DNA from: Halobellus captivus
GTDB lineage: Archaea; Halobacteriota; Halobacteria; Halobacteriales; Haloferacaceae
NCBI RefSeq assembly: GCF_007655485.1
Contig: NZ_VJXQ01000001.1
Coordinates: 166,466 to 230,465, forward strand
Direction of reading: 5' to 3'
Length of the DNA: 64,000 bases
Below are positions 1-64,000 of the stretch, in pieces. A program made the translations under genes and the position numbers. Every line of letters starts with the position of its first letter. Position 1 is the stretch's first letter. The notes beneath the pieces are model-generated. The model was not told the origin of the DNA and ran no database searches. It saw nothing but the letters and a program-made list of their open reading frames with translations.

Positions 1-51
1 ATACCCGGACCGATCCAAGAGCCCCTGCGATGAGAATTCCAGACCACACCT

Positions 52-219
52 TCACCCCTCTCGGTGGAGTGCCCAATAGCCGACGACGGCGACCGTCACG
101 ACCAAAAGAACGGCAAGACCCCTTGACGTCTTCAACACCGGCCAGATCTGTACCGCGATCAAGACGAGCAAGAGCCAGATTATGAGATCCAGTCGGATTC
201 GTAGCGATTGCAGATCCAT
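52..219 (-). CDS. small membrane protein, function unknown
   Basis: A 55-residue protein starting MDLQSLRIRL. Two hydrophobic stretches (about residues 10-25 and 33-50) separated by a short basic linker suggest a two-pass membrane protein. A longer reading that starts 14 residues upstream is possible, but the extra residues look like untranslated sequence. It is divergent from the MATE gene across 118 bases. I do not recognise the family. Coding is supported only by the hydrophobic pattern. Confidence 0.45.
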   Translation of the reverse strand: MDLQSLRIRLDLIIWLLLVLIAVQIWPVLKTSRGLAVLLVVTVAVVGYWALHREG

Positions 220-337
220 TACGCGGTATGTCAAAGAAAGCCAGCAAGTATTTTCCGCCACTCTGTGACAACTGCGCTCTCGACGACCGCTCCCCGAGAA
301 CGGAAACGCTTAGCTTCGGGAGGCCGTCGCCGTAACC

Positions 338-1762
338 GTGTCACGGCTCCGTCGCAGCGGTACCGCTCTCGCTCGCACGCTGGAAACGACGGGCGTCATC
401 GACGAGTCGCGACTCCGCCCGACCGTCGATCTCGCGTGGCCGCGGATCGTCACCGGCTTCGCGATTATGTCGAAACAGACCGTCGACCTGGCGCTCGTCG
501 GCCTCGTCATCGGGCCGACCGCCGTCGCCGGACTGACCCTCGCACACGCCTTCTGGATGGTCGCGAAGTTCGCCGCGATCGGGCTCGCGGGGGGCACCGT
601 CGCGCTCGTCTCGCAGAACTACGGCGGCGGCGACAACGCGCGGGCGGCGGCGGTCGTCCGACTGAGCGTCATCCTGTCGGTTGTGCTCGGCGTCCCGATC
701 GTCGCGGTCTTCAGCCTCGGCGCGGAGCCGCTCGTCGGCCTCGTCGGCGACGACCCGTCGAGCATCGGCCACGGTGCCACGTACCTCGCGGTGGTCGCGC
801 CGGGCTTACTGTTCGAGTTCCTGAATCTGATCGCCAGCCGCACCTACGCGGGCGTCGGCGACACGGTCACGCCGATGGCGGTGCGCGCGGGCGGCGGCCT
901 CGCCAACATCGCGCTGTCGGCGACGTTCGTCGTCGGACTCGGGATGGGCGTCGCTGGCGCGGCGCTCGGCACCGCGCTCGCGACGTTCCTCGTCACGGTC
1001 GTCTTCGCGTGGGGGATGACCGGGCGGAACTACGCTCGCGGACGCGGCGCGAGTCCGGTTCCACTCACGCTCTCGGGGCCGCTGGTGGACGCCGAACTGC
1101 TCCGACAGATCGCGCGCGTCTCGACCCCGCTCGTCGCCCGGCGGGCGGCCCAGGGTCTGGTCGTGTTTCCCCTGCTCGCCATCGCGGCGACCTTCGGCCC
1201 GATCGCCGTCGCCGCCATCGGCGTCGGTCGGCAGGTCCGCGCGCTGCTCGAGAGCTTCTCGTGGGGCTTCTCGATCGCCGCGTCGACGCTCGTCGGCCAG
1301 ACGCTCGGCGCGGGAGACGAGGGGGAGGCGAAGGCGTACGGGTGGGGGATCATCCGACTCTCCGCGGTCATCTACGTCGTCGCCGCCGCGGTCGTGGTCG
1401 CCCTCGCGGACCCCATCGCTGGCGTGTTCGTGAACGAACCCGAACACCGAGCGCTGTCGGCGCAGTTCGTCCGAATCGCGGCGATCAGCGTCATCGCGCT
1501 CGGGATCGACGGCTCGATCACGGGAGCGCTCCGCGGCGCGGGCGACACGAACGTCCCGTTCATCGCCGCGCTCGCGGGGCTGTATCTGGCCGCGCTGCCG
1601 CTGGCGTGGCTCGGAACCGTCGTCCCCGCGCTCGGCATCTCCGGGCTGTTGCTCGCGCTGCTCGCCGAAACCGCGGTCCCGATGGTGGTGAACCTCTGGC
1701 GGTTCCGCTCGGATCGCTGGCAGGAGATCAGCCGGTCGTACCGGCCGACGCCGAGCGATTGA
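338..1762 (+). CDS. MATE family efflux transporter
   Basis: The 474-residue protein has about 12 hydrophobic segments in two similar halves (roughly residues 30-220 and 245-440), the arrangement of multidrug and toxin extrusion (MATE/NorM, DinF) exporters. Both halves carry the family's small-residue pattern: GVGDTVTPM in the first and GAGDTNVPF in the second, the latter following ITGALR. These proteins exchange Na+ or H+ for cationic drugs or metabolites across the cytoplasmic membrane. The start is a GTG. Substrate is unknown. A second MATE gene lies at 28013-29434. Confidence 0.9.
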   Translation: MSRLRRSGTALARTLETTGVIDESRLRPTVDLAWPRIVTGFAIMSKQTVDLALVGLVIGPTAVAGLTLAHAFWMVAKFAAIGLAGGTVALVSQNYGGGDNARAAAVVRLSVILSVVLGVPIVAVFSLGAEPLVGLVGDDPSSIGHGATYLAVVAPGLLFEFLNLIASRTYAGVGDTVTPMAVRAGGGLANIALSATFVVGLGMGVAGAALGTALATFLVTVVFAWGMTGRNYARGRGASPVPLTLSGPLVDAELLRQIARVSTPLVARRAAQGLVVFPLLAIAATFGPIAVAAIGVGRQVRALLESFSWGFSIAASTLVGQTLGAGDEGEAKAYGWGIIRLSAVIYVVAAAVVVALADPIAGVFVNEPEHRALSAQFVRIAAISVIALGIDGSITGALRGAGDTNVPFIAALAGLYLAALPLAWLGTVVPALGISGLLLALLAETAVPMVVNLWRFRSDRWQEISRSYRPTPSD

Positions 1763-1884
1763 GCCCCGGATCGGGTGCCGACCCCGGGCCGCAAGCGAGC
1801 CGTCTCCGAACGTGAACCGCTCGCCCTCGCGTCGTCGTCGTCCGATTCCCACAGACCCTTATGTCGAGCCGTCGGATGGACGAT

Positions 1885-2169
1885 ATGGTCGAAACCGAGA
1901 CCTACACCATCGAAGCGCCGAACGGCGATACCGAAGAGATCGAACTCCCCGCGGGCCTCGTAGACGTCTTCACCGAACAGGGAGAGTCACCGACGGTCGT
2001 CGTCGGCGACCTCCTCATCCAGTCGTTCGCCCAGCAGGCCCACGGCGTCGTCCACCACAGCCAGGGCGAGACGCCTGCCGACCTCGAGGCGCTCAACGAG
2101 AAGATGGAGGAGCTATTCGAGGAGCGCTTCGGCGTCTCGCTCGGCGAGGCGATGGGCCACAGCCACTAA
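1885..2169 (+). CDS. conserved haloarchaeal protein, DUF7545-like
   Basis: A 94-residue, very acidic soluble protein starting MVETETYTIEAPNG. It has a short beta-rich N-terminus with EEIELPAG, then a helical part with several His (HGVVHHSQG) and a GHSH end. It resembles small haloarchaeal proteins of the DUF7545 type; no function is known to me. An ATG 24 bases upstream in the same frame (1861) would add MSSRRMDD; the internal ATG was preferred because the extra residues are basic and unlike the rest. It converges on the ZIP gene. Confidence 0.75.
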   Translation: MVETETYTIEAPNGDTEEIELPAGLVDVFTEQGESPTVVVGDLLIQSFAQQAHGVVHHSQGETPADLEALNEKMEELFEERFGVSLGEAMGHSH

Positions 2170-2306
2170 TACAAGCGCCCGGGGCCACCGCACCTCACGG
2201 CTATCGAACCGTCATCGCTACCGACGTGAATCGGTACAGACACGGCTCCGCTTCCGGCGTGACTCCTCCGACGCGAGCTTTCTTCGGACCGACGCATTCG
2301 AGTGTC

Positions 2307-3152
2307 TCAAATAAACGCCAGCGGAAGCATCACGGCCACACCGGCGACGAGTCCGCCGATCAGCTCTCGGCGACCGTCGTCCGGGAGCGATCGACCGACG
2401 TCGCGGGCCTCCGGAATGAACTCCGTGAGGACCAGGTAGATCATCGCCCCGGCGGCGAAGCCGAAGCCAGCGGGGAGAAACTCCCGCGCGGTCCGGACGA
2501 AGTAGAAGGCGATCACCGCGCCGATCGGCTGCGGGAGGCTCGAGAACACCGACCACCAGACGAGCTTCCAGTTCGGCACGCCCATCGAGCGAAGCGGGAT
2601 CGAGATGGCGACTCCCTCCGGGACGTTGTGAATCGAGATCGCGATCGTCATAAAGATCGCCAAGAGCGGCACGACGAACCCGAAGATCTGGGTGCCCCCT
2701 TGTACGCCGAGATCGGCGAACGAGACGCCGACAGCGACGCCCTCCGGGAACGAGTGGACCGTGAGTACCCCGAGTATCAACACCAACTTCTTGAAATCGG
2801 CTTCGGCGTACTGCTGTGGGTCGACCTCCGCGGCTTCGATGACGTCGTGGGCGACGTAGACGAGGAGGACGCCGGCGGCGAGACCGCCCGCGAGCAAGAG
2901 CAGATCCTGATGGGGAATTGGGTCGACGGAGAGACCGCCCAGCGAGACGTGCACGTACGCTCCGAGCGCTTCGAGAACGAGACCGAACACCGACGCCGAG
3001 AGCATAATTCCGGATGCGATCCCCCACAGCGCGACGTTCCAGCGGTCGCCGATATCCGAGAGAAAGAAGAACGGCAGCGCTCCCAACCCGGTCGCGAACG
3101 CGGTGATGAGTCCCGCGACGAAGACGAATCCGAGCGACCACAACTCGACCAT
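2307..3152 (-). CDS. ZIP family divalent metal transporter
   Basis: The 281-residue protein has about eight membrane segments. It carries the two metal-site signatures of ZIP transporters, HSFPEG at residues 133-138 and HNVPEG at 175-180, plus a polar TEFIPE at about 243-248. ZIP proteins move Zn2+, Fe2+ or Mn2+ into the cytoplasm. The His-rich loop between segments 3 and 4 found in many relatives is replaced by an acidic stretch (about 107-121). A TATA-like box lies near 3176-3181, about 27 bases before the ATG, and a palindromic metalloregulator-like site lies 48 bases upstream (3201-3217), so metal-controlled expression is likely. Confidence 0.9.
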   Translation of the reverse strand: MVELWSLGFVFVAGLITAFATGLGALPFFFLSDIGDRWNVALWGIASGIMLSASVFGLVLEALGAYVHVSLGGLSVDPIPHQDLLLLAGGLAAGVLLVYVAHDVIEAAEVDPQQYAEADFKKLVLILGVLTVHSFPEGVAVGVSFADLGVQGGTQIFGFVVPLLAIFMTIAISIHNVPEGVAISIPLRSMGVPNWKLVWWSVFSSLPQPIGAVIAFYFVRTAREFLPAGFGFAAGAMIYLVLTEFIPEARDVGRSLPDDGRRELIGGLVAGVAVMLPLAFI

Positions 3153-3200
3153 ATCTGAGAGAGGTCGTCGACGACCATAAACATTTCATATTTCTGATTA

Positions 3201-3217
3201 TTTTGGCCGACCTAAAA
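3201..3217. promoter_or_regulatory. DtxR/SirR-like metalloregulator operator upstream of the ZIP gene
   Basis: On the gene's strand the site reads TTTTAGGTCGGCCAAAA, a near-palindrome 48 bases before the ZIP start codon. An almost identical 17-mer (15 of 17 positions) lies at 58565-58581. Sites with TTAGG/CCTAA half-sites are typical of DtxR-family metal regulators in haloarchaea (established in general; the match here is my inference). No regulator gene of this family is in the window. Confidence 0.6.
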
Positions 3218-3390
3218 TATGATTTCGTCCGCTGTCACAGAGGTTTCTGCTACGAACTCCAGTCAGATTATGATCACAAATGCGCGATGCTGGATCATCG
3301 GACAGTCGGAAGTCGGGGCTGATGTCGGTATCGCTGCCACGTTGCCTCGGGGTCGAAGCGCTCTTGAAACGGCGGATCACAGTGACCCGT

Positions 3391-3855
3391 ATGCATCACC
3401 GAGCAGCCGAGTTCGTCGAGCAGGCGCGCGAACGCTACGACCTCGAACCGACTGTCGAGGAGTTCCCGCAGGGAACGAAGACGGCCGCCGACGCTGCCGA
3501 AGCCGTCGGCTGCGACGTGGGACAGATCGCGAGCAGTCTGGTCTTCGATGCCGACGACGACCTCGTAGTCGTCGTGACCAGCGGCGCGAACCGCGTGGAC
3601 GAGAGCCGCCTCGCCGCTCATCTCGACGTCGCCGACGTCTCGATGGCCGACCCCGACGCGATCGCCGAGGTCGTCGGCTGGAGCATCGGCGGCGTACCGC
3701 CGATCTGCCACGAGACGGACGTTCCGGTCTTTCTCGACGAGTCGCTCTTGACCCACGAGACGGTTTGGGCCGCCGCGGGAACGCCCTCGGCGGTGTTTCC
3801 GATCGAGCCCGATGAACTTGAACGCCTCTCCGGGGCCACCCCGATCGAGGTGTGA
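3391..3855 (+). CDS. YbaK/EbsC family aminoacyl-tRNA deacylase-like protein
   Basis: The 154-residue protein starts MHHRAAEFVEQAR and matches the YbaK/ProX fold. It has an N-terminal helix, a strand ending VEEFPQGTKTAADAAEAVG, then GQIASSLVF (the usual GQI-x-KSLVF has Ser in place of Lys). The C-terminal part has GWSIGGVPP and the family's AAGTPSAVFPI block. Members hydrolyse mischarged tRNAs such as Cys- or Ala-tRNAPro in the cytoplasm. The open frame extends 37 codons upstream, but the preceding residues do not look like this family, so the ATG at 3391 is chosen. Substrate preference cannot be read from the sequence. Confidence 0.8.
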   Translation: MHHRAAEFVEQARERYDLEPTVEEFPQGTKTAADAAEAVGCDVGQIASSLVFDADDDLVVVVTSGANRVDESRLAAHLDVADVSMADPDAIAEVVGWSIGGVPPICHETDVPVFLDESLLTHETVWAAAGTPSAVFPIEPDELERLSGATPIEV

Positions 3856-3965
3856 CCCTCGATTGCGTGATCTCGTCTGAGAGGCTGTTTCGTTTCTCGG
3901 GTCCTGTCTCGCTCCGTCTATAAGCTCGTCGACAGTATTTCCTCGTACGCGCACGTACTATCGAT

Positions 3966-4274
3966 ATGGAGTCCGAACCGACTACGAGTGCGTCGAGGGA
4001 CGCCGACGAGCGCGAACGGGTCTGGCTCGTCGAGCGGACCTACTCGGACGACGAGCAGAACATCGTTATCCTCGTGTACGCGACACCGGACGGATCGCGG
4101 TACCTCCGAAAGGAGCGGGCGCTGACGAGCTTCGACGACGCGCGCGAGACCACTGCGTCCGTGCTCGCCCGCGAGTCGAGTCTCGGCTCGGTCAACGACC
4201 CCGATGAACGCGAACGCTACGCTCAGGAGGCGAAACGGACCCGAGATCAGTACGCCGCGACCGATCGGATCTGA
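3966..4274 (+). CDS. hypothetical haloarchaeal protein
   Basis: A 102-residue acidic soluble protein. A likely beta-hairpin core (VWLVERTYSDDEQNIVILVYAT then DGSRYLRKERAL in sense) is followed by a charged helix rich in Arg and Glu (about residues 60-98). No catalytic motif is visible. It lies directly upstream of the acd gene, which has its own promoter, so co-transcription is uncertain. I do not recognise the family; composition and codon use match its neighbours. Confidence 0.6.
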   Translation: MESEPTTSASRDADERERVWLVERTYSDDEQNIVILVYATPDGSRYLRKERALTSFDDARETTASVLARESSLGSVNDPDERERYAQEAKRTRDQYAATDRI

Positions 4275-4305
4275 GCGTGCTCGCGAGGGATTCCGGAAAT
4301 GAATA

Positions 4306-4337
4306 CTCGGAACCGAGAACTGTGTACCCGAATTTAA
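4306..4337 (+). promoter_or_regulatory. acd promoter region with short palindrome
   Basis: A TATA-like AATTTAA at 4331-4337 lies about 27-33 bases before the acd ATG, the spacing expected for a leaderless haloarchaeal transcript. Just upstream is a perfect 12-base palindrome, CTCGGAACCGAG (4306-4317), that could be an operator or a hairpin ending the upstream gene. Confidence 0.5.
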
Positions 4338-4363
4338 CCACGGTCCGTGAGTAGGAGTACCCA

Positions 4364-6472
4364 ATGGGAGCACTATCCACGCTGTTCGCGCCCGGACGCA
4401 TCGCCGTCGTAGGGGCGACGGACCGCGAGGGGTCGGTCGGTCGAGCGATTATGGAGAATCTCCTCGACTCCTTCGCCGGTGAGGTCGTTCCCGTAAACCC
4501 GAGCCGAGAGGAGGTGTTCGGGCGCTCGGCGATCGACAGCGTCGGCGACGCCGACGCCGACCTCGCGGTGATCGTCGTCCCGCCGAACGTCGCCGTCGAC
4601 GTCGTCCGAGAGGCGGGCGAAGCCGGAATCAGAAACGTGGTCGTCATCACGGCCGGGTTCGGCGAGACCGGCAGCGAGGGCGCCACCCGAGAACGGGAAC
4701 TGATCGACGTCGCCGAGGCGTGCGATATCGACCTCGTCGGCCCGAACAGCCTCGGAATTATGTCGACGCCCGTCGGGATGAACGCCACCTTCGGCCCCGA
4801 GAACGCCCAGTCGGGTCGGATGTCGTTTATGAGCCAGTCGGGGGCGTTCATCACGGCGGTCCTCGACTGGGCGAACGCCGAGGGAATCGGCTTCAAGGAC
4901 GTCGTCTCTCTCGGCAACAAAGCGGTCCTCGACGAGTCCGACTTCGTCGAGGAGTGGGGCGACGACGAGGAGACGGAGGTCATTATCGGCTACCTCGAAG
5001 GGATCGACGACGGGCGGCGGTTCATCGAAACCGCCCGAGAGGTCACGCGGGAGACCCCCATCGTGCTGGTGAAGTCAGGCCGTACCGACGCCGGTGCACA
5101 GGCCGCTTCCAGCCACACGGGAGCGATCGCCGGATCCGACGAAGCCTACGAGGCGGGGCTCGAACAGGCGGGCGTCATCCGAGCCGAATCGGTGCAGGAA
5201 CTGTTCGACGCCGCGCGGGTGCTAGAGAGCCAACCAGTCCCCGACTCCGACGCCGTCGCCGTCATCACGAACGCGGGCGGTCCGGGCGTGATGAGCACAG
5301 ACGCCGTCGGCGATTCGCGGTTATCGATGGCGTCGTTCGCGGACGAGACGCTCGACGCCTTCTCGGAGGCGCTGCCCGCCGAGGGGAACATCTACAACCC
5401 CGTCGACGTCGTCGGCGACGCCGGTAACGATCGGTTCCGCGACGCGCTCGACGTCGCCCTCGCCGACGAGAACGTCGGCAGCGCGCTCGTCCTCGCGTGC
5501 CCGACGGCGGTCCTCGATTACGGGCGGTTAGCGGAGGACACCGTCGAACTGCAGGCGACGCACGGCAAACCGATCGCGGCCTGTTTTATGGGCGGAGACC
5601 GCGTCACCCCCGCCGCGAAGGTCCTCTCGGAGGCCGGGATCCCGAACTACTTCGATCCCGCTCGGGCGATTCTCGGACTCGATGCCCTCGCGCGCTTTCG
5701 GGACATCGCCGAACGCGAGTACGAGTCGCCGACGACGTTCGACGTCGACCGCGAGCGCGCCCGCGAGATCCTCTCGGCCGTCGAAGACCGATCTGACACC
5801 CGACTCGGCGTCGAGGCGATGGGACTGTTGGACGCGTATGGCATCCCGACGCCGGACGGGGAAATCGTCGACTCGCCCGCCGACGCGCGAGAGGTCGCCG
5901 CGCGCATCGACGGCGACGTCGTGATGAAGATCGTCAGTCCTGACATCCTGCACAAATCGGACATCGGCGGCGTGAAAGTCGGTGTAGCCGAGGCTGACGT
6001 CGAGGACGCCTACGAGGACCTCGTCTCGCGCGCTCGCAACTACCAGCCCGACGCGACGATTGTCGGCGTGCAGGTGCAGGAGATGGTCGACCTCGACAGC
6101 GGCGTCGAGACGATCGTCGGAATGAACCGCGACCCGCAGTTCGGCCCGCTCCTGCTGTTCGGCCTCGGCGGCATCTTCGTCGAGATGCTCGAAGACACGA
6201 CGTTCCGGGTCGCGCCGGTCTCCGGTGTCGAGGCTGACGCAATGACTCGCGAGATCGACGCCGCCCCGTTGTTGCGCGGCGCGCGCGGTCGCGAGCCCGT
6301 CGACGTCGACGGCGTGACCGAGACGATTCAGCGCCTCTCACAGCTCGTGACCGACTTTCCGTCGATCCTCGAACTGGACATCAACCCGCTCGTCGCCACG
6401 CCCGACGGCGTCGAGGCCGTCGACGTGCGCCTCACCGTCGATCCCGACCGACTCGAAGGAGCCCACAGATGA
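4364..6472 (+). CDS. acd: ADP-forming acetate/acyl-CoA synthetase, fused alpha-beta subunits
   Basis: The 702-residue protein joins both halves of archaeal ADP-forming acyl-CoA synthetase: a CoA-binding Rossmann domain (about 1-130, with AVVGATDREGSVG), a succinyl-CoA-ligase-like domain (about 150-440) and a C-terminal ATP-grasp domain (about 480-700). The phosphohistidine of the alpha part is visible in SSHTGAIAG (His251) and the second relay histidine in ILHKSD (His530). The enzyme turns acetyl-CoA, ADP and phosphate into acetate, CoA and ATP, the route of acetate overflow in haloarchaea. It overlaps the next gene by 4 bases (ATGA), so the two form an operon. Exact acyl specificity is not evident. 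Confidence 0.92.
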   Translation: MGALSTLFAPGRIAVVGATDREGSVGRAIMENLLDSFAGEVVPVNPSREEVFGRSAIDSVGDADADLAVIVVPPNVAVDVVREAGEAGIRNVVVITAGFGETGSEGATRERELIDVAEACDIDLVGPNSLGIMSTPVGMNATFGPENAQSGRMSFMSQSGAFITAVLDWANAEGIGFKDVVSLGNKAVLDESDFVEEWGDDEETEVIIGYLEGIDDGRRFIETAREVTRETPIVLVKSGRTDAGAQAASSHTGAIAGSDEAYEAGLEQAGVIRAESVQELFDAARVLESQPVPDSDAVAVITNAGGPGVMSTDAVGDSRLSMASFADETLDAFSEALPAEGNIYNPVDVVGDAGNDRFRDALDVALADENVGSALVLACPTAVLDYGRLAEDTVELQATHGKPIAACFMGGDRVTPAAKVLSEAGIPNYFDPARAILGLDALARFRDIAEREYESPTTFDVDRERAREILSAVEDRSDTRLGVEAMGLLDAYGIPTPDGEIVDSPADAREVAARIDGDVVMKIVSPDILHKSDIGGVKVGVAEADVEDAYEDLVSRARNYQPDATIVGVQVQEMVDLDSGVETIVGMNRDPQFGPLLLFGLGGIFVEMLEDTTFRVAPVSGVEADAMTREIDAAPLLRGARGREPVDVDGVTETIQRLSQLVTDFPSILELDINPLVATPDGVEAVDVRLTVDPDRLEGAHR

Positions 6473-7683
6473 ACACGAACACTCTACTCGTCACCTCGAT
6501 CGAAGACAGCACCGGCAAAACGGCAGTTACGCTCGCGCTCGGACGGCTCGCACAGGAGCGCGGCCTCCGCGTGGGATATATGAAACCAAAGGGAACGCGG
6601 CTCCAATCGAACGTCGGCAAGACGCTCGACGAGGACCCGATGCTCGCTCGGGAACTCCTCGGACTGGAGAGCGAGATACACCAGATGGAGCCGATCGTCT
6701 ACTCGCCGACGTTCGTCGAGGGCGTGCTCCGCGGCCGGGAGAGCCCCGACGAACTCGGCGAGATCGTCGAGCGGTACTTCGCCGAACTCGCCGCGGAGAC
6801 CGACCTGATGCTCGTCGAGGGCGGCGGCTCCTGGACCACCGGTGGGATCGTCGACCTGACGGACGTCGACGTCGCAGACCGGCTCGATGCGGGCGTCCTT
6901 CTCGTCGCGGACTACGGACAGGCGAGCGACCTCGACGACGTCGTCGCGGCCGCGGACGCCTTCGGCGACCGCCTCGCGGGCGTGCTGTTCAACGGTGTTG
7001 CCGACGCGTCCTTCGACGAACTCGAAAGCGAAGCCGTTCCGTTCCTCGAAGGACGCGGCGTGCCCGTCCTCGGCGTCGTGCCGCGGGAGCGAGAGCTGGC
7101 TGGCGTCCGTGTCGGCGACCTCGCGGCCGAACTGGGGACGGAGGTCGTCACCGAGGGGGACTCCGACGCCTACGTCGAACGCTTCCTCGTCGGAGCGATG
7201 GGCGGCGACACCGCGTTACGCTACTTCCGGCGAACGAAGAACGCGGCGGTGATCACCGGCGGCGACCGCTCGGAGATCATCACGGCCGCGTTGGAAGCGC
7301 CGGGCGTCAACGCCGTCATCCTCACCGGCGGGCACCGACCGTCGGGCGCGATACTCGGACGTGCCGAACAGCGCGGGGTGCCGATTCTGCTCGCCTCGGG
7401 CGATACGCTCTCGGTCGTCGACCGCGCGGAAGCGATCGTCAACACGGGCCGCGCCCGCGACGAGGAGACCATCGCCCGAATGAGCCAACTGCTGTACGAT
7501 CACGCCGACGTCGACGCGATCATCGGGGTCGACGGCGACAGTGAGAATGTCGCCGGAAGCGGGGATGGCGAAGACCGACGCAACGAAGACGGCGAAGATC
7601 AACCCAACGAAGACGACGAAGATCAGCCCAACGACGCTGGCGGAGACCAGCGCGGCGATCACCACGGCGACGAACACGAGTAA
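6469..7683 (+). CDS. phosphotransacetylase N-domain-like protein (P-loop plus DRTGG domain)
   Basis: The 404-residue protein has a dethiobiotin-synthetase-like P-loop domain (about 1-205) with a variant Walker A, SIEDSTGKT, then a DRTGG domain (about 215-320, with GGDRSEII and ILTGGHRPSG). This combination forms the regulatory N-terminal part of large phosphotransacetylases; the catalytic PTA domain is absent. Translational coupling to acd points to a role in acetyl-CoA/acetate metabolism, perhaps as a nucleotide-sensing regulator (inference). Residues after about 355 form an acidic low-complexity tail with repeated N-E-D/DQPN blocks, probably disordered and not conserved. Confidence 0.85.
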   Translation: MNTNTLLVTSIEDSTGKTAVTLALGRLAQERGLRVGYMKPKGTRLQSNVGKTLDEDPMLARELLGLESEIHQMEPIVYSPTFVEGVLRGRESPDELGEIVERYFAELAAETDLMLVEGGGSWTTGGIVDLTDVDVADRLDAGVLLVADYGQASDLDDVVAAADAFGDRLAGVLFNGVADASFDELESEAVPFLEGRGVPVLGVVPRERELAGVRVGDLAAELGTEVVTEGDSDAYVERFLVGAMGGDTALRYFRRTKNAAVITGGDRSEIITAALEAPGVNAVILTGGHRPSGAILGRAEQRGVPILLASGDTLSVVDRAEAIVNTGRARDEETIARMSQLLYDHADVDAIIGVDGDSENVAGSGDGEDRRNEDGEDQPNEDDEDQPNDAGGDQRGDHHGDEHE

Positions 7684-7830
7684 CTCTGCGAGCGAACCGC
7701 TCGATCCACGTCCGTGTAACTCGTTCGCGCCTCGTCATTCCGTCGCCTCCTCGACGGCAAATAAGCCGAAATCCGCTCGAAGCCCGCGTAACCACTCATT
7801 AACTATTACCACATACTCCGAGATAGGGGT

Positions 7831-8007
7831 ATGGATTTCGACTGGCCCACCTACTTCGAGTGCGCGGCGTGCGATGCCGAGTTCCCCGCGGACGCGGTCC
7901 GATACGACGATCTGGGCTATCCCGAGTGTCCCGAGTGTGCGGCGCGGACCGGGCCACTCGCGAGTCTTGAAATCGTCGACGGTGCCGAACCCGAAATCGC
8001 CGACTGA
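7831..8007 (+). CDS. small zinc-ribbon-like protein
   Basis: A 58-residue protein, MDFDWPTYFECAACDAE onward, with two cysteine pairs: CAAC at residues 11-14 and CPEC at 34-37. The spacing fits a single zinc ribbon. Such small CPxCG-type proteins are common in haloarchaea, where most have no known role. A TATA-like sequence (near 7797-7806) sits about 27 bases before the ATG. The gene stands alone after the acd pair. Confidence 0.7.
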   Translation: MDFDWPTYFECAACDAEFPADAVRYDDLGYPECPECAARTGPLASLEIVDGAEPEIAD

Positions 8008-8068
8008 GACCGTCCGATCGCCGTTGGGAAGCCGGAACATACAGGCTCCTGAGCGGCGATCGGCGGGT

Positions 8069-8296
8069 ATGGAGTGGACACGGAGCCTCTATCGAGACGG
8101 TCTCGTGGAGTGGACACGCGAGGACGGGTGCGCGACGATTCGCCGTCGTCGCCGCCCCGACGGCCGATGGATCGTCAGGTTTGATCGCCTCTTTCAGGCA
8201 TCCGCGGGCGGTGGCTATCACCGCGAGCGCGTCGACGACCTCGACGCGGCGAACGAGTTGGTGGCGGCGTGGAAACGCGAAGATCCGATCGAGTGA
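8069..8296 (+). CDS. small conserved haloarchaeal protein (DUF7543-like)
   Basis: A 75-residue basic/aromatic protein starting MEWTRSLYRDGLVEW. It looks like a compact beta-sheet domain (repeated strands with W, R and V) followed by one helix (DDLDAANELVAAWKRE). The open frame runs far upstream, but residues before this ATG do not match its style. It resembles a family of short haloarchaeal proteins with a MEW start; no function is known. It converges on the CBS-ParB gene 76 bases away. Confidence 0.65.
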   Translation: MEWTRSLYRDGLVEWTREDGCATIRRRRRPDGRWIVRFDRLFQASAGGGYHRERVDDLDAANELVAAWKREDPIE

Positions 8297-8372
8297 TTCG
8301 ACTGGGTGATCCAATCAAGTGATTCAATCGAGAAACTCGACCGGGATGTCCGAACCGTCCGTCCCCGAAACC

Positions 8373-9158
8373 TCACTCCTGCAGCCGATGCGTCGTCTCG
8401 ATCAGCGGGTGTCGGCCGTAATCTTCGATCTCGATATCTTCGATCGAGTGCAGCCCCTCGTTGTCGGCCGTGCGTTGCATCCCGAGTTCGACCGGCTCGT
8501 CCAAGACGATCACGGAGGCGTCCATCTCCTCGATCCCGAGCTGATAGGCGGCCATCACGCGGTGGTGCCCGTCCGCGAGGAGGAGCTTTCCGCTGTTGTC
8601 GATCACGACCAGCGGCTCGGCGAGCCCCCGTTCGAGCTCGTACTTTCGCCCCTCGAGTTCGTCGGCGTACACCCGTCCCTGCGTCGGCGTGAGATCGCTG
8701 AGGTCGACGACGCGAGGTTCCTGGTGGAGGCTCGTCTCGTGGATCTGTTCGAGCGTCCGCATCAGCTTCCCGACCTTCTCGGGCGTCGCGCGCTCGATCT
8801 GCGACCGCACGACGTCCGTGTTCGAGATAATGCCGACGAGGTTGTCGGCGTCGTCGACGACCGGAAGTTTCTGAATGCCGGATCGGAGGATCACGCGCGC
8901 GGCGTCGATCACGTCCATCTCTGGGTGGGCAACGATGATATTCTCGGTCATCACGGTGAAGATGAGCGCGTCGTCGTCGACCAACAACAGGTCGCTGGCC
9001 GTGACGAACCCCTCGACCTTTCGACCCTCCGAGACGGGAAACCCGTTGTGTCCCTCGCTCTCTTTGATTCGGCGCGCGACGTCCGCGACGGTATCCGTCG
9101 GTGCGACCGTCTGGACCTCGCGCGTCATATACTCCTTGACCTTCGGTCGCCCACTCAT
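8373..9158 (-). CDS. CBS-pair protein fused to a ParB-like nuclease domain
   Basis: The 261-residue protein begins with two CBS motifs (about residues 8-60 and 68-120: VKEYMTREVQTV and MTENIIVAHPEMDV). These bind adenosine nucleotides in many proteins. A linker follows, then a ParB/sulfiredoxin-like domain (about 145-230) with the signature ADGHHRVMAAYQLG. The fusion is seen in haloarchaea, but the role is not established: ParB-like domains may act as nucleases, CTP switches or kinases. The internal ATG at 9158 is chosen because CBS homology begins there; the frame is open 43 codons further. It is downstream of, and may be co-transcribed with, the DHH gene. Confidence 0.82.
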   Translation of the reverse strand: MSGRPKVKEYMTREVQTVAPTDTVADVARRIKESEGHNGFPVSEGRKVEGFVTASDLLLVDDDALIFTVMTENIIVAHPEMDVIDAARVILRSGIQKLPVVDDADNLVGIISNTDVVRSQIERATPEKVGKLMRTLEQIHETSLHQEPRVVDLSDLTPTQGRVYADELEGRKYELERGLAEPLVVIDNSGKLLLADGHHRVMAAYQLGIEEMDASVIVLDEPVELGMQRTADNEGLHSIEDIEIEDYGRHPLIETTHRLQE

Positions 9159-9247
9159 CGTCTTCGATACGAGCGCAGCACGCAAAAGCGTACGGCATCG
9201 GTCCGTCCACTCGCGTGACCGCGGTACGTCTCCGCTGTCTCCGCTCC

Positions 9248-10720
9248 TCACTCTTCGAACGATTCGAACGGCGACTCGAACGTCCACTCTTCGCCGTCGC
9301 CGACGTTCAGAAGCGTCGTCGCGTCTTCGAGCGTCTCGAAGAGCCGACCGGCGATGACGTCCGTGACGATGCTCGTCAACTCTGCGGCAGAGTCCTCGTC
9401 GGCGTCGGCGAGAATACCCAACGGGACCTGCGCTCCGGCCATATCCGCGTGACCACCGGCGCTTCCGATGGCGTCGAGCGCGTCTCGCAGCGTCTCGCCG
9501 AGGTCGACGTCCGTCCCGCGGGCCCGCCCGGAGACGTAAACGGTCCCGTCCTTGAACCCGTAGACGACAGAGATACGGATTCCCTCCATATTCAGCAGGC
9601 GGTCCGCGGCCTGCGCGAGGGCATCGCGGTCGGTGATCGCGCCGACGTTGGTTGCGAGGGCGTCGCCGCGAACGTCGCGGTTACGGATCGCCCGCGCCAG
9701 CGTTTCCACGACTGCGGGGGTCATACTGGGTGATTCGACTCGATCGAGCAGCGACAGGTCCGCGTGTGTGAGCAGCCACGCCGCGGCCTCGAAGTCGACG
9801 ACCGAAACCTCCCGCGAGAAGTCGTTCGTATCGATTCGGATGCCGAAGAGCAGCGCCGTCGCCAGTGATTCCTCCGGGTCGATCCCCGCGCGGCGGAGGT
9901 ACTCCGCGAGGAGCGTGCTGGTCGAACCCACCTCGCGTCGCAGATCGACGAAGTGCGCTTCGACCGGCGCGCGCGGTGGGTGGTGATCGACAACGATGTC
10001 GACCTCGGTCTCCTTCGAGAGCCCGTCGTTGACCCCCGGCCGCGAGTGATCGACGAGCGCGACGCCGCCGTACGCGTCGATGTCCTCTTCGTCCTCGAGT
10101 TCGGTTAGATCCAACCCCAGGAGGTTCACCAACGCGCGGTTCTCTTGGTGGGATATCTCCCCGAAGTAACACGGATCGGCGTCGATCCCCACGGCGGCCG
10201 CGATGCGCACGAGTGCGAGGGCGCTGGCGATCGCGTCGGGATCGGGGTTGTCGTGCATCACCACCGCTAACCGGCCGTCGATCCGTCGGAGCGCGGAGAA
10301 CAGCCGCTGTAATCGATTCGCACCGAGTCCGATCGTCACGTCTCGAAACCGGTCGTGAAGGGCCGCCTCGGCGTCGATGATCCGATCCGCGATCGACTCG
10401 ATCCGCTCCCGCGCGTCGGCCCCCGTGTCGACGCCGACGTACGCGATCACCTCCGCGTTCGGGTACGTCTCTCTGGCTTTCGACGCGGCCGCCGCGTTCG
10501 TTTCGCCGTCGTCGCTGGCGACGAACACCAGGTCCGCTCGGGCCGGAAAGACGGACGTGTCGTCGGGACCGGTTCGATGGAAGCTGATAGCGCCGGTTCC
10601 CGTTCGGAGCGTGTCCGGATCGCAGTCGGCGATCACCGTCAGCTCTCCCGGCCACTCGGCGAGCCGTTCGATGGTTCCGCGGACGGGCGCTCCACAGCCC
10701 AGAACCAGCCGCCGTTGCAT
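9248..10720 (-). CDS. DHH-family phosphoesterase with N-terminal Rossmann domain
   Basis: The 490-residue protein has an N-terminal nucleotide-binding domain resembling TrkA-N (LVLGCGAPVRG at the start, about residues 1-125). The DHH phosphoesterase domain follows (about 135-310), with the metal-binding motifs HDNPDPDAIASA, VDHSRPG and DHHPP. A DHHA1 domain (about 350-460) carries GSAGGHADMAGAQ. DHH/DHHA1 proteins hydrolyse short RNAs, pAp or cyclic dinucleotides; the Rossmann fusion recalls GdpP/NrnA relatives with sensory domains. The substrate is unknown. Product is cytoplasmic. Confidence 0.85.
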   Translation of the reverse strand: MQRRLVLGCGAPVRGTIERLAEWPGELTVIADCDPDTLRTGTGAISFHRTGPDDTSVFPARADLVFVASDDGETNAAAASKARETYPNAEVIAYVGVDTGADARERIESIADRIIDAEAALHDRFRDVTIGLGANRLQRLFSALRRIDGRLAVVMHDNPDPDAIASALALVRIAAAVGIDADPCYFGEISHQENRALVNLLGLDLTELEDEEDIDAYGGVALVDHSRPGVNDGLSKETEVDIVVDHHPPRAPVEAHFVDLRREVGSTSTLLAEYLRRAGIDPEESLATALLFGIRIDTNDFSREVSVVDFEAAAWLLTHADLSLLDRVESPSMTPAVVETLARAIRNRDVRGDALATNVGAITDRDALAQAADRLLNMEGIRISVVYGFKDGTVYVSGRARGTDVDLGETLRDALDAIGSAGGHADMAGAQVPLGILADADEDSAAELTSIVTDVIAGRLFETLEDATTLLNVGDGEEWTFESPFESFEE

Positions 10721-11077
10721 AGTTCGTACTCAGACTCCCGGCGGCATAATCTCTGCCATCCCACCTTGTTCCGCCTCGGGTGCGCCTTCGGCGCTCCGCG
10801 CTCTACTGGCGACCCGTGAGTCCCTCGGGGGGAAGCGAGACGGCTCTGCCGTCTCGCCCTTGTCGCAACACCTGTCTCGCTGAGCGGATCGAGGCAAGGC
10901 CTCTGAGACGCGCAGCGCCTCCCGGTCGGAGAAAACTGGAATTTCACCGATACACGATGGTCCATTCCTCGGTTATTTCCCATCACCCCGGTAGTAACGA
11001 GAGGTATCGGCTAATTACACCGTAAAAACGAACATAGCTACTCACGGCGTACGTTGGCATCCCTACGGAGGGAAATT
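10721..11077. other. intergenic region with clustered hairpin-forming repeats
   Basis: No gene is apparent. Three perfect stem-loops are crowded into about 120 bases: GCGCC/GGCGC around TTC (10782-10794), a 9-base stem GCGAGACGG/CCGTCTCGC with a 5-base loop (10835-10857), and GAGGC/GCCTC around AAG (10891-10903). The right part (from about 10930) is less GC-rich and presumably holds the promoter of the AhpD-like gene. The hairpins may be terminators or a degraded interspersed repeat. Confidence 0.5.
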
Positions 11078-11485
11078 ATGGCAGTCGAACAGGGATACAC
11101 GGAGGCGAAAGAAGACCTCGAAGAGACGTTCGGGATGGTTCCACCACCGCTGGATACGATTCCCGAGGACGATGCGGTCCAGGAGTGGCCGACGTTCAAA
11201 AAATACACCGTCGGCGAATCGGAGATTCCACCGAAATATCGGGAACTGATCGGACTCGCTATCGCGGCGAATATCAAGTGCCCGTACTGTGCGCATTTCC
11301 ACGGCGCGGCCGCGCAGCTACACGGCGCCACCGAAGCGGAACTTGCGGAAGTGTATTCGCTGTCGAGTTTCACCGCCCGCTACAGCAGTATGCTCCACGC
11401 CCAGCAGTACGACTTAGACGAGTTCGAGGACAAAGTTCAGCAGATCGGCGAACATCTTCAGCAACAGATCGCGGCGGACGATTAA
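11078..11485 (+). CDS. carboxymuconolactone decarboxylase / AhpD-like protein
   Basis: The 135-residue all-helical protein carries the AhpD redox motif KCPYCAHFH (Cys-x2-Cys-x3-His, about residues 67-75) inside the CMD fold; PPKYRELIGLAIAANIKC is the typical lead-in helix. Proteins of this type reduce peroxiredoxins or act as disulfide reductases. Starts at MAVEQGY; the frame is open 8 codons upstream. A run of six T follows the stop at 11500-11505. The gene is isolated between hairpin-rich spacers. Confidence 0.85.
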   Translation: MAVEQGYTEAKEDLEETFGMVPPPLDTIPEDDAVQEWPTFKKYTVGESEIPPKYRELIGLAIAANIKCPYCAHFHGAAAQLHGATEAELAEVYSLSSFTARYSSMLHAQQYDLDEFEDKVQQIGEHLQQQIAADD

Positions 11486-11499
11486 CTCTCGCCTACCAA

Positions 11500-11505
11500 T
11501 TTTTT
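11500..11505 (+). terminator. oligo-T terminator after the AhpD-like gene
   Basis: Six consecutive T on the plus strand, 15 bases after the stop codon. Archaeal transcription terminates at such tracts. Further along, a 6-base stem CCTCCA/TGGAGG (11532-11548) lies between this gene and the converging nuo operon. Confidence 0.45.
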
Positions 11506-11691
11506 CATCAATAGCTACGGACCAGACAACACCTCCACTCGCTGGAGGCTAACGCACTTCGCCACCGCCGACGAGCGGCCGCAGGGCCGCAACGTTGGCG
11601 GCATTTTCCTTCCAGGTTTTTACGGGGGTCCGAGGCCGCGCGTAGCACGGCCGAAGGCCCCGAGAGAAAGGTGGTGCGAAAAGGAGGGTGT

Positions 11692-13209
11692 CTAGAACAG
11701 CGCCGCCGCGACCGACTGCGCGGTCTCGATGACCGGACCGAAGCCGGGGAGCAGCAGCAGCGTGGCGAGTCCGGCGAACAACACGGCGGCGTAGAGGCCG
11801 ACCGGTCGGCTCTGGATCTCGAAGTCCTGCGCGGGCGACTCGATCCACATCGCCTTGACGACGCGGCTGTAGTAGAACAGCGACAGCGCGCTGTTGATCG
11901 CGCCGACGGCGGCGAGCCACCAGAACCCGGCCTCGATGGCCGAGTAAAAGAGGGCGTACTTCGAGAGGAAGCCGCCGAACGGCGGCAGACCCGCGAGGCT
12001 GAACATGAACACCGTCATCGCCACCGCGGCGATCGGTGCCGTCGTCGCGAGGCCGTTGTAGTCCTCGAACGTCCGGCCGACGCCCCAGTGTTCGACCATC
12101 GCGATGAACAGGAACGCGCCGGTGTTCATGAAGCCGTACACGAGCAGGTGCGCCATCGACGCGCCGAGGACGTCCCCGTTGGGACCGCCCGCGGTCAGCG
12201 CCGCGAGGCCGATCAACGCGTAGCCCGCGTGTCCGATCGAGGAGTACGCGAGCATCCGCTTGACGTTCTCCTGGGTCGCCGCGGCGAAGTTCCCGAGCGT
12301 CATCGTGACGACGGCGAGAACCTGGAACGCGAGCACCCAGTCGACGCCCGCCGGGATCGCCCCGAGCGGGAACGCCTCGACGAAGACGCGGAAGGCGATA
12401 GCGAAGCCAGCCGCCTTCGACGCCGACGAGAGGAACGCCGAGATCGGCGCGGGCGCGCCCTCGTAGGCCTCCGGCGCCCAGAAGTGGAACGGCACGGAGG
12501 CGGTCTTGTAGGCGACCCCACCGACGATCATCAGCACGCCCACGCCGAGGACGCCCGCCATCTCGGTGTCGCCGAGTGCCGCGGCGACGTCGCCAAGTAC
12601 GAGCGATCCCGTGACGGCGTAGACGAGGCTGATGCCGAAGATCATCACGCCGGAGGAGACCGATCCGACGAGGAAGTACTTCAGCCCCGCCTCGACGCTG
12701 CCACGGTTCTTCTTGAGGAACGCGACGAGCGCGTACGAGGGCAGCGAGGCGAGTTCGAGGCTGATGAAGACGGTCGCCAGCGAGTTCGCCATCGACATCA
12801 GCGTCATCCCGGTCGCGGCGAAGAGCACGAGAGAGTAGAACTCCGCGCGGTGGGCGTGATCGCTGAGGTAGTCGTAGGAGGCGACGGCGACCATCGCGGT
12901 GACGATCGTGACGATGAGCGTGAAGAAGAGGCTCATCCCGTCGACGACCATCGTGTCGCGGAACAGCGAGATTGCGCCGCCGGTGTGTTCCTGGCCGGTG
13001 CCCGCCACGAGGAACCACGCCGCGACGCCAAAGGCGAGCAGCGAGCCCGCGGCGGACACGCCCGCCAGGAGGGTGTTGCTCGTCTCCTCGGGGTACAGCG
13101 TGTCGATGCCGAGCAGCGCGAGGCCAGTGAGGCCGAGCAGGATCGCGGGCAGCATCGCCGTCCACGCGGCGGCCGGTTCGGACTGCAGCACGACTGCGTC
13201 GAACATCAT
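11692..13209 (-). CDS. nuoN: NADH dehydrogenase-like complex subunit N
   Basis: The 505-residue protein with about 14 membrane segments is an antiporter-type proton channel subunit (Pfam Proton_antipo_M). Conserved charged residues sit in SLELASLPSYALVAF (segment 5 Glu) and ATQENVKRMLAYSSIGHAGY (discontinuous segment region). Together with NuoL and NuoM it forms the proton-pumping arm. It is the last gene of the operon and overlaps nuoM by 4 bases. Confidence 0.95.
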   Translation of the reverse strand: MMFDAVVLQSEPAAAWTAMLPAILLGLTGLALLGIDTLYPEETSNTLLAGVSAAGSLLAFGVAAWFLVAGTGQEHTGGAISLFRDTMVVDGMSLFFTLIVTIVTAMVAVASYDYLSDHAHRAEFYSLVLFAATGMTLMSMANSLATVFISLELASLPSYALVAFLKKNRGSVEAGLKYFLVGSVSSGVMIFGISLVYAVTGSLVLGDVAAALGDTEMAGVLGVGVLMIVGGVAYKTASVPFHFWAPEAYEGAPAPISAFLSSASKAAGFAIAFRVFVEAFPLGAIPAGVDWVLAFQVLAVVTMTLGNFAAATQENVKRMLAYSSIGHAGYALIGLAALTAGGPNGDVLGASMAHLLVYGFMNTGAFLFIAMVEHWGVGRTFEDYNGLATTAPIAAVAMTVFMFSLAGLPPFGGFLSKYALFYSAIEAGFWWLAAVGAINSALSLFYYSRVVKAMWIESPAQDFEIQSRPVGLYAAVLFAGLATLLLLPGFGPVIETAQSVAAALF

Positions 13210-14732
13210 AGCCCACCTCCCGTGAGGATCGGATTAACAGCGTCTTGGATCATCCCGAAGAACAGATCGGGCGCGACGCCGAGCACGATCGTGAGCAGCA
13301 GCAGCACCGCCAGCGGCGCGACGTCGTGGAACGGCGCGTTCGTGATCTCGTACTCGCCGTCGAAGCTGAACGGTCCGAACAGCGTCCGCTGCATCGCGAA
13401 CAGCAGATAGCCCGCGACGATGACGATGCCGAACATCGCGGTCGCGGTGAACAGCGGCATTCCGGCGTGTACGGTCGACTCGAACGAGCCCTTGAAGATG
13501 AAGAACTCGCCCGCGAAGCCAGCCATCAGCGGCAGGCCCATATAGCCGAACGCGCCAGCCACGAAGATGCCCGCGGTGACGGGCATCCGATCCGCGATGC
13601 CGGACATATCGCCGACCATCCGGGTGTGTGTCGTGTTGTAAATGACGCCGACCGCCATAAACATCAGCCCCGAGATGAGGCCGTGGGCGATCATCTGGAA
13701 GGTCGCGCCGCCGACCCCGTAGGTCGTGTACGCGATCAGACCGAGGATGACGTAGCCCATCGACGACACGGAGGAGTACGCGACGATGCGCTTGAGATCC
13801 TCCTGTGCGAGCGCCAACATCGCGCCGTAGATGACGCTGATGACGGCGATAGCCGCGATCGGGACGACGAGCGCCGTCGCCACGTCCGGCATCATCGTGA
13901 AGTTGAACCGAAGCAGCGCGTACGTCCCCATCTTCAGGAGGACGCCCGCGAGCATCACCGACACCGGCGTCGGCGCTTCGACGTGTGCGTCCGGCAGCCA
14001 CGTGTGCAGCGGCGCGACCGGGACCTTCACCGCGAAGCCGAGGAACATCGCCACGAAGGCGACCGTCTTCAGCGTCGCGGCGTCGAGCCCGGCGAACGCG
14101 CCGAGTTCACCGGCGCGGAGCGCTTGGGCGATCTCGGGCAGGCGCATCGACGACACGGAGTCGCCGAGACCGAACACGAGCGCGATGAAGCCGATGAACA
14201 TCACGAGCGACGCGATGTTCGTGTACACGAAGAACTTGATCGCGGCGTAGCGGCGGTTCGGGCCGCCCCAGACCCCGATGAGGAAGTACATCGGGACGAG
14301 GACGGCCTCCCAGAAGATGAACCACGCGAAGAAATCGAGCGCGGCGAACACTCCCAGGAGGTTCGCCTCCATGAAGAGCATCAGCCCGTAGAACTGCGAC
14401 TGTCGCTCCACGATCGGCGTCCACGCGCTGACGATTGCCAGCGTCGTGAGGATCGTCGTGAGGACGATCAGCGGCAGGCTGATGCCGTCGACGCCGACGA
14501 ACCAGTGGAGGTCGAGGCCACCGAGCGTCAGCCAGACGACGTCTGTCTCGAACGCGATGGAACCGCCGAGCAGGGCGTTTCCGCTCGCGTCGTACTGTGC
14601 CCACATCCAGAGGCTCCCGAGCACCGGGAGCGCGCTGAGTGCCGCCGCGAGTCGACCGGCGTACTCGTCGGGAGCGACGAACACGACCAGCGCGGCGAGG
14701 AACGTGACCGCAATGAGCGCTTCAATAATCAT
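13206..14732 (-). CDS. nuoM: NADH dehydrogenase-like complex subunit M
   Basis: The 508-residue polytopic antiporter-like subunit. WEAVLVPMYFLIGVWGG carries the segment-5 glutamate, and LHTWLPDAHVEAPTPVSVMLAGVLLKMGTY is the diagnostic block with the segment-7 lysine (quoted here only as family pattern; it spans about residues 220-250). The ATG at 14732 overlaps the nuoL stop as ATGA; a GTG three codons upstream (14741) is an alternative. Confidence 0.95.
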   Translation of the reverse strand: MIIEALIAVTFLAALVVFVAPDEYAGRLAAALSALPVLGSLWMWAQYDASGNALLGGSIAFETDVVWLTLGGLDLHWFVGVDGISLPLIVLTTILTTLAIVSAWTPIVERQSQFYGLMLFMEANLLGVFAALDFFAWFIFWEAVLVPMYFLIGVWGGPNRRYAAIKFFVYTNIASLVMFIGFIALVFGLGDSVSSMRLPEIAQALRAGELGAFAGLDAATLKTVAFVAMFLGFAVKVPVAPLHTWLPDAHVEAPTPVSVMLAGVLLKMGTYALLRFNFTMMPDVATALVVPIAAIAVISVIYGAMLALAQEDLKRIVAYSSVSSMGYVILGLIAYTTYGVGGATFQMIAHGLISGLMFMAVGVIYNTTHTRMVGDMSGIADRMPVTAGIFVAGAFGYMGLPLMAGFAGEFFIFKGSFESTVHAGMPLFTATAMFGIVIVAGYLLFAMQRTLFGPFSFDGEYEITNAPFHDVAPLAVLLLLTIVLGVAPDLFFGMIQDAVNPILTGGGL

Positions 14733-16747
14733 ACGAACCACCCTCCGAGAATCCCGAAGGCGAGAAGCAGCGCCGTCAGTCCGAGCGTCAAGAGCGCCGC
14801 GTAGTTACTGACGACGCCCGTCTGAATCCGGCGGACGCGGCCGCCAGCGAACAGGCTGACCCCCGAGACGCCGTTGACGACGCCGTCGACGACGCCCCCG
14901 TCGAACTTGTTGGCGACGCGGGCGAGAGGTCGGGCGACGCCGTTCGCCAGCCAGACCTGGTACTCGTCCTGGTAGTAGTTGTTGTACAGGACGGCCTTGA
15001 TGCGACCGAGGCGGTCGGTGTGTCGGATCGGCTCGGGCACGTTGTACAGGAGGTACGCGAGACCGGAACCAGCGAGCGCCAGGCCGAGCGAGACTGCGGC
15101 CCCAACCGCCACTGTCGTCGCCTCGGAGCCGATGTACGACGAACTGTACGGGATGAGGTCGGCGTAGTGGTGCGCGGTCAGCCCCTCGAAGCCGCCGTCG
15201 AGCCACTGGTGGAGGAAGTCGATCCCTCCGATTCCGAGCAGTTTCTCGATCGGCACCATATTGACGACGCCAGCCACGGTGGCAAGAACCCCGAGGACCA
15301 CGAGCGGCCCCTTGACGTTCCAGCGCACGCCGTGCGGGTCTTCCGCCGTCTGTGACCGCGGGTTGCCGTGGAACGTCAGGAAGAACATCCGGAAGGTGTA
15401 GAATCCGGTGAAGAAGACCGCGAGCAGTCCCATCGCATACGCGCCCAAGAGCAACGGACTTCCGCCGAGGCCGTGGATGAGCGTCTCATACAGGACCTCG
15501 TCCTTCGACCAGAAGCCAGCGAACGGGAAGATACCCGCGAGCGCGAGTGACCCCGCGAGGAACGTGTAGTAGGTGACGGGCATCTTGTCTTTGAGCCCGC
15601 CCATGTCCCACATATTCTCGTTGTGGTGCATCGCGATGATGACCGACCCGGCCCCGAGGAAGAGCAGCGCCTTGAAGAAGGCGTGCGTCATCAGGTGGAA
15701 GGTCGCAGCGACGTAGCCGCCACCGCCGAGTGCCAGCATCATATAGCCGTACTGCGAGATCGTCGAGTACGCCAGCACCTGCTTGATCTCACGCTTGACG
15801 AGTCCCATCGTCGCCGCGAACAGCGCGGTGAAGCCGCCGATGAAAGCGATGATCGCGAGCGCGGTCGGCGAGATGGCGTAGAAGCCGTACATCCGCGCGA
15901 CGAGGTACACCCCGGCGGCGACCATCGTCGCGGCGTGGATGAGCGCCGAGACCGGCGTCGGGCCCTCCATCGCGTCCGGAAGCCACGTGTGCAGCGGGAA
16001 CTGCGCGGACTTGCCGATCACGCCGCCGAGAACGAGCAGACCGACGATCGTGAACCACGTCTGCGGCTCGAAGCCGAAGGTGGTCACGCTCGCCTCACCG
16101 TTGAGTGCGGCCTCCGCGAGCGCGGGGAAGGACTCCGATCCCGCGAACGCCGCCGTGCCGAACGTGGCGAAGACGGCGACGACGCCGACGAGGAAGAAGT
16201 AGTCCCCGAAACGCGTGACGAGGAACGCCTTCTTCGCGGCGCTCGGCGGACCCGGTTCCCGGAAGTGGAAGCCGATGAGCAGGTACGAGCACAGCCCGAC
16301 CAGCTCGAAGAACATGAACGCCATCAGCAGGTTGTCGGCGACGACGAAGCCGAGCATCGACGCCGTGAACAGGCCGAGTCCGGCGTAGTAGCGCGGGAGG
16401 CCGGTCTCGCCCTCGTCGTTCATATAGCCGAGACTGAAGACGTGGACGAGGAACGCGATGAGCGTCACGATGAGCAGCATCATCGCCGACAGCGGGTCGA
16501 TCAGGACGCCGAACGTCAGATCGACCGCGTCGATTCCCTCGGCCCACGTGTAAATGGTCGCATCGTACGTCTGTCCCCCGGCGACGGTGAGGACCGTCGC
16601 GATTGCGAGGACGAGCGAGCCCGCCGTCGCGGCGATGCCAGCGAAGGCACCGCCCTTCGGCAGGCGGTCGCCCACCGAGAGCGCGACGAGGAACGAGACG
16701 AACGGCAACAAGACGATCGCGGGTGCGAAGTCGAGTATTCCTGCCAT
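14729..16747 (-). CDS. nuoL: NADH dehydrogenase-like complex subunit L
   Basis: The 672-residue protein is the largest antiporter-like subunit, with the N-terminal Proton_antipo_N region, the central antiporter core (FFELVGLCSYLLIG; FPLHTWLPDAMEGPTPVSALIH) and a C-terminal extension. In complex I this extension forms the long lateral helix that braces the pumping arm. Somewhat longer than the bacterial protein (about 610). It starts one base after the nuoK stop, so it is translated from the same message. Confidence 0.95.
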   Translation of the reverse strand: MAGILDFAPAIVLLPFVSFLVALSVGDRLPKGGAFAGIAATAGSLVLAIATVLTVAGGQTYDATIYTWAEGIDAVDLTFGVLIDPLSAMMLLIVTLIAFLVHVFSLGYMNDEGETGLPRYYAGLGLFTASMLGFVVADNLLMAFMFFELVGLCSYLLIGFHFREPGPPSAAKKAFLVTRFGDYFFLVGVVAVFATFGTAAFAGSESFPALAEAALNGEASVTTFGFEPQTWFTIVGLLVLGGVIGKSAQFPLHTWLPDAMEGPTPVSALIHAATMVAAGVYLVARMYGFYAISPTALAIIAFIGGFTALFAATMGLVKREIKQVLAYSTISQYGYMMLALGGGGYVAATFHLMTHAFFKALLFLGAGSVIIAMHHNENMWDMGGLKDKMPVTYYTFLAGSLALAGIFPFAGFWSKDEVLYETLIHGLGGSPLLLGAYAMGLLAVFFTGFYTFRMFFLTFHGNPRSQTAEDPHGVRWNVKGPLVVLGVLATVAGVVNMVPIEKLLGIGGIDFLHQWLDGGFEGLTAHHYADLIPYSSSYIGSEATTVAVGAAVSLGLALAGSGLAYLLYNVPEPIRHTDRLGRIKAVLYNNYYQDEYQVWLANGVARPLARVANKFDGGVVDGVVNGVSGVSLFAGGRVRRIQTGVVSNYAALLTLGLTALLLAFGILGGWFV

Positions 16748-16748
16748 C

Positions 16749-17051
16749 TTACCACCTCATCGTCGTCGCGTCGGTGACGTCGACGCCGTCGAAGTTGCGG
16801 TACAGCACCAGGATGATCCCGATGCCGATCGCGACCTCGGCGGCGGCGAGCGCCATCGTGAACAGCCCGAGTGTCTGCCCCGTGACGTTCCCCCAGACGT
16901 AGGAGAACGCGACGAGGTTGATGTTCGCGGCGTTCAACATCAGTTCGACCGACATCAAGAACAGCAGCGCGTTGCGCCGCGTCAGGATGCCGAACAGTCC
17001 GATACAGAAGACCGCGGCGGAGAGGAGCAGGTAGTACTCCGGCGGGACCAT
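16749..17051 (-). CDS. nuoK: NADH dehydrogenase-like complex subunit K
   Basis: A 100-residue three-helix membrane protein with the conserved membrane glutamate in [16 protein letters not shown] (about residue 36) and a second acidic residue in [11 protein letters not shown] (about 72). Both are part of the proton path of complex I. The start lies in GTGATG: either the GTG at 17054 (4-base overlap with the preceding gene) or the ATG at 17051. Confidence 0.95.
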
Positions 17052-17404
17052 CACTCCTCACCTCCGAACAGCTGCTCTCTGAGGGCCCGACCGCCGTCGG
17101 CGACGAGCCCCCGGTCGCTTCCGTCCTCGCGACGAGCGAGATGGACCGCGCCGTCGAGCGCGACGTCCAGCGTGATCGCGATGAGGATGAACGCGACGAG
17201 GAAGCTCTCCCCGGCGACGTCTCCGAGCTCCAAGTTGAACATCGCGTAGCCGATGCTGGCCGTGATGTTCGCACCGTCCGCGAACCCCTGCGGCTCCGGC
17301 ATCGACGCCGACAGGATCGCAGCCGCCATCACGACGAACAGCGCCGCCGCGGCGAGTCCGGGAACGAGATGCGAGCCCAGTTTCAACTCGGGTTTCGTAG
17401 TCAT
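17051..17404 (-). CDS. nuoJ2: NuoJ C-terminal half, separate subunit
   Basis: A 117-residue protein with two or three membrane helices (about 15-35 and 65-85). It corresponds to the C-terminal part of bacterial NuoJ, which in haloarchaea is encoded by two adjacent genes. The helix [26 protein letters not shown] and the Arg-rich tail follow the haloarchaeal pattern. Start and stop overlap the neighbours (ATGA with nuoJ1). Confidence 0.85.
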
Positions 17405-17661
17405 GTGTTACTCACCTCCGGTTGTGTACGCGTCAGCATCACGGCGAACGTGATGAGGATGAGAACCCCGCCGACGTAGACGAGGATCTGCATTGCGGCG
17501 AGAAACTCCGCCTGCAACATCACGTAATGCACCGCGACGCTCAAGAGCGCGCCCCCGAGTAGGAGTGCGGAGTGCCAGATGTCCCGCACGAGGACGACGC
17601 CCAGGCTGCAGCCCACGGTCACGAGGGCGAACAGCGCGAACGCGATGGTCTCATAAACCAT
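17401..17661 (-). CDS. nuoJ1: NuoJ N-terminal half, separate subunit
   Basis: The 86-residue protein has three membrane helices and the NuoJ core pattern HYVMLQAEFLAAMQILVYVGGVLILITFAVML (about residues 45-77; the AxxQxLVYVGA signature). The open frame extends 38 codons upstream without family similarity, so MVYETIAFAL is taken as the start. It is separated from nuoI by 115 bases, the largest gap in the operon, which contains a perfect 15-base palindrome. Confidence 0.9.
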   Translation of the reverse strand: MVYETIAFALFALVTVGCSLGVVLVRDIWHSALLLGGALLSVAVHYVMLQAEFLAAMQILVYVGGVLILITFAVMLTRTQPEVSNT

Positions 17662-17711
17662 TGTGTGTGTCTCCTTGAGGTATCCCTTTGAAGATTTCGA
17701 GAAGTCCGCGC

Positions 17712-17726
17712 CCGGGATCATCCCGG
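17712..17726. promoter_or_regulatory. perfect palindrome in the nuoI-nuoJ gap
   Basis: CCGGGAT-C-ATCCCGG, two 7-base arms around one base, in the only sizeable spacer of the nuo operon. It could fold in RNA or bind a protein as a dimer. No promoter box is obvious beside it. Confidence 0.35.
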
Positions 17727-17776
17727 CCGAACGGACTTTGATCGGCAGTCTGTCCCGCTCTCTGTGAGCGGTCACC

Positions 17777-18238
17777 TCACTGGTAGTCCACCTCGCCCTC
17801 TCCCTCGCCGATCCACGCGCCGCGGTCGGGTTCGCGGGAGTTGAGCGGGTCGATATCCTTGTACCACGGGACGTTCTTCAGCTGCTCTTTGTTGTAGACG
17901 AAGTCGTCTTTCGTGTCGGCGACGAACTCGAAGTTCTGCGTGAGCAGGATTGCGTCGACGGGGCAGACCTCCTCGCAGAGTCGGCAGTAGATGCACTGCC
18001 CGATGTGGAGGTTGTACTGCTCGCCGTTGCGCTGGTCGTCCTGAACGATCTGGATCGTGTCGTTCGGACAGACGTTCTCGCACTGTCGACACCAGATACA
18101 GCGCTCCTGGCTGAACTTGTGGACCCCGCGGAACCGCGGGCTCACTTCGGGTGCGACGTCCGGGTACTCGACCGTGAACGTCTCGCCGTCCAGTGCGTGC
18201 TTCATCGTCGTCGCCATCGATTTGAGTACGCCGATCAT
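17777..18238 (-). CDS. nuoI: NADH dehydrogenase-like complex subunit I (2x[4Fe-4S])
   Basis: The 153-residue peripheral subunit has two ferredoxin-type cluster motifs, CIWCRQCENVC (residues 47-57) with a following Pro, and CIYCRLCEEVCP (82-93). Each binds one [4Fe-4S] cluster passing electrons to NuoB. The start MIGVLKSMATT overlaps the nuoH stop by 4 bases. With no NuoEFG in the operon, this is the outermost recognisable electron carrier. Confidence 0.95.
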   Translation of the reverse strand: MIGVLKSMATTMKHALDGETFTVEYPDVAPEVSPRFRGVHKFSQERCIWCRQCENVCPNDTIQIVQDDQRNGEQYNLHIGQCIYCRLCEEVCPVDAILLTQNFEFVADTKDDFVYNKEQLKNVPWYKDIDPLNSREPDRGAWIGEGEGEVDYQ

Positions 18239-19293
18239 GCTATCACTCCCACGATTACGGCCGTGAGCACCAAGTTCGCAAAGGAGAGCACGAGCATCCC
18301 CTTCCAGCCGACATCGAGGAACTGATCGATGCGGAGGCGGGGGATCGCCGAGCGCGCCCACTGGGTGAACAGGTAGAATCCCCAGATCTTGATCAGGAAC
18401 CACACGAATCCCGGCAGGACCGGTCCGGCCGGACCGCCGAGGAACAGCGTCGCCGCCAGCGCGCCGCCGAGGAAGATGTGGATGAACTCGCCGAGGTAAA
18501 TGAGCACGAAGTAGACCGAGGAGTACTCGGTCTGATACCCGGCGACGATCTCGGTCGGCGCTTCCGGCACGTCGAAGGGGTTGCGACCGACTTCCGCGAG
18601 GTTCGCGACCACGAACAGCACGAACGCGAACGGGTTGACGAACGCGAACCACTGGGGAACCGTGACTCCCGCGATCGTCAGCAGCGGTTCGGTCTGCTGG
18701 GCGACGATCTCGCTCATCTGTAGCGTGCCGGTGAAGATGATCACCGACGCCGCGGTGACGATGAGCGGGATCTCGTAGGCGATGTTCGATGCGATCGCGC
18801 GCAGGCCGCCGATGAGCGAGTACTTGTTGTTCGACGCGTAGCCCATCATCACGAGTCCGAGCGACGCGATCGACGAGGCCGCGAACGCGAACACCGCGCC
18901 GGTTTCGGGGTCGGCGAGGTGGATGCCGTTGCCCATCGGAATCACGGCGAAGCCGAGCAGCGCCGAGAACGGAACGAGAAGCGGGCCGAGGTCGTACGCG
19001 GGTCGGTCGACGCCCTCCGGAATGATGAGCTCTTTCGAGAGCAGTCGGACGGCGTCGGCGATGATCACGGCGAGGCCGAATGGACCGACGCGGTTGACCG
19101 CGATTCGATCCGTGAACGCCGCGGTGATCTTCCGCTTGGCCCACGGACCGGCGATAGCCGTCTGTACCAAGAGGAGATTCGCGATCAGGAACGCGCCGAG
19201 CAGACCGCCGACGATCTGTCCGACCGTCCCGGAGAGCCCGAGGAGTCCGGCGATTCGCTCGGGGAGAAGTATCTCCGATTGCAGCGGCAGCAT
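18235..19293 (-). CDS. nuoH: NADH dehydrogenase-like complex subunit H
   Basis: The 352-residue membrane subunit has about eight helices and forms part of the quinone chamber. Diagnostic blocks are RKITAAFTDRIAVNRVGPFG (about 55-74) and NPFDVPEAPTEIVAGYQTEYS (about 230-250, with the conserved acidic residues facing the quinone site). The start is in GTGATG at the nuoCD stop; the ATG (19293) is given and the GTG (19296) is possible. Confidence 0.95.
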   Translation of the reverse strand: MLPLQSEILLPERIAGLLGLSGTVGQIVGGLLGAFLIANLLLVQTAIAGPWAKRKITAAFTDRIAVNRVGPFGLAVIIADAVRLLSKELIIPEGVDRPAYDLGPLLVPFSALLGFAVIPMGNGIHLADPETGAVFAFAASSIASLGLVMMGYASNNKYSLIGGLRAIASNIAYEIPLIVTAASVIIFTGTLQMSEIVAQQTEPLLTIAGVTVPQWFAFVNPFAFVLFVVANLAEVGRNPFDVPEAPTEIVAGYQTEYSSVYFVLIYLGEFIHIFLGGALAATLFLGGPAGPVLPGFVWFLIKIWGFYLFTQWARSAIPRLRIDQFLDVGWKGMLVLSFANLVLTAVIVGVIA

Positions 19294-20963
19294 CACCGGT
19301 CCACCTCACCGAGTACGATGTCGAGGCTCCCGAGCGACGCGACCATGTCCGGGATGTACTCGCCGTTACTCATCTCGGGCAGCGTCTGCAGGTTCGAGAA
19401 GCACGGACTGCGGATCTTGAACCGGCCGGGCTTCTCGGTGCCGTCCGCGCGGATGTAGATGCCGAGTTCGCCCTTCGCGCCCTCGACGGCGCGGTAGATC
19501 TCTTTGTCATCGTCTGGGCGGAGGGTCCGCGGCACGTTCGCCTGGATGTTCCGCTCCTCTTCGGGCCAGTCTTCGAGCAGGTCGACGCACTGCTCGATGA
19601 TCTTCGCGGACTCTTCGACCTCTCGCATCCGAACGAGCAGGCGACTGAAATTGTCGCAGCCGTCCTCGGTGATGACGTCCCACTCCAGTTCGTCGTAGTA
19701 GCCGTAGGGGTCGTCGCGTCGGAGGTCGTAGTCGATGCCGGAGCCGCGCGCGACGGGGCCCGTCGCGCCGTAGGACTTCGCGACCTCCGGCGGGAGGACG
19801 CCCGTGTCGATCGTCCGCGACTGCAGGATCTCGTTGGACGTGATGAGGTCGTGGTACTCCTCGACAGCTTCCGGAAGGTCGTCCAGGAAGTCGCGGATCA
19901 GCTCGAAGAACTCGTCGCGGGGCTCGGGGAGGTCCCAGACGACGCCGCCCAGCCGGAAGTAGTTGAACATCATCCGCTGGCCGGTGAGATCTTCGAGGAT
20001 GTTCTGGGTCTTCTCTCGGTCGCGCATCGCGTACATAAAGATCGCCGTGAAGTCGCCGTAGACGTCGAGAGCGAAGGTTCCGACGGCGAGCATATGCGAA
20101 CAGATGCGACAGAGTTCCGCGCCCATCGTCCGGATGATCTGCGCGTACTCCGGAACCTCGATATCGTTGAGATCCTCGGCCGCGCGGGCGTACGCCCACT
20201 CGTTGAGGAGCCCCGACGACGCGTAGTCCCAGCGGTCCGGGTACGGCATTATCTGGTGGCGGTACGTCTTCGTCTGACACATCTGCTCCTCGCAGCGGTG
20301 GAGATAGCCGATGTCGGGGTCGACGTCGGCGACCTGCTCGCCGTCGAGGACCGTCTTGACGTGGAGCACGCCGTGGGTCGCGGGGTGGTGCGGTCCGATG
20401 TTGACGTACATCGTGTCGCCCTCGTCCTCGCGGTGGTCCTCGGCGAGCGGGTTCTCCCACTCTTTGAGCGTGACGATCTGCGGTCGGTCCTGATCGTAGT
20501 TCTGCGAGAGCGGGTGGCCCTGCCACGTGTCCGGCAGGAGGATCCGACGGAGATCGGGGTGGTCGTCGTAGTCGATGCCGATCAGGTCGTAGGCCTCCCG
20601 CTCGTGCCAGTCGGCCGTCCGGAACACCGGTTCGGCGGACTCGCTGACGGGGTCGTCCTTCGCCGTCGGGACGATGACGCTCACTTCGCGCTGTCGGTCG
20701 TCGAAGCTGGTGAGGTGGTAGATCGATTCGTAGCGATCCTCGCGCTCCTCGGCGGTGACGCAGGAGAGGTGGTCGAACCCGGCCTCATCGCGGAGGCGGG
20801 TGAGCGTCTCCTGCACCGTGTCGGGTCGGATGACGAACCCGGGCGCGTTGACGTGCTCCTCGCGATCGACGACGAGGTCGCCGAGGAGGTCGGCGATCTC
20901 GTCGCCCTCGGTCGGTAGCACTTCGACCGCACCGTCTTCGGGGGTCGGCTCTTCGAGGCTCAT
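19293..20963 (-). CDS. nuoCD: fused NuoC-NuoD subunit
   Basis: The 556-residue protein has an N-terminal NuoC domain (about 10-165, with DWHEREAYDLIGI and the LPDTWQGHPL block). It is fused to NuoD, the 49-kDa hydrogenase-like subunit (about 180-556, with NIGPHHPATHGV, GYLHRCEEQM and the C-terminal GSLDIVLGEVDR). NuoD lines the quinone-binding site with NuoB. A C-D fusion is usual in haloarchaea and in Escherichia coli. Soluble, cytoplasmic face of the membrane. Confidence 0.95.
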   Translation of the reverse strand: MSLEEPTPEDGAVEVLPTEGDEIADLLGDLVVDREEHVNAPGFVIRPDTVQETLTRLRDEAGFDHLSCVTAEEREDRYESIYHLTSFDDRQREVSVIVPTAKDDPVSESAEPVFRTADWHEREAYDLIGIDYDDHPDLRRILLPDTWQGHPLSQNYDQDRPQIVTLKEWENPLAEDHREDEGDTMYVNIGPHHPATHGVLHVKTVLDGEQVADVDPDIGYLHRCEEQMCQTKTYRHQIMPYPDRWDYASSGLLNEWAYARAAEDLNDIEVPEYAQIIRTMGAELCRICSHMLAVGTFALDVYGDFTAIFMYAMRDREKTQNILEDLTGQRMMFNYFRLGGVVWDLPEPRDEFFELIRDFLDDLPEAVEEYHDLITSNEILQSRTIDTGVLPPEVAKSYGATGPVARGSGIDYDLRRDDPYGYYDELEWDVITEDGCDNFSRLLVRMREVEESAKIIEQCVDLLEDWPEEERNIQANVPRTLRPDDDKEIYRAVEGAKGELGIYIRADGTEKPGRFKIRSPCFSNLQTLPEMSNGEYIPDMVASLGSLDIVLGEVDR

Positions 20964-21670
20964 GGCGAATCAGCCCAGTTGTATCGCATCACGAGGTCGT
21001 CCTCGTCGATCTGCTCGGCGAGTTTGTCGACGATCTCGTCCTGTTCGAGGTCGTTGAACTGTTCGAGTTCGTACGGCTTCACCGTCACCGGGCTCGACTC
21101 GCCTTCGGCGATGCGCTGCTGCAGCTTCGCGACGCCGTAGATGAGCGCTTCAGGACGCGGGGGACAGCCGGGGACGTGGATGTCCACGGGGATGACCTCC
21201 TCTGCGCCCTTGATGACGTTATAGCCCTCCTGGAACGGGCCGCCCGAAATCGTACAGGAGCCCATCCCGACGACGAACTTCGGCTCGGGCATCTGGTCGT
21301 AGACGCGCTTCATCCGCGGGGCGAACTTCGAGACGATCGTCCCGGGGACGATGATGACGTCCGCCTGCCGCGGCGATGCACGGGGAACCCCGGCCGCGAA
21401 CCGGTCGAGGTCGTGCTTCACCGAGTAGGTGTGCATCATCTCGATGCTGCAGCAGGCGATTCCGAACTGCAGCATAAACATCGAGGAACCGCGGACCCAG
21501 TTCATGAAGTTGTCGAACTTCGTGAGGATGAACGGCGAAGAGCCGAACGCCTCCCGAAGTTTCGAGTTGAACCGGTTGTCCGCACCGGCGCCCGTCATTC
21601 GGGCGTCCCGCGTCTCGGTCTGTACCTGCGTGTCGTCCGTGACGAATGGTGTATCTCGTTCGCTACTCAT
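20960..21670 (-). CDS. nuoB: NADH dehydrogenase-like complex subunit B ([4Fe-4S] N2)
   Basis: The 236-residue protein carries the ligands of cluster N2: the adjacent cysteines of GIACCSIE, then GSCTISGG and HVPGCPPRPE. A 75-residue acidic N-terminal extension precedes the conserved domain. The start MSSERDTPF is used; 59 further in-frame codons upstream overlap nuoA and are basic. It delivers electrons to quinone together with NuoD. Confidence 0.95.
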   Translation of the reverse strand: MSSERDTPFVTDDTQVQTETRDARMTGAGADNRFNSKLREAFGSSPFILTKFDNFMNWVRGSSMFMLQFGIACCSIEMMHTYSVKHDLDRFAAGVPRASPRQADVIIVPGTIVSKFAPRMKRVYDQMPEPKFVVGMGSCTISGGPFQEGYNVIKGAEEVIPVDIHVPGCPPRPEALIYGVAKLQQRIAEGESSPVTVKPYELEQFNDLEQDEIVDKLAEQIDEDDLVMRYNWADSP

Positions 21671-22080
21671 GCGTTTCTCTCCGTCTTCCGGCGGTTCGCC
21701 AGCGGGCTTTTGACCCACTCGACTGCGCCGTTGCGCCACGCCCAGACCAGTCCGACGACGAGCACGCCGACGAATGCGAGCATCGGCAGCAGGACCGTCG
21801 AGAGGGCAACGCCCTGGTCCAGTGCGGGCCGATAGATCACGGCCCACGGGAAGATGAGAACGGTTTCGACGTCGAACACGACGAACAACAGCGCGACCAT
21901 GTAGTACTGGATGTTAAACTGGACGCGCGCCGTGCCGGTCGGTATCTCACCGCTCTCGTAGGTGGCGCGTTTACCTTGTTCGGGAACCGACGGGCGAAGT
22001 ATCGCCGAAACCGCCATCATCCCGAGCGGGATTCCGACGGCGACGAGCCCAAGGGCCCCGATTGCTATCCATTCACTCAT
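21667..22080 (-). CDS. nuoA: NADH dehydrogenase-like complex subunit A
   Basis: The 137-residue three-helix membrane subunit has the family signature FDVETVLIFPWAV (about 74-86) and YESGEIPTGTARVQFNIQYY, spanning the loop that reaches the quinone site. First gene of the operon. A TATA-like TATAAAT (near 22134-22140) lies about 55 bases upstream and GGGAG is close to the ATG, so this message probably has a short leader. Confidence 0.95.
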   Translation of the reverse strand: MSEWIAIGALGLVAVGIPLGMMAVSAILRPSVPEQGKRATYESGEIPTGTARVQFNIQYYMVALLFVVFDVETVLIFPWAVIYRPALDQGVALSTVLLPMLAFVGVLVVGLVWAWRNGAVEWVKSPLANRRKTERNA

Positions 22081-22173
22081 TCCGTAGTCTCCCTGACGTT
22101 CGAGGGTTAGAAGCGCCCCCCCATAAGCGTTGATTTATACCGCGGAGAGAGTCGCGGGGGCCGAAGCCGCCGC

Positions 22174-22824
22174 CTACTCCTCGTTTCGGCTTTCCACATA
22201 CGAATCGACGCCGAGGTCGTGGAGGTCGCGGGAGTCGCGAGCGACCCGCCCGACGAGCGACTCGTGATACTCGACGAGCCGCTCGCGCAGTTCGTCGTGC
22301 TCGCGAGAGAGAATCTGTGCGGCGGACAGCGCCGCGTTGAACGACTTGCCCGCGTCGACGGCGACGATCGGCGCGCCGGTCGGCATCCCGATCACGGAGT
22401 CGACGGACTTCTCCTGCACCGGCACGCCGACGACCGGAATCGGATACGCGATCGAGGCGGTCATATTCGGTAGATCGGCTGACTTCCCGCCCGCGCCCGC
22501 GATCACGACGTCCAGGCCGCGCGCTTCGGTGGTCTCGCCGTACGCGTACATCAGCTCCGGCGTCCGGTGCGCGGAGACGACGTACGTCTCGTAGGTGAAG
22601 CGCGCGTCGGGCGCGTCGTGGAAGTCGGTCTGTTCGTCGAAACCGAGTTCCGCGAGCGCCTCGTGCGCGCCGGACATCACGTCGAGGTCCGAGTCCGAAC
22701 CCATAATGATCCCGACGTCGGGCGTCGTCTCGGGATCGATGTCGGCGTCGGCTTCCGCGCGGAGTCGATCGATCAGGTCCTGTACGGTCACGTCGCTCTC
22801 GTCGTCTGGCGTGTAGTCGGTCAT
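22174..22824 (-). CDS. purE: N5-carboxyaminoimidazole ribonucleotide mutase
   Basis: The 216-residue enzyme of purine synthesis interconverts N5-CAIR and CAIR. The PurE core runs from about residue 30 (GIIMGSDSDLDVM) through VVSAHRTPELMYAYGE, AGAGGKSADLPNM and GVPVQ. About 30 acidic residues precede the core. The ATG at 22824 is preferred over an adjacent GTG. It lies 97 bases downstream of purK on the same strand, and the two act consecutively. Confidence 0.93.
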   Translation of the reverse strand: MTDYTPDDESDVTVQDLIDRLRAEADADIDPETTPDVGIIMGSDSDLDVMSGAHEALAELGFDEQTDFHDAPDARFTYETYVVSAHRTPELMYAYGETTEARGLDVVIAGAGGKSADLPNMTASIAYPIPVVGVPVQEKSVDSVIGMPTGAPIVAVDAGKSFNAALSAAQILSREHDELRERLVEYHESLVGRVARDSRDLHDLGVDSYVESRNEE

Positions 22825-22921
22825 CACTGTCTCCTTTGTGGCGGCCGCCCAAAACGAGCGGTGGTCGCGCGGATCGCCCGCTCCCGACGATCAGTCATTC
22901 GGACGTCGACGCGTCTCTGAG

Positions 22922-24091
22922 TCATTCGAACGTCAACGCATCTCTGGTTTCTCTCGCGTGCACGAGGAGATCGTCGACATCGACGGGCGCGCCGTCGCTT
23001 CTCTCGCCGTCACCGGTCAGCGTGAGGTGGCCCATCTTCCGCAGCGGGCGCACCTCGTCTTTGCCGTACCAGTGCAGCGAGGCGTCCGGATCTTCCAGGA
23101 CGGCCTCGACGTTTCCGAGTCGCGCTGGCTGCGTCTTTTCGACGGTGCCGAGCACGTTCGCCATCACGGTCGGACAGCGGAGTCGGGTCGAACCCAGCGG
23201 CCACCCGAGGACGGCGCGGACGTGCTGTTCGAACTGGGAGGTGCGCGCGCCTTCGATCGTCCAGTGTCCGGAGTTGTGCGGACGCGGGGCGATCTCGTTG
23301 ACCAGGATCTCTCCGTCTCCGGTCTCGAATAGCTCGATCCCGAAGACGCCGCGCCCGGAGAGCGTCGAGAGGACGTCGCGGGCGACGTCCTCGGCTCGCT
23401 GCAGTACTGCGTCTGTCGTGCGCGCGGGCAGGATCGTCTCTCGGAGGATCTCCGCCTCGTGGACGTTCTCGCCCGCGGGGAACGTCCGGACGTCGCCGTC
23501 TCCCTGCACGGCGATCACCGACAGCTCCCGCTCGAAGTCGACGAACGTCTCGGCCATCGCGGGGCCGCCGATCTCCTCTATCGCCTCGTCCGCGTCGTCG
23601 GGATCCGTAACGGGGACGTTACCGCGGCCGTCGTAGCCGCCGGTGCGGGCTTTCAGCATCACGGAACCGAACGCCGCCAACGCGTCTCTGAGGTCGTCGG
23701 CGTCGTCGACCCGTCGGAACGGCGGGATCGGAACGCCAGCGTCTTCGAGCGCGCGCTTCTGCACGAGCTTGTCCTCGATGGTTTCGAGCGTCGACGGCGC
23801 GGGGTTCACGGAGAGGTCGAACTCGTCGGCGACCTCGTCTAACAGCGCCGAATCGGCGAGTTCGATCTCGAACGTCAGCGCGTCGACGCGCGAGGCGAGT
23901 TCGCGAAACGCCTCGGGGTCGTCGAAGTCGCCGACGATCTGATCGCGGGCGACCGGCGAGGCGGGACACTCGGGCGTCGGATCGAGAACGATCACCTCGA
24001 CGCCGAGCGGGGCGGCCGCCTCGGCGAGCATCCGACCGAGTTGGCCGCCGCCGACGACGCCGAGCGTGGGTCCGGGTACGGTGACGGTCAC
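22922..24091 (-). CDS. purK: 5-(carboxyamino)imidazole ribonucleotide synthase
   Basis: The 389-residue ATP-grasp enzyme carboxylates AIR with bicarbonate and ATP. Visible are GVVGGGQLGRMLAEAA near the N-terminus, KARTGGYDGRGN (about 145-156) for ATP binding and VNEIAPRPHNSGHWTIEG (about 265-282). The start is a GTG (MTVTVPGPTLG) supported by a TATA-like box 27 bases upstream. The longer ATG frame would add 80 basic residues and is rejected. Consistent with a bacterial-style PurK/PurE route. Confidence 0.93.
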   Translation of the reverse strand: MTVTVPGPTLGVVGGGQLGRMLAEAAAPLGVEVIVLDPTPECPASPVARDQIVGDFDDPEAFRELASRVDALTFEIELADSALLDEVADEFDLSVNPAPSTLETIEDKLVQKRALEDAGVPIPPFRRVDDADDLRDALAAFGSVMLKARTGGYDGRGNVPVTDPDDADEAIEEIGGPAMAETFVDFERELSVIAVQGDGDVRTFPAGENVHEAEILRETILPARTTDAVLQRAEDVARDVLSTLSGRGVFGIELFETGDGEILVNEIAPRPHNSGHWTIEGARTSQFEQHVRAVLGWPLGSTRLRCPTVMANVLGTVEKTQPARLGNVEAVLEDPDASLHWYGKDEVRPLRKMGHLTLTGDGERSDGAPVDVDDLLVHARETRDALTFE

Positions 24092-24115
24092 GGGCGACCG
24101 TACTGGACGATACTG

Positions 24116-24121
24116 AATAAA
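24116..24121 (-). promoter_or_regulatory. TATA box of purK
   Basis: TTTATT on the minus strand, centred 27 bases before the GTG at 24091. It supports a leaderless transcript and decides the purK start. Confidence 0.55.
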
Positions 24122-24266
24122 GGTTGCCGAATCCCACCGCCGAATATACACACACGTGCGTAATTGGTAGTGTGTACTGAACACGGACTGCCGTCTGCGG
24201 AGTTGAATGCGAACCGCGTCTGCGAGGGTGAATGCGAACTGCCAGCCGCGGAAGGTCGTCCGCCGC

Positions 24267-26258
24267 TTACGTATCCGGGTTCGACGGTCCGTCCGGCGCG
24301 TACTCCGGCGCGACGCGCTGCAGTTCTTCACGCTCGACGAACACGACGACGTTGTCGCCCCAGAGGCGGAACTTGTGCTCGAAGGCGGCGTATCCGGAGA
24401 GCTCCCGGGAGACGGCGTCGCGGTCGTGGTCCTTCGCGATCACGACTGGCGGCGGGTCCGAGAGCGTCTCCCCGAGGTCGGCGTCGGGCGACGAACTGGT
24501 GACGTTCGCATCGGCGCGTTCGAGATACCACGGCAGCGGCAGTCGGTCGTGCCACGCGGGCCCGCCCGGCGGCGCGGTCGCTAACGAGGACTCGTCGCGC
24601 ACGTAGAACAGCGTCTCGTCGCTTCCGGGTGCTCGCGTCCCGACGAACAGCACGTCCGCCCCCTCGTCGTTGGCGGCTGCGACCTCGCCGACGACCTCCA
24701 TCGTCGGTTTCAGCGCGTTCTCCGGCTGCGCCCACTGGAGTACCTGCTTGTCGGCCTCATCGGCGGAATTGAAGTACGCGGCGTTCGCCCCCGCGACGCC
24801 GCCGACTGCCGAGAGCAGGATGAGCGCGGCGAGTCCGACGCTCACAGCGTCGCCCGTCTCCAGCGCGTCGCGCGCGGAGTCGACGACGAACGCGATCCCG
24901 ACGGCCGCCGGAACGGCCAGCGGCACGACGACGTGGACCGCGGCCCACGGGGCCTGAATGTCGGTCGCGATCGGATAGCCGAAGAGCGACGCGATCGCCC
25001 AGTACGTCGCGAACGTGACCGGCTCCCGCGGGCCGTCGCCGTAGAGTCCGTAGCGATCCGCGACGATCCCCAGCAGGCCGAACGCCAGGAGCGCCGGAGC
25101 GCCGTAGACCAGCGTCTCTCCGAGGTCGGAGAGGTAGGGGAGGTACGGGTGGTCCTGATGACCGCCGCCGCCCCACGTCTCGGTGAGCTTCTCGGCCGCG
25201 CCGACGGTCCCGGCGTTGAGGACGTCCGGAAGCTGCGCCGGATTCGCGAACGCCTGCCAGAGATCCGGTCGCGGCGCATAGAAGAACACGGTGATTGCGA
25301 GAAAGAGTGCGACCGCCCCGACGGCCGTCGAAGCGACACGCACGAGCGAGGCCCGCGGCGTCGATCCGTGCGCCGCGAGTCGCGCGCCGAGAGACGCGCG
25401 CCACCGGGTGAAGACGCTACGTCCCGATTCCCCGCGGGCCCGCGCGCCGAGCAGCCGATGATCCGCGAGCAGCGCGCCCGCACCCAGGAAGCAGAGCACG
25501 TACAGCAGGGCGTTCGCTTTCGTCGTGAAAGCGAGCGCGAGGGCCGCGGTCGCGGGGAACGCGTACCGGAGTCGACCGGTGTCGAAGCCGCGGACGACGA
25601 ACCCGAGCGCGACGACGGAAAACGCCGCCACGAGGACGTCGTTGCGCATAAACCGCGAGTAGTAAACGACCAGCGGATTCAGCGCGAGCACCGCCGCGAG
25701 CGCGACGAGCTCGGCGTCGCGAAGCCGCTCGCGGAACAGCCACGCCGCCAGCGGAAACAGCCCGCCGACGAGCGCGACCGGGAGGCGAGCCGTGAAATCC
25801 GTGACCGGGAGCAGGACGAACAGCCAGTCGTTGACGATCGGGAGGAACGGCCCGTGAACGATCGGTCGATAGGTGTGCACGCCGGTCTCGTGATACCGGA
25901 GGATCCAGTAGCCGACGCGGCCCTCGTCCCAGTGGAAGATCCGGCCGCCGAGCGCGACGAGTCGGAGTGCGAGCGCGACGACGGTGAATCCCAGGACGCC
26001 GAACAGCGCGCGGCGTCGGTCCGCCACCTCGTCATCGCGTTCGAGATGAGTGGACGATTCGTCGCTGTTGACGCGGGTAGACGGCTCGTCGCCATCGATG
26101 TGAGAAGACGAATCGTCGCCATCGACGCGAGTGGACGATTCACCGTCGCTCTCGGCGGATTCGGGCTCGGAATCGCCGCTTCCGACCGGGTCGGGAACGC
26201 GACGCTCGTCGGGGGAGGGATCGCCGTCGGCCTCGCAGGGGCCCTCGTCAGGGCTCAT
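24267..26258 (-). CDS. TIGR03663 family membrane glycosyltransferase-like protein
   Basis: The 663-residue protein belongs to the GT-C-like TIGR03663 family, sometimes called flippase activity-associated (Agl23). The membrane part starts at about residue 85. The first luminal loop carries the family's acidic pattern, FHWDEGRVGYWILRYHETG (about 107-125), with the probable catalytic Asp-Glu. About ten further helices and a C-terminal soluble domain (from about 505) follow. Function is probably transfer of sugars from a lipid carrier (inference). Residues about 40-76 form four imperfect 12-residue repeats of the type SSTRVDGDD, an acidic low-complexity leader unlike the rest. Confidence 0.82.
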   Translation of the reverse strand: MSPDEGPCEADGDPSPDERRVPDPVGSGDSEPESAESDGESSTRVDGDDSSSHIDGDEPSTRVNSDESSTHLERDDEVADRRRALFGVLGFTVVALALRLVALGGRIFHWDEGRVGYWILRYHETGVHTYRPIVHGPFLPIVNDWLFVLLPVTDFTARLPVALVGGLFPLAAWLFRERLRDAELVALAAVLALNPLVVYYSRFMRNDVLVAAFSVVALGFVVRGFDTGRLRYAFPATAALALAFTTKANALLYVLCFLGAGALLADHRLLGARARGESGRSVFTRWRASLGARLAAHGSTPRASLVRVASTAVGAVALFLAITVFFYAPRPDLWQAFANPAQLPDVLNAGTVGAAEKLTETWGGGGHQDHPYLPYLSDLGETLVYGAPALLAFGLLGIVADRYGLYGDGPREPVTFATYWAIASLFGYPIATDIQAPWAAVHVVVPLAVPAAVGIAFVVDSARDALETGDAVSVGLAALILLSAVGGVAGANAAYFNSADEADKQVLQWAQPENALKPTMEVVGEVAAANDEGADVLFVGTRAPGSDETLFYVRDESSLATAPPGGPAWHDRLPLPWYLERADANVTSSSPDADLGETLSDPPPVVIAKDHDRDAVSRELSGYAAFEHKFRLWGDNVVVFVEREELQRVAPEYAPDGPSNPDT

Positions 26259-26424
26259 TGGTGATACGTGCTCTCCTGTTCGTTACAACTCTTGTGTTTG
26301 ATCTCGACCGTCAGGAATCGCTGGGGAGCTCCGAAATCGCTCAACGTCTCAACTGCGAAACCGCTTGTGCTCGCCGCGATCCTGTGCCGATACCTCTTTG
26401 ACGTCCCCGCGGAACCGCATCGGT

Positions 26425-26829
26425 ATGGTAACGCTCGGATTAGTGGTGGCCGAATTCAACGCCTCGGTCACCGATCGGATGGCGGCGGCGGCGCGGGAGG
26501 CCGCCGCGGAACGAAACGTCGAGATCGCAGCGGAACTGTCGGTGCCCGGCGCGTACGACTCGCCGCTGGCGGCGGACCGGCTCGCGCGGCGCGACGACGT
26601 CGACGCCGTGTCGGTCGTCGGCGCGATCGTCACCGGCGACACGGACCACGACCGCGTCATCGCCGACGCGACGGCGAAATCGCTCACGGAAGTCAGCTTG
26701 GACCGCGACGTTCCAGTCACGTTCGGCGTCTCCGGCCCAGGACAGAGCGGGGCCGAAGCGCGGGAGCGAGTCGAGAAAGGTGCGGAAGCGGTAAACGCCG
26801 CGGTTGATATGGTGGAGACGTTAGTATGA
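26425..26829 (+). CDS. ribH: 6,7-dimethyl-8-ribityllumazine synthase
   Basis: The 134-residue archaeal lumazine synthase condenses ArP with 3,4-dihydroxybutanone phosphate in riboflavin synthesis. Motifs: VVAEFN at the N-terminus, SVPGAYDSPLAA, GAIVTGDTDHDRVI (the catalytic His region; bacterial enzymes have GxTxHx) and FGVSGPGQS. The start MVTLGLVV fits the family. It overlaps the next gene as ATGA. GTP cyclohydrolase of the same pathway is encoded at 59604-60395. Confidence 0.9.
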   Translation: MVTLGLVVAEFNASVTDRMAAAAREAAAERNVEIAAELSVPGAYDSPLAADRLARRDDVDAVSVVGAIVTGDTDHDRVIADATAKSLTEVSLDRDVPVTFGVSGPGQSGAEARERVEKGAEAVNAAVDMVETLV

Positions 26830-27974
26830 GTTTCGACTTCGCGGACCGCGTCGAACGGGTCGAACCGAGCGCGACGCTGGCGATCAGCAACAAGGCGAGC
26901 GAACTGGAAGCGGAAGGCGTCGACGTCGTCGACCTCTCGGTCGGCGCGCCCGACTTCCCGACGCCCGAGAACATCGTCGAGGCCGGGAAAAACGCGATGG
27001 ACGCCGGGCACACGGGATACACCTCGTCGAACGGGATCCCGGCGCTCAAGGAAGCGATCGCCGCGAAGCTCCGCGACGACGGCGTCGACGCGGAGAGCGA
27101 CGAGGTGATCGTCACGCCCGGCGCGAAGCAGGCGCTCTTCGAGACGATCCAGACGTTGATTGATGACGGAGACGAGGTCGCCTTACTCGACCCCGCGTGG
27201 GTCTCCTACGAGGCGATGGTGAAGCTCTCGGGCGGGTCGCTCAACCGCGTCGACCTCGCGCCCTACGACTTCCAACTCGAACCCGCGCTCGACGACCTTG
27301 CGGACGCCGTCTCCGACGACACGGAACTGCTCGTCGTCAACTCCCCGTCGAACCCGACCGGCGCAGTCTACTCCGACGCGGCGCTGGAAGGCGTCCGCGA
27401 CCTCGCCGTCCAGCACGACATCACCGTCATCTCAGACGAGATCTACCAGGAGATCACCTACGGCGTCGAGCCCACGAGCCTCGGCTCGCTGGAGGGGATG
27501 GAGGACAGAACGGTCACAATCAACGGCTTCTCGAAGGCCTACTCGATGACCGGCTGGCGGCTCGGCTACCTCCACGCGCCCGAATCGCTGGTCTCGCAGG
27601 CCGCGAAGCTGCACTCGCATTCGGTCTCCTGCGCCGTGAACTTCGTCCAGCACGCCGGAGTCGAGGCGATCGAAAACACCGACGAGGCGGTCACGGAGAT
27701 GCGCGACGCGTTCCGCGCGCGCCGCGATATGCTCTCGGAGCTGTTCGCCGAGCACGACGTCGACGTCCCCGTGGGCGACGGGGCGTTCTACATGATGCTG
27801 CCCGTCGATGAAAACGATCAGGAGTGGTGCGCGGGCGCGATCGAGGACGCCCACGTCGCGACCGTTCCCGGGTCAGCGTTCGGCTCGCCCGGCTACGCAC
27901 GGATCTCCTACGCCGCCAGCGAGGAGCGGCTTCGGGAGGCGGTCGAACGCCTCGCCGAACACGGCTACCTGTAA
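26826..27974 (+). CDS. class I/II pyridoxal-phosphate aminotransferase
   Basis: The 382-residue fold-type I aminotransferase resembles aspartate/aromatic aminotransferases. It has the N-terminal VERVEPSATLAISNKA, the SVGAPDFPTPENI block, PSNPTGAVY (about 178-186) and the PLP-lysine motif NGFSKAYSMTGWRLGY (about 235-250), ending with RISYAASEERLREAVERL. It is translationally coupled to ribH. Substrate cannot be assigned; aspartate or a branched/aromatic amino acid is likely. Confidence 0.9.
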   Translation: MSFDFADRVERVEPSATLAISNKASELEAEGVDVVDLSVGAPDFPTPENIVEAGKNAMDAGHTGYTSSNGIPALKEAIAAKLRDDGVDAESDEVIVTPGAKQALFETIQTLIDDGDEVALLDPAWVSYEAMVKLSGGSLNRVDLAPYDFQLEPALDDLADAVSDDTELLVVNSPSNPTGAVYSDAALEGVRDLAVQHDITVISDEIYQEITYGVEPTSLGSLEGMEDRTVTINGFSKAYSMTGWRLGYLHAPESLVSQAAKLHSHSVSCAVNFVQHAGVEAIENTDEAVTEMRDAFRARRDMLSELFAEHDVDVPVGDGAFYMMLPVDENDQEWCAGAIEDAHVATVPGSAFGSPGYARISYAASEERLREAVERLAEHGYL

Positions 27975-28012
27975 GTCGGCGACGCCGCACGCGCTGGCAC
28001 AAGCTGCCGAAC

Positions 28013-29434
28013 GTGCCGACACAAGCTATTTCGTCCGTGGATTCCACCTCTCAGCCGTTGGTTTCCCTTCCCAGCGAACGCGCCCGCTCCGTCTGGCGAC
28101 GGACCTTCGACCTCGGGTGGCCGGTCGCCGTCCAGCAGACGCTCAACACGCTGATGCGGACGGTCGATATCCTGGTCACCGGCTTCTTCTCGCCGGTCGC
28201 CGTCGCGGCGATCGGCCTCGCGGATCTCTACTCGCGCATCCCCCTCCGGATCGGTATGGGACTCGGGAGCGGCGCGATCGCGCTCTCCAGTCAGGAGACC
28301 GGACGCGGTGACGACGTCACGCGGGACCGCGCAGTCACGCAGGCGCTGCTCATCGGTGCGCTTTGCGGGATTCCGCTGGTAATCGTTGGGCTGCTGTTCA
28401 GCCGGGGATTGATCGGCCTGCTCGGGGCCGAGGCCGACGTCGCTCGCGAGGGAGGCCGCTACCTGACGATCGTGTTCGCCGCCGCGCCGATGCGTATCGT
28501 GGGCTTCGTCGGCGCGCGTGCACTGCAGGGGACCGGCGACACCCGAACGCCGATGCTGATCAACGGCGGGGCGACCGGGCTCAACATCCTGCTGTCGATC
28601 GCGCTCGGTCTCGGGTTGGCCGGTGCACCTCGGCTGGGAATCGTCGGCGTCGGCATCGCCACGGCCGTCGGGCGGACGGTGGAAGCCGTCCTCGTCGTCG
28701 GCGTCTTTCTCAGCGGTCGAACGGCGGTGTCGCTCGTGTGGCCCAGAGGAACCCTCCTCGCCAGGCAGCTGCTCGAAGTGAGCGTTCCCGACATCGTCGG
28801 CGGGCTGAGCACCGAGGTCGCGAACTTCCCGTTCAACTCGCTCGTCCTCCTGTTCGGTACTGAGGCCAACGCCGCCTATCACATCGCCAATCGGATCTAC
28901 CAGCAGTTCACCGCGCCGTTCTTCCGTGCGTTCCGAACCGTCGCGAGCGTCCTCGTCGGACAGGAGTTGGGTGCCGGACGCCCGGCGGAGGCGCGCGAGA
29001 CGGCAAGCGTCATCTCCCTGTTCAGTCTCGGGACGCTCGGCGCGATCGGCGTGCTGCTGTTCGTCGCCGCGGAGCCGCTGGCGACGCTTTTCACCCGCGA
29101 CGCGGCGACGATCGGCTACGCGACCGACTTCAACCGCACCTTCGCGCTCTCGATGGCGTTCATCGGGCTGTATTTCCCCTTCTCGGGCGCGCTGAAGGGC
29201 GCGGGCGACACGCGAACGCCGTTCTACGCGGGCGTCGTCGGCTCGTACGTGTTTCTCCTCGGCTCGTCGTACCTACTCGCGGTCACGCTCGGCTTCGGAC
29301 TCACGGGAGTCTTCGCCGGGATCGTGCTCTCCTACGCCGCGCGCGCGGTCATCGTCGGCGTCGAAATCCTCGGCGACGACTGGACGGCGTTGGCCGCGCG
29401 CCTTATCGCCGAACGCGAGGCCGCAGACGAGTAG
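28013..29434 (+). CDS. MATE family efflux transporter (second copy)
   Basis: About 473 residues with 12 membrane segments in two halves, including GTGDTRTPMLINGG in the first half and GAGDTRTPFYAG in the second. It is clearly MATE/DinF-like but diverges from the protein at 338-1762. The start is uncertain: GTG at 28013 or GTG at 28037 (giving VDSTSQPLVSL as the N-terminus); the open frame continues upstream into the aminotransferase gene. Substrate unknown. Confidence 0.88.
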   Translation: MPTQAISSVDSTSQPLVSLPSERARSVWRRTFDLGWPVAVQQTLNTLMRTVDILVTGFFSPVAVAAIGLADLYSRIPLRIGMGLGSGAIALSSQETGRGDDVTRDRAVTQALLIGALCGIPLVIVGLLFSRGLIGLLGAEADVAREGGRYLTIVFAAAPMRIVGFVGARALQGTGDTRTPMLINGGATGLNILLSIALGLGLAGAPRLGIVGVGIATAVGRTVEAVLVVGVFLSGRTAVSLVWPRGTLLARQLLEVSVPDIVGGLSTEVANFPFNSLVLLFGTEANAAYHIANRIYQQFTAPFFRAFRTVASVLVGQELGAGRPAEARETASVISLFSLGTLGAIGVLLFVAAEPLATLFTRDAATIGYATDFNRTFALSMAFIGLYFPFSGALKGAGDTRTPFYAGVVGSYVFLLGSSYLLAVTLGFGLTGVFAGIVLSYAARAVIVGVEILGDDWTALAARLIAEREAADE

Positions 29435-29480
29435 TCCGACGGCACTACGTCGCGTGGTGGTCCGACGAGACTACGTCGCG
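29434..29480. repeat. two 21-base imperfect repeats between convergent genes
   Basis: Copies at 29434-29454 and 29460-29480 agree at 19 of 21 positions, and each contains CGACG and CGTCG arms able to fold. One copy starts in the stop codon of the MATE gene and the other spans the stop codon of thiD-thiN, so they sit where a bidirectional terminator would be expected. Confidence 0.5.
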
Positions 29481-30829
29481 GGGTCGACCGCCTCACTCAG
29501 TTCGAGCAGTCGATTTCGGAGTTCGTCCGCCGAACCGGCGAACAGTCGACACATCGCCTCCTTCCCGCGGGCACCGCGGTCGAAGACCGCGTCGGGAACT
29601 GATTCCCGTCCGTCCATCGCCCGCTCGACCGTCCATGACATCGTGTCCCCCTCGCGCTTCTCCGTCGGATCGGCCCCGGGTTCGCTCCTGCGATCCACTT
29701 CGACGGCATCGAAGCGGTCACCGACGGCCGCGGCGACGCAGTCATCCAGTCTCACGTTAGCCGCGGCGGTGACCGCGGGATCGTACGCCCGCGCCGCGAG
29801 CAGAAGCCGCGCGACGTGACTCGATGCCCCGAGCCGCGCGCCACCCGCCGTGGCGATCCCGTCGCTGGTCCGGTGGAGCCGCCCCTCCACGGCGGCGACC
29901 TCCTCGGCTCCCATCGCGTACGGCGTTGCGACGGCGACGTTCAAGCCGACTTCGGGGACGAGCGCGGAGATGTCGCCCTCCCGCAGCGATCCGACGACCT
30001 CACGGACGGCTGCGACCGCGTCGTACCGGGCCGCACCGTTGTGGAGCCCCGCCGAGTGATGGACTGGTCCGTCGCCCCCGCCGACGTCCAGCCCGTACCG
30101 GACCGCGCGATCGATGACGGCTTCGGCCCGGTCGACCGCCGCGTCGAGTTCCGCTCCCGCGGCGAGGCTCGCTGCCACCGCCGACGAGAGAGTACAGCCG
30201 CTCCCGTGGGTGTTCGCCGTGTCGCGACGCGGCTTCCGGAACGTCCCTACCTCGCCGTCGGCGTAGAGCACGTCCACGAGTTTCTCGTCCGCGAGGTGGC
30301 CGCCGGTTACGAGGGCGGCATCGGGTCCCGTTTCAACCAACGCCTCGGCGGCCGCGCGCATCCCCTGCTCGTCCGTAATCGTCTCTCCCGTGAGAACTTC
30401 CGCTTCCGGGAGGTTCGGCGTGACGAGGGTCGCTTCTGGGAGCAGCGTCTCTCTGATCGTCTCCTCCGCTTCGGCGGCGAGGAGCCGATCGCCGCTCTGT
30501 GCGACCATCACGGGATCGACGACGAGCGGGAAGTCGCAGTCGGCGAGGGAGTCCGCGACCGTCTCGATGATCTCCGCCGAGCCGAGCATTCCCGTCTTCG
30601 CGGCTCCCACGTCGAAATCGTCGACGACCGCGCGGATCTGCGCCTCCACTACGCCCGTCGAGACGGTTTCGATGGCCGCGACGCCTTGCGTGTTCTGCGC
30701 GGTGACGCCGGTGAGGGCGCTGGTGCCGAAGACACCGAGCGCCTCCATCGTCTTGAGATCCGCCTGCACCCCCGCGCCCCCACCGCTGTCAGATCCCGCG
30801 ATCGTCAGCGCGACGTCCCGACCGGTCAT
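29471..30829 (-). CDS. thiD: HMP/HMP-P kinase fused to ThiN thiamine-phosphate synthase
   Basis: The 452-residue protein has an N-terminal ribokinase-fold ThiD domain (about 1-255, with TIAGSDSGGGAGVQADLKT, KTGMLGS and the anion-hole GSGCTLSSAVAASLA). A C-terminal ThiN domain (about 270-440, with NVAVATPYAMG and GARLGASSHVARL) follows. ThiD phosphorylates hydroxymethylpyrimidine twice and ThiN joins it to thiazole phosphate, giving thiamine phosphate, as established for archaeal ThiDN. The ATG at 30829 is used; the longer frame adds 40 unrelated residues. It follows tenA by 113 bases on the same strand. Confidence 0.93.
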   Translation of the reverse strand: MTGRDVALTIAGSDSGGGAGVQADLKTMEALGVFGTSALTGVTAQNTQGVAAIETVSTGVVEAQIRAVVDDFDVGAAKTGMLGSAEIIETVADSLADCDFPLVVDPVMVAQSGDRLLAAEAEETIRETLLPEATLVTPNLPEAEVLTGETITDEQGMRAAAEALVETGPDAALVTGGHLADEKLVDVLYADGEVGTFRKPRRDTANTHGSGCTLSSAVAASLAAGAELDAAVDRAEAVIDRAVRYGLDVGGGDGPVHHSAGLHNGAARYDAVAAVREVVGSLREGDISALVPEVGLNVAVATPYAMGAEEVAAVEGRLHRTSDGIATAGGARLGASSHVARLLLAARAYDPAVTAAANVRLDDCVAAAVGDRFDAVEVDRRSEPGADPTEKREGDTMSWTVERAMDGRESVPDAVFDRGARGKEAMCRLFAGSADELRNRLLELSEAVDPAT

Positions 30830-30942
30830 CGTTGGACCTCCGACCGCACTTTCGAGCCCGATTTCGGGCATTCCGGTAGCAGTCCGTGAAACTTCGCGGT
30901 CGTCGAACGCGACTCGCCCAACCGAGGCCCCGGGACGAACAC

Positions 30943-31650
30943 TCAGCACACCTCCCCGGCGGTCCGCTTCGATCGATCCGCATCATCCTCCTCGTGCGGC
31001 CACCGCTCCTCCGTATAGGACATCTCCCAGAATGCGTATTCGAGTTCGGCGCTCCGTCGGAACGCCGACTCCATCTCCGCTCGGAGCGACGGGTGCGTCT
31101 CCGCGCAGTGGTCGACTACCTCCCGCATCCAAGCGACCGACTCGCGGAACGCATCGCTCGTGTACTTCTCGATGAACGGCGTGTAACGGTGCTCGCCGTC
31201 CGCTCGAGCGGCCATCTCAGCTGCGACGTCCAAGTAGCCTTGTCCGCAGGGGTAAACCGCCGCCACGCCGACGGGGAACGGCCGCTCCCGCGCAGTCCGT
31301 AGCAGGAAGTTCGTGTACGCCTCGCAAGTGGGAGTCTTCCGAGCCCCGGCCAACTCCTCCGGTGAAAGTCCGTATTCGGCGGCGAACGATCGGTGGAGAT
31401 CCATCTCCTCGCCAACGACCCGTGTCGCGACCTCGAAGCAGCGCCCCATCGTCGATTCTCCGTTCGCTTTCGTCCCGAGAATCGCGAAGGTCCGCGCGTA
31501 ATCGAGCAGGTAGCGGTAGTCCTGTTCGAGCCACGTGCGAAACGCCGACTCATCGAGAGTTCCGGCCGCCAACTCGCGGACGAAGGGATGCTCGAACTGC
31601 GCTTTCCAGAGGTCATCCTCGATGTCCACGAGGTACTCGCTGAAGTCCAT
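30943..31650 (-). CDS. tenA: TenA-type thiaminase II / aminopyrimidine aminohydrolase
   Basis: The 235-residue helical protein matches TenA, which salvages thiamine by releasing hydroxymethylpyrimidine from degraded precursors. Visible active-site features: EQDYRYLLDYAR (about 42-53), the nucleophile cysteine in VYPCGQGYLDVA (about 133-144), and the C-terminal EYAFWEMSY with the conserved Glu. It feeds the ThiD domain encoded next. A TATA-like TTATAA about 30 bases before the ATG and a 23-base element shared with the NRAMP-like promoter suggest regulation. Confidence 0.93.
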   Translation of the reverse strand: MDFSEYLVDIEDDLWKAQFEHPFVRELAAGTLDESAFRTWLEQDYRYLLDYARTFAILGTKANGESTMGRCFEVATRVVGEEMDLHRSFAAEYGLSPEELAGARKTPTCEAYTNFLLRTARERPFPVGVAAVYPCGQGYLDVAAEMAARADGEHRYTPFIEKYTSDAFRESVAWMREVVDHCAETHPSLRAEMESAFRRSAELEYAFWEMSYTEERWPHEEDDADRSKRTAGEVC

Positions 31651-31678
31651 CTCTGCCGGGAGTATTCGGTCCGGCGTG

Positions 31679-31711
31679 TTATAACTAATGTATACAACTA
31701 ACTAATATTCA
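31679..31711 (-). promoter_or_regulatory. tenA promoter: TATA box plus shared 23-base element
   Basis: On the minus strand a 23-base element (31689-31711) begins TGAATATTAG and continues TTAGTTGTATACA, directly before the TATA-like TTATAA (31679-31684), which is 29-34 bases before the tenA ATG. The same element with three differences occurs at 33681-33703 before the NRAMP-like gene. Probable operator of a thiamine-responsive regulator. Confidence 0.6.
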
Positions 31712-31768
31712 GGGTGGGGATCGGTTCGACACGGATAACGCTAAAGTCGAGGAGACAGTGTCGCTCGG

Positions 31769-32323
31769 TTACAGTTCGACGAGGTGGTCGGTCCACGCTC
31801 GGAGACGTTTCAGCGTCGTCCGCTCGTTCCGGGAGACGGGGTCGTCGCTCCCGAGTTCCCCGCCCTCGAAGGCGTTGCAGACGACGACTTCCGCACCCGC
31901 ACAGTACTCGAAGAGCGCCGCGGCGTCGAGTTCGTCACCGGCCTGAAACGGGATCGTCGCGTCGTTGACGAAGACGGCTCGCGGGCCGGTCGGGGCCGAC
32001 TCGATGACCGCTCGCGATCGACGCGCGTTCTCGGTTGCGAGCGCGAGCGTTTCGGCCGTCGTCTCCCCGGTGGCCCGTGGCGCGTGGGCCTCGATCGAAC
32101 CGTACCAGACGGCCTCCGGCACATCGGTGAACCGCGTGAGCCGACCGCCCAGCAACACCCCATCGCGCTCGATCTCCGGGGCGAAGTCGAGCGCGACGAT
32201 GCCGTCGGTTCCCCGGTCGGTCGTCCACCTGTCGAGCGCCCGCACGGTCGTCCGGGTCTTCCCCGCGTTCGAGGGCCCGGTCACGAGTGTCCGACCGGAG
32301 AGCGGGAACGGCAGTTCGGTCAT
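31769..32323 (-). CDS. P-loop protein of unknown function
   Basis: The 184-residue soluble protein begins with strand LVTG and a Walker A motif GPSNAGKT (about residues 16-23). A probable Walker B strand, RAVFVNDATIP (about 118-128), and a GAEVVVCNAFEGG block follow. This is a complete small P-loop NTPase-like domain without accessory domains. It starts one base after the stop of the NRAMP-like gene, so the two are one transcription unit, facing the thiamine genes. I do not recognise a family with known function; nucleotide-dependent control of the adjacent transporter is possible but unproven. Confidence 0.75.
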   Translation of the reverse strand: MTELPFPLSGRTLVTGPSNAGKTRTTVRALDRWTTDRGTDGIVALDFAPEIERDGVLLGGRLTRFTDVPEAVWYGSIEAHAPRATGETTAETLALATENARRSRAVIESAPTGPRAVFVNDATIPFQAGDELDAAALFEYCAGAEVVVCNAFEGGELGSDDPVSRNERTTLKRLRAWTDHLVEL

Positions 32324-32324
32324 C

Positions 32325-33647
32325 TCAGTCGGCCCACTCGGGTGACGACGAGCGCCCTCCGAGTCGCTCGCGGGCGTACCTCGCGAACAACGCCGCGGTC
32401 GCGATCCCGAGGAGAAGCGCGAACCCCAAGACGGCCCCCGAGAGAGCCGTGACCCCCCCAGCGAGTTGTTCGCGTACGAAGTTGGCCGCGAGCGCCCCCG
32501 AAACCGCGAGGAGCGCGACGCCACCGACGTTTCCGAGCGTCGCGGGCGGTCGCGACACCGCGGCAGAGTTGAGGAGGTAGATCACGAGGGCGATGGCGAA
32601 GGGCGTCCCGACGGTTCCCAGCGCCAGCACGAGCACGAGCTGGCCGAGCACCTGTCCGCCGATGACCGCGCCGAATCCCGACAGGAGCGCGACCGCCGCG
32701 AGCAACGCGCGGTACCGCGCGTCTTCGACCGTCGTCCCCCAGCCCAGTTTGTCCGCCAGGACGAACGGCGGAACGATCGTGTTGCCGCCGAGCGTCGAGA
32801 CCGCCGCGCCGCCGAGACCCAGGAGGAAGAGCCACCTCGCGTGCTCGCCGACGAGCGGACCGAGCGCCTCCGCCGCCGCGACGGTGCTCAGGTTCGGGTC
32901 CGTGAGTACGCTGGCGGCGACGAGGAAGATGGCGACGCTGTAGACGCCGAAGGCGACGAGCATCGACGCGGCCACGTCGAACGTCGCGAGCCCGTACTCC
33001 CGTTCGGACCAACCGCGGGCCCGCATCGTGTAGGAATGCATCGTGATGAGCGTGACGTGGACCGCACCGCCGAGAATGCCCGCGGCCACCAGCGCAGTCC
33101 CGCCGGGAAGGGTCGGAACGAATCCGCCCGCGGCGGCCCATGGATCGATCGGCACGACGGCTAGCGAGGCGACGAACGCCAACACGACGAGCGCGACGAG
33201 GACTTTCGCCAGCGTCTCCAGCAGGTCGTAGCCGCGCCCCGCCAGACCCAGCGCGAGCACGACCGCCCAGAGCGCGCCCCAGACCCGAGCGTCGACCCCT
33301 GTAATCGTCGCCGAAACACTCGCGAGCGTGTTCATAATGACGAGTTGGGCGACGCCCGCGGCGAGGACCACGTCGACGACGAGGAGCCACGCCCACCGCT
33401 CCCCGAGGTAGTCCTCGACGACGTTGACGATGCCCCGCTCGGTGAGCAATCCGAGGCGCATCGCGAGGTACTGCGCGAGCGCCCCCGCGACCGCCGAGAG
33501 GACCACAACCCACAGGAGGTCGTACCCGTACCCCGCTCCGGCCGTGATCAGTGTCGCCATCGTCGCCGGTCCGGCCGCGATGGCACCGGCCACCCACGAG
33601 GGACCCATCTCACCGCTGTATTCCCGAAGGCGCTGCACCGCGCTCAT
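32325..33647 (-). CDS. NRAMP-fold membrane transporter lacking the metal-site motifs
   Basis: The 440-residue protein has about 11 helices and the NRAMP N-terminal pattern (GPSWVAGAIAAG, then AGAGYGYDLLWVVVLS). The metal-binding DPGN of helix 1 reads GPAT here, and the helix-6 AxxMPHN region reads GGAVHVTLITMH, so the metal-coordinating Asp, Asn and Met are missing. Standard annotation would be Mn2+/Fe2+ transporter; the missing ligands and the position beside tenA/thiD-thiN make another substrate, perhaps a thiamine precursor, plausible (inference). Its promoter carries the same 23-base element as tenA. Confidence 0.82.
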   Translation of the reverse strand: MSAVQRLREYSGEMGPSWVAGAIAAGPATMATLITAGAGYGYDLLWVVVLSAVAGALAQYLAMRLGLLTERGIVNVVEDYLGERWAWLLVVDVVLAAGVAQLVIMNTLASVSATITGVDARVWGALWAVVLALGLAGRGYDLLETLAKVLVALVVLAFVASLAVVPIDPWAAAGGFVPTLPGGTALVAAGILGGAVHVTLITMHSYTMRARGWSEREYGLATFDVAASMLVAFGVYSVAIFLVAASVLTDPNLSTVAAAEALGPLVGEHARWLFLLGLGGAAVSTLGGNTIVPPFVLADKLGWGTTVEDARYRALLAAVALLSGFGAVIGGQVLGQLVLVLALGTVGTPFAIALVIYLLNSAAVSRPPATLGNVGGVALLAVSGALAANFVREQLAGGVTALSGAVLGFALLLGIATAALFARYARERLGGRSSSPEWAD

Positions 33648-33680
33648 TCGCGGTCACTCCCGAAGAACTCGTCCAACATC

Positions 33681-33703
33681 TGTGTACTACTAGCTAATAT
33701 TCA
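33681..33703 (-). promoter_or_regulatory. shared 23-base element upstream of the NRAMP-like gene
   Basis: On the minus strand it begins TGAATATTAG and continues CTAGTAGTACACA; it matches the tenA element at 20 of 23 positions and ends 33 bases before the ATG at 33647 (38 bases at tenA). AT-rich against a GC-rich background. Confidence 0.6.
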
Positions 33704-33763
33704 TAAGTAATAAAACCCGGGACTTCGGCTGCTTCTCGGACCGATGGAATCTGCGCCCGCGAG

Positions 33764-33771
33764 TTTTTATA
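33764..33771 (+). promoter_or_regulatory. TATA box of the Hel308 gene
   Basis: TTTTTATA centred 27 bases before the GTG at 33795. It places the transcription start at that GTG and so rules out the upstream ATG (33744), which lies before the box. Confidence 0.65.
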
Positions 33772-33794
33772 CGTTGACGCCGCCACACGCAGAT

Positions 33795-35792
33795 GTGCAC
33801 GTCAGCGACCTCCCCGTCTCCGCGGCCGTTCGCGAGCACTACCGCGCGTCGGGGATCGAGGAGCTCTACCCGCCGCAGGCGGCGGCCGTCGACGCCGGAA
33901 TCACCGACGGGGAAAACGTCGTCGCGGCGATCCCGACGGCGTCGGGCAAGACGCTGATCGCGGAGCTGGCGATGTTGACCGCGGACGGGCCAGCGCTGTA
34001 CGCCGTGCCCCTGCGCGCGCTCGCCCGCGAGAAGTACGAGTCGTTCGCGGCGCTTCCGGGCGTCAGCGTCGGCATCTCGACCGGCGATTTCGATTCCCCG
34101 GCCGAGGAGCTCGGCGGGGAAGATATCGTCGTCGCCACCGCTGAAAAGGTCGATTCCGCGATCAGAAACGGCGCGTCGTGGATCGAAGACCTCGCCTGCG
34201 TCGTCGTCGACGAGGTACATCTGCTCGGCCAGGAGCGTCGCGGCCCGACGCTGGAAGTCACGCTCGCGACGCTCCAGCGTCGCGCGCCGGGCGTCCAGAT
34301 CGTCGCGCTCTCGGCGACCGTCGACAACCCCGCGGACATCGCGTCGTGGCTCGACGCGGCGCTCGTGGAGTCGACGTGGCGACCCGTCTCGCTCCGGACC
34401 GGGGTCTACGATGGTAAGGACGTCAGCTTCGACGACGGGTCGACGCTCGACGTGGACGTCGGCGACGTCGGTTCGAACGCGGACCGGGACACCGAAGCGA
34501 CCGCCGAACTCGTCGCCGACGCCATCGACTCGGGCGGGCAGTGTCTCGCGTTCGTTCGCTCACGCAGCGAGGCGGAGTCGCTGGCGGTGCGTCTCTCGGA
34601 GGAGGACTTCGGGATCGATGAGTCGGCTGCGACCGACCTCGCGGCGCGGATCCGGGAGGTCGACGGCACGTCGACCGGGCGACGCCTGGCGGCGGCGGCC
34701 GAATCGGGCGTCGCGTTCCACCACGCCGGGTTAGTGAGCGAGCACCGCGCGCTCGTCGAGCGCGGGTTCCGAGAGCGCGAACTCGGGGTACTGTGTGCGA
34801 CGCCGACGCTCGCGGCTGGCGTCAACGTGCCCGCGCGTCGCGTCGTCGTGCGCGATCTCGAACGCTACACCGGCGAGGAGATGTCGAATCTACCGGTGCT
34901 CGAAGTCCATCAGATGTGCGGACGCGCCGGGAGGCCCCACCTCGACCCCTACGGCGAAGCGGTCCTGATCGGCGAGCCCCACACGGCCGAAGAACTCTGG
35001 GACCGCTACGTCGACGCCGGGCCCGAGGCGGTCGAATCGCAACTGACCGCGAGAGAGGCGCTCCGCACGCACGTCCTCTCGGTCGTCGCCTCGGGATTCG
35101 CCGACTCGACCGCGAGCGTGCTCGACCTCCTGGACGCGACGTTCTTCGCGCATCAATCGCCCGACGTCGACCTCTCCGGGGTGGTCGACAGCGTCACCGA
35201 GGAGTTAGGCGAGATGGAGCTGCTGGCGGTCGACGGCGAGGCGACGGGTGACAGCGGAGACCCCAGTGCGACGTCGCTCGCCGCCACCGATCTCGGAGAG
35301 ACCGTTTCACGACAGTATATTCGCCCGGAGACGGGCGCGCGGCTCATCGCGGGAATCAGAACGATCCGGACGATGCCGGAGGAGCACGTCACGCCGCTCA
35401 CAGCGCTCGGGGTCGTCTGTGCGACGCCGGACATGCGGGGAACGTACCTCGGCAACCGCGAGCGCGCCGACATCTACCGATACGCCTCGCGGCACGCCGC
35501 GGAGTTCACGACCGCGCCCGACGAAGCCGACGATTTCGAGGCGTGGCTCTGTGCAGTGAAACTGGCGCGTCTCGTCTTCGAGTGGGGTGAGGGCGCGACG
35601 ATCGAAGACCTCGTCGACCGGTTCCGGGTCGGCCCCGGCGACGTCGAATCTCACGTCGAGCGGACGGTCTGGCTCCTCGGCGCGGGCGACGCACTGGCGA
35701 CGACACTCGGTTCGGACGTCGGGGTGTTCGATCGGGTCCGGGAAACGCTCGGGGAGTCGATGTCGGACGAGGTCGAACGGCGACCCCGCTGA
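33795..35792 (+). CDS. hel308: Hel308-type ATP-dependent DNA helicase
   Basis: The 665-residue superfamily 2 helicase has all motifs: Q-motif region ELYPPQ, Walker A PTASGKT, DEVH box VVVDEVHLL, SAT motif ALSATVDNP, motif IV AFVRSRSEAE, motif V CATPTLAAGVNVPARRV and motif VI QMCGRAGRPHLDPYGEA. A winged helix and ratchet domain follow (from about residue 400). Hel308 unwinds lagging strands at stalled forks in archaea. It is slightly shorter than many family members (about 700-830), with a compact C-terminus. The GTG start gives VHVSDLPVSAAV, as in relatives, and is supported by the TATA box. Confidence 0.9.
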   Translation: MHVSDLPVSAAVREHYRASGIEELYPPQAAAVDAGITDGENVVAAIPTASGKTLIAELAMLTADGPALYAVPLRALAREKYESFAALPGVSVGISTGDFDSPAEELGGEDIVVATAEKVDSAIRNGASWIEDLACVVVDEVHLLGQERRGPTLEVTLATLQRRAPGVQIVALSATVDNPADIASWLDAALVESTWRPVSLRTGVYDGKDVSFDDGSTLDVDVGDVGSNADRDTEATAELVADAIDSGGQCLAFVRSRSEAESLAVRLSEEDFGIDESAATDLAARIREVDGTSTGRRLAAAAESGVAFHHAGLVSEHRALVERGFRERELGVLCATPTLAAGVNVPARRVVVRDLERYTGEEMSNLPVLEVHQMCGRAGRPHLDPYGEAVLIGEPHTAEELWDRYVDAGPEAVESQLTAREALRTHVLSVVASGFADSTASVLDLLDATFFAHQSPDVDLSGVVDSVTEELGEMELLAVDGEATGDSGDPSATSLAATDLGETVSRQYIRPETGARLIAGIRTIRTMPEEHVTPLTALGVVCATPDMRGTYLGNRERADIYRYASRHAAEFTTAPDEADDFEAWLCAVKLARLVFEWGEGATIEDLVDRFRVGPGDVESHVERTVWLLGAGDALATTLGSDVGVFDRVRETLGESMSDEVERRPR

Positions 35793-35828
35793 CCGAGGTC
35801 AGCCTCGGCACCCCGCGCCGCCGTCGGA

Positions 35829-35836
35829 CTTTATGG
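35829..35836 (+). promoter_or_regulatory. TATA box of rbcL
   Basis: CTTTATGG, 26-33 bases before the ATG at 35862, in the short gap after the helicase gene. It indicates a separate promoter for the RuBisCO gene. Confidence 0.5.
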
Positions 35837-35861
35837 GCGTGCGGCGTGAAGTCTGAGGGGT

Positions 35862-37139
35862 ATGGCCGGAATCACCTACGAGGACTTCATCGACCTGTCG
35901 TTCGAGCCGTCCGCCGACGACCTCGTCTGCACCTTCCGCATCGTCCCCGCCGAGGGAATGGACGTCGAGGCCGCGGCTTCCCGCGTCGCCTCCGAGTCGT
36001 CGAACGGGACGTGGGCGGCGCTGCCGACCGGCGCGGGATTCACCGATATGCGCGCGATGGCGTTCGAGATCGACGGCGGAGCAACCGAAGCCGCGGGCGA
36101 CGACGCGTCCGAGATCAAGGTGGCCTACCCGGAGGGGCTCTTCGAGCCGGGGAGCATGCCGCAGATCCTCTCGTGCATCGCGGGCAACATTATGGGGATG
36201 AAGGCCGTCGAGACGATTCGGCTTGTCGACTGCGAGTGGCCCGAGGGACTCGCGACGTCGTTCTCGGGGCCGCAGTTCGGCTCCGCGGTCCGCCAAGAGA
36301 TCTTCGGCGTCGACGACCGGCCGATCCTCGCGACCGTTCCGAAGCCGAAGGTGGGGCTCTCCACGGAACGGCACGCCGAGGTCGGCTACGAGGCGTGGAC
36401 CGGCGGCGTCGATCTCCTGAAGGACGACGAGAACCTGACCGATCAGGGGTTCAATCCCTTCCACGATCGACTCGTCGAGAGCCTCGCGAAGCGCGATCGG
36501 GCCGCCGAAGAGACCGGGGAGCCGAAGTCGTACCTGATCAACGTCACCGCGGGCACCAACGAGATGCTCGAACGCGTCGACCAAGTCGCCGCCGAGGGCT
36601 GTGAGTACGTGATGGTCGACGTCATCACGACCGGGTGGGCCGCGGTGCAGACCGTCCGGGAACGCTGCGAGGAACTCGGAATCGCGATCCACGCCCACCG
36701 CGCGATGCACGCCGCGTTCGACCGCCTCCCGGACCACGGCGTCTCGATGCGCGTGCTCGCCCAGGTATCTCGCCTCGTCGGCGTTGACCAGCTCCACACC
36801 GGCACGGCTGGCCTCGGAAAGCTCGCCAACGAGGACACCGTCGGCATCAACGCGTGGCTCCGCGACGATCTCTACGGGCTCAACGACGTGCTTCCGGTCG
36901 CCTCCGGCGGCCTACACCCCGGATTGGTTCCGGACCTCCTGGACGCGACCGGAACCAACGTCTGCGTGCAGGCTGGCGGTGGGATCCACGGCCACCCCGA
37001 CGGCACCCACGAAGGAGCGAAGGCGCTCCGGGCGTCCGTCGAGGCCTACGTCGAGGGGATCTCGCTGGATTCGAAGGCAGAGGAGAGCCCCGCGCTTCGG
37101 ACCGCGATCGAGAAATGGGGAACCGAAACGCCGCGGTGA
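35862..37139 (+). CDS. rbcL: form III ribulose-1,5-bisphosphate carboxylase
   Basis: The 425-residue archaeal RuBisCO has the catalytic set: KPKVGLS (substrate lysines), GGVDLLKDDEN (carbamylated Lys with Asp and Glu metal ligands), HAHRAMHAAF, loop-6 lysine in GTAGLGKLANED, SGGLHPGLVP and GGGIHGHPDG. So it should be a true carboxylase and not a RuBisCO-like protein. In archaea form III takes ribulose-1,5-bisphosphate made from nucleotide ribose and gives two 3-phosphoglycerate. The partner isomerase is encoded at 37988-38956 on the opposite strand. An AMP phosphorylase is not in the window. Confidence 0.95.
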   Translation: MAGITYEDFIDLSFEPSADDLVCTFRIVPAEGMDVEAAASRVASESSNGTWAALPTGAGFTDMRAMAFEIDGGATEAAGDDASEIKVAYPEGLFEPGSMPQILSCIAGNIMGMKAVETIRLVDCEWPEGLATSFSGPQFGSAVRQEIFGVDDRPILATVPKPKVGLSTERHAEVGYEAWTGGVDLLKDDENLTDQGFNPFHDRLVESLAKRDRAAEETGEPKSYLINVTAGTNEMLERVDQVAAEGCEYVMVDVITTGWAAVQTVRERCEELGIAIHAHRAMHAAFDRLPDHGVSMRVLAQVSRLVGVDQLHTGTAGLGKLANEDTVGINAWLRDDLYGLNDVLPVASGGLHPGLVPDLLDATGTNVCVQAGGGIHGHPDGTHEGAKALRASVEAYVEGISLDSKAEESPALRTAIEKWGTETPR

Positions 37140-37186
37140 GAGATATCGGCACCGCAGAGATTTGTGGTCGCCGAGTCGATCCGTCG

Positions 37187-37286
37187 GAGTCGACACCAGC
37201 CAGTCGGAGTCGACACCAGCCAGTCGGAGTCGGTATGGATCGGTCGAAGTCGGCATACGTCAATCCGAGTCGGCACCGACCGACTC
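37187..37286. repeat. 20-base tandem repeat, five units
   Basis: Unit GAGTCGACACCAGCCAGTCG occurs twice exactly (37187-37206, 37207-37226) and continues as three degenerate units in the same 20-base register to 37286, running into the 3' end of the minus-strand membrane protein gene. A 14-base partial unit precedes it. Confidence 0.65.
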
Positions 37287-37871
37287 GTCCTCCCGTCTGT
37301 CGCTAACTGAACCCGTCTCGATCCGGTTCCGATACAGGAGCGCTGCTCCCGCAAACAGCGCCGCACCGCTCGTGTTCACGATGAGGTCGAGGACCGTGTC
37401 GACGACGTAGAACTCCAGCGTCCAGTGGTACCAGAACGTCTTGAAGACGAATTCGTACACCTCGAACCCCGCGCCGATCGCGAGCACCGCCGCGACGAGC
37501 CACAGCGGTGAGTGAAGCGTCGCGTCGCGGAAGGTGAACGCGAGTACCGCAGCCACGCCGAGGCCGCCCATCGCGTGCGTGAGCAGATCCCACCACGGCA
37601 ACGCGGTGTACACGTTGTAGTAGACGCCGCCGAAGTGCAGCACTGACACGAGGACCGACCAGGCCGCGATAGCGACCCACCCCAGCGTCAGTCGGTCACC
37701 GCGAGGGAGTTCGTCTCGGAGTCGCCCGAGGAGAACTCTCGGCCACGAGGTGAGTGTGCGACCGTCGGGAAATCCGGGTGTTCGCATCGTCGCCCACGAC
37801 GCGACCAGCGCGAGGAGGAAGGAACCGACGCCGACGACGGATTTAGCGGTGAGATGCGGGAGGGTCTCCAT
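37260..37871 (-). CDS. conserved membrane protein, function unknown
   Basis: The 203-residue protein has about five or six helices. Polar residues sit in WWDLLTHAMGGLGVA (about 92-106) and GFEVYEFVFKTFWYHWT (about 134-150), then DTVLDLIVNTSGAAL. The H-x4-G and E-x2-E pattern within membranes recalls the DUF2238/YjdF type of protein; that is only a resemblance. The acidic C-terminus (DRREDESVGADSD) overlaps a tandem repeat. It lies downstream of the ribose-1,5-bisphosphate isomerase gene and may share its transcript. Confidence 0.7.
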   Translation of the reverse strand: METLPHLTAKSVVGVGSFLLALVASWATMRTPGFPDGRTLTSWPRVLLGRLRDELPRGDRLTLGWVAIAAWSVLVSVLHFGGVYYNVYTALPWWDLLTHAMGGLGVAAVLAFTFRDATLHSPLWLVAAVLAIGAGFEVYEFVFKTFWYHWTLEFYVVDTVLDLIVNTSGAALFAGAALLYRNRIETGSVSDRREDESVGADSD

Positions 37872-37987
37872 CGCTCCCGGATCTCAGCTACGTCGGTAAA
37901 ACTCTTCTGTGCTCGGAGTGCACGGCTTTCTCCACCGAGCATTCAGTTTCCAACCCACGAGCATTCAGCCCCCAATCCACCGGATGC

Positions 37988-38956
37988 TCAGGCCTCCGCC
38001 CACGGCTCCGTCGTCCCCTCACCGAACAGTTCGCGCATCAGTGTCACGATGCTCTCGGGCGGGAACTGTCCGCGCTCGGTCACGATCGCGTCGACGTATC
38101 GCGGCGGCGTCACGTCGAACGCGGGATTCAGGACGTCGATGTCGCCTATCTCGCGCTCGGCCGCCTCGTCGATCACCTCGCGCTCGTCGCGCATCTCGAT
38201 ATCGACGGTGTGTCCGGTGAGCGTGTCGGGGTGGAGTTTGATCGTCTGCGCCGCGCAGACGATCGGCGTTCCCCGATCGCGGGCGTTGACCGCGAGCCCG
38301 CTCGTGCCGATCTTGTTGATCACCGACCCGTCGGCGGCGATGCTGTCGGCACCGACGAGGACGTGATCGACCTCGTTGAGGTATCGGCGCGCCGCGGAAT
38401 CGACGATGAGCGTGACGTCGACACCCAACGCTGCGAGCGCTTCGGCGGTGATGTGGCCCTGATTTCTCGGTCGCGTCTCTTTGACGTACGCCGACAGCGA
38501 TTTCCCATGCGCGACGGCTGTCTCGATGCACGAAACCACGTCGGTCGAGTGACAGTGCGTCATAATCGTATCGCCGTCGCGGAGCCGGTTCGCTCCGACC
38601 CGTCCGAGATCGTTTTGGGCGGTTTCGAGCCGCCGACAGAACTCCGAGACGCTGGCGTGGACGCTGGCAGCGAGTCGCTCGACCGTGTCGCCCTCAATGT
38701 CCCGAAAGACGTACCGGAGCGCGTTCGGGAGGCTCACCGCGGTCGGTCGGGTATCGTAAAGGACGCGGGCCGCCGCTCGAAGCTCGGCGTGAAATTCCTC
38801 GGGCGTGCCCGCGTTGCTGGCGGCGGCCTGTTCGCCGAGGGCCTCCGCGGCCGCGGCAGCGATGGTCGCCGCCCCCCGAATCTCCATCGATCCGATGTCC
38901 TCGGCCGTACGGTGGACCGCCTCGGAAACGTCGGCGTCGCCTCCGGAAGGACTCAT
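37988..38956 (-). CDS. ribose-1,5-bisphosphate isomerase
   Basis: The 322-residue member of the eIF2B-alpha/MtnA superfamily matches archaeal R15P isomerase, which makes ribulose-1,5-bisphosphate from ribose-1,5-bisphosphate. The proposed catalytic residues are present: Cys135 in THCHSTD and Asp204 in GADSIAADG. RPRNQGHI and NKIGTSGLAVNA are further family blocks. It lies within 1 kb of form III RuBisCO, its pathway partner in nucleotide ribose recycling. I distinguish it from eIF2B and MtnA by the cysteine context and this neighbourhood. Confidence 0.9.
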   Translation of the reverse strand: MSPSGGDADVSEAVHRTAEDIGSMEIRGAATIAAAAAEALGEQAAASNAGTPEEFHAELRAAARVLYDTRPTAVSLPNALRYVFRDIEGDTVERLAASVHASVSEFCRRLETAQNDLGRVGANRLRDGDTIMTHCHSTDVVSCIETAVAHGKSLSAYVKETRPRNQGHITAEALAALGVDVTLIVDSAARRYLNEVDHVLVGADSIAADGSVINKIGTSGLAVNARDRGTPIVCAAQTIKLHPDTLTGHTVDIEMRDEREVIDEAAEREIGDIDVLNPAFDVTPPRYVDAIVTERGQFPPESIVTLMRELFGEGTTEPWAEA

Positions 38957-39038
38957 ACTGGCTATTCGTGCGCCCGAGTAAAAAGTGCGCTCACGGTTGG
39001 TGCCCTTCCAACGCTCTCGGAGGTACGTGCTGTTCAGC

Positions 39039-39470
39039 CTACAGATGCTGCTCGATCAGCGAGCGGAGTGACGATTCGTCGCGGACGCCCACGATCTGTT
39101 CGACTGCTTCACCGTCGCTGAACAACAGCAGCGTCGGTACGCCGCGGACCTGATACTGCTGGGCGAGCTGTTGGTTCTGGTCGATGTCCACTTTCGCCAC
39201 TGCGGCATCGGTCGTTTCGGCCAGCGACTGGACCGTCGGTTCGAGCATCTTGCACGGACCGCACCAGTCTGCATAGAAGTCGACGAGGAGAACGTCGTAC
39301 GATTCGATTGCCTCCGCTAACTCCGATTCCCCGTGTATATGGATCGGTTCTGAGGGAACTGAATGGGCGCTATCCGGGCCACTGTCGGATTCGGCATCGG
39401 TTACCTGGGCTTCCAACTCCTCCCGTTTCCGAGCGCGGATCTCGTCTATCTCATTGGGTGATTCGCTCAT
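39039..39470 (-). CDS. thioredoxin with acidic N-terminal extension
   Basis: The 143-residue protein has a thioredoxin domain at about residues 45-143 with the active site ADWCGPCKM and cis-proline RGVPTLLLF. A charged, probably disordered extension of about 45 residues precedes it. The protein is cytoplasmic and would reduce disulfides. MSESPNEIDEIRAR is taken as the start; a Met just before it (39473) and an upstream one (39491) are alternatives. Confidence 0.88.
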   Translation of the reverse strand: MSESPNEIDEIRARKREELEAQVTDAESDSGPDSAHSVPSEPIHIHGESELAEAIESYDVLLVDFYADWCGPCKMLEPTVQSLAETTDAAVAKVDIDQNQQLAQQYQVRGVPTLLLFSDGEAVEQIVGVRDESSLRSLIEQHL

Positions 39471-39578
39471 CATCGCCCTGTAGGACTGCAACTCATAAAA
39501 CAGTTATGCAAAATTTACACAAGATGGGTGACCGCTGCGAACACCCGACGTTCGGAGGGCTACTCGTCGACGCTGGAA

Positions 39579-39872
39579 TCAATCGGCGTACAACGAGTAC
39601 GTGATGACCGCGAAACCGACGAACGTCAAGATCGCATCGATGAGGAGGCCGGTCGCGAGGTCGACGCCGAAAATGACGTCGAACGTCCCGCCGAGCAGCG
39701 CCCCGAGCGTGATGATGCCGAACCCGATCGCGAGCGAGCGGAGGGCTGGTGTTCCGGTCTTTCGATACGCTTTCAACGAAAAGTACGTGATGAGTCCGCC
39801 GAGGACGAGGATGGCCGTCTTCACCACGATGATTCCCGTTGCGATGCTGGTCGTTGCGGTCGTGTGTACCAT
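39579..39872 (-). CDS. small membrane protein paired with a winged-helix regulator (DUF7521-like)
   Basis: The 97-residue protein has three hydrophobic helices (about 12-32, 44-66, 72-94) with a short basic loop YRKTGTPALRSL. It resembles haloarchaeal membrane proteins that are regularly found next to winged-helix regulators (DUF7521 type). The start codon overlaps the regulator's stop (TAATG), so the pair is co-translated. Function unknown; a signalling pair is plausible. Confidence 0.75.
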   Translation of the reverse strand: MVHTTATTSIATGIIVVKTAILVLGGLITYFSLKAYRKTGTPALRSLAIGFGIITLGALLGGTFDVIFGVDLATGLLIDAILTFVGFAVITYSLYAD

Positions 39873-40246
39873 TATGTTTCCTCCCGTACAGCTGTCCAGA
39901 TCTCCGCGAGGCGTTCTTCGGGACCCTTATCGATGTGGGCGATCCGTACGTTGAGCTCGCGAGACTCCGTGAGCGCGATGCGAACTTCCTCAAAAGCCAC
40001 GGCGTAGGTCGTCGTGTGATGTCCGTCAGACCGGATTTCGGTCCCTTCTTCGAGGAGATCCGCCTCGGTCAGCAGATCCAGTTTCCGATACGTCGTCGAG
40101 AGCGGAATATCGGTCTGTTCCGATATTTCACTCGCCGTTTGAGGCTCCACCAGCGCCCTGATGATGGCTCTGGCGTCCGCGTCGTCGAGTGCATCGAGGA
40201 CGGATCCCAGATCCGCAGATTCTCTCACGGCCGACTCCCGCGCCAT
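39872..40246 (-). CDS. winged-helix transcriptional regulator (ArsR-like)
   Basis: The 124-residue protein MARESAVRESADLG onward has a winged-helix domain (about 10-85). The recognition helix lies in TASEISEQTDIPLSTTYRKLDLLTEADLL (about 40-68), then a wing with HHTTTYAVAFEEV. No sensor domain is seen. The internal ATG at 40246 is chosen over one 38 codons upstream because a TATA-like ATTAATA lies 25-31 bases before it. It probably controls its own operon with the membrane protein. Confidence 0.82.
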   Translation of the reverse strand: MARESAVRESADLGSVLDALDDADARAIIRALVEPQTASEISEQTDIPLSTTYRKLDLLTEADLLEEGTEIRSDGHHTTTYAVAFEEVRIALTESRELNVRIAHIDKGPEERLAEIWTAVREET

Positions 40247-40270
40247 TACCGGATGCTGGGTTAGGACTTG

Positions 40271-40277
40271 TATTAAT
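40271..40277 (-). promoter_or_regulatory. TATA box of the winged-helix gene
   Basis: ATTAATA on the minus strand centred 28 bases before the ATG at 40246; it decides that start. Confidence 0.5.
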
Positions 40278-40670
40278 CTCCCGGATGTGTCCGCGAGGTG
40301 TTCCGTTCTGCGAGAGTCCATACGCTCCACATATTGTATTGCGGTATGTGATTTATTCACCGTCGTTAATTCACCAGCGAGCGCTGTAGATCCTGCAATA
40401 GAGGATAAACTACCCGACAGTGTGACTGTCGCGTGGGTCGCAAATGCACAATTCCGTAACCATCATCCTCGCTCATGGTGAGACAGACTCTTTTTCGGGG
40501 TGAATCCACAGTCAACCGACGATGGTCGGATCTGGATGTCGTCCCGTACGCACCACTGGGACAGCGGACGGCACGACCCGCCATACCAATTGATCGGCAG
40601 GGTGCATAGCGTAGGTAACGGTACAGTCTCGATTGGGGCCTCGAGGTTCCACCATCAAATCATCAATCGC
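40278..40670. other. intergenic, no gene recognised
   Basis: About 390 bases with moderate GC. The short minus-strand open frames here are not convincing proteins. A T-rich stretch near 40490-40497 could end transcription. No repeat structure like the octamer array to its right, apart from an isolated TGATTC at 40671. Confidence 0.4.
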
Positions 40671-40734
40671 TGATTCGTTTAGCCTGGGTGATCGACTCCG
40701 CATTTCTGCAGATCTCTTCAAGTTTGTACGTCGC

Positions 40735-40988
40735 CGATTCAACGATTCAAAACCATTGTATCTGTGATTCCTTGATTCTTTTATTCTTTGAATCAGCGAT
40801 ACAGTGATTCAGCGAGTTAGCGAATCGAGGAATACCTGATTCAACGAATGTGCGAATCCAAGATCCCTTGCGCTTTTGTATCACGAAATCGCAGAGTTGC
40901 AGATTCAATGAATAATAGACTCCTTAATTCTCAAATTCCCTGATTCACTGATCCGATGAATCACAGATTCAATGAGTTAAGGAGCCAC
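40735..40988. repeat. contiguous 8-base degenerate repeat array (candidate centromere)
   Basis: Two units (40735, 40743), a 14-base break, then 28 back-to-back octamers from 40765 to 40988 in perfect 8-base register. Consensus N-G-A-W-T-C-N-N: by my count position 2 is G in 24, position 3 is A in 26, position 5 is T in 23 and position 6 is C in 21 of 28 units. Best copies are TGATTCAA, TGATTCAC and TGAATCAC; TGAWTCA is itself palindromic. The first 60-base line (40741-40800) has 19 G or C. Upstream of parA; likely bound by the product of the downstream small gene. Confidence 0.85.
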
Positions 40989-41034
40989 GTTCGGACCAGC
41001 ACTTCTTTGGAACGGTACTGCGATTTTCTGTTTT

Positions 41035-41074
41035 CGAATCAGTGACTCTTTGATTCACTGAGTTGTTGATAGGG
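41035..41074. repeat. second octamer cluster, five units
   Basis: Units CGAATCAG, TGACTCTT, TGATTCAC, TGAGTTGT and TGATAGGG follow each other from 41035. They are not in the same 8-base phase as the main array, which suggests an independent cluster separated by about 46 unrelated bases. Confidence 0.7.
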
Positions 41075-41154
41075 ACGAAATACGTTCATAAAGCCCCTAC
41101 TGCCCCTTTCCGGGAATAACGTCTTTGATACAAAGATCAAATTTCGGGATCGGA

Positions 41155-41190
41155 TATAGATTTATGAATCAATGAATCAATGAACGATCG
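41155..41190 (+). promoter_or_regulatory. parA promoter with octamers next to the start codon
   Basis: A TATA-like TATAGATTTA (41155-41164) is followed by two identical octamers TGAATCAA (41165, 41173) and a third partial one (41181) immediately before the ATG at 41191. Three earlier ATGs created by the repeats run into TGA after 3 to 5 codons, so translation must start at 41191. A protein bound here would block transcription, giving autoregulation. Confidence 0.6.
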
Positions 41191-42102
41191 ATGACTGACG
41201 CACCACGTGGATGGGCCGTCACGCCGTCAACTGAGATCCCCACTGTCGCCTTCGGCAATCAAAAGGGCGGAACTGGGAAAACGACGGCGACGATTAACAG
41301 CGCGGCGGCACTGGCCACTCGCGATCACGAGGTCCTCGCGATCGATTTGGATCCCCAGGCGGATCTGACGAAGGGGCTCGGTCTGGGCCCGGGCGACGAC
41401 ACCGACCCATCGAACCCGAAGAACGCGCTCCCGAACACGCTCGTCACCGACGATGCGAACCTCTTGGACGTCCTCGTCGACAACCCGCGGACGCACGATA
41501 CGAACCTCTCGGAAATCGTGATCCGAGCCGACGAGTACGATCACCTGAACTTCGACTTGGTTCCGAGCCACAAGGATATGGGTCTCGCCAGGGACTGGAT
41601 GGACGACGCCAACGCCCGTCTCTCGCTGAAAGTAGCCCTCGAAGAGCTGGTCGAAGACGGGTACGACTACGATTTCATACTCATCGATTGCCCGCCGGAT
41701 CTCTCAGTACTCACCGATGCGGCGTTCATCGCCTCCCAAAACGCCCTTTTAGCCGCACAAACCCAGGCCACGTCGCGAGACGCGCTGGACGATCTGTGGG
41801 ACCAACTCGAATCGATCGAAGACAATCAACAGATCGAAATCGGGATCGTCGGTCTCCTCGCCAATATGTACAGAGACGACGGCCAATCGAGGAAGTTCGA
41901 GACCGTGTTCACGGAGTCCTTCGCCTCAATGGCACCGATTTTCAAACTCCCGATGCGCGTCGCGATTCAGCGCGCGTGGGATAACGGACGGGACATCTTC
42001 GAGTGGGAGGATGCGAACGACCAACAGGTCGAACGCGACGTCTTCGGAGATATCGCCGAAACGATGGAACGGGCGTTCGACAGAGCGCCGGTGGAGGCGT
42101 AA
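41191..42102 (+). CDS. ParA-type partition ATPase
   Basis: The 303-residue deviant Walker ATPase has QKGGTGKTT (Lys25 and Lys30 of the KGGTGKT signature), the switch AIDLDPQADLTKGLG (about 52-66) and the Walker B strand FILIDCPPDLSVL (about 161-173). There is no N-terminal helix-turn-helix domain, as in type Ib ParA. Such ATPases move plasmids or chromosomes over the nucleoid together with a centromere-binding partner. The gene is two bases upstream of a small gene that probably encodes that partner, and is flanked by octamer repeats. No replication initiator gene is nearby. Confidence 0.92.
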   Translation: MTDAPRGWAVTPSTEIPTVAFGNQKGGTGKTTATINSAAALATRDHEVLAIDLDPQADLTKGLGLGPGDDTDPSNPKNALPNTLVTDDANLLDVLVDNPRTHDTNLSEIVIRADEYDHLNFDLVPSHKDMGLARDWMDDANARLSLKVALEELVEDGYDYDFILIDCPPDLSVLTDAAFIASQNALLAAQTQATSRDALDDLWDQLESIEDNQQIEIGIVGLLANMYRDDGQSRKFETVFTESFASMAPIFKLPMRVAIQRAWDNGRDIFEWEDANDQQVERDVFGDIAETMERAFDRAPVEA

Positions 42103-42104
42103 CG

Positions 42105-42530
42105 ATGCCCCGAGGAATGGACGAGCGGTTTGCGACCCCGGGGGGAGACGACGGAGAAGAGCCTACCGGGAACGAAGCCCCGCTGACGGAATCCCGAAGC
42201 GATTCATCGAAGGACGACGGCTCGTCTCCGCAGGGTAGTCCCTCCGCGTCCGATGCGGAATCGACGAACGCCGAACAGCGCGAAGCGGACGACGAACCGC
42301 TCAACATCCGCGAGGACTGGGATTCGGCGACGATATACGTCGAGCCCGAACAGAGCGAGGACATCGAGATCGCCTTCACTCGGTTGAAAAAGCAACTGCA
42401 ACGCGAAGATACCACCCTGGAGAAGAACAAACACTTCTATCGCGGTATTTTCGAGATCGCCTTCGACGAGCACCGAGAAGAAACCAAAGCGCGGATCCGC
42501 GAACTCGCGGCTGCCGACAGCGATCACTGA
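42105..42530 (+). CDS. acidic small protein with predicted ribbon-helix-helix C-terminus, ParA partner candidate
   Basis: The 141-residue protein starts two bases after the parA stop. Residues 1-65 are acidic, Ser/Asp/Glu-rich and probably disordered. The end is structured: a strand ATIYVEPEQ (about 79-87), a helix DIEIAFTRLKKQLQRE, a turn, and a helix NKHFYRGIFEIAFDEHREE. This strand-helix-helix order is that of ribbon-helix-helix DNA-binding proteins such as plasmid omega and ParR/CopG. No sequence family is recognised. The role as centromere-binding protein and repressor is inferred from operon position and the flanking repeats; its stop codon lies inside an octamer. Confidence 0.75.
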   Translation: MPRGMDERFATPGGDDGEEPTGNEAPLTESRSDSSKDDGSSPQGSPSASDAESTNAEQREADDEPLNIREDWDSATIYVEPEQSEDIEIAFTRLKKQLQREDTTLEKNKHFYRGIFEIAFDEHREETKARIRELAAADSDH

Positions 42531-42559
42531 CTCACGGATTCAATGAGTTTGTGATCCTT
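42528..42559. repeat. downstream octamer cluster, four units
   Basis: TGACTCAC, GGATTCAA, TGAGTTTG and TGATCCTT in strict 8-base register. The first unit starts with the TGA stop codon of the small partner gene. The repeats therefore bracket the two-gene cassette on both sides. Confidence 0.7.
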
Positions 42560-42676
42560 GTCCGGGGGTGTCGACGATCCGATTCTCACATTGACGCGAC
42601 TATATAGTGTACGATACGAGTCAATAAACCAATAACTGCGATATAATTTCCGAACAACGGGCCGAAACGGCGGTGG

Positions 42677-42689
42677 TCCCCCTAGGGGA
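42677..42689. terminator. palindrome after the par cassette
   Basis: The core CCCCTAGGGG (42679-42688) is a perfect 10-base palindrome extended by one pair on each side at 42677-42689. It lies between the par cassette and the next promoter and could be a terminator or protein site; no long T tract follows. Confidence 0.35.
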
Positions 42690-42741
42690 GACGTGATAGT
42701 GCCGCGGAGTGACACTCTTCCGAGGAGCGCGGACGTGCTAC

Positions 42742-42748
42742 TTTATTA
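42742..42748 (+). promoter_or_regulatory. TATA box of the aspartoacylase-like gene
   Basis: TTTATTA, 22-28 bases before the ATG at 42770, typical leaderless spacing. It shows that transcription restarts after the par cassette. Confidence 0.5.
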
Positions 42749-42769
42749 GCGGGGCTCTTTGGACCGTCT

Positions 42770-43801
42770 ATGAGCGACCCGAAGCCGTTCAGATACGACG
42801 CAGAGGTGCCCGCCGGAGAGACGCGCCACCTCCGCTATGAGATCAGCGAGACGTACCTCGGCGATCCTGTCGAAATACCCGTGACGATCATCAACGGTGA
42901 GAGGGGCGGTCCGACAGCGTTTCTGTCCGCGGCGATTCACGGCGATGAACTGAACGGTGTGAAGGTACTCCAAGAAGTGGCAGACCGGTACGACCCCACC
43001 GACCTCCACGGAACGATCGTCTGCGTACACGTCGCCAACGTTCCTGGGTATCTCGCACAGCAGCGCTACATTCCGATATACGATTTGGACCTGAACCGGT
43101 CATTTCCGGGACGGGCAGGCTCGAACACGGCCGAACGAATGGCGAACCAGATCTACGAGCGGTTCGTCAAGCCCTGTGACTTCGCCCTCGACTTCCATAC
43201 GTCGACGCGAAACCGGACGACGATGTACCACGTCCGTGCCGACACGGGCAATCCGGCGGTCAACAGACTCGCCCGTGCGTTCGGCTCGAACCTCATCCTG
43301 TCGGGTGAGGCGGATCAGGGATCGCTGCGCACGGTCGCGACGAGAGACGAGATTCCGACGATCACCGTCGAGATGGGGCGCGCGCACCGATTCCAACCGG
43401 AGTTGATCGAGCGCGCACTCGACGGCGTCGAGAGCGTCCTCGCGGAGTACGAAATGCTCCCCGAGGCCACGGTCCAGTGGCCGGGATGGACGAAGGTCGT
43501 CGACGGCGACGGCGAAAAGACGTGGCTCCGCGCCGACACCGGCGGACTCGTCGAGATGCAGTACGGTCCCGTTCCGCTCGTCCACGAGGGCGAGACGATC
43601 TGTACGATCACGGATCACTTCAAAGAGCGCGAGAAGCGCGTTGCGGCCCCGTTCACCGGCCTCATCATCGGTTCACTGCAGAATCCCGTAGCGGCCCCCG
43701 GGCACCCGCTGTGCCACCTCGTCGGCGTCGACGACGCGACGCTCCGAGAGATCGAACGCGAAATCGACGCCGGGGAGTTCAGCGAACGCCCGTGGATGTA
43801 G
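42770..43801 (+). CDS. succinylglutamate desuccinylase/aspartoacylase family zinc hydrolase
   Basis: The 343-residue M14-like enzyme has the zinc ligands in AAIHGDELNGVKVL (His and Glu, about 56-69) and the third ligand His in DFHTSTRNRTT (about 141-151), with DLDLNRSFPG (about 105-114) between. A barrel-sandwich C-terminal domain follows from about 245. Family members deacylate N-acyl amino acids, and haloarchaeal copies are often broad N-acetyl hydrolases; substrate not determined. Cytoplasmic. Stands alone beside the par cassette. Confidence 0.88.
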   Translation: MSDPKPFRYDAEVPAGETRHLRYEISETYLGDPVEIPVTIINGERGGPTAFLSAAIHGDELNGVKVLQEVADRYDPTDLHGTIVCVHVANVPGYLAQQRYIPIYDLDLNRSFPGRAGSNTAERMANQIYERFVKPCDFALDFHTSTRNRTTMYHVRADTGNPAVNRLARAFGSNLILSGEADQGSLRTVATRDEIPTITVEMGRAHRFQPELIERALDGVESVLAEYEMLPEATVQWPGWTKVVDGDGEKTWLRADTGGLVEMQYGPVPLVHEGETICTITDHFKEREKRVAAPFTGLIIGSLQNPVAAPGHPLCHLVGVDDATLREIEREIDAGEFSERPWM

Positions 43802-43827
43802 TGATGAAGCGCGAAAGCGCGACCGCC

Positions 43828-44343
43828 TCACGAACGCTGTGAACGAACCCCGTCCGCGACTCGCGAGGCCGTTCCGTGGTCGTCGTCCCCGTACGCGATG
43901 AATCGGACGTCTGAGAGCGAATCCGGGTCGAACGCAGCGATCTCTTCGAGGATAATCCGCGCGCCCGATTCGAGGTCGAAGCCCGCGACGCCGCAGCCCA
44001 GAGCCGGGATGACGAGCGAGTCACAACCGAGTTCGTCGGCGCGTTCGAGGGCGTTTCGCGCCGCGTCGCGGATGCTCTCCGCAGTCGCCTTTCCGTCCCC
44101 GTAATGCGGCATCGCCGCCGCGTGGATCACGTACTCGGCGTCGAGGTCGAACGCGTCTGTCACGGCGACTGCGCCGAGGTCGACCGGCCCCTGCTCGATG
44201 GCCGCCCGGTTCAACGCCGGGCCGCCGCCTCGTCTGAGTGCGCCCGCGACGCCGGATCCCATCCGAAGGCTCGTTCCCGCGGCGTTGACGAGGGCGTCAG
44301 CCGACTGCTGTGCGATGTCCCCGCGCACGACGGAGAAGTGCAT
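43828..44343 (-). CDS. macrodomain protein, O-acetyl-ADP-ribose deacetylase-like
   Basis: The 171-residue protein is a single macrodomain: VVRGDIAQQSADALVNAAGTSL at the N-terminus, GSGVAGALRRGGGPAL (about 28-43) and PALGCGVAGFDLE (about 117-129) for ADP-ribose binding. Members remove acetyl or ADP-ribosyl groups from ADP-ribose adducts. The ATG at 44343 is where family similarity starts. It converges on the aspartoacylase-like gene with a 26-base gap. Confidence 0.9.
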   Translation of the reverse strand: MHFSVVRGDIAQQSADALVNAAGTSLRMGSGVAGALRRGGGPALNRAAIEQGPVDLGAVAVTDAFDLDAEYVIHAAAMPHYGDGKATAESIRDAARNALERADELGCDSLVIPALGCGVAGFDLESGARIILEEIAAFDPDSLSDVRFIAYGDDDHGTASRVADGVRSQRS

Positions 44344-44474
44344 AACAACAGTCGACGCCGAGTCGAAAAAACGTCTGCGCCGCACGTCGCGAGCAGATCG
44401 CACGATGCACCGAACGATGGACGTATCGGTCGATCTACCGAACTACTCTTGTCGAATTGGGCCCTCGGACGCGT

Positions 44475-45326
44475 ATGACCGATCCATCGGTGGATCACGC
44501 CCGATTGCAGGAGACCGCTGCGAGCGCCGTTCGCGCCAGCGGTGCCTTCCTCCTCGACGCGTTCCGCGGCGATCCGATCGACGCCGAGTACGGCACTGAC
44601 GACGTGAAGTCGGCCGCGGACCGCGTTGCCGAGGAGCGGGCGGTGACCGCGATCAGAGAGCGCTATCCCGACCACGCGATCCACGGCGAGGAGTCCGGGC
44701 GCAGCGGCGAGCACCGCTACGAGTGGGTCGTCGACCCGCTCGACGGGACCAATAACTTCGTCGCCGACATCCCGCTGTTCGCGGCGGCGGCGTGCGTCCT
44801 CGAGGACGGCGATCCGGTGGTTTCGGCGATCTACGAGCCGTTGCTCGACTCGCTGTATCTCGCACGACGTGGGAGCGGTGCGACCGTCGACGGCGACGCG
44901 CTCGTCGCCGAGAGCGAGCGGTCGCTCGCGCGTGGAACCGTCTCGTTCGTCGTGGGGCTTCCGGCCCTTCGCAACGAGGGTTACCGGACCGCCGCAGAGC
45001 GGGTCGAAGCCGCGGTCGACTCGCGCTGCAAGCGCGTCATCAACACCTGGTCGCCCTGCGTGGATTGGGGCCTCCTCGCGCGCGGGTCGATCGAGGGCCT
45101 CGTCGCCTACCGTCCGGACGTCTACGAACAGTACGCGGGTTCGCTACTCGCGGAGGAGAGCGGCGTCGTCCGTCGCGTGTTCGACATTGGAGAGGGGCGT
45201 AAAGCACTCGAAGAACGCGACGTCGGTACCGACGCGTCCGGCGTGAACGGCCTCTACGTGGCGGCGACCGATCGGGAAACGTGCGACCGACTCGTCGACG
45301 CGGCGACGGCTGCGCTCGATCGCTGA
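44475..45326 (+). CDS. inositol monophosphatase family phosphatase
   Basis: The 283-residue protein has GEESGRSG (about 75-82) and the metal site WVVDPLDGTNNFV (about 89-101). The third ligand motif, usually WDxAAG, reads YEQYAGS here (about 221-227), with Glu in place of Asp. The family hydrolyses inositol-1-phosphate, fructose-1,6-bisphosphate or related sugar phosphates in archaea; the altered motif makes specificity uncertain. Start MTDPSVDHARL at 44475; six upstream in-frame residues are unlikely to be translated. Confidence 0.87.
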   Translation: MTDPSVDHARLQETAASAVRASGAFLLDAFRGDPIDAEYGTDDVKSAADRVAEERAVTAIRERYPDHAIHGEESGRSGEHRYEWVVDPLDGTNNFVADIPLFAAAACVLEDGDPVVSAIYEPLLDSLYLARRGSGATVDGDALVAESERSLARGTVSFVVGLPALRNEGYRTAAERVEAAVDSRCKRVINTWSPCVDWGLLARGSIEGLVAYRPDVYEQYAGSLLAEESGVVRRVFDIGEGRKALEERDVGTDASGVNGLYVAATDRETCDRLVDAATAALDR

Positions 45327-45401
45327 ATCGTCTCCGTCGAGCACAACCCGCGTGCTTCGGAACCGCCGGGTTTCAAGCGCCGTCGGTCCTTTTCGCCACC
45401 T

Positions 45402-45860
45402 ATGGTACTCGACACTGTGATGGTTACCCTACACGTTCTGGTGGGGGCGCTGTGGGTCGGTAGCGTCGTCTTCGTCGCCGGAGCGGTCCTCCCGGCCGCG
45501 GTCGAAGGGGCGCTTGACGCGGCCCCGCTGGAGAAAATCGCGGATCGACTCGTCTATCTCTCCCGCGGCGCGGCGGTCGTGATGTTCGTCACCGGCGGCC
45601 ACCTCGCCGGAACGCGCTACACCGTCGAGACGCTCACGGGGAGCGGACGCGGACACTTGGTTCTCGCGATGCTCGCGCTGTGGCTCGTCCTGACCGCACT
45701 CGTCGAAATCGGCCGGAGCCGACTCGTCGACGGCCTGCGGGAAAAGCGCGTTCGCGCGCCCGCCGCCGACTCGACGGCGATCTTCCGTGCGGCGGCCGTC
45801 GTCGGAATCCTCCTGCTCGTCGACGCTGGACTGCTCGCATCGGGGATGGCGCCGTATTAA
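45402..45860 (+). CDS. CopD-like membrane protein
   Basis: The 152-residue protein has four helices with the first-helix histidine MVTLHVLVGALWVGSV (His11) and TGGHLAGTRY (His in the second or third segment). This is the pattern of CopD / copper resistance D and related haem- or metal-binding membrane proteins. It is followed after 13 bases by the two PH-domain genes on the same strand and may be co-transcribed. Metal role is inferred only. Confidence 0.7.
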   Translation: MVLDTVMVTLHVLVGALWVGSVVFVAGAVLPAAVEGALDAAPLEKIADRLVYLSRGAAVVMFVTGGHLAGTRYTVETLTGSGRGHLVLAMLALWLVLTALVEIGRSRLVDGLREKRVRAPAADSTAIFRAAAVVGILLLVDAGLLASGMAPY

Positions 45861-45873
45861 GAGGATACAAAGA

Positions 45874-46341
45874 ATGAATCGGCTCGATCCCCGCATCCGA
45901 ATCCTGTGGATCGTTCGCTCGATCCTGACCGCAGCCGTACTGGCCGGTATCGTCCTCGGCGTCAGCCGCTTCGTCGATCCGACGTGGCTGCCCGGGTGGC
46001 TGCCCGCGGCGGTCTTCGTCGGCGTCGGCGGTCTCGGCGTCGCGTTCGCGGTGCTCCGCTACCGGGCGTGGCGCTACGAGGTCCGCGAGGACTCGCTGTA
46101 CCTCGAGCGCGGCGTGCTCACGCGAGTTCGGACCGTCGTTCCGTTCGTCCGCATTCAGCACGTCGACACGTCACGATCACCCACAGAACGGCTCGTCGGC
46201 CTCGCCAGCACCGTCGTTTACACGGCGGGATCCCGCGGTGCCGACGTGTCGGTCCCCGGACTCACGCCGAGCGATGCCGACGATCTCCGTGAGCGGCTGA
46301 AGCGGTTGGCGATCCGCTCGGAGGGCGAGGACGCGGTCTGA
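45874..46341 (+). CDS. PH domain-containing membrane protein (YdbS-like)
   Basis: The 155-residue protein has two N-terminal membrane helices (about 10-30 and 42-60) followed by a bacterial PH domain (bPH2, about 62-145), with RYEVREDS and VPFVRIQHVDTSRSPTERLVGLAS in the expected places (the first Tyr is preceded by W in WRYEV). YdbS/YdbT pairs are widespread in bacteria and archaea and are linked to membrane homeostasis; no molecular function is firmly known. One base separates it from the next gene. Confidence 0.85.
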   Translation: MNRLDPRIRILWIVRSILTAAVLAGIVLGVSRFVDPTWLPGWLPAAVFVGVGGLGVAFAVLRYRAWRYEVREDSLYLERGVLTRVRTVVPFVRIQHVDTSRSPTERLVGLASTVVYTAGSRGADVSVPGLTPSDADDLRERLKRLAIRSEGEDAV

Positions 46342-46342
46342 G

Positions 46343-48022
46343 ATGCCCCGATCGCTCTCGCCGCTGTCGGTCCCGTACCGGGTGTTCCAGCGCGGCGGCG
46401 GAATCGTGGTCTTCCTCGCCTTCGCGGTGGGCGGCGGCGTCACGCTTCCGGGCCTCGGTCCCGCGGGGCCACTCGTGCTGGTGGGTGTCGCCCTCCTCGC
46501 GGTCGCCGCGCTCGTCGGCTACGAGGTCGCCTACGTCAGGCGGTTCAGCTACGAACTCGCGGCGGAGACGCTCGATATCGACTCCGGCGTCTTCTCGCGC
46601 CGAAGCCGCGAGATCCCGCTCCGTCGGATACAGAACGTCGACATCTCGCGGAACATCGTCCAGCGCGGGCTCGGTATCGCCGTCGTCTCATTCGAGACCG
46701 CCGGGGGCGGTGAGACCGAAGCCCAGCTCCGGTTCGTCACCTTCGACGAGGCCAAGCGCCTCCAGCGCGAACTAGCGCGGCTGAAGCGGGGCGGGGCGGT
46801 CGAGTCTGGGAGCGAAGCGGTGGCGACGGACGAAGGTGTGTCGGTGGATGAAGGGGTGGCGGGAGGAGGACGGCCGTCGACAGCGACGTTCGCGGAACCG
46901 GAGTCGACGGAGCTGTTCGCGCTCGACCGGAGCGAACTCGCGATCCTCGGCGCGCTGTCCGTGGACTTCCGCGTTCCCGGGGTTCTCTTCATTCTCGTCT
47001 CGACGGTCGGATCGACCGTCATCGGCAACTACCTGGAGTCAGTCCCCGGCCTCGCGCTCGCGGTGGTCGCGGTCGTCCTCGTCGTCGCCGTCGCGCTCGT
47101 CTCGTGGATCGCCGGGGCCGCCGCGTCGATCATCGAGTACTACGGCTTCCGGCTCGTTCGCTCGGGCGACGAACTGCAGTACGAGCGCGGGCTGCTCCAA
47201 CGCTACGACGGATCGATCCCGTTCGACAAGATCCAGACGCTGACGATCGCGGACAACCCGCTGAAGCGGTACTTCGGCTATGCGACGCTCTACATCGAGA
47301 CGGCGGGCTACACGCCCGGGAGTTCCGGTGCCGGAGGTCGGGGATCGGAGGCGGCGATTCCGCTCGCCAAACGGGAGCACGTTCTCGAACTCGTCGAGGA
47401 ACTCGAACCCGTCGGCGACGTGTCGTTCGAGCGACCCCCCAAGCGCGCGCGGCGGCGTTATCTCGTTCGCTACCTGCTCGTCGTGGCCGTTTTCGCGGGA
47501 GCGCTCTACGGTGTCAGCGCGCTGCTCTCGCTCCCGTTCCCGTGGTGGATCTCGCTGTCTCTGCTCCCGGTCGCGGTCCTGTTCGCGCACCTCACCTGGC
47601 GCAACCGCGGCCACTGGCTGGGCGAGCACCACGTCGTCACCCGAAATGGCGTTCTCAGACGCGAGACGAAGATCGTGCCGTACTACCGGATCCAGACGGT
47701 CATCGACTCCCGGAGCGTCTTTCAAAGACGGCTCGGGCTCGCGACGGTCACAGTCGACACCGCCGGGTCGCTCTCGCTGGGCGGCCAAGACGCGGCCGCC
47801 GTCGACGTATCGAGCGCCCGCGCCGACGAGCTACGGGAGGAACTCGAAGCGCGGCTCGGTCGCGCCGTCGATGCGTATCGGTCCGGACGCGCCGGGATCG
47901 GAATAGCCGACGAGTACAACTCAGAGGCGGGGACGAACCATAACGAGGAGGCGGGAACGCACGGTGGAGGCGATTCCGGCGAAGCGACGGGTACGCCAGA
48001 GTCGCAAGGGGACGAGCGGTAA
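46343..48022 (+). CDS. PH domain-containing membrane protein (YdbT-like)
   Basis: The 559-residue partner of the preceding protein has three repeats of two membrane helices plus bPH2 domain (domains at about 70-145, 270-355 and 430-510). Each has the motif IPLRRIQNVDISRNIVQRGLG or a variant (IPFDKIQTLTIADNPLKRYFG; VPYYRIQTVIDSRSVFQRRLG). A hydrophilic acidic tail with NHNEEAGTHGGGDSG-type composition follows from about 520. Likely forms a complex with the smaller partner in the membrane. Confidence 0.88.
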   Translation: MPRSLSPLSVPYRVFQRGGGIVVFLAFAVGGGVTLPGLGPAGPLVLVGVALLAVAALVGYEVAYVRRFSYELAAETLDIDSGVFSRRSREIPLRRIQNVDISRNIVQRGLGIAVVSFETAGGGETEAQLRFVTFDEAKRLQRELARLKRGGAVESGSEAVATDEGVSVDEGVAGGGRPSTATFAEPESTELFALDRSELAILGALSVDFRVPGVLFILVSTVGSTVIGNYLESVPGLALAVVAVVLVVAVALVSWIAGAAASIIEYYGFRLVRSGDELQYERGLLQRYDGSIPFDKIQTLTIADNPLKRYFGYATLYIETAGYTPGSSGAGGRGSEAAIPLAKREHVLELVEELEPVGDVSFERPPKRARRRYLVRYLLVVAVFAGALYGVSALLSLPFPWWISLSLLPVAVLFAHLTWRNRGHWLGEHHVVTRNGVLRRETKIVPYYRIQTVIDSRSVFQRRLGLATVTVDTAGSLSLGGQDAAAVDVSSARADELREELEARLGRAVDAYRSGRAGIGIADEYNSEAGTNHNEEAGTHGGGDSGEATGTPESQGDER

Positions 48023-48047
48023 CCGAGGGAGGGCCGACAACGGTCTC

Positions 48048-50555
48048 TCAGTCGTCGGCGACGGGGGCGCTCACCTGGGACTCTCGCGCTTCTTCGATCG
48101 ACGGCTCCGGCGCGTCGAGGCCGGTCCACGCGAGCCCCTCGTCGTAGCGGAAGGCGTCGTGATCCCGGGTGGGATCGACGACGGTCAGCGAGAGCCAGTC
48201 GTTGTCGAGCAGGTCGGTGAGGTGTTCGTGCGCCGAGAGGACGTCGGCGACGCGATCGACGGGCGCGTGGACGACCGTCGAGAGCCGGAGCGGCTGGTGG
48301 TAGGGGTCGTCGTCCGAGCGCATCACCGACTGAAGCGGGAGCCCGCCCAGTAGATCGCCGCCGTTGCCCTGGTAGACGCCGACGTTTCCGACCGGGTTGT
48401 GCGTCACCTTCGAGCCGCTCCCGTAGACGGCGGTGTCGACGGTAGCGAAGTAGTACTGGGCGTTGATCCACTGGGTGACCACCATCGGTCCCGTCAGGAT
48501 CGCCTCCAGGGCGTCGCCCTCGGGGTCGGTCCGCCAGTCGTAGGAGTGCAGGAACGAGCGTCCGTCGAGGTCCAGATCGGCCGTGAGCGCCCGGGGTCCG
48601 ACGACGAACCCCGCATTGCCTGCGAGGCCCCACTCCGGGCGGGTCTCCGCCCAGTCGGCGGCGCGGCGCTTCGTTTCGCGCTCGGCGTCATCGGAAGGGG
48701 CATCCATCGACGCCGCGCGTTCGGCGGCGGCGTCCGCGGTGGCGCTCGCGAGGTCGGCGCGCAGCCGTTCGACGTCGCTTTCGTGGCTCTCGGAGACGTC
48801 GCCCGCGTACAGCGTCACCTCGTCGGTCGTGGTGTTGTGCTCGCCCGCGAGGAAGACGGTGTCGTCGGGGATCTCGATCCCGCGATCGGCTAGCTCCGCC
48901 CGCACCCGCCCCTCGTTACAGATCGCCGCGAGGACCCGGGCGTTCGGGCCGCCCGGGTTTCCGGCACAGGCCCCGCAGTCGAGACTCGATCCGAAAGGGT
49001 TGTTCGCCGTCTCGCTGGCGTGACCGGTAAACACGACCAGGCGCGCGAACTCCTCCCAGCCCATCAGCTCGAAGGCGTTCGCGGCGTACTCGACGCGCTC
49101 TTCGAACGTCATCCCGCGCGGGATCTCGCCCTCGTCCGTATCGTCGTGATCGAGCGTCGGGCCACAGAACTCGTGCGCGGACGGCGTCCGCCCCTCGACC
49201 GCGTCGATGGCGGTGTGAACGCGTCCCGGGAGGAGCGTCCGCGCGGCGAGTGCGGCCCCGTAGCCGCTCCCGGCGGTCTCGACGAAACTGAACGCGGTCG
49301 CCGCGTTCGACTTGAGCCCCTCGAGCACTCGCTCGCCCGCCTCCAGCAGGTTCGTCCACCGGGCGTGGCGCTCGTGACGGTGCTCGCGGTCCGCTCTCGG
49401 TCTGTCCTCGATCCGGTGGGCGACGTCGACGATCGGCGGACATGCGTCGGTTCCGACCGCCGAGCCGCGGCCTTCGTACCGCATCGGAATCCCGAAGAAC
49501 CCGGCGTAGCCGTGCGTCTCGTAGTTCCCAGCCGACTCGACGTGTCTGCGGATGACTTCCGACCGGGTGTCGATGCAGAATACCATCTGCGCGTCCGGGC
49601 GGGATCCATCGTCAGCGTCGTCTCCGGCGTCCTCGCGGCGCTCGTCGACGCGGGGGCTCCTGGCGGCGACTTCGTCGACGAGCCGCTCGCGGTACGTCGC
49701 CTCCCAAGCGTTCAGCCACACCTCCGCGAGCGGGACGTCGCCCGCGGCGTCCGCGTTTCCGGGAGTAGATCCCACATCGGCTTCCGCGCCGTCGGGGACG
49801 ATCTGCGCGCCGAACAGGTCCGCGAGCGTCAGCCGGACGGCCAGGTACCCGGGCAGCGTGATCGGACAGGCCGACTGCCAGACGCCGCCGTCTTCGGCGC
49901 GGCGTCTGATCAAACCGGTCCAACCGGGGAGCGCGCTCAGGTGGTGCTCGAACGCCGACGCCCACCGGTCACGCGGGCGATCTGCGAGGCGATCGGCGAG
50001 CGCGTCGATCGGGTCGTCCGGGAGCCCCGCGATCGCCTCCCGGTCGGGGATCTGGCGGTCGTACCGTGCGGCGGCGCGAAACGCGCGGTAAAACCCGTTC
50101 GAGCGGTCCGGCATCGGCCATTTGGCGGCTCCCTCGTCGAGGAACGCCGACAGCCACTTCGTCAGCACGGCGTCGACCTGATCGGACGGCGTCGGCGTCC
50201 GATCGGCGTCGTCGTCGGGACCCGCGTCGCTCGCTTCGGTCTCCGACGCCATCCGATCGAGGAGCGCCTCGGGGTCGGCTTCGTCCGCGTCGGCGTCGTA
50301 CCCGTGCCGCGCCAGCGCCGCACGCAGTCGATCGGGGTTGATTCGGCCCTGCTCCCACGCCCGGCGAAAGACCGATGCGCTCGGGTATCCCCGTCCGCCG
50401 TACAGACGCTCCCCCTCGCGAACCGCCTCGTGGAAGGGTCGATCCTCGAACCCCGCGAGCGGGTTGGCCGTCACGAACGAGTGGAGCGGCCAGGTGCGTC
50501 CGATCGCGCGCTTCGCCTGGTCGATGCTGTCGCGGATGGCAGTTTCAGTACTCAT
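48048..50555 (-). CDS. dabA: DabA-type inorganic carbon transporter subunit (DUF2309)
   Basis: The 835-residue protein is a DUF2309/UPF0753 member. The beta-carbonic-anhydrase-like zinc site established in DabA is complete: Cys327 and Asp329 in VFCIDTRSE, His512 in GHASETANNPFGS and Cys527 in LDCGACAG; the His-to-Cys spacing of 15 equals that of the characterised bacterial protein. DabA with DabB forms an energy-coupled CO2-hydrating pump that accumulates bicarbonate. It lies downstream of dabB with an 11-base overlap, so the two are co-translated. An acidic insert at about 95-120 is lineage-specific. Confidence 0.9.
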   Translation of the reverse strand: MSTETAIRDSIDQAKRAIGRTWPLHSFVTANPLAGFEDRPFHEAVREGERLYGGRGYPSASVFRRAWEQGRINPDRLRAALARHGYDADADEADPEALLDRMASETEASDAGPDDDADRTPTPSDQVDAVLTKWLSAFLDEGAAKWPMPDRSNGFYRAFRAAARYDRQIPDREAIAGLPDDPIDALADRLADRPRDRWASAFEHHLSALPGWTGLIRRRAEDGGVWQSACPITLPGYLAVRLTLADLFGAQIVPDGAEADVGSTPGNADAAGDVPLAEVWLNAWEATYRERLVDEVAARSPRVDERREDAGDDADDGSRPDAQMVFCIDTRSEVIRRHVESAGNYETHGYAGFFGIPMRYEGRGSAVGTDACPPIVDVAHRIEDRPRADREHRHERHARWTNLLEAGERVLEGLKSNAATAFSFVETAGSGYGAALAARTLLPGRVHTAIDAVEGRTPSAHEFCGPTLDHDDTDEGEIPRGMTFEERVEYAANAFELMGWEEFARLVVFTGHASETANNPFGSSLDCGACAGNPGGPNARVLAAICNEGRVRAELADRGIEIPDDTVFLAGEHNTTTDEVTLYAGDVSESHESDVERLRADLASATADAAAERAASMDAPSDDAERETKRRAADWAETRPEWGLAGNAGFVVGPRALTADLDLDGRSFLHSYDWRTDPEGDALEAILTGPMVVTQWINAQYYFATVDTAVYGSGSKVTHNPVGNVGVYQGNGGDLLGGLPLQSVMRSDDDPYHQPLRLSTVVHAPVDRVADVLSAHEHLTDLLDNDWLSLTVVDPTRDHDAFRYDEGLAWTGLDAPEPSIEEARESQVSAPVADD

Positions 50556-52038
50556 TGTAGTCCTCCGTAGCGGTTAGCAGGGTCGCTGACGGCGGTCTGG
50601 TCGCGTTCAGTAGCGCCGTGTAGAGACGCCGACTGCGCCGGTAGGCTCCCGTCTCGATCGCGAGGTAGGCGAGGAGAAACGCGACGGCCACGGCGGCGTG
50701 TCCGACCGTCAGTTCGGCCGGTGCGGTGACGGCTGGCACGTCGCGCAGGACCGTCTCGACGGTACGGTAGATCGCGCCGTACAGCGCGATCGCCGGGAGG
50801 AACACGAACGGGACCGCACCGATCCGGACCGGCGCGGAAAGGGCGGTCTGTGCGAGCGCCGTCCGCGTCGCGTGCAGGGTTGTCAAGACGACGATAAGCA
50901 GCAGCAGAACGCCGCTGTCTGGCCCCGACCCCTTGCCGGTAAGGGCTACGAACACCGCTCCGCCCGCGACTGCCGAGAGGAGCGTCACCGCGACGCCGAC
51001 GACTCCGAGGGACCCGTGGTCGGAGTCCGGGTTCGGGCTCGTCCGATTGATCCGACTTCCCGCCGAAAGGAACTTGTAGGCCTTGTAGCACCCGTGCAGG
51101 ATCAGGTGGGTGATCGCGGCACCGAAGAATCCGAGTCCGGCCTGCATAATCATAAATCCCATCTGGCCGACGGTCGAGCAGCCAAGGCGGCGTTTGACGT
51201 CAGTTTGCACCGACTTGAGGAGCTTCCCGCCCAGCGCGCTGAGAGCGCCGAGGAGAACGATCGCGAGCATCACCGCAGGCTCCGCGGTGATGACCGGCGA
51301 GAACCGGAGGAGCAAGATCCCGCCAGCGTTGACGAACCCCGCGTGCATAAGCGCCGACGCGGGCGTGGGGGCGGTCATCGAGGCGAGGAGCCAACCGTGG
51401 AACGGCAGCAGCGCCGACTGGATCATCGCCCCCAGGACGAGCGCGGCGGAGACGACGAACACCGCCGTCACCGGGAGCGATCCGGCCGCCGCGGCGAACC
51501 CCGAGACGGTCGTCGCACCCGTCACCCACCACAGAACCGCGATGGCGACACCGAGCAGGGCGCTGCTCCCGAGGAAGTACCGGCGGGCGAACCGCGCGGC
51601 CGACTGCGCCTGCGGCCAGCCGCGAACGTGGCCGATCAAGTCGGCCATCACGAGCCCCATCGCCAGCCACGCGGCCGCGAAAAGCAGCGCGTGATCCGCG
51701 GCGGCGAGCAGCATTACGATCAGGGTAAATCCGAGCGTCCGGACGAAAAATCGGCCGACTCCGTGGGTTCCGGCCATATATCGACGGGAGTAGCTGTCGA
51801 CGATACCGGCGAAGAAGGTCACGACGACCCACAGGAGGAGCGTCAGCCCGTCGATCGCGAACGGGCCCGCGGTCGGAAGCGTCGTCCACCACCCGAGCGT
51901 TCGAGCCCCGACCGCTCCGAGGCTTGCGACGAACAACGCCCACGTGAGTCGCGTGACCACCACAGGCGTTAGCGCGTCCGTCTGCGGTTTCCCACTCGGT
52001 AACTCGCCGATCGCCTCCGATTGCTTCTGCCCTGTCAT
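50545..52038 (-). CDS. dabB: DabB-type membrane subunit (NuoL/MrpA-like)
   Basis: The 497-residue protein has about 14 helices and the Proton_antipo_M fold: LLPFHGWLLASMTAPTPASALMHAG (about 205-229) and VKRRLGCSTVGQMGFM are the antiporter signatures. It is not part of the nuo operon; its place directly before dabA identifies it as the ion-coupled partner of the DAB system. The ATG at 52038 is where similarity starts; 21 upstream codons in frame are basic. It has a 383-base upstream region with a perfect palindrome. Confidence 0.88.
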   Translation of the reverse strand: MTGQKQSEAIGELPSGKPQTDALTPVVVTRLTWALFVASLGAVGARTLGWWTTLPTAGPFAIDGLTLLLWVVVTFFAGIVDSYSRRYMAGTHGVGRFFVRTLGFTLIVMLLAAADHALLFAAAWLAMGLVMADLIGHVRGWPQAQSAARFARRYFLGSSALLGVAIAVLWWVTGATTVSGFAAAAGSLPVTAVFVVSAALVLGAMIQSALLPFHGWLLASMTAPTPASALMHAGFVNAGGILLLRFSPVITAEPAVMLAIVLLGALSALGGKLLKSVQTDVKRRLGCSTVGQMGFMIMQAGLGFFGAAITHLILHGCYKAYKFLSAGSRINRTSPNPDSDHGSLGVVGVAVTLLSAVAGGAVFVALTGKGSGPDSGVLLLLIVVLTTLHATRTALAQTALSAPVRIGAVPFVFLPAIALYGAIYRTVETVLRDVPAVTAPAELTVGHAAVAVAFLLAYLAIETGAYRRSRRLYTALLNATRPPSATLLTATEDYNEY

Positions 52039-52421
52039 CCTTTGGTATCTAGTTGGTCTGGCATTCCCCCCGGCGACCCGCTCCGAGGTCGCCAGTGGCA
52101 ATAGCAGATCTTCTCGTCAGTTCCAAGAACAGACTGTCTATTAAATCCACCTATACCGAACAGATCGTTCGCAGAAAGGAAATTATAGAACATTATGTTC
52201 TGGACCTCTCGGCTCGTTCTGATGAGCGATTTTGCTCCCTCGATACCGATCTATCGTTGTGCCCCGCGAATCCGTGCAGCGACCGAGAGCCGTCTGTGGG
52301 ACTCCTTCCGGCGAAACGCGCGACTATTCGGCCTATCGAACACAACGAACGGACGAGACGAACCGCCGAGCGAGATGTGCCCGTAGTGAGACTTTGAGGG
52401 GGCTACGGTCGTCGGGCGGGC
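52039..52421. other. upstream region of dabB with a 15-base palindrome at 52187-52201
   Basis: No convincing gene. AT-rich between about 52130 and 52200. AGAACAT-T-ATGTTCT at 52187-52201 is a perfect 7+1+7 palindrome about 150 bases before the dabB start and is a good candidate operator; the sequence also lies 220 bases beyond the end of the Lrp-type gene. The rest holds nothing I recognise. Confidence 0.5.
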
Positions 52422-52886
52422 TTACGGGGAGTCGAACTCGCCGAACGGTTTCGTCTCGTGACTGCGGACGAGCACCTCGTCCGCCACCGTCAGCCCCATC
52501 TCCAACAGCTCCTGTGCGACGGGTGTGATGTCGCCGTCCGTCTCCCCAACCACGGTGACGAGGAGGTTCCGCTCGCCCGTGACGAGTTCCTGGACGGAGA
52601 TGACGCCGTCGATATCGAGGATATCCGGGATGAGATCGCCGCGCTCCGGGATCGACGCCGTGCAGAACAACAACATCCGGAGCGGGTACCCGGACGCCTG
52701 ATAGTCCACGTCGGCGCTGTATCCCTTGATCATCCCGTCGGATTCGAGCCGCTGAATCCGCTTGCGGACGGTGCTGTCGGACGTCCCAGTCCGCTCGGCG
52801 ATATCCCCTGAGGACATATTTCGGGCATCTTCCTGGAGCGCGTGGAGGATCGCTTTGTCGACGTCGTCGATATCGTCTTCGGCCAT
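52422..52886 (-). CDS. Lrp/AsnC family transcriptional regulator
   Basis: The 154-residue regulator has an AsnC-type helix-turn-helix (about 8-60: DKAILHALQEDARNMSSGDIAERTGTSDSTVRKRIQRLESDGMI is the domain span) and an RAM ligand/oligomerisation domain (about 65-145). The distinct GTSDSTVRKRIQRL recognition helix is clear. It lies upstream of dabB on the same strand and could regulate it or the ABC genes; no target can be shown. The ligand is probably an amino acid or related metabolite. Confidence 0.9.
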   Translation of the reverse strand: MAEDDIDDVDKAILHALQEDARNMSSGDIAERTGTSDSTVRKRIQRLESDGMIKGYSADVDYQASGYPLRMLLFCTASIPERGDLIPDILDIDGVISVQELVTGERNLLVTVVGETDGDITPVAQELLEMGLTVADEVLVRSHETKPFGEFDSP

Positions 52887-52945
52887 ACGCGGGTGTTCGC
52901 GGGTTACGGACTAAGGAACTTCGCTCGTCGGACCGGTCGACGGAA

Positions 52946-53707
52946 TTAGTCCGTTCGCGGAACGGCCAGCGCGCCCGCGGCGAAGAAGGCCGCCGCGAGG
53001 ACCGCGACCACGAGGAGGTTCGGGAGCGCGGCGGTCGCAGCCTCCGGATACGTCACCGCGCGGACGCCGCGGGCGACGTACGTCAGCGGCGACAGGCCCA
53101 GCGCGGGGCGGAACCACGCGGGCAACAGGTCCGGGGTGACGAAGGTATCAGAGAGGAAAAGGAGCGGCAGCGCGATGGCGTTCGAGGCCGCGATGACGCC
53201 GTCTTGGGAGTCTGCGACGCGACCGATGATCGCACCGAGGCCGCAGAAGAGGACGACGCCGAGGGCGACGAACGGTACGATCAGAAGCGTCGCGGGCGTC
53301 GTCGGAATCGACGTGCCGGTGACGAGCGCCGAGAGCGCGAGCAGTAAGAGCGCCGCGACGCCGATCACGACGACGTTCACGAGCGACTGCGCGAGGAGCC
53401 ACTCCGCGCGGGTCAACGGCGTCGTCGCCAGCTTCTCGAAGCGACTTCCTTCGCGGTAGCGCGCCACGGTACTTCCGATCCGTGACAACGGCGTAAAGAG
53501 GACGACGACCGCGAGGTATCCCGCGATGTAGTAGCCCTTCGGCTCCGCGAAGAGGCCCCCGCCCGTCGGCTGCGTCTGCACCAGCGCGCCGAAGATCACG
53601 ACGATAATCGCCGGGAAGAAGAAGGTGAAGAACACCGCCGTCCGCCGCCGGAGGAAGGCGTGCCACGACGCGGTGAACTCCGCGCGGATGCGGCCGAGAC
53701 GGCTCAT
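52946..53707 (-). CDS. ABC-2 type transporter permease
   Basis: The 253-residue permease has six helices and the ABC-2 layout: an N-terminal amphipathic segment, YREGSRFEKLATTPLTRAEWLLAQ (the coupling region, about 83-106) and LPLLFLSDTFVTPDLLPAWFRPALGLSPLTYVARGVR near the end (about 183-220). Works with the ATPase encoded upstream, overlapping by 4 bases. Such pairs export drugs, lipids or polysaccharides. Confidence 0.9.
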   Translation of the reverse strand: MSRLGRIRAEFTASWHAFLRRRTAVFFTFFFPAIIVVIFGALVQTQPTGGGLFAEPKGYYIAGYLAVVVLFTPLSRIGSTVARYREGSRFEKLATTPLTRAEWLLAQSLVNVVVIGVAALLLLALSALVTGTSIPTTPATLLIVPFVALGVVLFCGLGAIIGRVADSQDGVIAASNAIALPLLFLSDTFVTPDLLPAWFRPALGLSPLTYVARGVRAVTYPEAATAALPNLLVVAVLAAAFFAAGALAVPRTD

Positions 53708-54711
53708 CGACGCTCCCCTCCGGCGTCGATATCGGCGGTGTTGGCGGTGGTGTCGGCGATCTCAGCGCTGTCGGCGTCGAATGAGCTCCCCGTCAGTTCG
53801 AGGTAGACGTCCTCGAGGCCGGGTTGCTTCCACGTCAGCGATTCGAACGCGACACCGCGCCTTTCGAGCGCGCTCACGACGTCACCGATCTCTCGGGGAC
53901 CCACACCCTCGACTGTCAGCATCCCGTCGGCGACGGAGACGTCGAAGGATATCTCGGGATCGTCGGACGGCTGGCTCCCGTCGCCGTCGAGACCCGCTGC
54001 GAGCCGAGATTTGTCCGGGGCCGACTCGGTCTCGACGACGAGCCGACTCCGACCCCCGTGTGCCTCGATGAGATCGTTCGGTGACCCGACGGCGACGAGT
54101 CGTCCCTCGCTCAGGAAGCCCACGCGGTCGGCGAGGCGTTCGACCTCGGCCATCGAGTGGCTGGTGAGGAAGACGGTCGTCCCTCCCGCCGCGAGGCCGT
54201 CGAGGAGCGACCACAGCGCGCGGCGACCCGCGGGGTCGATTCCGGTCGTTGGTTCGTCGAGAAAGAGCATCTCGGGGTCGTTCACGAGCGCGATGGCGAC
54301 GCAGACGCGACGCTTCTGTCCCCCCGAGAGCGTCTCGTACCACTGTTCGGCACTCTCGCCTTCGATTCCGACGTCAGAGAGCACTTCTTCGGGCGTACGC
54401 GCGCGTTCGTACAGGCCGCCGTACTGCGCCAGCAGTTCGCGGGGGGTCAGCCGCGCCGCGGGCGAAAACGATTGCGGAAGGAGGCCGATCTTCGATTTCT
54501 CGACGTGCTCGGGGTCGCGCCCCAGAACGGACACCTCGCCGTCGACCCTCGTCGTCCCCGTGAGCGCACGGACAAGCGTGGTCTTTCCCGCGCCGTTGGG
54601 GCCGACGAGGCCGAACACCTCGCCCGCGTCGACGTCGATCGAAACGCCGTCGAGCGCCGTCACGTCGTCGTAGGATTTCCGAACCTCGCGGGCGACGAGT
54701 GCCGCTGTCAT
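53704..54711 (-). CDS. ABC transporter ATP-binding protein
   Basis: The 335-residue ATPase has Walker A GPNGAGKTT (about 37-45), Q-loop LLPQSF, signature LSGGQKRR (about 129-136), Walker B MLFLDEPTTGIDP (about 148-160) and switch His in LTSHSMAE. A C-terminal accessory domain follows (about 235-310), with an acidic Asp/Thr-rich tail. It is of the DrrA/CcmA drug-export type. The start at 54711 is chosen over an ORF extending 40 residues upstream. Confidence 0.92.
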   Translation of the reverse strand: MTAALVAREVRKSYDDVTALDGVSIDVDAGEVFGLVGPNGAGKTTLVRALTGTTRVDGEVSVLGRDPEHVEKSKIGLLPQSFSPAARLTPRELLAQYGGLYERARTPEEVLSDVGIEGESAEQWYETLSGGQKRRVCVAIALVNDPEMLFLDEPTTGIDPAGRRALWSLLDGLAAGGTTVFLTSHSMAEVERLADRVGFLSEGRLVAVGSPNDLIEAHGGRSRLVVETESAPDKSRLAAGLDGDGSQPSDDPEISFDVSVADGMLTVEGVGPREIGDVVSALERRGVAFESLTWKQPGLEDVYLELTGSSFDADSAEIADTTANTADIDAGGERR

Positions 54712-54843
54712 ATCTCCGTCTCCGAACGCTCCGGTGGTAAGCCGTTCGGATCCGATCGGCGCTTCTGATCCGAAAGTGCCTGTGACGCTCTCCCGCGGCC
54801 GCGCGGCCGAACCGCCCTTGTGCTCGCGCACCGTCGATCCCGT

Positions 54844-56280
54844 ATGGACAACCGTCGCAGACGCCGGGTGCTTCGGGCCGGGATCGCCGCCGGACTCGCG
54901 TCGTTAGCGGGGTGTACCGGCCTCAGCGCGCCCGGCGGTGACAGCGGTGCCGATTCGACCGACGAGACCACGATGTCGGGCGGCGGTCGAGACGAAGGTT
55001 CGGAGGCCGCCGAACCTCGGGTACCGACGCCGACGGAGACGGGCGGCCCGCGGCCGGATCTCGAGGATGCGAGTGTGGCCCTCGAACCGATCGCCGCGGG
55101 GTTCGCGGCCCCGCTCGATTTCGTCGCTCCAGCCGGAACCGACCGTCGGTTCGTCGTCGACCGCGACGGCCGCATCTGGGACATCGATGGGCGCGGCCGA
55201 AGCGACTCGCCCTTTCTCGATCTCTCCGACCGCGTCCTCCTCGGGGGCGAGCGCGGCCTGCTGGGTGCGGCGGCTCATCCGGAGTTCGCGGACAACGGTC
55301 GGCTTTACGTCCGCTACAGCACCGAACCCCGATCGGGAACGCCGCGTACCTACAGTCACACGGCCGTCCTCGCGGAGCTCACGGTGGATCCCGACGCCGA
55401 CGCCGTCGGCGACCCCGAAGAGCGGAGAGTCCTCGAAGTGCCACAGCCGCAGTCGAACCACAACGCCGGAGCGCTCGCGTTCGGCCCCGACGGCTACCTC
55501 TACGTCGCGTTCGGCGACGGCGGCGGCGGCAACGACGTCGGCACGGGGCACGTCGACGACTGGTACGACGCCGTTGACGGCGGAAACGGGCAGGACGTCA
55601 CCGAGAACCTCCTCGGAAGCGTCCTCCGGATCGACGTGAACGGGCGCGGCGGCGTCGACGGGAGCAGTGCAACCGCGGGCGGTGATGAGAAACCGTACGC
55701 GATTCCCGAGAACAATCCGCTCGTCGGCCGCGAGGGGCTCGACGAACAGTACGCGTGGGGATTTCGGAACCCTTGGCGGCTCTCGTTTCACGGTCGGGAC
55801 TGCTACGTCGCCGACGTCGGACAGAGCGCGTGGGAGGAGCTGAACCTCCTCGAACGCGGCGGAAACTACGGGTGGAACGTCCGCGAGGGGGCGCACTGCT
55901 TCCGCGCGGAGTCGTGCCCCGTCGCGACGCCCGCTGGCGATGTGTTCGTCGATCCCGTGGCGGAGTACCCGCACGACGGCGGTGACGTCACCGGGGTCTC
56001 TGTCATCGGCGGCGTCGTCTGCGAGAGCGAGTCGCTGGGCGCGCTACGCGGCGCGTACGTCTTCGCGGACTTTCTCGCGCGCGGTCGGCTGTTCGCGGTC
56101 GACCCCGGCGAGCCGACTCCGTGGGACATCTCGACGGTTTCGATCGACGGCGACGACAATCTCGGTCAGTTCGTCCTCGGATTCGGCCGCGATCAAGCGG
56201 GCGAGGTGTACCTGCTCACGACCGAGGAGAGCGACGGCAGCGGCGACACAGGGGCCGTCGCTCGGCTCACGTCGTCCTAA
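54844..56280 (+). CDS. Tat-secreted lipoprotein, PQQ-type glucose/sorbosone dehydrogenase
   Basis: The 478-residue protein begins with a twin-arginine signal (RRRRRVLRAGIAAGLASLAGC) whose lipobox LAGC puts a lipidated Cys at about residue 24. An acidic Gly/Thr-rich linker leads to a six-bladed soluble aldose dehydrogenase-like propeller (about 80-475). Characteristic are PLDFVAPAG, GGERGLLGAAAHPEF, NHNAGALAFGPDGYLYVAFGDGGG and YAWGFRNPWRLSF. It would oxidise sugars at the outer surface using PQQ; cofactor supply in this organism is unknown. No neighbours suggest the substrate. Confidence 0.88.
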   Translation: MDNRRRRRVLRAGIAAGLASLAGCTGLSAPGGDSGADSTDETTMSGGGRDEGSEAAEPRVPTPTETGGPRPDLEDASVALEPIAAGFAAPLDFVAPAGTDRRFVVDRDGRIWDIDGRGRSDSPFLDLSDRVLLGGERGLLGAAAHPEFADNGRLYVRYSTEPRSGTPRTYSHTAVLAELTVDPDADAVGDPEERRVLEVPQPQSNHNAGALAFGPDGYLYVAFGDGGGGNDVGTGHVDDWYDAVDGGNGQDVTENLLGSVLRIDVNGRGGVDGSSATAGGDEKPYAIPENNPLVGREGLDEQYAWGFRNPWRLSFHGRDCYVADVGQSAWEELNLLERGGNYGWNVREGAHCFRAESCPVATPAGDVFVDPVAEYPHDGGDVTGVSVIGGVVCESESLGALRGAYVFADFLARGRLFAVDPGEPTPWDISTVSIDGDDNLGQFVLGFGRDQAGEVYLLTTEESDGSGDTGAVARLTSS

Positions 56281-56286
56281 CTCGAA

Positions 56287-57228
56287 TTACTGTGGCTGTG
56301 TGTCAGCGTCGCCGCTCTCGTCTCCTTTGTCGACACCACCGCCCTCGTCTCCTTTATCGGCACCACCGCTCTCGTCCCGTCTGTCGGTATCGTCGGAGCC
56401 GGGTACCTCGTCGACTTCGTCCTTGATCGAGGCCAGTTCGGCTTCGACGTCTACCTGCGGTGACTCGTCGGCGTCGCGTTCGTCCCCTGGGTCTGCCGTT
56501 CGGTCGCCGCCGGAATCGGGAGAATCGGAAGAATCGGAGGAATCGGCGCTGTCGCGAACGGCGATCTCGACGCCGCCGGACGCCGCAGTTTCGTCGGCTC
56601 GTCGCGATGTGTCCGACGCCGTCGAAGTGCGGTCCTCCCGTCGGTAGCCGTATCGGTCTGCCTCGCGCGCACTCGATGCACCGGCGAGCCGGTCCGATAC
56701 CTCCTCGGAGAGCTGTCTGGCGTCTTCGAGGAGCGTCCGAGACGTCTCGTCCTCGGGCAGTTCGGACTCCGAAAGCGCCGTCTGAAGCTCCGACAGCGCG
56801 CGTTCGACGCCCGAGACCGCGCCGCGACCGACGCCCGCGACGCCGTCGCTCAATCGCGACGTCGAGGAGTGGTCGGCGCGCCCCGAGCCGTCGAACGCCG
56901 AGCGCTCCGGATCGGCGAGTCGGAGCGCCCCGCGGAGGAGTTCTAACGACTGGATCGTCGCTTCGAGAGTCGCGATGAGCGTCGGGAGCGTGTACTGCTC
57001 GGTGAATCGGAACAGCTCCGAGAGCGACGGCGGGCTCGGGGAGCGACGCCGACGCGTGGGCGTCGGTCGCGGCGATCGGCGGTCGTCCGGCGCGTCGGCT
57101 TCGCGGCGCGTCTCGATCGATCGCTCTGCGGGCCGATCATCGTCGAGTTCGGCTCGAAGCGCGGAGAGCGTCGCTTCGAGTTCCGCGACGAGTTCGCGGA
57201 GGTCCGCCTCGGAGTCGCGTGGGGCCAT
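56287..57228 (-). CDS. acidic helical protein, function unknown (DUF7547-like)
   Basis: The 313-residue protein starts with a coiled-coil-like helix (about 5-30: DLRELVAELEATLSALRAEL). A linker with basic SPRPTPTRRRRSPSPP, a conserved-looking helical core (about 70-180: LSELFRFTEQYTLPTLIATLEATIQSLELLRGALRL) and a long acidic tail follow. The tail ends in three DKGDES/G-G repeats. Resembles haloarchaeal DUF7547 proteins; possibly membrane-peripheral or scaffold-like. No motif gives a function. Confidence 0.7.
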   Translation of the reverse strand: MAPRDSEADLRELVAELEATLSALRAELDDDRPAERSIETRREADAPDDRRSPRPTPTRRRRSPSPPSLSELFRFTEQYTLPTLIATLEATIQSLELLRGALRLADPERSAFDGSGRADHSSTSRLSDGVAGVGRGAVSGVERALSELQTALSESELPEDETSRTLLEDARQLSEEVSDRLAGASSAREADRYGYRREDRTSTASDTSRRADETAASGGVEIAVRDSADSSDSSDSPDSGGDRTADPGDERDADESPQVDVEAELASIKDEVDEVPGSDDTDRRDESGGADKGDEGGGVDKGDESGDADTQPQ

Positions 57229-57354
57229 ACCCTGTGTTAGGCTCGGACGCTCAAAAGCGTGTGCGCCGCGGTCGAGAGAGACCGCAGCGAGATAGCGGGA
57301 AATCGACCCGAGTCGGCGGGAGGACGACCGGGAAACGGACGTTGGGCGCGCTGT

Positions 57355-58443
57355 TCAGCGGAAACGACCCCGCTCGTACTGCTTCGGCCACTCGACGTCG
57401 ACGCCGAGGTCGCGGGCGGCCTCCAGGGTGAAATACGGGTTCCGAATGTGCTCGCGCGCCAGCAGCGCCAGGTCGGCGCGGCCGTTCCGGATCAGCTGAT
57501 CGGCCTGTTCGGGCGTCGTGATTCCGCCGACCGCACCGACGGCCGCGTCCGTGGCATCCTTGACGCGCTCGGCGTACGGCACCTGGTAGCCGGGGCCGCT
57601 TTCGGGCACCCGTTGGTCGGGGTGGATCCCACCGGAACTCACGTCGATCAGATCCGCGCCCGCATCCGAAAGGAGCGGTGCCAGACGGGCGGAGTCGTCG
57701 AGGTCCCACGAGGGACGGTCGGGGAGCCAGTCCGTCGCGGAGATCCGCACGAACAGGGGCTGATCGTCGGGCCACACGTCGCGGACCGCTTCGGTGACTT
57801 CGAGCGGGAAGCGAGCCCGGTTCTCGAAGGAACCGCCGTACTCGTCGTCTCGATCGTTCGTGACGGGCGAGAGGAACTCGTGGAGGAGGTACCCGTGCGC
57901 GAGGTGAATTTCGGCGATCCCGAAGCCGACGTCGCGTGCGCGCTCGGCCGCCAGACGGAACTGCTCGATCACCCGGTCCATATCCTCCCATGTCATCGCT
58001 CGCGTGGGGACCGGTTCACCCGTCGAATGCGGGTACGGGTCATCGCTCGGGGCGATCACCTCCCAACCGCCGTCATCGACGGGGATGGGCGTTCCGCCGT
58101 CCCACGGCGGCGTAACGCTTCCTTTCCGCCCCGCGTGGGCCAACTGGATACCCGGAACGCTCCCCCGTTCTCGGATGAACGCGACCGTCTCTCGGAGGGC
58201 GTCGCCGTGATCCTCGGACCAGATTCCGAGATCGCCCGGAGAGATGCGGCCGACGGGCGAGACGGCGGTCGCTTCTGTCATTACGACTCCCGCGCCGCCG
58301 ACTGCCCGGCTTCCGAGGTGCACACGATGCCACTCGGTCGCGAAGCCGTCCTCGGCGGAGTACTGACACATCGGCGACACAGTGACGCGGTTCGGAATCT
58401 CCGTGCTGCGGAGTTCCAGCGGGGAGAACAGCGAATCGGTCAT
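57355..58443 (-). CDS. NADH:flavin oxidoreductase, Old Yellow Enzyme family (YqjM-like)
   Basis: The 362-residue TIM-barrel flavoprotein starts with SLFSPLELRSTEIPNRVTVSPMCQYSAEDG (FMN-binding N-terminus; the Cys in MCQYS is the YqjM redox-sensing residue). It has HAGRKGS and PWDGG, substrate residues in EIHLAHGYLLHEFLSPVTNDRDDEYGGS, and GGITTPEQADQLI near the end. It reduces activated C=C bonds using NAD(P)H. Divergent from the small gene at 58615, with a metalloregulator-like site between them. Confidence 0.92.
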   Translation of the reverse strand: MTDSLFSPLELRSTEIPNRVTVSPMCQYSAEDGFATEWHRVHLGSRAVGGAGVVMTEATAVSPVGRISPGDLGIWSEDHGDALRETVAFIRERGSVPGIQLAHAGRKGSVTPPWDGGTPIPVDDGGWEVIAPSDDPYPHSTGEPVPTRAMTWEDMDRVIEQFRLAAERARDVGFGIAEIHLAHGYLLHEFLSPVTNDRDDEYGGSFENRARFPLEVTEAVRDVWPDDQPLFVRISATDWLPDRPSWDLDDSARLAPLLSDAGADLIDVSSGGIHPDQRVPESGPGYQVPYAERVKDATDAAVGAVGGITTPEQADQLIRNGRADLALLAREHIRNPYFTLEAARDLGVDVEWPKQYERGRFR

Positions 58444-58564
58444 CGTCGGAGTCTCGTTCTGCGGGAGTATACGCTTGACGTCCGCGGAAGGCTGGTGACG
58501 GTAGATCGTCGTCGGAGGTCACCCGTACTCGGAGCTGGCGGTCGAAGCGCCCACAGACGATTCG

Positions 58565-58581
58565 TTTTAGGCCGACCAAAA
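58565..58581. promoter_or_regulatory. DtxR/SirR-like operator next to the small gene
   Basis: TTTTAGGCCGACCAAAA, 15 of 17 positions as at the ZIP promoter (3201-3217). It ends 33 bases before the ATG at 58615, just upstream of a TATA-like GTTTTATT (58584-58591), so a bound repressor would block TFB/TBP. The OYE gene on the other side starts 121 bases away. Confidence 0.6.
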
Positions 58582-58614
58582 GCGTTTTATTCGCAGCCCG
58601 GTCATCCACTGGTG

Positions 58615-58794
58615 ATGAACGGAACGAATGTCGTCGAGGGCGACGGCGCTATCGAACGCGGTTCCGACGGGCGAGCAACGACGCAGGTCTCGGCGCATCG
58701 GTCGTCGCCGGACCGCGTCGTCTTCACCGAGAGCGGAAATTGCGACGGGTGGATCTCGATCGATGCGGAGCTTTCGACGCCGCTCGAGCGGTAA
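58615..58794 (+). CDS. small haloarchaeal protein, possibly DUF7331-like
   Basis: A 59-residue acidic protein, MNGTNVVEGDG onward, ending VVFTESGNCDGWISIDAELSTPLER. The C-terminal ESGN-x-DGWI pattern recalls short haloarchaeal proteins that share a DAWI/DGWI block. Its promoter has the TATA-like box and the metalloregulator-like operator described at 58565. A metal- or redox-related role is suggested only by that site. Confidence 0.65.
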   Translation: MNGTNVVEGDGAIERGSDGRATTQVSAHRSSPDRVVFTESGNCDGWISIDAELSTPLER

Positions 58795-58855
58795 ACTCGG
58801 TGATCAGAAAAGACAGATTTCGGTTCTTCTGACGGTCACAGGCGGTTCGAGGACG

Positions 58856-59404
58856 CTACTCCATCGCGGATTCGATCACGAGCGTGTCGTCTTCGAGGTA
58901 GTGCTCGAAGTGGTGGGCCGCCTCTTCGACCTCGATGAGGTTCTCGCGGAGCATATGCGCGGTCGTTGGATCGCCGAGGTTCTCCGCCAGCTCGATGTGG
59001 TCTCGAAGCGTCTCGATGATGTCGCCGTACATCTCCATATCGTTCCGAAGCGACGTGCGGATGTCGTACACGTCCTCGTCTTCCGGCGTCACCGCCGCCC
59101 GTTCCTCAAGCGCACCCATTCCGGCGACCGGTACGCCACCGAGCGCCTGCGCGCGCTCGGCCAGTTCGTCGGCGAACGCTTCCGCCTCTTCGGCGGCCTC
59201 GCCGAGGAACAGATGGAGATCGCGGAACTCCGCACCCTCGACGTTCCAGTGGTGCTTCCGCAGTTGGTGGTAGAGGACGTACGTCGACGCCAGATCCGTG
59301 TTCAACGCGTCAACTATCTGTGTGGCCTTCTCTGAATCCATCCGGAGGGCTTCGCTTCCCTCGACTTCGCCCGCGTGCTGTCGGACCGTCTTTTGGGTAC
59401 TCAT
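58856..59404 (-). CDS. dpsA: Dps-type ferritin, DNA protection during starvation
   Basis: The 182-residue four-helix protein forms the 12-mer that oxidises and stores iron. The inter-subunit ferroxidase ligands are visible in YHQLRKHHWNVEGAEFRDLHLFLGEAAEEAEAFADELAER (His and Asp/Glu positions about 52-85). It belongs to the haloarchaeal DpsA type. The start MSTQKTVRQHAGEV is given; a Met 8 codons upstream is less likely. It protects DNA from hydroxyl radicals. Confidence 0.93.
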   Translation of the reverse strand: MSTQKTVRQHAGEVEGSEALRMDSEKATQIVDALNTDLASTYVLYHQLRKHHWNVEGAEFRDLHLFLGEAAEEAEAFADELAERAQALGGVPVAGMGALEERAAVTPEDEDVYDIRTSLRNDMEMYGDIIETLRDHIELAENLGDPTTAHMLRENLIEVEEAAHHFEHYLEDDTLVIESAME

Positions 59405-59511
59405 CGCGGGTAGTACTTGGACTGCCAACGACTTAATACTTCGACCTCCAGAAAAATGTTTTTGCTAAATACGAATAATACATAACAAAACTATGATCCG
59501 TTCGGGCATCG

Positions 59512-59549
59512 GACCGGTCTAGATTGATCCGACCGGTCTAGATTGATCC
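59512..59549. repeat. perfect 19-base tandem duplication
   Basis: GACCGGTCTAGATTGATCC occurs twice head to tail (59512-59530 and 59531-59549) between dpsA and the GTP cyclohydrolase gene, downstream of the latter's stop. ACCGGT and TCTAGA inside the unit are palindromic. Confidence 0.6.
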
Positions 59550-59603
59550 ACCAGTACCGTTCGCGCGGTGGCATCGGTGCGGTCGGATCCGATCGTGTCC
59601 GGA

Positions 59604-60395
59604 TCAGTCCGTCGTCAGTTCGACGTCTTCGAGGGGCTGTTCGAACTCGACGTCGGTTCCGTCGTGGCGACACCGTTCGAGCGCGTGTTTGGCGTCCATT
59701 CCGGCCTCGTGGGGCGTGCTGGCGACGCCGACGCCGACCTTCAGTTCGACGCCCGCCTCGGATTCGACGTGATCGATCGCGTCGCGATAGTCCTCCGCGG
59801 TCATCGACGGGCAGATTGAGATGATGTTGTCGCCGCCGACGAAGAAGGAGAGCGCGCCGTACTCCTCGCGGAGATACCGCATCAGCGTCGCGTATCCCTG
59901 CTCGATCTGTATGAACGAGTCGAACTCGTTGAGCCGGTCCGTGTACTTGCCGGTGGCGTCGTTGACGTCGAAGTGAGCGATCTGGACGTCCTCGACGGTC
60001 CGGTCGGCGTCCGAGAGGAAATTCCCCGCTAGCACCTCGCGGCGGTTGCCGTCCTGGGCCGATCCGGCGCGCTGGAGGCCGTCCGTCGCCGATTCGAGCG
60101 CCTCGACGGGTGACGCGTCGATGCCGGTGCCGAGGCTGATCGTCACCGGATAGCGGTTGCCGATCGACTCTTGAAGGAGTTCGTGGCCGCTCTCGTCGAG
60201 GCCATTCGTGATCGCGACCATATTGTCGAATCGAGTGAAGAAGACGTAGCCGTCGCGACTTCCGACGAACTGGGCCAGATCGGCGAAGAGCCGGGACTGC
60301 AGCGTCTGCAAGTCCATCTCGCGGCGCGGATCCGGGGTCACGGTCCACGGCCCGTAGTTGTCGATCTGAACGAGTGTAAGCTGGGAGTTCGTCAC
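59604..60395 (-). CDS. arfA: GTP cyclohydrolase IIa (type III)
   Basis: The 263-residue enzyme of archaeal riboflavin and F420 synthesis converts GTP to FAPy. It starts QLTLVQIDNYGPWT, the signature of the family. Catalytic metal residues are seen in FVGGDNIISICP (about 177-188) and LGTGIDASPVEALESATDGLQ and GVASTPHEAGMDAKHALERCR in the second repeat. The downstream pathway enzyme RibH is encoded at 26425. The promoter region contains a 15-base direct repeat shared with the divergent DJ-1 gene. Confidence 0.93.
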   Translation of the reverse strand: MTNSQLTLVQIDNYGPWTVTPDPRREMDLQTLQSRLFADLAQFVGSRDGYVFFTRFDNMVAITNGLDESGHELLQESIGNRYPVTISLGTGIDASPVEALESATDGLQRAGSAQDGNRREVLAGNFLSDADRTVEDVQIAHFDVNDATGKYTDRLNEFDSFIQIEQGYATLMRYLREEYGALSFFVGGDNIISICPSMTAEDYRDAIDHVESEAGVELKVGVGVASTPHEAGMDAKHALERCRHDGTDVEFEQPLEDVELTTD

Positions 60396-60511
60396 GTTCG
60401 TTTCGTGGGACCTCGCGTATATGCCTCTTTCCGTATCAGATCGGATTACCTTCTCAGTATTGAGATACAGTTGTGAAAGTCGCCCTTGGGAGCCATCGAA
60501 CGGAGGGACAA

Positions 60512-60541
60512 CGAATCGTGAGACAACGAATCGTGAGACAA
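60512..60541. repeat. 15-base direct repeat in a divergent promoter
   Basis: CGAATCGTGAGACAA twice in tandem (60512-60526, 60527-60541), with partial copies on either side. It lies between the divergent GTP cyclohydrolase and DJ-1 genes, a possible site for a shared regulator. Confidence 0.5.
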
Positions 60542-60607
60542 TGAACCGAGGAAGATCGACGGAACGGTTATTGACACAGAACGTGAACGATAAATTGGGT
60601 ACAACCG

Positions 60608-61225
60608 ATGGGAAAACAGATCCTGATGATCGTCGGCGACTTCGGCGAGGACTACGAGACGATGGTACCGTATCAAGCCCTGGAGATGGTCGGGCACGAC
60701 GTGGACACCGTCTGTCCCGACAAGGAGGCGGGTGAAAAGATCAAGACGGCCATCCACGACTTCCGCGGAGATCAGACGTACCTCGAAACGCGCGGGCACG
60801 ACTTCGAGGTGAACGCGACGATGGATGACATCGACCCCGCCGACTACGACGCGCTGGTCGTCCCCGGCGGGCGGGCACCGGAGTACCTCCGCACGTACGA
60901 CGAGGTACTGAACGCCGTCCGGCACTTCTTCGAGACCGACAAACCCGTGGCAGCGGTGTGTCACGGCCCGCAGATTCTGGCGGCCGCGGGCGTTCTCGAC
61001 GGCTACGAGATGACGGCCTATCCGGCGGTGCGCGCGGAGGTCGAGGCGGCGGGCTGTTCGTGGGTCGACGAGGTGACCGTCGACGGCAACCTCGTCACCG
61101 GGCAGGCGTGGCCCGACCACCCCGAGTGGCTCGCGGCGTTTCTCGACCTCCTCGGGACGGAGATCGAAACCGGCGAGGCGGCCGTCGCCGACGACTTACG
61201 CGAATCGGCTTCCATCGACGATTGA
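60608..61225 (+). CDS. DJ-1/PfpI family protein
   Basis: The 205-residue protein has the DJ-1 fold: LMIVGDFGEDYETMVP at the start with the acidic partner residue, VVPGGRAPEYLR (about 80-91) and the nucleophile-elbow cysteine in AAVCHGPQILAAAGVL (about 117-132). Related proteins are deglycases, proteases (PfpI) or stress chaperones; function in haloarchaea is unsettled. It is divergent from the GTP cyclohydrolase gene across 212 bases. Confidence 0.9.
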   Translation: MGKQILMIVGDFGEDYETMVPYQALEMVGHDVDTVCPDKEAGEKIKTAIHDFRGDQTYLETRGHDFEVNATMDDIDPADYDALVVPGGRAPEYLRTYDEVLNAVRHFFETDKPVAAVCHGPQILAAAGVLDGYEMTAYPAVRAEVEAAGCSWVDEVTVDGNLVTGQAWPDHPEWLAAFLDLLGTEIETGEAAVADDLRESASIDD

Positions 61226-61292
61226 CGCCGGAATGGGTGGAAAACAGCCACCGGGTGGTGTTTTTGCACTGCGTGGTAATGTCTGACAAAGA

Positions 61293-61299
61293 TTTATAT
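61293..61299 (+). promoter_or_regulatory. TATA box of the 57-residue protein gene
   Basis: TTTATAT, 24-30 bases before the ATG at 61323. It supports translation of the short frame. Confidence 0.5.
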
Positions 61300-61322
61300 T
61301 TCAGAACAGCGTTCAGGCTCGT

Positions 61323-61496
61323 ATGGAAAGTCAGCCGAACAGCCCGTACGTCTACTCCGAGGACGTCTCGGAACCGGCGGAACCGTACGTCTCACACGAC
61401 GAAATCGAGGAAACGTCTCCTCCGGACCCGGAGGGACGAGACGTGATCATCGCCGACGGCCAGGCGATGAGCTTCCGCGCGTATCACCGTCGGTGA
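61323..61496 (+). CDS. small acidic protein, function unknown
   Basis: A 57-residue protein MESQPNSPYVYSEDV ending GQAMSFRAYHRR. The first 40 residues are acidic and Pro-rich with two PYV-type repeats (SPYVYSEDVSEP, EPYVSHDEIEE); the end is a short beta-like stretch VIIADGQAMSF. A clear TATA box at the leaderless spacing supports it being real. I do not recognise the family. Confidence 0.55.
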   Translation: MESQPNSPYVYSEDVSEPAEPYVSHDEIEETSPPDPEGRDVIIADGQAMSFRAYHRR

Positions 61497-61533
61497 CGCA
61501 CGGATATTTTCGCCGCTATCGTCGATCGATCCG

Positions 61534-61932
61534 TTAGAACGCGTCGCCGTGGACGGTCGCGTCCGCCCGTAGCTCCGCTCGGAGCGCCGAGTGAACGTGG
61601 CAGATCCCTTCCGCGCGTTCGAGGATCTCCGCCAGCGTCTCGTCGTCGAGGTCGGCCTCGACGTAGATGTCGAAGCGGATCGCTTCGAGGTCGTCGTCGT
61701 CATCGAGGTCGGCGTCGGCGTCGATCTGGACCTTGCCGAGGTCGTCGTGTCCGCGCTGTTGACCGCCGACGCGGAACGCGGGCAGGAAACAGGACGCGTA
61801 GTCGGCGACGAGCACGGAGTTCGGGTCCGGTCCCGCTTCGCCGAGTGCGTCGATCGTGAGTTCGAAGTCGCCGACCTGGCTGGTACTCGCAAAGCCTTCC
61901 TCGCTGACGGTCGAAGTCTGAATGTCGCTCAT
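61534..61932 (-). CDS. OsmC family protein
   Basis: The 132-residue protein matches the OsmC/Ohr fold: the N-terminal beta region SQVGDFELTIDALGEAGPDPNSVLVADYASCFLPAF with the first redox Cys in the SCF motif (about residue 48). The second half is a C-terminal helix and strand with EGICHVHSAL (second Cys, about 110). Such proteins reduce organic hydroperoxides. The spacing of the two cysteines fits the family. An acidic DADADLDDDDDLE loop is inserted at about 70-83. Confidence 0.85.
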   Translation of the reverse strand: MSDIQTSTVSEEGFASTSQVGDFELTIDALGEAGPDPNSVLVADYASCFLPAFRVGGQQRGHDDLGKVQIDADADLDDDDDLEAIRFDIYVEADLDDETLAEILERAEGICHVHSALRAELRADATVHGDAF

Positions 61933-62044
61933 TCCGTCCGGGTGAACGGACGGGACTGCCCTAAAGGTTGCCGACCGGGTCGTTTTCGCCCCGATCTGCG
62001 ACGGTTGATTGCGTTAGCACCGCTCGATTCGGTCGACGGCCGCG

Positions 62045-62767
62045 CTATTCGAGCGTGAACGACTCGTCGCCGTCGAGGACGTGGACCTCGGTGTCGGATC
62101 CCGTCGCCTTCACCTCGCGGACGTAGTCGTCGGTGTCGATCTCGATCGGCGGGAACGAGTCGTAGTGCATCGGGAAGGCGTGGTCGACGTCGAGCCAGTC
62201 GGTCGCGATCGCCGCCTGCACCGGACCCATCGTGTAGTGATCGCCGATCGGGAGCGCCGCGGCGTCGGGTTCGAGGTACGCGCCGATCACGTCGCGCATC
62301 TCGGACATCAGGCCGGTATCCCCGGCGTGATAGAACGTCGCCGCGTCCGCGTCGGACTCCTGCGTGGGCTTCTTGTCGCTGAGGAGGAAGCCGACCGGAA
62401 TTCCGAGACTGTGTTCGTAGCCCGTGTTCAGTCCGTTCGTGTGATCCGCGCGGTGCATCGTCACGAACGCCTCGCCGCACTCGACGGTCCCGCCTATGTT
62501 CATCCCGATGCTCTCCGAGAAGCCGACTTCCGCCTCCATATAGCCGGTCATCTCCGGGACGCCGACGACCGTCGCGTCGGTGAACGCCCCGGCATCGGCG
62601 ATGTGGTCGGCGTGTCCGTGGGTGAGAAGCAGGTAATCGGGCGTCCCGACCTCATCTGCGGAGAGGCTGGTTTTCGGGTTGTCGAAGAACGGGTCGATCA
62701 AGAAGGTGGTGCCGTCGACGTCGACGTGCCACGTGGAGTGGCCGTGCCAGGTGAGTTCCATCGTCAT
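62045..62767 (-). CDS. UPF0173-type metallo-beta-lactamase fold hydrolase
   Basis: The 240-residue protein has the metal motif THGHADHI (about 49-56), preceded by GHSTWHV at the N-terminus, a second His in [10 protein letters not shown], Asp in HAGDTGLM and a final His in FPMHYDSFP. This UPF0173 group is found in most haloarchaea and has an unknown substrate. A second Met (62761) would give the common start MELTWHGHS; an AGGTG-like sequence precedes the first ATG. Confidence 0.88.
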
Positions 62768-62913
62768 CGTCCACCTCGATATTCTACCGGATCGACAATA
62801 AAGCGTACTGTCGAGGTGCTTGGGTTCACCGCGCGGCGGTCGCGAAGAACACGGGGGGAGAGGGATCTGACGAGATGGAAAGAACGAAACGACGCGGGAA
62901 CGACACGGTCGGT

Positions 62914-63648
62914 ATGCACACGGTCAGATTCAGAGATCCCGCAGGATCGATCCGAATAGGCGAGTGGTACGGCGACGGCGTCTCCTTCGGCGGCGAGACG
63001 TACGATCTCGACGAGGTCGACGTCCTTCCGCCCACCGAGCCGACGAAGATCGTCTGCGTCGGCCGCAACTACGCCGATCACGCGGCGGAGATGGACAACG
63101 AGATCCCCGACCGCCCGCTGCTCTTTCTGAAGCCGCCGAACACGCTCTCGGGTCACGGCGACACGGTGACGCTTCCGGCCGGGAAAGAGCGCATCGACCA
63201 CGAGGCGGAGATCGCGGTCGTGATCGAGAAGGCGGCGCGGAACGTCGACGCCGACGACGCGATGGACTACGTCGCGGGGTTCACCTGCCTGAACGACCTC
63301 TCGAACCGCGACGATCAGCAGCAGGAGACGAACTGGGTCCGCGGAAAGGCGTTCGACAACGCCGCGCCGATGGGCCCGGTGCTCGCGACGCCCGAGGAGG
63401 TCCCCGCGGACGCCGCCATCGAACTGCGCGTCAACGGAGAGACCCGGCAGTCCTCCTCGCGGGAGCACCTGGCCTTTTCGGTGCCCGACCTGATCGAGGA
63501 GATCACGACGTATCTCACGCTCGAACCGGGTGACGTCATCGCGACCGGCACCCCCGCGGGAGTCGCCCCGCTCGAAGACGGCGATACCGTCGAAGTCGAA
63601 CTCGAAGGCGTCGGCGTCCTCGAACACGACGTCCGAATTCCCGAGTGA
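62914..63648 (+). CDS. fumarylacetoacetate hydrolase family protein
   Basis: The 244-residue protein has the FAH fold. Visible are [24 protein letters not shown] (metal-binding Glu pair), [14 protein letters not shown] and the C-terminal [19 protein letters not shown]. Related enzymes are acylpyruvases, oxaloacetate decarboxylases or 2-hydroxyhepta-2,4-diene-1,7-dioate isomerases; the N-terminal short domain and the GRNYADH start point to the acylpyruvase/oxaloacetate group. Start at 62914 ([11 protein letters not shown]); a longer frame adds 13 basic residues. Confidence 0.88.
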
Positions 63649-63743
63649 CTCGGGAGGCCGAACGCGAATAAAACCGAGGGCGGCTGTCTCGGTCGTGTTT
63701 AGTTACGGATGACGAGTGAGGCGGACTGATTTCTTGCTGGTAT

Positions 63744-64000
63744 ATGGCAGAAACCGCCCGTCTCAACGGATGAACAGACTGGATTGATTTGGATTTTGTG
63801 GAGCGACAGCGGACACCCGAGCGCGCGATGAAGCTCGGTATTCAACTCCAGTTAGCGGGCCTCTCGCTGTCGAAACCCGTTTCAGTTCTCGAAGAACTGG
63901 GTATCGAGCAATCTCGCAAAGCACTATGATTGGGTGCAGAAGGCTGAATCACAGCCCACAGAGGAACGAAAATCGAATTATGTCACGGTTGGCGAAACCG
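63744..64000 (+). pseudogene. IS6 family transposase, disrupted and cut by the window edge
   Basis: The frame starts MAETARLNG, hits TGA at codon 10 (63771-63773), then continues as TDWIDLDFVERQRTPERA and MKLGIQLQLAGLSLS, matching the conserved N-terminus of haloarchaeal IS6-type transposases. At about 63924 two bases appear to be missing; similarity resumes in another frame as YDWVQKAESQPTEERKSNYVTVGET. With an in-frame stop and a frameshift this copy cannot make transposase. The catalytic DDE part lies beyond the window. The left terminal inverted repeat should lie between about 63660 and 63740 but I could not fix it. Confidence 0.75.

Follow-up and report, generated by a model that had tools for sequence, protein, structure and literature searches.

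An unbroken octamer array beside a haloarchaeal parA operon as a candidate centromere-like site

The par cassette and its octamer repeats

The window, that is, the whole 64,000-nucleotide stretch of Halobellus captivus DNA that we analysed, is located on a 1.09 Mb contig. It contains a parA gene and a small downstream partner gene, bracketed on both sides by eight-base repeats. The features of the locus are as follows.

40735–40750, no strand assigned: two CGATTCAA units whose phase differs from that of the main array (TRF period 8, 2 copies, 100% match)
40757–40988, no strand assigned: main array, 29 contiguous octamers with consensus TGAWTCAN and 0 indels; proposed centromere (parS-like)
41035–41074, no strand assigned: second block of 5 octamers, in a register that differs from that of the main array
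41153–41164, plus strand: TATA-like element GATATAGATTTA of the parA promoter, adjoining the repeats (by reading of the sequence)
41165–41188, no strand assigned: three promoter-proximal octamers, TGAATCAA TGAATCAA TGAACGAT; proposed autoregulation operator
41191–42102, plus strand: parA, 303 aa, with the deviant Walker A motif KGGTGKTT (Pfam AAA_31, E 1.3e-34)
42105–42530, plus strand: partner gene, 141 aa, proposed centromere-binding protein (alignments A1, A2 and A3)
42528–42559, no strand assigned: distal block of 4 octamers, its first TGA serving as the partner stop codon

The gene order was compared with what defines type Ib partition systems. ParA also matches the PHROG ParA-like partition protein (E 4.3e-39), and its NQKGGTGKTT stretch begins at about residue 23, which leaves no space for an N-terminal DNA-binding domain. 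The locus thus has the deviant Walker A (KGGxGK[ST]) ParA without such a domain that is expected of type Ib, together with a small partner gene directly 3' of parA, here after a gap of 2 bases; the spacing between the two genes is comparably tight across loci L037–L068.

The strong units of the main array fall into a single register (start mod 8 = 5) over 232 bases, 40757–40988, each TGAWTCAN unit being a seven-base near-palindrome plus one base. The first-pass annotation had described 28 octamers from 40765 to 40988. Its column counts were reproduced exactly (G at position 2 in 24, A at position 3 in 26, T at position 5 in 23 and C at position 6 in 21), but the array is wider than it supposed, comprising 29 units from 40757 in addition to the outlying blocks. 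The autocorrelation that it had proposed as a check gave a lag-8 self-identity of 0.551 over 40765–40988 (z = 9.7 against 1000 dinucleotide shuffles), far above the highest z that those shuffles reached at any lag (4.3), with strong harmonics at lags 16, 24, 32 and 40. In 240-base windows along the 64 kb, the lag-8 z rose to 9.8 at the array and did not exceed 2.6 in 1574 windows elsewhere. Genome-wide, pairs of near-consensus octamers formed a dense cluster only at the main array, among the matches listed. The octamer array is confirmed as a real feature. A segment finder placed the main block 442 to 202 bases 5' of parA, plus one weak unit at its far end.

The window holds two other tandem repeats: a perfect 20-base repeat, GTCGGAGTCGACACCAGCCA, in 2.5 copies at 37183–37232, 3' of a RuBisCO-like gene, and a 19-base repeat, ATCCGACCGGTCTAGATTG, in 2.2 copies with 95% match at 59508–59549.

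The outlying octamers do not share the phase of the main array; the satellite units at 40735–40750, for example, lie in register 7 as opposed to register 5. The promoter-proximal octamers end close to parA, occupying 26 to 3 bases 5' of its ATG, and a block stands at the matching position (-26 to -2) in L041, L049, L053, L060, L061, L062 and L064. That GATATAGATTTA acts as a promoter element is inferred from the customary position of haloarchaeal promoters. By the same inference the promoter-proximal block overlaps the region just past the TATA-like element, so that a protein bound there would block transcription. The distal block scored 18.5, exceeding all 240 background pieces. Counting the window, 25 of 28 loci have such a block near the partner stop codon, beginning 3 or 11 bases short of the gene's end (19 in one locus); it is absent from the other 3 of these octamer-family loci and, among the loci listed, from those of a sister family with 9-base repeats.

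Related cassettes and the chromosomal setting

A scan of named genomes identified 45 loci, 32 of them with full-length parA homologs of 84–88% identity. Almost all of the full-length homologs belong to named haloarchaea, several being plasmid-borne, and the cassette of parA, partner and array was observed on plasmids and contigs across haloarchaea. Within up to 600 bases upstream of parA, 31 of the 32 full-length haloarchaeal homologs showed a lag-8 peak (z 4.6–9.6), the remaining one, L067, reaching z 3.4. The first-pass annotation had asked whether homologous parA loci carry such repeats, and they do. Neither the truncated L069 nor the bacterial relatives gave a lag-8 peak, with the exception of one bacterial relative, L080, which gave z 3.7 yet contains zero GAWTC units. 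L069, on the chromosome of Natrinema gelatinilyticum, retains only parA residues 107–303, has no array and is probably a decayed copy.

The 911 units from the window and its homologs yield the consensus T-G-A-W-T-C-A-N; 93% of them have A at position 3 and 87% have G at position 2. Short repeats 5' of the operon, a further mark of type Ib, are therefore present and conserved. Most relatives have about three blocks, each of roughly 6–14 units, in differing registers; the 29 units of the window are the longest unbroken octamer run that we have seen. Among 10 close relatives, G2, A3, T5 and C6 show roughly half the variation of the other positions (0.067 versus 0.118; permutation p 0.001), revealing an in-phase constraint on the core, although this p-value is approximate because the sites are not fully independent.

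In five species of the genus the locus is empty. They have a regulator gene followed directly by an AstE/AspA-like gene, without a par cassette; here the cassette separates the HTH regulator from the AstE/AspA gene, the insertion region being 40360–42770. In a further genome (G099) the neighbouring regulator gene is followed by a macro-domain gene. In another, G094, the cassette occupies this locus too and is flanked by the same genes, without the AstE gene, and its array consists of 19 octamers in a different unit order with the promoter-proximal repeats retained. The five empty sister sites and the G094 cassette indicate a chromosomal insertion of the cassette in this lineage, and the fact that the inserted array kept its period there suggests continuing use. 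No tRNA was found in the window and no integrase was noticed. In a parA gene tree taxonomic families are intermixed, as expected from plasmid transfer, and the window and G094 copies are adjacent with weak support. The octamer ParA system is mostly plasmid-borne; the copy in the window lies in a large chromosomal contig.

Searching 292 genomes of the class with a partner profile recovered relatives in 134. A sister parA-partner family, with ParA mostly of 272 aa and the motif KGGAGKT, showed 9-base or multiple-of-9 upstream peaks in 18 of 18 loci examined. Its unit, read by eye, is AACGAANNN (loci L150–L167, L033, L035 and L036). Upstream of parA in L031, beside another ParA-partner pair, lies a strong 9-base array built from another unit, GTTGTGAGA. 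Some distant loci recovered with the same profile have no clear array (for example L111–L114) and others have weaker ones. We put period-9 signals within partner genes down to coding repeats and disregarded them.

Each of the five ParA loci that we found in this genome is preceded by a short array, the periods being 8, 9, 9, 13 and 13. For the four other than that of the window (L003, L004, L005 and L007, on contigs C19, C21, C17 and C16, with periods of 9, 9, 13 and 13) at most 1 in 300 shuffles reached the top value; their unit sequences differ, and their small partner genes encode acidic tails. That coexisting systems use different units, and often different periods, fits an inference that no partner recognizes any array but its own. 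We can offer only as speculation, and with considerable doubt, the wider proposal that haloarchaea possess orthogonal ParA systems in which the partner family sets the period (8, 9 or 13) and several centromeres coexist in one cell without cross-talk, the chromosomal octamer system of this genus being a true segregation locus of the chromosome.

The partner protein and the proposed function

The partner begins with a conserved MPRGMDERF peptide, in which R8 and F9 are nearly invariant; a variable, acidic linker joins this to a C-terminal domain that is conserved and predicted as strand-helix-helix-helix. A review (PMC5016525) gives a similar layout, with conserved ends and a variable linker, for centromere-binding proteins of type Ib. 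Type Ib partners are expected to have a flexible N-terminal tail whose conserved arginine motif acts on ParA, a role for which the MPRGMDERF peptide is only a candidate. Plasmid records label the protein "hypothetical". It had no Pfam match at the cut-off, no family for it is named in NCBIfam or PHROG, and the Pfam matches of 57 partner relatives included no named partition family up to E 1; a weak S21 match was regarded as chance. In the Halobacterium salinarum plasmid records NZ_CP148058 and NZ_CP146596 the partner match covers residues 56–131 only and no gene is annotated, possibly a broken copy.

The first-pass annotation had compared the array with repeats bound by a ribbon-helix-helix protein; for the partner being such a protein we find weak sequence similarity and no match in fold searches. 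The pattern TxYLP, helix, KNRHFYP, second helix resembles a ribbon-helix-helix with a long first helix. An alignment of the partner with a profile built from RHH_1 proteins of these genomes brings its strand and helix A into register. The alignment scored 16.5, more than any of 200 column shuffles reached (best 13.8) and more than the reversed profile (10.4), at a probability of only about 6%; 3 of 57 family members also have a weak RHH_5 match. Built on 57 diverse sequences, an AF2 model of the C-terminal domain (pLDDT 85.6) predicts helices at 18–36, 44–59 and 61–76 after an unpaired segment, TIYVEP. An initial model from 44 mostly close sequences had been poor (pLDDT 59.7), and fold searches with it returned unrelated chains. 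No ribbon-helix-helix protein was among the matches that Foldseek, VIA-align and the viral library listed for the second model; this does not exclude the fold because only a monomer was modelled and the ribbon-helix-helix strand pairs in the dimer. PDB sequence searches with alignments A1 and A3 gave no relevant match and none to SegB (SegB was not compared directly), and alignment A3 showed no detectable similarity to the single L005 partner sequence. Given an in-register alignment of low probability and uninformative fold searches, we consider a ribbon-helix-helix fold likely, not shown.

We think it very probable that the array is a centromere-like site, and in part an operator, of a three-part haloarchaeal segregation system of the ParA type, in the absence of any binding, footprint or segregation data. 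The candidate tandem-octamer centromere of the first-pass annotation is to this extent supported, by the shuffle-tested 8-base peak and the homologous loci, its function remaining an inference. In the mechanism that we propose, by analogy with pSM19035 (PMC9499535) and TP228 (PMC7308502), a partner dimer would bind, probably, one 8-base unit through its ribbon-helix-helix-like C-terminal domain, and dimers coating the contiguous array would form a nucleoprotein coil. The conserved N-terminal peptide would then contact nucleoid-bound ParA-ATP and stimulate ATP hydrolysis, and the ParA ATPase so triggered would move or position the DNA that carries the array. Excess partner might occupy the three units 5' of parA, shut the promoter and so set protein levels. 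Our observations cover the array, how widely it occurs and how well it is kept, the order of the genes and the period typical of the family; binding by the partner, autoregulation, ATPase activation and segregation are each inferred. Counting against this reading are the fold searches, the lack of a curated family for the partner and the distant parA-partner loci without a clear array; in addition, it is unclear whether a polyploid haloarchaeon needs active chromosome segregation.

We also considered that the repeats are an operator array only, through which the partner represses the parA operon while segregation is determined elsewhere or is absent. The three units over the promoter, 26 to 3 bases 5' of parA, would suit such a role, as would the fact that the binding protein of type Ib systems usually serves both functions. 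However, about 200 bases separate the end of the 29-unit block from the start codon, the block far exceeds the length that an operator needs, the distal block lies 3' of the operon, and no further dense array was seen in the genome among the matches listed; we judge repression alone an unlikely account of the repeats.

Two other explanations seem less credible still. AT-rich short direct repeats near plasmid maintenance genes are often origin-related, and the octamers might be replication-origin iterons or origin recognition boxes; yet the window contains no Orc1/Cdc6 match, the nearest on the contig being about 73 kb away and below the family cut-off, and the period tracks the parA-partner family and no replication gene, so that we give an origin very little weight. 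A neutral microsatellite, arisen by slippage in an AT-rich spacer, would likewise be AT-rich, tandem and degenerate. It is hard to reconcile with degenerate units that remain free of indels across 232 bases, with the in-phase constraint on the core positions, or with a period and consensus that persist across many genera and also in a chromosomal copy whose units stand in another order, and we scarcely entertain it.

A review of archaeal genome segregation counts the nature of the centromeres of archaeal chromosomes and plasmids among the open questions (PMC5120986). A centromere-like role for the array would make this locus a defined, testable site together with a partner protein left hypothetical in databases. 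The rule that the period follows the partner family could be used to locate centromeres on other haloarchaeal replicons and to design vectors for haloarchaeal genetics that are stable or incompatible on purpose.

Comparison with known systems

No earlier description of haloarchaeal par repeats was found in the literature searched, many journals being outside its coverage. Spacing of about 8 bases is known from the boxes that ParG binds in parH of TP228, and the ribbon-helix-helix repressor MetJ recognizes contiguous 8-base near-palindromic boxes. MetJ operators differ in having two to five boxes, in serving metabolic regulation and in involving no ParA. The remark of the first-pass annotation that it knew of no 8-base version in archaea therefore needs qualifying: the spacing in general has precedents, while the haloarchaeal occurrence, the length and the family-specific period appear to be new.

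The parallel that the annotation had drawn, with omega and parS of pSM19035, is apt as an analogy and not as membership, the period of 8 and the unit TGAWTCAN failing the WATCACW heptad criterion of that system. The two share contiguous, unspaced short repeats at par promoters, each unit taking one dimer in pSM19035 (PMC9499535) and, by inference, here, and in the delta/omega system, itself of type Ib, at least four contiguous parS repeats are required for activation of the ParA ATPase (PMC9499535). The bacterial parS, however, has 7-base non-palindromic WATCACW units, 7–10 per site, at separate promoters, in contrast to the 8-base near-palindromic units, 29 in a row, and the tandem parA and partner genes described here. 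The partner has no detectable sequence relation to omega.

TP228 ParF-ParG-parH likewise has an array of short boxes 5' of an operon of a parA-like gene and its partner, together with an operator array (PMC7308502), and ParG, which coats parH and also represses the operon, combines a flexible N-terminal tail with a C-terminal DNA-binding domain (PMC7308502). Its boxes differ in being tetramers with AT-rich spacers between them, the system is bacterial, and we detected no sequence relation between ParG and the partner.

Among archaea, the SegAB system of Sulfolobus combines a ParA-like ATPase and, encoded downstream of it, a ribbon-helix-helix protein with binding sites 5' of the operon (PMC5120986, PMC9178275), but it is chromosomal and crenarchaeal, with two imperfect palindromic sites 5' of segA and no long array. 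The AspA-ParB-ParA system of pNOB8 is also an archaeal plasmid partition system in which a site-specific protein spreads on DNA (PMC5120986); it differs in having three proteins, a winged helix-turn-helix AspA and a single 23-base palindrome. By analogy, then, the haloarchaeal arrangement would work as bacterial type Ib systems do, with binding and segregation inferred, and it is distinguished from them by the length and sequence of its unit, the length of its unbroken array, an operon bracketed on both sides, the family of its partner and the domain of its host.
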